From assembly GCA_002712575.1 (NCBI GenBank), contig PATZ01000023.1:22308-39872 (forward strand): a stretch of 17,565 nt of DNA, read 5' to 3'. Origin of the DNA: Methanobacteriota archaeon. GTDB lineage: Archaea; Thermoplasmatota; Poseidoniia; Poseidoniales; Thalassarchaeaceae. Each line of letters opens with the position of its first letter. Position 1 is the first letter of the stretch. A program made the position numbers and the translations under genes. Of this stretch, positions 1-17,565 are shown piece after piece. The notes under the pieces are model-generated. The model was given only the letters and a program-made list of their open reading frames with translations. It was not told where the DNA came from and did not search any database.

Positions 1-222
1 TGTTCTAATTGTACAGATTATCAGGCAAATAGATTGAAAATGCGTTATCGGACACCAGAAGGTAATGCTGCGGTACATACTTTAAATTCAACAGCAATAG
101 CAACAAGTCGTGCACTGGTTGCAATTATGGAACAATATCAAGATAAAGATGGAAAAATTATGATTCCTAAAGTTTTACAGCCATTTATGAATAATCAGAA
201 ATATTTACAGCCATTAATATAG
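1..222 (+). CDS. serS: Seryl-tRNA synthetase, C-terminal end (partial, 5' end outside window)
   Basis: Reading frame 1 is open from the first base to the TAA at 220-222 and gives the last 73 residues of a class II seryl-tRNA synthetase, which charges tRNA-Ser in the cytoplasm. The segment begins with SNCTDYQANR, matching the family's SNC..FQARR stretch. RYRTPEGN and then HTLNSTAIATSRALVAI follow, the latter being class II motif 3 with its ATP-binding arginine. The end, with DGKIMIPKVLQPFM, matches the usual C-terminus, so the 3' end is complete. The NSTAIATSR form of motif 3 resembles many bacterial SerRS proteins, but this fragment is too short to place. It is the only plus-strand gene here and converges on the biotin carrier gene with a 4-nt gap. 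Confidence 0.93.
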   Translation, partial: CSNCTDYQANRLKMRYRTPEGNAAVHTLNSTAIATSRALVAIMEQYQDKDGKIMIPKVLQPFMNNQKYLQPLI

Positions 223-226
223 TTAA

Positions 227-727
227 TTAATCGCCGATTTCAATTAAAACAGCGCCCATGTCAACCTTTTGCCCCACTTCATTAGATATTGAAAGGACTT
301 CTCCATCTTTCGGAGATTGAATTTTATGTTCCATTTTCATTGCCTCCATTACCATTAGGCTTTGTCCCTTCCTTACTCTTTGACCTTTTTTGACAAGGAT
401 TTCAATAATTGTCCCAGGCATAGGAGCAACTAGGCTGCCTTCACTTTGTTTTTGATTAGAATAACCGATTTCATGTAAATTTACAACATGAATTCTACCG
501 TCTAAATGTATCCAATATGAATCTTTTACTTTAACTACGTGAACCAATTTTGATAATTTATCTATATTTACTACTAATCTATCAAGATTAGAATTATGAG
601 ATATAGAAATATCTGAAATAGAAATTTCTTCACCTTCTTTCATAACTGAAGTGAGAGTCAACTTACCTTCATTATCCACTAATTCAGCAGTATAACGAAT
701 ATTTTCTTCCCCTATGCTCCATTCCAT
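227..727 (-). CDS. Biotin carboxyl carrier protein of the methylcrotonyl-CoA carboxylase (split alpha subunit, BT-BCCP part)
   Basis: This 166-residue protein carries biotin between the biotin carboxylase and carboxyltransferase sites of an acyl-CoA carboxylase. Residues about 97-166 form a biotinyl domain with APMPGTI, GQSLMVMEAMKME and the biotin-accepting Lys131 in EAMKM. Residues 1-95 are beta-rich and resemble the BT (subunit-contact) domain that lies between the BC and BCCP domains in single-chain MCC or PCC alpha subunits. The ATG lies 9 nt after the biotin carboxylase gene, in the same reading frame, with TGAGGT six bases upstream as ribosome binding site. Two in-frame stops separate the two genes, so together they look like a fissioned MCC alpha chain. 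Partnering with this carboxylase is inferred from the operon; a shared carrier for another carboxylase is possible. Confidence 0.93.
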   Translation of the reverse strand: MEWSIGEENIRYTAELVDNEGKLTLTSVMKEGEEISISDISISHNSNLDRLVVNIDKLSKLVHVVKVKDSYWIHLDGRIHVVNLHEIGYSNQKQSEGSLVAPMPGTIIEILVKKGQRVRKGQSLMVMEAMKMEHKIQSPKDGEVLSISNEVGQKVDMGAVLIEIGD

Positions 728-733
728 ATTTTA

Positions 734-739
734 ACCTCA
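734..739 (-). promoter_or_regulatory. Shine-Dalgarno site TGAGGT for the biotin carrier gene, overlapping the biotin carboxylase stop
   Basis: On the minus strand the junction reads TGA GGT TAA AAT ATG. The first TGA is the biotin carboxylase stop and also begins the TGAGGT ribosome binding site. Six bases then lead to the carrier's ATG. This supports reinitiation of a separate protein rather than readthrough. Confidence 0.75.
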
Positions 740-2293
740 AGGAAATTTTCTCGATAATGTTCTAAATGGATCTCCGATATGTCCACTATAATCATCCGCC
801 ATATCACCACTCAATTGTACAGTCATCTGTCTATTTACTCCCATCCTTTCCGCAGCTGATGCTATTGCAATTAGATGAGTAGGATTACTATCTGGAGAGG
901 TAAATAATGATTCAGGTGCATTTTCCAAGTAATCTGTAGTTATTTGTCCTTCGAAAAATACGTCTTGTTTTATAACATCTCTCAAAAATCCTAAATTTGT
1001 CACAACTCCTAAAATTACAAAATCAGAAATCGCTGTATCTAGTTTTCTCAATGCAGTTTCTCGATTTGGAGCATGTACAATTAATTTTGCTAGCATTGGA
1101 TCAAAATCAATAGTTATCTCGTCACCTTCACGAAATCCTGAATCTAATCTAATACCTGGACCATTTGGGAATTTCCATTTTGAAAGTATGCCTGTTGCGG
1201 GTAAAAATCCGTTTGATGGATTTTCAGCATAAATTCGAGCTTCTATTGAATGCCCATTAATGCCAATATCTTCTTGACTTAAATTCAATTCAATTCCAGC
1301 TGCTATCTCAAATTGTTTCTGAACTATATCTATCCCAGTAATTAACTCCGTAATTGGGTGCTCGACTTGTAATCTTGTATTCATTTCCAGAAAAAAGAAT
1401 TGTCCTTTAGAAGATAATAAAAATTCAACAGTCCCTGCTCCGACATAATTTACTGAATTAGCAGCCTTTAATGCTGATTCTCCCATAGATTGCCTAATTT
1501 CATTGGATAAAGCAGGAGAAGGTGCTTCTTCAATCACCTTTTGATGCCGTCGTTGTAAAGAGCAGTCTCTTTCATTTAGATGTATAGAATTACCCCTTTC
1601 ATCACACAAAATTTGTATCTCTATATGTCTTGCTTTTGTGAGTAGTCTCTCTACGTATACGGTACCATCTCCAAATGCAGTTGATGCTTCTCTCGATGCA
1701 GCTTCATATTGTGATTTGAGGTTTTTTGGTTCATAGACTGCACGCATACCTTTTCCCCCTCCTCCAGCACTTGCTTTGAGCAATAGAGGATATCCGACTC
1801 TTGCGGCTGCTGCAGCCAATGGAACGATATAATCCTCGTCATTTTCAATGTAAATTTCTTCTCCAGGTATTATTGGTACACCAGAGTCTATCATTTTATT
1901 ACGGGCAGATATTTTGTCCCCCATAATTTCTATGGACTTGGGGCTTGGCCCTATCCATATTAGATTAGCATCAACTACAGCTTTTGCAAAATCAGAACGT
2001 TCAGAGAGAAATCCATAACCTGGATGAATTGCTTCTGCACCAGAAATTTTTGCGGCATTAATTATTGCATTTATATTTAGATAAGTTTCGGATAAAAGTT
2101 TTCCAGGTAGATATATTGCCTCTTCAGAGACCTCTACATGTAATGAATTGGCGTCAGAATCAGAATAAATTGAAATTCCTTTGAGTCCTAATTCTCTAGC
2201 CGACTTGAGTATTCTTACTGCAATTTCTCCTCTATTTGCAACTAATACAGAAGAATATGGTTTTGGTGCATCCTTCATCCAGTCAGGAAACAT
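737..2293 (-). CDS. mccA: Biotin carboxylase subunit of methylcrotonyl-CoA carboxylase (split alpha subunit, BC part)
   Basis: This 518-residue protein carboxylates the biotin of the carrier using ATP and bicarbonate. The BC N-terminal domain starts at SVLVANRGEIAVRI (about residue 15). The ATP-grasp domain has a glycine-rich loop KASAGGGGKGM (173-183), RRHQKVIEEAPS with Lys252 at the position of the E. coli BC active-site lysine Lys238, and EMNTRLQVEH (303-312) with the Mg- and biotin-site residues Glu303, Asn305 and Arg307. The chain ends with DPFRTLSRKFP, the place where single-chain MCC alpha subunits pass into the BT domain. It therefore lacks BT and BCCP, which follow as the next gene. 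The ATG has GAGG seven bases upstream, overlapping the hydratase stop. Its place after liuB and liuC matches liuD of bacterial leucine-degradation operons. Confidence 0.93.
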   Translation of the reverse strand: MFPDWMKDAPKPYSSVLVANRGEIAVRILKSARELGLKGISIYSDSDANSLHVEVSEEAIYLPGKLLSETYLNINAIINAAKISGAEAIHPGYGFLSERSDFAKAVVDANLIWIGPSPKSIEIMGDKISARNKMIDSGVPIIPGEEIYIENDEDYIVPLAAAAARVGYPLLLKASAGGGGKGMRAVYEPKNLKSQYEAASREASTAFGDGTVYVERLLTKARHIEIQILCDERGNSIHLNERDCSLQRRHQKVIEEAPSPALSNEIRQSMGESALKAANSVNYVGAGTVEFLLSSKGQFFFLEMNTRLQVEHPITELITGIDIVQKQFEIAAGIELNLSQEDIGINGHSIEARIYAENPSNGFLPATGILSKWKFPNGPGIRLDSGFREGDEITIDFDPMLAKLIVHAPNRETALRKLDTAISDFVILGVVTNLGFLRDVIKQDVFFEGQITTDYLENAPESLFTSPDSNPTHLIAIASAAERMGVNRQMTVQLSGDMADDYSGHIGDPFRTLSRKFP

Positions 2294-2302
2294 ATTAATT
2301 CC

Positions 2303-3169
2303 TCATTCTTCACTTAACCAATTCGGTTTTCTTCTTTCGAGAAATGAAGATAATCCTTCTTGTCCTTCTTTGGAGCCGCGCATCTCACTAGTCTTATCTA
2401 GAGTGAATTGTCGAAGTTTAGAATCATCACCGTTCCAACGGTCGAAAGTTAAAGTTAATTTTTTGGCTTCTGAAATGGCCATCGGCCCTGTACTCAATAC
2501 TTCAATAATTATTTTTTCTAAAGAAGAATGGAAATCTTCACTAGTATCTACAATTTCGTTGGCAAAGCCTATTCTTAATGCTTCTTCAGCACCAACTCTG
2601 CTGGCTAACATAGATAGTCTACGAAATTGAGCACTTCCTATTTTACGGTATACATATGGCCCTATTACTGCTGGCAATATTCCTAATTTTCCCTCAGAAA
2701 GAGCTAACTGGGATTTTGACGCCATAATTATGTAATCTAAACAGGCAATTAAACCTGCTCCACCACCCAGTGCCACTCCTTGGATCATCCCCACAGTAAA
2801 ACAAGGATGTGACCAAAGAGAATAAAATAACTGGTCAAGACGTGTAGAGTCTTGTCTATTCTCCTCTGCTGTTTTTGAACCTGCTTCGCGCATCATATTA
2901 ATATCGGCTCCAGCGCAGAAATGTTTACCAACAGATTTTATCACTAAAATTCTGAGATATTTATCATCATTAGAATCATGTAAATCATTATTTTCACCGA
3001 CTGAACGTTCCTTAGTCCAAATTAATAATTGTATTAATTCATCGATTAAAGCTGAATTAAGCGCATTATATACTTCCTCACGATTTAATGTAATTGTTGC
3101 TATAGACCCTTCAATGACCATATTACTATACTTTGTCTTTGGTTTATAATCGGTTATTTTCAAATTCAT
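2303..3169 (-). CDS. liuC: Methylglutaconyl-CoA hydratase (enoyl-CoA hydratase/crotonase family)
   Basis: This 288-residue crotonase-fold enzyme would hydrate 3-methylglutaconyl-CoA to HMG-CoA in leucine breakdown. It has the oxyanion-hole segments GKHFCAGADI (81-90) and GVALGGGAGL (131-140), then LSEGKLGILPAVIGPYV with Glu159 at the position of the catalytic glutamate. As in LiuC-type hydratases, the first of the two crotonase glutamates is replaced within GGGAGL. A hydrophilic stretch at about 54-70 is longer than usual. The frame is open further upstream, but the ATG at 3169-3167 shares its A with the preceding carboxyltransferase stop (TGATG) and is the likely start. The specific substrate is inferred from the match to LiuC motifs and from the liuB-liuC-liuD order; another short-chain enoyl-CoA is the main alternative. 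Confidence 0.88.
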   Translation of the reverse strand: MNLKITDYKPKTKYSNMVIEGSIATITLNREEVYNALNSALIDELIQLLIWTKERSVGENNDLHDSNDDKYLRILVIKSVGKHFCAGADINMMREAGSKTAEENRQDSTRLDQLFYSLWSHPCFTVGMIQGVALGGGAGLIACLDYIIMASKSQLALSEGKLGILPAVIGPYVYRKIGSAQFRRLSMLASRVGAEEALRIGFANEIVDTSEDFHSSLEKIIIEVLSTGPMAISEAKKLTLTFDRWNGDDSKLRQFTLDKTSEMRGSKEGQEGLSSFLERRKPNWLSEE

Positions 3170-4779
3170 CACATCCTGAATACACCATATTTTTGTTCTG
3201 GCATAGGAGCGTTTAAAGAGGCAGAAATACATAAGCCCAAAATATCACGCGTGTCTCTTGGATCTATAACGCCGTCATCCCAAATTCTAGATGTAGAATA
3301 ATATGGAGATCCTTCTTTTTCATATTTTTTAAGTATTGGATCGCGAAATTCATTAAGAGAATTTCCAATCATAGGTATTTGACCTTCTCTTTCTCTTTGA
3401 TCTTGTTTTACAGTAGTCAATACATCTGCAGCCTGTGGACCTCCCATGACAGAAATACGTGAATTAGGCCACATAAATAGGAATCTTGGATCGAAGGCGC
3501 GTCCACACATTCCATAGTTACCGGCTCCATGAGAACCACCAATGACCACTGTAAATTTAGGCACTGGTACACAAGATACTGCAGTTACTAATTTTGCCCC
3601 ATCCTTGGCTATTCCACCTGATTCGGCATCTTTCCCCACCATAAATCCAGTAATATTTTGTAAAAAGACCAAAGGAATTCCTCTTTGGCCACATAATTCT
3701 ACAAAATGCGCTCCTTTTAATGAAGATTCAGAAAATAAAATCCCGTTGTTTGCTACTATTCCAACAGGATAGCCGTGAATCTTTGCAAATCCACAAACTA
3801 AAGTAGGACCATATCTGTTTTTAAATTCATGAAATCTAGAACCGTCAACAATTCTTGAAATTATTTCTCTAACATCATATGTAGTTCTATTATCCATTGG
3901 TATAATTCCCATTAGCTCATCAGAATCATATATTGGGTCTTCTACAATTCCGGTTTCAAGCCTAAATTTTGGCTTTATATTGAGATTTTCTACAATATTT
4001 CTCACCATATGTAACGCTTCTGGTTCATCATTGGCAAAGTGATCTGCAACACCTGAGTCTCTAGTATGAACATCGGCACCCCCTAATTCTTCAGCAGTTA
4101 CTTCTTCACCAGTAGCAGATTTCACTAATGGAGGACCAGCAAGAAAAATTGTACCATTTCCCTTGACGATAATTGATTCATCAGACATTGCAGGTATGTA
4201 TGCTCCTCCCGCAGTACATGATCCAAGAACAGCTGCCACCTGTGGAATTCCTTTGCTGGAAAGTATTGCTTGATTTCTAAATATTCGTCCAAAATGTAAT
4301 TTATCGGGGAATACTTCATCTTGAAGAGGGAGGAAAGCCCCTCCAGAATCTACCAAATAAATACAAGGTAAATTATTTTCTTCTGCTATTTCCTGTGCTC
4401 TGATATGTTTTTTTACAGTTAAAGGATAATATGATCCCCCTTTTACAGTTGCATCATTTGCGACAAAAATACATTGTTTACCATGAACTACGCCTATTCC
4501 AGTGACAATTCCAGCAGAATGCGCGCTACCGCCATAAGAGTCAATTGCTGCTAATGGAGATAATTCTAGAAAAGGAGTTCCAGAGTCACAAATATCTGAA
4601 ATTCTTTCTCTTGCCAATTTTTTATTTCGATTGCGATGGCGTTCAACGTATTTCTCCCCTCCTCCAAGTTTTACTTTAGCTAACTTTTCTTTTAAATCGT
4701 CCACTAAGGCGATATTTTTTTCCTGACAGCGAATAAATTCTTGACTTCCGGAATCAATGCGCGTGGGTAGTCTCTCCAT
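3169..4779 (-). CDS. mccB: Methylcrotonyl-CoA carboxylase, carboxyltransferase (beta) subunit
   Basis: This protein of about 536 residues transfers CO2 from carboxybiotin to 3-methylcrotonyl-CoA. Long stretches match MCC beta rather than propionyl-CoA carboxylase: [54 protein letters not shown] (N-terminal oxyanion loop, about 186-201), [58 protein letters not shown] (C-terminal half-site) and the ending YGVFRM. The frame is open upstream to a TTG at 4815, but MCC beta homologues begin near LPSRIDPRSEEF, which matches [15 protein letters not shown]. The ATG at 4779 is therefore preferred. The stop overlaps the hydratase ATG by one base. It is first in a four-gene cassette and follows the AT-rich gap after the DUF63 gene. 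Geranyl-CoA carboxylase is a less likely alternative. Confidence 0.94.
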
Positions 4780-4828
4780 AGCCCTCAACGCTCGAGATGG
4801 CCTCCAAGTATTCAATTGAATTGTTGAA

Positions 4829-4838
4829 TATTTAAAAA
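4829..4838 (-). promoter_or_regulatory. Possible archaeal TATA box of the leucine-degradation cassette
   Basis: The minus strand reads TTTTTAAATA in the AT-rich gap after the DUF63 stop. It lies about 50 bases before the preferred mccB ATG, which would leave a leader of about 25-30 bases. It is the only clear TATA-like box in a gap between functional groups, but AT-rich DNA makes chance matches common. No convincing purine-rich BRE was seen next to it. Confidence 0.35.
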
Positions 4839-4846
4839 TTAAATAA

Positions 4847-6184
4847 TTAAACGCCTAAAGCAAGCCGGAAAACATCTCGAAGACCCGGTGCCATCCCTAC
4901 AACCAACATAGCTAATCCAATTAATAATCGTAAATGCTGCTGTCTATTCTCAAAGTTGGAAATAGTAAAGAAATACCAAATCAATAATCCTAATCCTAAC
5001 TTGATTACAACAAAACCTGCAGCCGTATCGAATTGTTCGATAATCCATGCTGAAAATACATGCTTTTCTTTATAATTAAAATAATCAATGCCAATCCATG
5101 TAGCTAAACCATCAAGTAATTGACCTGCTACAGCTAAAAAAACTACGGGAGAAGCCCCTATTGCTTTCTTACGTAAAGATTCAATAAGATCTTTCTCTGG
5201 TGAAACCAATGCCAAATAATCTTCTTCCGTCATTGAACCTGGCAGTATACCAGCAACCAATCCATTAGAGGAAAGTTCCTCTACTGCAGGAGATCCAATA
5301 GTATACATACAATATGCGAGAAAAGATGGTAATCCAATCACAACCATTACCGGCCAGAAAACAAGCTGGTCACTAGAAACGTGCGTTGCATAAGCTGAAA
5401 GTGCACCAATGAATATCAAAGAACCCCCTAACCCCACCGAATAAACTAACCTCTGAATTGGAGTAAAAATTTTCAATGACTTATTGAGTAACTGAGGTAC
5501 AAAAATAGCGATTATTCCAATTATAATTAAAAGTGATAAATCTATTTCTTGGTTAGTAACTTTATCACTGTTAGAAATTGAAGAAACATATATAAAAAAT
5601 TGTAAGAGAATTAGTAAACTGGATAATAGTTCTATTTCTCTTTCCAATTTTTTCTCACTTTTCGATTTTTTCTGAAGAATGTAGGCTATTGAACCGGCAG
5701 ATATGACCCAAAAGGCGGTTTGAAAATGAATTCCCGGGCTAACAAAATATGGCGCTAAATTGGAATCAAACATTTGAGCGTCTTCAACAACTTCACCAAA
5801 AACAGCCCAAAATACATAAGGAAATAATGCTATTAATGAGTAGTCACTTGAATCGATGCCTAAAAATCTCAATAATGCAGCCAATGAAACTACAAACATG
5901 GCTAGGATAAAGGCATAAGTCAATGTATTTACTGTATTATATCCTGCATCTGAGGTTTCCTCGGCAATTATTGGATCTAAATAATAATCATAGATAAACT
6001 CCGTTAGAGGATTTTCAATATTTAAAAATGAAAGAAATAAACCAGAAAAAAATAATATAAAGGATACTAAAATTATATTTATAGACCATCTTTCATAATC
6101 GTATAACTCTTCTAAATGATTAGACATTATACCTGCGAAGAGACTACTGTGCTTAGGTGTGGCGGTTTCATTACTCTTCTTCAT
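4847..6184 (-). CDS. DUF63 family membrane protein
   Basis: This is a 445-residue polytopic membrane protein of the mainly archaeal DUF63 family, whose function is unknown. Family marks are [14 protein letters not shown] (82-95), an acidic EVVEDAQMF motif (131-139), [10 protein letters not shown] (146-155), [16 protein letters not shown] (354-369) and a C-terminal GMAPGLRD (430-437). About ten or eleven hydrophobic stretches are visible, with a charged loop at about 171-185 ([12 protein letters not shown]) and another at about 317-341. It is longer than many family members, partly through these loops and the N-terminal 30 residues. The ATG at 6184 overlaps the KH gene by 14 nt and has no clear ribosome binding site. 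A second ATG at 6127 ([12 protein letters not shown]), with AGGT just upstream, is an alternative start. Confidence 0.85.
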
Positions 6185-6938
6185 ACACTATTTTTTCATC
6201 TTCGGCAAGCTCTAACATTTCTTCTATTTCTGTTTTATCTTCAATATTAATTTGTGTATTTTTAAATTTTCTAGCTGCCTTTCTTCGAGCACTTGCTAAG
6301 CCTGGAACTAATGCTTCGAAGCCTGATTTTGGCTGATCAATTTTATCTTGGTATGATTCAAGACTTCGAGAATGTAGGCGTTGTTTTCTCCTATCTTGTT
6401 CAAGTCCGTACAAGACAGTTCCATGCTCAGATCCTCTTAATATCCCTTCAATGGCTGGCCCAGCAATTAACAAACTTTCATCATCACCTATTATCAAAAC
6501 TGTTGAACCATAAATTGATATTTCACAACCTGACAATTCTTCAATTAAACTCCTTATTCTGCCATTTGTACCAATTAATCTACTTCTCATCCTACGAATT
6601 TGATTGGGTTGACGGCCTACCCATTCTCTAATATCATACATCCTCAGGAAGATATCGTCATTTAGTAGTTGTAATGCTCTTTTTGGTGCTAAACCTCTAC
6701 CTATTGACATAATTAAATCTGGCATTTTCATACGCACTATAGGATCTACTGTTTCTGAGTCCCATATTATGTTAACTTCGCCAGATTGGGAATCTATTTG
6801 TAAAGAACCTCCACTTGCCTTTTCTATCAATTTACGTGTTTCTCCTCCCTTTCCGATGAGAACTCCGATACGATCTTTGGGTATGCGTGCTAGATGCTCC
6901 ATGAAACCTGTCATGAAGTCATATACTTTAATCTCCAC
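6171..6938 (-). CDS. Archaeal Dim2/Pno1-type KH domain protein (small-subunit ribosome biogenesis)
   Basis: This protein of up to 255 residues is an RNA-binding factor thought to act at the 3' end of 16S rRNA during small-subunit maturation. It has two KH domains: IPKDRIGVLIGKGGETRKLIE with GKGG at 29-32, and RLIGTNGRIRSLIEELSG with GTNG at 123-126. The linker IGRGLAPKRALQLL and the stretch ILRGSEHGTVLYGLE are typical of archaeal Dim2. After residue 185 comes a charged tail, basic at 218-226 and acidic at 233-255, beyond the usual fold. The long form starts at GTG 6938, overlapping the RIO1 stop by 11 nt. ATG codons at 6914 and 6902 (MEHLARIPKDR) are credible alternatives, and none has a well-placed ribosome binding site. 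Adjacency to RIO1 and aIF1A is common in archaea and fits the role. Confidence 0.9.
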   Translation of the reverse strand: MEIKVYDFMTGFMEHLARIPKDRIGVLIGKGGETRKLIEKASGGSLQIDSQSGEVNIIWDSETVDPIVRMKMPDLIMSIGRGLAPKRALQLLNDDIFLRMYDIREWVGRQPNQIRRMRSRLIGTNGRIRSLIEELSGCEISIYGSTVLIIGDDESLLIAGPAIEGILRGSEHGTVLYGLEQDRRKQRLHSRSLESYQDKIDQPKSGFEALVPGLASARRKAARKFKNTQINIEDKTEIEEMLELAEDEKIVYEEE

Positions 6939-7812
6939 CCGGGAGAGGTTTTAATTTTGGCACAGGTTCATCTAAAACTCTTACCAAACAATCAGTAAGA
7001 TTAATCTCAAAACCTTTACGGTTAATCCACTCTACTAGTCTAGTAACATCTCTGATTAAAAATTCTTCAGCATTGGGATGTTGATTGGTAACGGCCTGTC
7101 CAACATCAATCACCCAAATATCTTCATTTTTAATCAATATATTGTATTCACTAAAATCTGCATGAACCAAATTACAAGATTGCCAATTAATAGCTACTAT
7201 ATCTAAAAGTTTTGAAAATATATCTAAAGGATTTGTAATTTCTACATCTCTCAATCTCGGACTTGCCTGCTCTTCACCTATAAATTCCATTATTAACACA
7301 TTCTTGAAATGCGAAATTGGTTGCGGAACTCTTAACCCATTAGCCCTCATTCGTTTTAAATTTCTATACTCTTTGCGTACCCAAATATTTACCAATTCTC
7401 TGTGGCGTCTGGAAAGTCCGCCAAATCTTGGGTCACCATCAATATATTTTGTAAGACTTTTGAAAACTGCATTAGTAGTGTGAAATATTTTTACAGCAAC
7501 TGGACCATTATTACTAGTTGCATAAAAAACATGTGCCTCTTTACCTCTTGCTATAGGATATTCAATGGTATCAATGTCTCCTTTTTGCATCAATTTATGT
7601 ATTGCCAGAAGAGTTGAACTATCAAATACTTGATCAAAAACCCTTCTATCTACCCATTCATATCGACCTTTTCCCATTACGCCCTGTATGCTATGTTCAA
7701 TTTCGTCGAATAATTTCTTAAATCTGGGTTCAGAAATCCATTCATGTTTTTTTTCATTCTTCATTAGAGAATCAAAGTCAGGCTCTAAGTCCCACTCTTT
7801 GCCATCTTTCAT
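6928..7812 (-). CDS. rio1: RIO1 family atypical protein kinase/ATPase
   Basis: This 294-residue enzyme belongs to the RIO1 family, which binds ATP and acts late in small ribosomal subunit maturation. The N-lobe has the phosphate-binding loop IARGKEAHVFYA (87-98) and Lys108 in VAVKIF. The catalytic loop is VHADFSEYN (216-224) with Asp219 and Asn224. The metal-binding Asp236 lies in IDVGQAV, the family's IDVSQSV site of aspartyl phosphorylation. Typical RIO1 segments FGGLSRRHRELVNIWVRKEY and MEFIGE are also present. The frame is open to 7860, but the ATG at 7812 has GGGTGA four bases upstream and starts four bases after the aIF1A stop, so it is chosen. The usual STGKEA loop reads ARGKEA here. 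It sits between aIF1A and the Dim2-like KH gene. Confidence 0.93.
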   Translation of the reverse strand: MKDGKEWDLEPDFDSLMKNEKKHEWISEPRFKKLFDEIEHSIQGVMGKGRYEWVDRRVFDQVFDSSTLLAIHKLMQKGDIDTIEYPIARGKEAHVFYATSNNGPVAVKIFHTTNAVFKSLTKYIDGDPRFGGLSRRHRELVNIWVRKEYRNLKRMRANGLRVPQPISHFKNVLIMEFIGEEQASPRLRDVEITNPLDIFSKLLDIVAINWQSCNLVHADFSEYNILIKNEDIWVIDVGQAVTNQHPNAEEFLIRDVTRLVEWINRKGFEINLTDCLVRVLDEPVPKLKPLPGGD

Positions 7813-7816
7813 TTTT

Positions 7817-7822
7817 TCACCC
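7817..7822 (-). promoter_or_regulatory. Shine-Dalgarno site GGGTGA that sets the RIO1 start
   Basis: The minus strand reads GGGTGA AAAA ATG, and the TGA is also the aIF1A stop codon. The spacing matches that of nuoH and nuoL in this window. It argues for the ATG at 7812 over the upstream in-frame ATGs inside aIF1A. Confidence 0.75.
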
Positions 7823-8341
7823 GAAGAACGAATCAATATCCTCGTCAGCATCATTTTCAACGGATGGTGGAATTATTTGAGGTTCTTTGTCGACTTCCGG
7901 CTCTGAAATTATTTCAGAATTGGTTTCTTGTTGTTCAGTAATTTCGATATCTTCTTCTGTGTTCAAATCTGAATCCTCAGCCATTCCAAACAAATCGACG
8001 ATTTCCGGTAAAACGCCTTTTCTTGATAGATATAGAGATTGTGTTTTAGTATAACGCATGCAAACATTGGCCTTCTCATCTTGAAATTCCCAAGGTTGTA
8101 ATGTTATCAAATCCCCTTCTCTTACCCATTGTCTTCTTCGCATCTTTCCAGGAATTCTAGCAAGACGGGTTTGTCCATCTTCACATATGGAACGTACTCT
8201 TCTTCCTCCAAGAATCAAGTCTGCTATTGCAAACATCTCATTCACTTTTCTATTAGGCAAGGGAACCCTAATTTTATCTCCAGAACCGGATTCTAAACGT
8301 GCAAGAAGTTCTGCATCGACCTTCTCTTCCCTACGTGCCAT
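7817..8341 (-). CDS. Translation initiation factor aIF1A with an acidic C-terminal extension
   Basis: This is the archaeal homologue of eIF1A and bacterial IF1, an OB-fold protein that binds the A-site region of the small ribosomal subunit during initiation. Residues about 22-112 are the conserved core: KIRVPLPNRKVNEMFAIADLILGGRRVR, CEDGQTRLARIPGKMRRRQWVREGD, LQPWEFQDEK and MRYTKTQSLYLSRKGVLP. Most archaeal versions end soon after this. Here about 57 residues follow, of which about 20 are Asp or Glu and only one is basic, ending in DEDIDSFFG. The ATG at 8341 has GAGGT very close to it, so a leaderless start is also possible. The 50 nt upstream, between this gene and nuoN, holds no clear TATA box or terminator. 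RIO1 follows after four bases. Confidence 0.93.
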   Translation of the reverse strand: MARREEKVDAELLARLESGSGDKIRVPLPNRKVNEMFAIADLILGGRRVRSICEDGQTRLARIPGKMRRRQWVREGDLITLQPWEFQDEKANVCMRYTKTQSLYLSRKGVLPEIVDLFGMAEDSDLNTEEDIEITEQQETNSEIISEPEVDKEPQIIPPSVENDADEDIDSFFG

Positions 8342-8391
8342 ATACCTCGGTCGATAGACTCCTATGTGAACTTGAGCATCAATTAGCTAAG

Positions 8392-10080
8392 TTAGAGTAA
8401 AGATTGGGCTGCTTCATTGGCTATTTCAAGTAAATACTCCGATAACGGCCCAATACCTAATAAGAAAGTAAGAGTAGCGCAAATGATTATAAAAATTCTC
8501 AGATATATCGATTTTTCTAGAGGTTCTTCAGTTATCGGTTCTTCAAAGAACATTATCAAACCTATTCTTAAATAGTAAAATAAAGAAACTGCGCTATTGA
8601 TTACTATTGAAAGGGCTAACCAAAATATAATATTAACACTAGATATCCATGTCAATATCGTTGCAGAGGATAAACTACCGGTATCTGCAGACACGTTTAC
8701 TATTCCGTTAATCATTAATAATTTAGATAAGAATCCGGACAGAGGAGGTATTCCTGCTAAAGAAAGCATGAATATGAACATAGAAACAGCTATCACAGGA
8801 TCTCTTCGTGTTAATCCCTTCAAACCATCCATATTGTGACTTAATCCATCATTTTCTAGCATTGTAAGAACCAGAAATGCTCCAAATTTAAATAAAACTA
8901 GAATTGCTAGATGGAAAATAACAGCAGTAACTATCAGAATATTTGAGTCTATATCTCCCAGTCCGCTTCCAATCGCAGCAATTGCAGCAAGCATATAACC
9001 TGCATGAGCAACACTAGAATAGGCCAACATTCTTTTTGGATTTTCACTACTTAAAGCGGCAAAATTACCCCACGTCATAGTAATTACAGAAATTAATGCA
9101 ATTGCAACCATCCAATATGCTTCTACTCCTTCTTCAGAAGATGTAATAATGAGTAATATTTTCATTATAGCCACAAAACCCATTGCTTTAGATGCAGTTG
9201 CAAGTAATCCGGCAATAGGGGAAGAAGACCCAGAGTATGCATCAGGAGTCGCCAAGTGGAAGGGCGCTGCACCAACTTTGAAGCCGAAAGCAACAAGCAT
9301 CAACCCGATTCCAATTCCAGCTAATGGATCAAGAGTTTTCATGGTCGACCATGAAGATGTTAAAGAGTCTATTTGTAGATTTCCATTCCACAAATAGAGT
9401 AAAGACATCCCATATATTCCTATAGCTGAGGCAACTGAACCAACAACAAAATATTTTGTTCCTGCCTCACCACCTATATCGCTTTCCTTGTAAAAGCCTA
9501 CAAGGACATATGAAGATAAGGATGCTAATTCCAGACAGACGAAAAGTAAGAATAAATGTGTAGATTTTGACATAAGACACATGCCTAATCCGACCATCAT
9601 TAAGAGGATGTAAAAGTCTACTTGACGGCGATTATTCATTAATATTTTTATTTTAGTACCTGTAGAAGATTCAGAGTCTGTGTTCTTGGGTATTTCAGGG
9701 TTTTTATGAGGAGGCATCCTGTAAAAGGTTGCTACAGATGTTATGAGTAGAGCGGAAGTAAAAATTAATGAAAATAAGTTAGTAAATTGATTTATCTCCA
9801 TTACTTCGCCTATATCTCCGTTGGTTCCTGCTTCAAGCATGATAAATGACATAAAGAACGATGCAGTGAAGGTAATCATTGCAACTATGCTTGGAATAAA
9901 TGGATTGTTTACTTGAGTGAATCGTGTGCCTCCAAAAAATACTGGTACAGTAGTATTGGTAAGAGGTATTCTAATCTTCGCATCACCCAAATTAGGAATT
10001 ATTATCATTGCTAATATACCAAAAATCATCATTGTCTCAGGCAATAATAATTCCAAAGAAATATCACTTAAAGAATTCAT
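8392..10080 (-). CDS. nuoN: NADH-quinone oxidoreductase-like (complex I) subunit N
   Basis: This 562-residue protein is an antiporter-like proton-channel subunit of the complex I membrane arm. Key residues are Glu184 in FVCLELASLSSYVLVGF, Lys268 in FGFKVGAAPFHLATPDAY and Lys298 in LLATASKAMGF, followed by NPKRMLAYSSVAHAGYML. A hydrophilic insertion of about 35 residues (RMPPHKNPEIPKN onwards, about 121-154) separates two early membrane segments. The frame continues upstream to 10119, but the ATG at 10080 forms an ATGA overlap with the nuoM stop and has GGAGG seven bases upstream, so it is preferred. It is the last gene of the nuo run; the aIF1A start follows after 50 nt. Confidence 0.95.
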   Translation of the reverse strand: MNSLSDISLELLLPETMMIFGILAMIIIPNLGDAKIRIPLTNTTVPVFFGGTRFTQVNNPFIPSIVAMITFTASFFMSFIMLEAGTNGDIGEVMEINQFTNLFSLIFTSALLITSVATFYRMPPHKNPEIPKNTDSESSTGTKIKILMNNRRQVDFYILLMMVGLGMCLMSKSTHLFLLFVCLELASLSSYVLVGFYKESDIGGEAGTKYFVVGSVASAIGIYGMSLLYLWNGNLQIDSLTSSWSTMKTLDPLAGIGIGLMLVAFGFKVGAAPFHLATPDAYSGSSSPIAGLLATASKAMGFVAIMKILLIITSSEEGVEAYWMVAIALISVITMTWGNFAALSSENPKRMLAYSSVAHAGYMLAAIAAIGSGLGDIDSNILIVTAVIFHLAILVLFKFGAFLVLTMLENDGLSHNMDGLKGLTRRDPVIAVSMFIFMLSLAGIPPLSGFLSKLLMINGIVNVSADTGSLSSATILTWISSVNIIFWLALSIVINSAVSLFYYLRIGLIMFFEEPITEEPLEKSIYLRIFIIICATLTFLLGIGPLSEYLLEIANEAAQSLL

Positions 10081-11711
10081 TTGAATGCCTCCAATATCCA
10101 ACCTATACTCGGACTCCAAACATCAGTATTTTCCATAGCACTAATCATTACATCAGACATAAACCCAGTGCTCCATGCGGACATCATATCCCAGAAAATA
10201 AATGGGAATATACCGAAAACAATAGTAAAAATTCCTAATATGAACATACCTGTATTTTCATTCCAAGTTACATCACTAGGGTCATCACCATGAAGAGAAT
10301 CGGGCAATATTCCTTGGTGAGGATCGTCGGATTCAAAAATCGTGCGCTGCATAGACGTTAGGTAATATGTTGCAGTAATGATTAATGTTAATGCAGGTAA
10401 CATAACTAACCAACCAAAAGACATCCAGAATGCTATTAATATTGCAACTTCAGCGACGAAGCCTGCCATCAAAGGGAGTCCTAAGCTAGCCATCCAACCC
10501 AACATCATATGGCCTGAAAGATATGGAGAGTGATGTGCTATTCCTCTCATTGAGCCAATTTCTAGTGTGTGATAATGGTGTTTGAAAGCTCCTGCAACAG
10601 CGAAGAGTAGTGGACTGATTACTCCATGTGCAAACATCATAAATAATGCGCCTGCGAAACCAAGAGGTTGCATTGTAGCTATACCTAGGAAAATTAATCC
10701 CATGTGTGAAACCGAGGAGTAAGCAACCATTCTCTTGAGATTTGTTTGACCCATACACACCCATGCTCCATAAACTAAACTTGCCATTCCTAAGAAAACC
10801 AAAAGTGGCATAAAAATTATAGTTGATTCAGGGAAGATTGTTACTGCAATTCTAAGAAAACCATAAGCACCCATTTTCAGCATTACTCCTGCTAATAACA
10901 TAGATCCGGCTGTTGGAGCTTGGACGTGTGCGTCAGGTAGCCAAGTATGTACAGGAACACTGGGCATTTTAGTTGCAAAGCCTATGAGTAAAAGTATCCA
11001 AACAAAGTGTCTAAGTCCTTCATTAGGAATCAAATTATCTTGTATAGACATTTGAACCAAATCAAAATGATGACCGGTCATGCTCCCCATTCCAGGTATT
11101 GGAGTAGTGTGGAAATACAACACTAGAATACCTATAAGCATGAAAACGCTTGCTGTAAATGTGTAAATGAAGAATTTCATTGCAGCATATTTTCTATCTT
11201 CACCACCCCACAATAGTATCAGCAGGAACATTGGAATCAAAGTCAATTCCCAGAAAACGTAAAAGATGAATAAATCTAATGAAACGAAAACACCCAATAA
11301 TGCTCCTTCCATAATTAATATTAGTGGATGGAAGATATGGCCTTTCTTTGCATCCCATTCTACGAGCATGGAAATTGGAATCAACAATGATGTTAGCCAA
11401 ATCATTGGAAATGAAAGAGCATCTGCACCGACATTCCATTGGACACCTATGGAAGAAATAAGTGAGAATTGTTCATTCTTCAAGACGTATTCGCCGTGTA
11501 AAATATTAGTCCAATCTACACTACCTATTGTTCCAATAAAAATCATTGTAGAAATAGCAAAAATTGCTAATGCCACTCCCATGGAAATGTTACGGGTAAT
11601 TAATTTTAGATTATCTGCAATTTCTTTGGGTAAAAATTGAGGCAAAATAATCAATAGAAGACCTGTGAAAATAGGTAAAAGAGTAATTATTGTTAAAGTA
11701 TCAAGATTCAT
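10077..11711 (-). CDS. nuoM: NADH-quinone oxidoreductase-like (complex I) subunit M
   Basis: This 544-residue antiporter-like subunit forms one of the proton channels of the membrane arm. Diagnostic sites are Glu155 in YVFWELTLIPMFLLI, Lys248 in GFATKMPSVPVHTWLPDAHVQ and Lys279 in GSMLLAGVMLKMGAYGFLR, then NLKRMVAYSSVSHMGLIFLGI. Its length is near that usual for NuoM (about 500). A loop at about 201-233 (HTTPIPGMGS to RHF) is hydrophilic and includes a His pair. The ATG overlaps the nuoL stop by one base (TAATG), and the stop overlaps nuoN by four bases, so translation of L, M and N is probably coupled. Confidence 0.96.
   Translation of the reverse strand: MNLDTLTIITLLPIFTGLLLIILPQFLPKEIADNLKLITRNISMGVALAIFAISTMIFIGTIGSVDWTNILHGEYVLKNEQFSLISSIGVQWNVGADALSFPMIWLTSLLIPISMLVEWDAKKGHIFHPLILIMEGALLGVFVSLDLFIFYVFWELTLIPMFLLILLWGGEDRKYAAMKFFIYTFTASVFMLIGILVLYFHTTPIPGMGSMTGHHFDLVQMSIQDNLIPNEGLRHFVWILLLIGFATKMPSVPVHTWLPDAHVQAPTAGSMLLAGVMLKMGAYGFLRIAVTIFPESTIIFMPLLVFLGMASLVYGAWVCMGQTNLKRMVAYSSVSHMGLIFLGIATMQPLGFAGALFMMFAHGVISPLLFAVAGAFKHHYHTLEIGSMRGIAHHSPYLSGHMMLGWMASLGLPLMAGFVAEVAILIAFWMSFGWLVMLPALTLIITATYYLTSMQRTIFESDDPHQGILPDSLHGDDPSDVTWNENTGMFILGIFTIVFGIFPFIFWDMMSAWSTGFMSDVMISAMENTDVWSPSIGWILEAFK
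10088..10092 (-). promoter_or_regulatory. Shine-Dalgarno site GGAGG that sets the nuoN start
   Basis: GGAGG lies within the last codons of nuoM, seven bases before the ATG at 10080. It supports the four-base ATGA overlap rather than the longer frame beginning at 10119. Confidence 0.7.
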
Positions 11712-13981
11712 TAACTAACCCCCCAAATCAATATGAAAATCGAAATCATGCCAACTGCAGCCATCAAAATATAATCTCTAGCACTACCGGTGGTTATTTT
11801 CCTAACCTCTAGTGATCCAGAAATTGATTTAGATTCTACTTGCTTAATTATACCATCAATGATTATTCTATCAAACCATGCAGAAAAATTTGCGAATGGT
11901 ATGACGGTTTTTGAGATTAAATACTCATAAAAATCATCAAAGTATAATCTATTTTGTAATGCCTCAGAAAATTGTGATTTTGAGATATTATCTACATCTT
12001 GACTTCCAAATTTACCTGAAAGAGATACCAACCAACTAATTATTGGTGTAGCCTTTTCTCCTTCTTGTAGCTTACCTCCGTGAACTCTTGCAGCAATAAT
12101 TGGCCCAATAATGAAAGAAAGCATGATTGTTGTCCAACCTACAATTCTTGTATTCATATCAGAAGGTAAAAATGCATGATCTAAAGTGTACAGCAATCCT
12201 TTCATTTTTAGATGATCTATATCTGATGATAAATAATGAATGATGTCAAATAAAGCAAGACCGAAACCACCAATTGCAGTTATTACTGTAAGAATCAAAA
12301 GTGGTTCTCTAATCCAAGGAGTTGATTCATGGACATGATTTACAACATCGTTTTTTGGCTTCCCTGCAAATGTCATTAGCCACATTCTAGACATGTAGAA
12401 TCCTGTCATACCTGCAGTTGCAAGAATGAGAATAGCCGGTACAAACATTATTGGCTCGTATTCTATTGCAGCTTTCCAAGTCTCAGCAATTATTCCTTCT
12501 TTAGACCAAAAGCCACCGATGAGAGGAACGCCAATGATTGACATAGAACCAAACATCATCGCTGTTGCAGTAATTGGCATCTTTGAAGCCAATCCACCCA
12601 TGTTACGCATATCTTGTGGATCAAAATTATGATCATGATTTCCTGCACTTATGTGATCATGTGCATGATGAACTTCATGTATAACAGAACCACTTGCCAT
12701 GAATAACATCCCTTTAGCCATTGCATGATTGAACAAATGGAACATTGAAGCTCCAAATGCTATCATAGCTGCATGGTGATGATCAGTATTGTAAAACCAC
12801 AGAGCCACCCCTAAACCAGTAAAAATATATGCTAATTGACTCATAGTTGAATATGCTAAAACTTTCTTAATATCATTTTGAACAAATGCAATTAATGCAG
12901 CCATAAATGCTGTTATCCCACCTATAAATGCAATGATTATTCCAAGATTTTCTAATCCTGGTACACCATTATAATGTATATCAACAAAAGGAACCATTCT
13001 GGCTACTAGGTATAATCCGGCATTTACCATGGTTGCAGCATGAATTAATGCAGAAACAGGTGTCGGACCTTCCATTGCATCTGGTAGCCATACATGAAGA
13101 GGAAATTGTGCAGACTTCCCAACTGCTCCTACAAACAATAGTAAAAGTGCCCAGAATAATTTATTTGAATCGACTAATGCTCCTGAAACACCTGTTGAGG
13201 GATCATCAAAAATCACTGAAAAGTCTAATGAGCCATAAATATCATACAGAATAAATAAACCAACCATTAGAAAAACATCACCAATTCTAGTTGTGAGAAA
13301 AGCTTTTTTTGCGGCGTATGCAGCACTAACTTTCCAATAATAAAATCCTATTAAGAGATAAGAACAGAGTCCCATTATTTCCCAAAATATGAAAAGCCAA
13401 AGAAAGCTGTCTGCCAATACCATTCCAAACATACCCATACTAAATAATACGAATTCTGCATAAAAGCGGTGATTACGATCTTCATTAATTGGATCAGTAT
13501 TCATGTAACCCATACTAAACCAACAAATCAAAAAGCACAGAAATGTTGCAACAAATAATATCATCAAAGTTACTTGATCTATCCAAACACCTATACCTAT
13601 TATCCGACTCTCTTGAGAGAAAACGTAATTGGATTGTAGGAAATCAAAAGTTATCCATTCAAACCATGTATCTACAGATTGATTTGAAAAATTGGAATTG
13701 CCATATAAGTAATCAAATAATATCCAAACTGCTATAGTTAACGATACCGTAAGTGCCCCAAGTGCTAAAATTCCACCTTCTTTCCATTTATTTTTCCATA
13801 TTGGATTTTTATTATAAATTTGACCAATTATTAAAATTGTAGGGAATATCAATAATGGTATTGTAACAATTAAAAATGCGGCATCTACAGATTCCCAGCC
13901 TACTAATTTTAGAATTGGTACCAACAATAATATAGGAATTAGAGGATATAGGAGTGGATATTCGTGTTTTACTTCACCCAT
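11711..13981 (-). CDS. nuoL: NADH-quinone oxidoreductase-like (complex I) subunit L
   Basis: This 756-residue protein is the distal antiporter-like subunit of the membrane arm. It shows Glu201 in IFWEIMGLCSYLLIGFYYW, Lys289 in GAVGKSAQFPLHVWLPDAMEGPTPVSALIHAATM, and Lys423 in NHAMAKGMLF. The C-terminal part has the lateral-helix and anchor region: YFDDFYEYL, WFDRIIIDG and a TGSARDYI stretch before a last membrane helix. It is longer than E. coli NuoL (613 residues), through hydrophilic segments at about 57-67 and 585-610 and the extended C-terminal part. A His-rich loop (HHAHDHISAGNHDH, 438-451) lies between GSVIHE and DMRNMGGL. The ATG has GAGGTGA four bases upstream, overlapping the nuoK stop. 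Confidence 0.96.
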   Translation of the reverse strand: MGEVKHEYPLLYPLIPILLLVPILKLVGWESVDAAFLIVTIPLLIFPTILIIGQIYNKNPIWKNKWKEGGILALGALTVSLTIAVWILFDYLYGNSNFSNQSVDTWFEWITFDFLQSNYVFSQESRIIGIGVWIDQVTLMILFVATFLCFLICWFSMGYMNTDPINEDRNHRFYAEFVLFSMGMFGMVLADSFLWLFIFWEIMGLCSYLLIGFYYWKVSAAYAAKKAFLTTRIGDVFLMVGLFILYDIYGSLDFSVIFDDPSTGVSGALVDSNKLFWALLLLFVGAVGKSAQFPLHVWLPDAMEGPTPVSALIHAATMVNAGLYLVARMVPFVDIHYNGVPGLENLGIIIAFIGGITAFMAALIAFVQNDIKKVLAYSTMSQLAYIFTGLGVALWFYNTDHHHAAMIAFGASMFHLFNHAMAKGMLFMASGSVIHEVHHAHDHISAGNHDHNFDPQDMRNMGGLASKMPITATAMMFGSMSIIGVPLIGGFWSKEGIIAETWKAAIEYEPIMFVPAILILATAGMTGFYMSRMWLMTFAGKPKNDVVNHVHESTPWIREPLLILTVITAIGGFGLALFDIIHYLSSDIDHLKMKGLLYTLDHAFLPSDMNTRIVGWTTIMLSFIIGPIIAARVHGGKLQEGEKATPIISWLVSLSGKFGSQDVDNISKSQFSEALQNRLYFDDFYEYLISKTVIPFANFSAWFDRIIIDGIIKQVESKSISGSLEVRKITTGSARDYILMAAVGMISIFILIWGVS

Positions 13982-13985
13982 TGAT

Positions 13986-13992
13986 TCACCTC
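13986..13992 (-). promoter_or_regulatory. Shine-Dalgarno site GAGGTGA for nuoL, overlapping the nuoK stop
   Basis: The minus strand reads ACTGAGGTGAATCAATGG. The nuoK stop TGA runs directly into GAGGTGA, four bases before the nuoL ATG. This is one of the best ribosome binding sites in the window. Confidence 0.75.
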
Positions 13993-14293
13993 AGTTTCTT
14001 AAAATATTAGCATCTTCTAAGGAGATAGTTTGTTGAGTACTATACATCGATAGTAGAATTGCTAATCCGATTGCAACTTCTGCTGCAGCAATAGCTATAG
14101 CGATTGCTGTAAAAACCCAACCATTTACATCCCCATAATACATTGCTCCAGCAACAAAATTAAGATTTGCAGAATTTAGCATTAATTCTATACACATCAA
14201 AACAACAATTGCATTTTTATGATAGAATGTACCCAATAATCCAATGCCGAATAATATAACGCCCAAGCCTACTATCCAGCTAGGATCTATCAT
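13991..14293 (-). CDS. nuoK: NADH-quinone oxidoreductase-like (complex I) subunit K
   Basis: This 100-residue subunit has three membrane helices and is part of the E-channel/proton path of complex I; the length is exactly the family norm. Glu36 in VLMCIELMLNSANLNFV and Glu72 in AAAEVAIGLAI fall at the same positions as the essential glutamates of E. coli NuoK. The ATG overlaps the stop of nuoJ2 by one base (TAATG), with GGAGG upstream inside the nuoJ2 end. The gap to nuoL is nine bases and carries the nuoL ribosome binding site. Confidence 0.96.
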   Translation of the reverse strand: MIDPSWIVGLGVILFGIGLLGTFYHKNAIVVLMCIELMLNSANLNFVAGAMYYGDVNGWVFTAIAIAIAAAEVAIGLAILLSMYSTQQTISLEDANILRN

Positions 14294-14631
14294 TATTCTT
14301 CCTCCTTTTGTTTAGAAGACCGAGTGAATTTTTTGAACGTACCTATGTTTTCCAAACTATCAGTTACCTCTCCCCTAATGTCCCATACAAGGTTGATTAA
14401 ACGTTCATCTCTCACTAAATATGATGCTCCTATCATTGCCATTGATAGAAGAGTTCCAAGTATGATGGTAGCAAATGCCCATTGATTGAAAATAGCATCT
14501 GCAAATTCAAGAGTTGTTGGTGAATTAGAAGAAATTGATACATCCCACATTGAATGTGAGTTTACCTCGTTTAATAGTAAAAGAACAAAAATAAAAACTC
14601 CTAAGGAAGTTAAAGCAGTTATTGTTCTCAT
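14293..14631 (-). CDS. nuoJ2: Complex I subunit J, C-terminal half as a separate protein (NuoJ2)
   Basis: This 112-residue protein has two hydrophobic helices, at about 3-21 and 51-70, and corresponds to the C-terminal part of NuoJ. The pattern FNQWAFATIILGTLLSMAMIGASYLVRD matches the last NuoJ helix. A charged tail of about 40 residues follows, ending KKFTRSSKQKEEE. On its own the sequence is weakly conserved; the assignment rests on its place between the NuoJ N-terminal half and nuoK. Split nuoJ is known in other archaea such as haloarchaea. The ATG overlaps the nuoJ1 stop by one base (TGATG), in a different frame. Confidence 0.8.
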   Translation of the reverse strand: MRTITALTSLGVFIFVLLLLNEVNSHSMWDVSISSNSPTTLEFADAIFNQWAFATIILGTLLSMAMIGASYLVRDERLINLVWDIRGEVTDSLENIGTFKKFTRSSKQKEEE

Positions 14632-14897
14632 CAGTAGTCAACCTCCAATATCTTACGTCTTGTCAGCATCACACCAAATTGAACAACTAACATTACTGAC
14701 CCGAGATAAACAAGGATTTGTATTGCTGCCAACATCTCAGCTCCAGCTAATACAAAAACACCAGCAACTGCAAAAAAGGTGAGCATTAAAGAAAGTAAAG
14801 AATGTGCTACTCTCCTGGAGAATACACATCCAAGAGCACCTAAAATAGCAAGTGCAGCCATAATAACGAATACAATTGCTTGGAAGTCGATAGACAA
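14631..14897 (-). CDS. nuoJ1: Complex I subunit J, N-terminal half as a separate protein (NuoJ1)
   Basis: This 88-residue protein holds the first three helices of NuoJ: about 5-25, 33-53 and 56-78. The third, IQILVYLGSVMLVVQFGVML, is the conserved NuoJ helix that carries the pi-bulge near the quinone end of the membrane arm. The family motif VFSRRVAHSLLSLMLTFFAVAGVFVLAGAEMLA precedes it. The start is a TTG, with GGAGG seven bases upstream inside the nuoI end and a gap of two bases after the nuoI stop. No better ATG fits, since the NuoJ homology begins right away. The C-terminal half follows as nuoJ2. Confidence 0.92.
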   Translation of the reverse strand: MSIDFQAIVFVIMAALAILGALGCVFSRRVAHSLLSLMLTFFAVAGVFVLAGAEMLAAIQILVYLGSVMLVVQFGVMLTRRKILEVDY

Positions 14898-14899
14898 AA

Positions 14900-15871
14900 T
14901 CAGGCCTCCAATTTGGCAGCTTTCTTTTCTCGCTTTATTTTTTCTTTCTGAGCCCTCTTTGCTAATTCCATATCTACTCGCTCTTGATGAACTGCTGGAA
15001 GTAAACGTGTACGGTCAGCATCCATCCAAAGTTGTTCACGCGTATATCCAGTCATGCCATCATATTCATTTGTCATGAAAAATGATTCGAAAGGACATGC
15101 TTCTGCACATAAACCACAAAACATACATCGTCCCAAATCAATTCTACCAGATACAATATCTTGTTCTGCAGGTCTTAGATGCGAAGTGTTGATCTCTTCA
15201 ATTCCAGAACCGTCTTGCCATCTGACGGTAGCAGTATCACCTGAAATATCTATAATTTCAGCGAAATCATATTGTTGTGGAGGAGGTGCGTGTGCGTGAA
15301 CTAAATCAAACTCTGTTTCTATTTCAGTAAAATTATCTTTCTCACGGGCTGCTAAACCACCAGCTTCTAATTCTCCTCCATAACCATGCCATTCATCTCC
15401 TTCATTTGTAGTATCAAGAACATTGACTCTTGTTTCACTAGTCATGTGTAAGCAATCATTTGGACAAGCCTTGACGCATGCCTTACAGGCAGTACAAGTC
15501 TCCCAAACAATTCCTATACGTCCATTATAGTTACCTGGGACAAAAAGCCATGGCTCCATATCTTCTAATCTTTCATATGGATACATTATAGTGACTGGGC
15601 GTTCCAAAAAAGGCAATGCAGGAGAGGATTCCCTATCTGCAGAATATACCTGTCCAACGGATGGGTGATTTTCACCTACTCGATTAATTGTATATTCATC
15701 TACCATGGTTGCTTCTTGTGCGTGATAGTCATTTTTGAGAAATTTTGCTTTCCCAATATAAGGAATGGTACGTAAAGCAGTTTTCATTGTAATCCACATT
15801 GGCCTAATGACTAAATTACGAAAATTTGGTGTTGCATGTGGGTGTCCTGTATTATATTCTAGATTTTTCAA
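14900..15871 (-). CDS. nuoI: Complex I subunit I (two 4Fe-4S clusters) with a large insertion between the cluster motifs
   Basis: This 323-residue ferredoxin-like subunit carries electrons along the peripheral arm towards quinone. The first motif is CTACKACVKACP (Cys126, 129, 132, 136) and the second CMFCGLCAEACP (Cys249, 252, 255, 259). All eight ligands are present. NuoI is usually about 160-180 residues, with roughly 29 residues between the motifs; here there are 112. Most of the extra lies at about 155-240 and includes AEIIDISGDTATVRWQDG, which looks like a small SH3/Tudor-like barrel. The N-terminal region before the first motif is also long. A Lys-rich tail (302-320) ends the protein. 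The start is TTG at 15871, five bases after AGGAGGTGA, overlapping nuoH by 20 bases. Confidence 0.94.
   Translation of the reverse strand: MKNLEYNTGHPHATPNFRNLVIRPMWITMKTALRTIPYIGKAKFLKNDYHAQEATMVDEYTINRVGENHPSVGQVYSADRESSPALPFLERPVTIMYPYERLEDMEPWLFVPGNYNGRIGIVWETCTACKACVKACPNDCLHMTSETRVNVLDTTNEGDEWHGYGGELEAGGLAAREKDNFTEIETEFDLVHAHAPPPQQYDFAEIIDISGDTATVRWQDGSGIEEINTSHLRPAEQDIVSGRIDLGRCMFCGLCAEACPFESFFMTNEYDGMTGYTREQLWMDADRTRLLPAVHQERVDMELAKRAQKEKIKREKKAAKLEA
14905..14909 (-). promoter_or_regulatory. Shine-Dalgarno site GGAGG that supports the nuoJ1 TTG start
   Basis: GGAGG in the last codons of nuoI stands seven bases before the TTG at 14897. This is the same spacing as for nuoN, and it makes the non-ATG start credible. 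Confidence 0.65.
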
Positions 15872-17420
15872 TTAATTCACCTCCTATCTTTCCTTGGAAC
15901 TTTTCTTTCTTGAATTTCCTTTTAGTTTCCTTCTGAGTACCGGGATATGCCTTTGATAAAGTCTGTGTACTATATGGACGGCGTGATTGTGATAATGCTT
16001 CTTCATCTTCATCTATGGCATATATTACAAAGAAGAATAGTGCAGTAATTGTGAGAACAGGCGCAGCCCAAATTGGCCAACCAGAATCTGTCCAAACTTC
16101 AAGACGTAAGAAGGTAGCGATTACAAGGTTTACTAGGGATAAGGGAAGAAGATAGAGCCATCCAAATTCTAAAATTTGATCTGTTCTTATACGGTGTAAT
16201 GATGCCCTAATCCAGACAAAAAATGCAAATAATAACCATGCTTTTAGTAAGACCCAAACTAAGCCTGGTATTATGGTGAATATTACTTCAAAGATTCCTC
16301 CTAAGAATGGTAATGAAGATAAGAAATCTTCGAAAGGAAACTCCCAACCTCCTAAGAAGAACATTGCGAATAAGATACATGCCGCATAAGCCCTCATCAT
16401 TTCAGTAGCGAACATAAGACCCCATCGTATTCCTCCATATTCAGTCCACCAGCCTTCTACAAGTTCCGCTTCTGCTTCGGGCATATCAAAAGGTATTCGC
16501 TCCACTTCTGCAATCATAGTAACAAGAAAAAGTACAGCACCTAAGGGAAGAATGAAAATATTCCAAGTATTGGATGTTTCGATTTGAAAATCAACAATTT
16601 CTAGAATATTGAATGACCCGCTAATTACAGCTATGCTTAGAACTGTTATTAAAAGAGGTATTTCATATGCAGTCAATTGTGCTGCAGAGCGCATTCCTCC
16701 TATCAGGGTATACTTGTTATTAGAAGACCAGCCAGCAAAAAATACTCCCAATGGGGCAACACCGAAGATTGCCATCATGAAAATTAAAGAAAGATCCGGA
16801 TTTGCCGCCCAGATATGCGGACCAAATGGAATAAATGCATAAACCATTATCGTGGTTGCTATTATTATTACAGGGGCTATCTCGAATACCAATTTATCGG
16901 CTTTCTTGGGAACTATATGTTCCTTTGTAGCAAATTTTAGAAAATCGGCTAATGCCTGGAAAAAGCCTGGCAATAGAAACCAAATACCATGATATCCTCT
17001 ATTGTTTACTCTTGAAATAGTTTCATGAGGATGTTCATTACCGAATGACTGGTTCAATTTGGCATTTACAAAACCTATTGGAGTGCCCATCCCCATAGGT
17101 AATTTATTCCACCAATCTCCTGCAGTTGCACTTCCTTCTCCAATCCAAAGACTGCGTAATGAAGTCGTGGCGCCAATTCTATCCATTAATCTTCCAATAA
17201 ATTTACGTTCTATGTACGGGACAACCATTAGAGTAAGCATCATAATTGCAAATACCACCGTGCACATAACTGTAGCTAAGAAAAAGGATTCTAATGCTGG
17301 TTGCATTTGTGCAAAGTCATTTTGTAATGAGTTGGGTAATAAATCGTGAGTAGTATCCATTGACCATCCAATAATAGATTCAGACCATCCACGAATATCT
17401 AACCAATCACTACTAGTCAT
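15852..17420 (-). CDS. nuoH: Complex I subunit H with an enlarged quinone-site loop
   Basis: This 522-residue membrane subunit links the peripheral and membrane arms and forms much of the quinone cavity. Conserved parts are VVPYIERKFIGRLMDRIGA (67-84), FLKFATKEHIVPKKADKLVF, GWSSNNKYTLIGGMRSAAQLTAYEIP (230-255), ERIPFDMPEAEAELVEGWWTEYGGIRWG (307-334) and ASLHRIRTDQILEFGW. The family norm is about 325-350 residues. The extra comes from a 45-residue N-terminal region, about 55 residues inserted at 85-150 just after the first loop, and a basic C-terminal tail of about 50 residues from 471 on. The ATG has AGGTGA four bases upstream, overlapping the nuoD stop. Confidence 0.95.
   Translation of the reverse strand: MTSSDWLDIRGWSESIIGWSMDTTHDLLPNSLQNDFAQMQPALESFFLATVMCTVVFAIMMLTLMVVPYIERKFIGRLMDRIGATTSLRSLWIGEGSATAGDWWNKLPMGMGTPIGFVNAKLNQSFGNEHPHETISRVNNRGYHGIWFLLPGFFQALADFLKFATKEHIVPKKADKLVFEIAPVIIIATTIMVYAFIPFGPHIWAANPDLSLIFMMAIFGVAPLGVFFAGWSSNNKYTLIGGMRSAAQLTAYEIPLLITVLSIAVISGSFNILEIVDFQIETSNTWNIFILPLGAVLFLVTMIAEVERIPFDMPEAEAELVEGWWTEYGGIRWGLMFATEMMRAYAACILFAMFFLGGWEFPFEDFLSSLPFLGGIFEVIFTIIPGLVWVLLKAWLLFAFFVWIRASLHRIRTDQILEFGWLYLLPLSLVNLVIATFLRLEVWTDSGWPIWAAPVLTITALFFFVIYAIDEDEEALSQSRRPYSTQTLSKAYPGTQKETKRKFKKEKFQGKIGGELIEKSRI
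15877..15885 (-). promoter_or_regulatory. Full-length Shine-Dalgarno site AGGAGGTGA for the nuoI TTG start
   Basis: AGGAGGTGA pairs fully with the expected 16S rRNA 3' end (ATCACCTCCT) and lies five bases before the TTG at 15871. It sits inside the last codons of nuoH, encoding Ile-Gly-Gly-Glu. It decides the start in favour of TTG over the ATG codons 24 and 28 residues in. Confidence 0.8.
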
Positions 17421-17424
17421 TCAA

Positions 17425-17430
17425 TCACCT
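17425..17430 (-). promoter_or_regulatory. Shine-Dalgarno site AGGTGA for nuoH, overlapping the nuoD stop
   Basis: The minus strand reads AGGTGATTGAATG. The TGA is the nuoD stop, and four bases separate the site from the nuoH ATG. Confidence 0.7.
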
Positions 17431-17565
17431 ATCTGTTTCTCCAATACAAGGATCAAATGAACCCATAATTGCTGGAATATCGGCAACTTTGTACCCTATC
17501 ATGCATTTAGACGCATATGGAATCGTAATAAACATAGGTGACCTTATAGAAACCCTGTATGGCAT
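17425..17565 (-). CDS. nuoD: Complex I subunit D (49-kDa type), C-terminal end (partial, 5' end outside window)
   Basis: The minus strand from the right edge is open for 46 residues and then stops at TGA 17425-17427. The peptide has PYRVSIRSPMF, matching the NuoD stretch RVKLRTPSF, then the ADIPAIMGSFDPCIGETDR ending, matching the family's ADVVAILGSIDPVLGEIDR. NuoD helps form the quinone site together with NuoH. The usual Asp of the FDPVLGE end is kept, while a Cys replaces Val (DPCIGE). The gap to nuoH is four bases. This fragment was read directly from the nucleotide sequence. Confidence 0.93.
   Translation of the reverse strand: MPYRVSIRSPMFITIPYASKCMIGYKVADIPAIMGSFDPCIGETDR

Follow-up and report, generated by a model that had tools for sequence, protein, structure and literature searches.

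A predicted SH3-like barrel, conserved in one order of marine archaea, at the electron-entry hairpin of a complex I without NuoEFG

Introduction

The closest described systems are the NDH-1 complexes of cyanobacteria and plastids. In the cyanobacterial complex, according to two studies, the long hairpin of NdhI is the ferredoxin docking element and its residues Lys86, Lys89 and Lys91 touch ferredoxin (PMC7021789, PMC6992706). The two accounts disagree on ferredoxin contact by NdhO and NdhV. At their ferredoxin site, the cyanobacterial and plastid complexes carry the small subunit NdhO (PF11910). The first study places it near the electron-entry end of this enzyme family, as a separate subunit bound to NdhJ, NdhK and NdhN that points Lys4 and Lys5 toward ferredoxin, and reports that deletion of cyanobacterial NdhO raised ferredoxin-dependent activity (PMC7021789). 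Two further papers describe the origin of the NDH-1 accessory subunits as unresolved (PMC12038448) and the direct electron donor to complex I without an NADH module as an open question (PMC11238625).

Candidatus Poseidoniales (MGII) are globally abundant marine archaea with two named families, Thalassarchaeaceae and Poseidoniaceae; judging by P0104, the window probably belongs to the first of these. A survey of MGII genomes calls their complex I 'canonical NADH dehydrogenases' (PMC6336850). Here we analyzed a window of 17,565 nucleotides from one such genome, for which the original prediction, made from the letters alone, had pointed to a large insertion in NuoI.

Results

A complex I cluster without NuoEFG

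The window carries these complex I genes:

15852..17420, minus strand: nuoH, 522 aa (PF00146)
14900..15871, minus strand: nuoI, encoding the 323-aa subunit I of complex I from a TTG start (open reading frame with Fer4 domains; best NCBIfam model NuoI, below cut-off)
14293..14897, minus strand: nuoJ, broken into the open frames 14631-14897 and 14293-14631 (both halves assigned by PF00499, the latter under its cut-off)
8392..14293, minus strand: nuoK, nuoL, nuoM and nuoN (PF00420 and PF00361; L, M and N assigned by order and length)

Pfam identifies nuoA, B, C and D upstream of the window (in L084) and H, the split J, K and three antiporter-like subunits inside it, so that the neighboring frames hold the 11-subunit set nuoA, B, C, D, H, I, J, K, L, M and N together. 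The subunit I protein has two CxxCxxCxxxC motifs and its gene lies between nuoH and nuoJ, as in other NuoI. When the inserted protein alone was scanned, TIGR01971 (NuoI) was the top of 112 NCBIfam matches, in two stretches and with 70.1 bits against a cut-off of 113.05.

The cluster has no nuoEFG, in line with the suggestion in the original prediction that the complex lacks these subunits. The genome itself (84% complete) has no match to PF01512 (NuoF), PF01257 (NuoE) or PF10588 (NuoG-type), and 53 of the 59 genomes searched in the order lack all three families; the remaining six each have the three, apart from nuoI. In those six MGII genomes (G013, G023, G029, G031, G033 and G044) the NuoE and NuoF domains are close neighbors encoded by equally long frames (528-652 aa), and five of the six have a 900-917-aa PF10588 frame within about 2 kb of them. 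This locus is on a different contig from nuoI in five genomes and about 21 kb away in G029. The set resembles a separate dehydrogenase, possibly an NAD-dependent formate dehydrogenase. The FrhB/FdhB C-terminal family, which occurs in FpoF, is likewise absent from the genome under study.

Other subunits also look longer, with expanded loops, in MGII. In a comparison of three MGII with two outgroup sequences, all with automatically picked starts, this was the case for MGII NuoH, NuoC and NuoA (window 16980-17150; L084, L085, L086), and several subunits of the complex thus seem to have grown in this order. The expansion in NuoH is the following:

16980..17150, minus strand: expanded N-terminal region of NuoH specific to MGII, residues ~91-147 (three MGII vs two outgroup sequences)

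An insertion at the tip of the NuoI hairpin

The features of NuoI relevant to the insertion are:

15464..15496, minus strand: first CxxCxxCxxxC motif, Cys126-Cys136 (translation)
15095..15127, minus strand: second CxxCxxCxxxC motif, Cys249-Cys259 (translation)
15173..15427, minus strand: residues 149-233, an order-specific insertion that falls between NdhI Asn85 and Lys86 (alignment with NdhI, Nqo9 and outgroup NuoI)
15608..15733, minus strand: second MGII-specific insertion, residues ~47-88, ahead of the RPVTIMYPYE core (alignment)
15542..15562, minus strand: third MGII-specific insertion, about 7 residues, 104-110 (alignment)

The first motif reads CTACKACVKACP (Cys126/129/132/136) and the second CMFCGLCAEACP (Cys249/252/255/259). 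Translation of 14900-15871 on the minus strand confirms the original count of 112 residues between Cys136 and Cys249 and contains the stretch quoted with it, AEIIDISGDTATVRWQDG..EEINTSHLRP. Manual counts on alignments give 29 residues for T. elongatus NdhI and 34 for T. thermophilus Nqo9. The inserted part, first placed at about residues 155-240, falls close to that in our alignment, at 149-233. In the MAFFT alignment, residues 148 and 234 correspond to NdhI Asn85 and Lys86, and residues 149-233 therefore enter at the tip of the NdhI hairpin. The insertions at residues ~47-88 and ~104-110 had gone unmentioned before.

The insertion is restricted to one order as far as searched

In all 63 Poseidoniales loci read, chosen from 88 genomes of the order for matching this NuoI, the gap between the motifs is 108-113 residues and there are exactly two motifs. 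The gap is 23-43 residues in 20 outgroup loci of the phylum, a set that includes three loci (L078, L082, L083) with two motifs only, possibly not all NuoI. Six of the 20 loci, which belong to a different family within the class (inferred to be MGIII), have 42 residues, and the 14 further ones 23-43. About 85 extra residues are thus found in 63 of 63 MGII loci vs none of 20 outgroup loci. That the insertion might be common to most archaeal NuoI proteins, a possibility raised with the original prediction, is ruled out within the phylum by these 20 loci.

In searches, the NuoI protein matched 56 of 59 genomes of the order, the misses being G007, G014 and G015 (completeness 80-92%), and 199 of 292 genomes drawn from the phylum, 79 of which belong to the order's two families by manual count. 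Pooling both searches gives 88 genomes of the order, 87 of them matched through the insert and one (G048) ending at a contig edge; outside the order, among the matches listed, only the two motif regions were covered. A contig scan found 519 stretches that encode a relative, and the best 80 of the 519 are mostly labeled Poseidoniales, Poseidoniaceae, Poseidonia or Euryarchaeota. Taken together, these comparisons support an insert that is restricted, within the phylum and as far as searched, to one order.

We also searched an alignment of the insert against about 5.8 billion proteins and saw no clear family of stand-alone relatives among the hits, which were partly inspected. The search returned 78 proteins of 58-188 aa, many of which resemble pieces of MGII NuoI (high identity, a Fer4 domain, names such as ferredoxin or Poseidoniaceae). 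Among the literature matches listed, no title concerned a NuoI insertion in MGII, as judged from titles and the starts of abstracts.

Several individual sequences deserve mention. A public record titled 'uncultured Rhodobiaceae bacterium' (L137) holds an MGII-type nuoI and is probably a mislabeled bin, and a contig from a viral collection (L089) encodes a piece of MGII-type NuoI and is probably cellular DNA. One database NuoI (P0101) has a shortened insert, with 96 residues between the motifs and without the first barrel strand; it is a single sequence and possibly an assembly error. Three genomes from a single genus have a NuoI frame of about 450 aa (L047:1628-2995, with similar lengths in L048 and L060), where the C-terminal extension of L047 ends in LQAIKGIGPFIEEKLNALGIYTFSQI, a stretch that we take to resemble a helix-hairpin-helix. 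Open frames of 456-462 aa occur in another genus (G051 and G216).

In 17 of the 20 outgroup loci (L064-L077, L079-L081) NuoI carries two extra C-terminal CxxCxxCxxxC motifs, which are found in none of the 63 MGII loci. These extra motifs are possibly an on-board electron relay. In one scenario, the acquisition of the barrel in MGII was accompanied by the loss of this extension with its clusters.

The insert is predicted to fold as a constrained SH3-like barrel

AlphaFold2 models the insert as an SH3-like (Tudor/KOW/SH3) barrel, and does so better than the rest of NuoI:

15158..15379, minus strand: SH3-like small barrel, residues 165-238 (AlphaFold2 and structure comparison; strands 173-177, 201-210, 213-218, 224-228 and 233-244 in the model)

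The model fits the SH3-like small-barrel type of five strands and about 60-70 residues. The earlier guess of an SH3-, Tudor- or KOW-like barrel is thus supported by AlphaFold2 and by structure comparison, with the addition that the strand at residues 173-177, ahead of the stretch originally quoted, belongs to the barrel. In the insert-only model, pLDDT averages 54-60 for residues 139-168 and 64-68 for 179-198; in the full model it is 73-77 for 151-170 and 65-66 for 181-200.

Identity between the two MGII families is 80-81% in both core regions of NuoI, compared with 43% in the barrel and 44% in residues 149-182. Of 15 pairs requested for dN/dS, 13 were computed; the insert gave 0.04-0.10 in the seven where its dS could be estimated, dS being saturated in the other six. 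The dN of the insert exceeded that of both core regions in 13 of 13 pairs. The insert is therefore constrained, but less so than the core. Seven positions are invariant across 39 barrel sequences (G6, A10, H29, F38, G46, W53 and A70).

That the extra sequence is a disordered linker, or an artefact of assembly or annotation, can scarcely be credited: parts of it are modeled less well (lower pLDDT), but its length is near-constant in 63 of 63 MGII loci, the L055 copy lies on a chromosome-scale contig (2,064,136 bases), and the low dN/dS and confident barrel prediction led us to reject the linker without a fold that the original prediction had named as a possible refutation.

The insert reverses the charge of the hairpin

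The net charge of the insert averages -16 (73 sequences), whereas the equivalent hairpins of NdhI and six outgroups carry +1 to +3. A 2-oxoacid:ferredoxin oxidoreductase domain is present in 57 of 59 genomes, and reduced ferredoxin is therefore a likely currency. Docking of an electron-input partner by the barrel, as originally proposed, is plausible, since the insertion point corresponds to the NdhI hairpin that docks ferredoxin. Simple docking is harder to reconcile with the very acidic insert, because the FdxA-like ferredoxins of MGII are acidic as well (net charge -18 and -20, one genome per family; the name rests on a model below cut-off for one sequence). On these sequences, no other observation speaks as strongly as the charge inversion against a plain ferredoxin-docking role of the barrel; it points to gating, another donor, or a cap.

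One genome per MGII family also encodes a lone RnfB-like dicluster ferredoxin with a basic N-terminal extension (L176, L180), a candidate donor. Its N-terminal 36 or 55 residues carry +4 or +6; here too the name rests on a model below cut-off for one sequence.

Similarity to NdhO

Against the PDB (177,635 sequences), a first insert profile had two hits reaching E 10, the putative oxygenase 4nao (E 0.098) and NdhO (E 1.6), and a barrel profile widened after this weak result ranked NdhO first (E 0.3) and the TDRD3 Tudor domain next (0.69). In Foldseek, NdhO ranked second when the full model was the query and first when the insert was (E 0.033), closely followed by SH3 and myosin chains, and no match reached E 0.001. 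Just three distinct NdhO sequences were matched in the PDB copy, so its top rank is unlikely to reflect chance alone, bearing in mind that several hit lists were inspected and that the sequence and Foldseek tests are not independent. NdhO was not among the best 50 rows of either VIA structure-comparison list; NdhS does appear there, and PF11623 (NdhS) has no match in the genome under study (G000).

Profile-profile comparison by hhalign of the insert (200 distinct sequences) with NdhO (25 sequences) gave a probability of 74%, an E of 2.7e-5 for one comparison and a score of 29.2, NdhO being the sole barrel family compared in this way and the profiles having been widened after weak first results, a choice made after seeing the data. 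Control scores reached at most 16.9 in 200 column shuffles and 10.0 with a reversed profile. An earlier, smaller comparison gave 12.5% and a score of 22.4 vs a maximum of 21.75 in 300 shuffles, with 0.05% in global mode.

The Pfam NdhO model PF11910 exceeded its gathering cut-off in none of 59 genomes. Weak matches occurred at nine places in seven of the 59, one of them in NuoI (G045, E 3.09), and the model matched one of 39 barrel sequences (E 0.19). With a first NdhO profile, NuoI was not top among 10,712 ORFs. Adding two plant sequences to the profile placed 144 NuoI ahead of almost all of the 351 other ORFs in the 250-480 aa range (AUC 0.99), a ranking in which the 144 represent one family, scores are low (maximum 6.2 bits) and the ten hits listed span 15-17 model residues. 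We do not claim membership of the NdhO family, as the Pfam cut-off is missed and the insert lies inside the NuoI frame. The predicted barrel may be called 'NdhO-like', with homology unproven.

Discussion

Sequence comparison and structure prediction together show that, in a complex I lacking NuoEFG, the hairpin for electron entry carries a conserved, order-specific insert with a predicted SH3-like barrel. The absence of the NuoEFG families from most genomes of the order, combined with the rebuilt hairpin, argues against reading these complexes as 'canonical NADH dehydrogenases'.

NuoG occupies the vicinity of cluster N6a in other complexes, and the barrel would stand near this cluster. We lean slightly toward reading the barrel as an electron-entry module built into NuoI, which would shape or gate the access of a donor. 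The donor would be soluble and of low potential, and the parallel in NDH-1 is the trio of separate small subunits around NdhI, namely NdhO, NdhS and NdhV. Given the reversed charge of the hairpin, donor selectivity or gating is more likely than a basic ferredoxin-docking patch. The donor might bind partly on another surface, such as NuoD, and one with a basic patch, for example the lone RnfB-like ferredoxin, would suit the barrel better than an acidic FdxA-like one. Since deletion of NdhO in cyanobacteria raised ferredoxin-dependent activity (PMC7021789), a damping role of the MGII barrel is as possible as a helping one.

Alternatively, the barrel could be a passive structural cap that makes no choice of donor and either stabilizes NuoI and the peripheral arm or shields an exposed N6a from oxygen or solvent in an aerobe. 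We consider this rather unlikely, although the enlargement of other MGII subunits (NuoH, NuoC, NuoA and the other NuoI insertions) is what would be expected if insertions replaced supernumerary subunits, sequence divergence is quicker in the barrel than in the core (43% vs about 80% identity between families), and its acidic surface is ill-suited to an acidic donor. Its location on the electron-entry hairpin speaks against a mere cap, and the invariant barrel positions suggest a role beyond filling space, although part of them could simply maintain the fold. It is less probable still that the barrel binds a non-redox partner, such as a regulator or a second copy of complex I, in the manner of Tudor and SH3 domains in other proteins; nothing that we saw points to such a partner.

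An electron-entry module of the kind we favor would place an extra folded unit where electrons are expected to enter, and hints at how a stripped-down complex I may be fed. The insert is one discrete element that could determine the donor.

Comparison with known complex I enzymes

MGII NuoI shares with ordinary NuoI, NdhI and Nqo9 the two CxxCxxCxxxC motifs, the YPYE core and the site between nuoH and nuoJ; it differs in the insert, in two other insertions and in an NCBIfam NuoI score below cut-off. Its MGIII-like and other Thermoplasmatota counterparts have the same flanking gene order in the two outgroup clusters compared, and one of these has a split nuoJ, but they lack the insert and mostly bear the extra C-terminal motifs. 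NdhS (PF11623) is, like the predicted barrel, SH3-like; it is a separate subunit in the NdhI groove.

NdhO and the insert are of similar length and align over an early Gly, an extended segment containing His/Asp and Pro, and then GEV.D..GD.A.V. However, NdhO is a separate small subunit and the MGII barrel lies inside the NuoI frame, and NdhO turns Lys4 and Lys5 toward ferredoxin whereas the MGII insert is acidic. It is a tentative and rather doubtful proposition that the barrel is a true NdhO homologue captured inside the NuoI of marine archaea, or that NdhO was recruited from such a domain. If this kinship were real, it would bear on the origin of the NDH-1 accessory subunits: NdhO, regarded as specific to oxygenic photosynthesis, would have relatives in an archaeal respiratory enzyme, and two complex I lineages without NuoEFG would use the same module at the same place.
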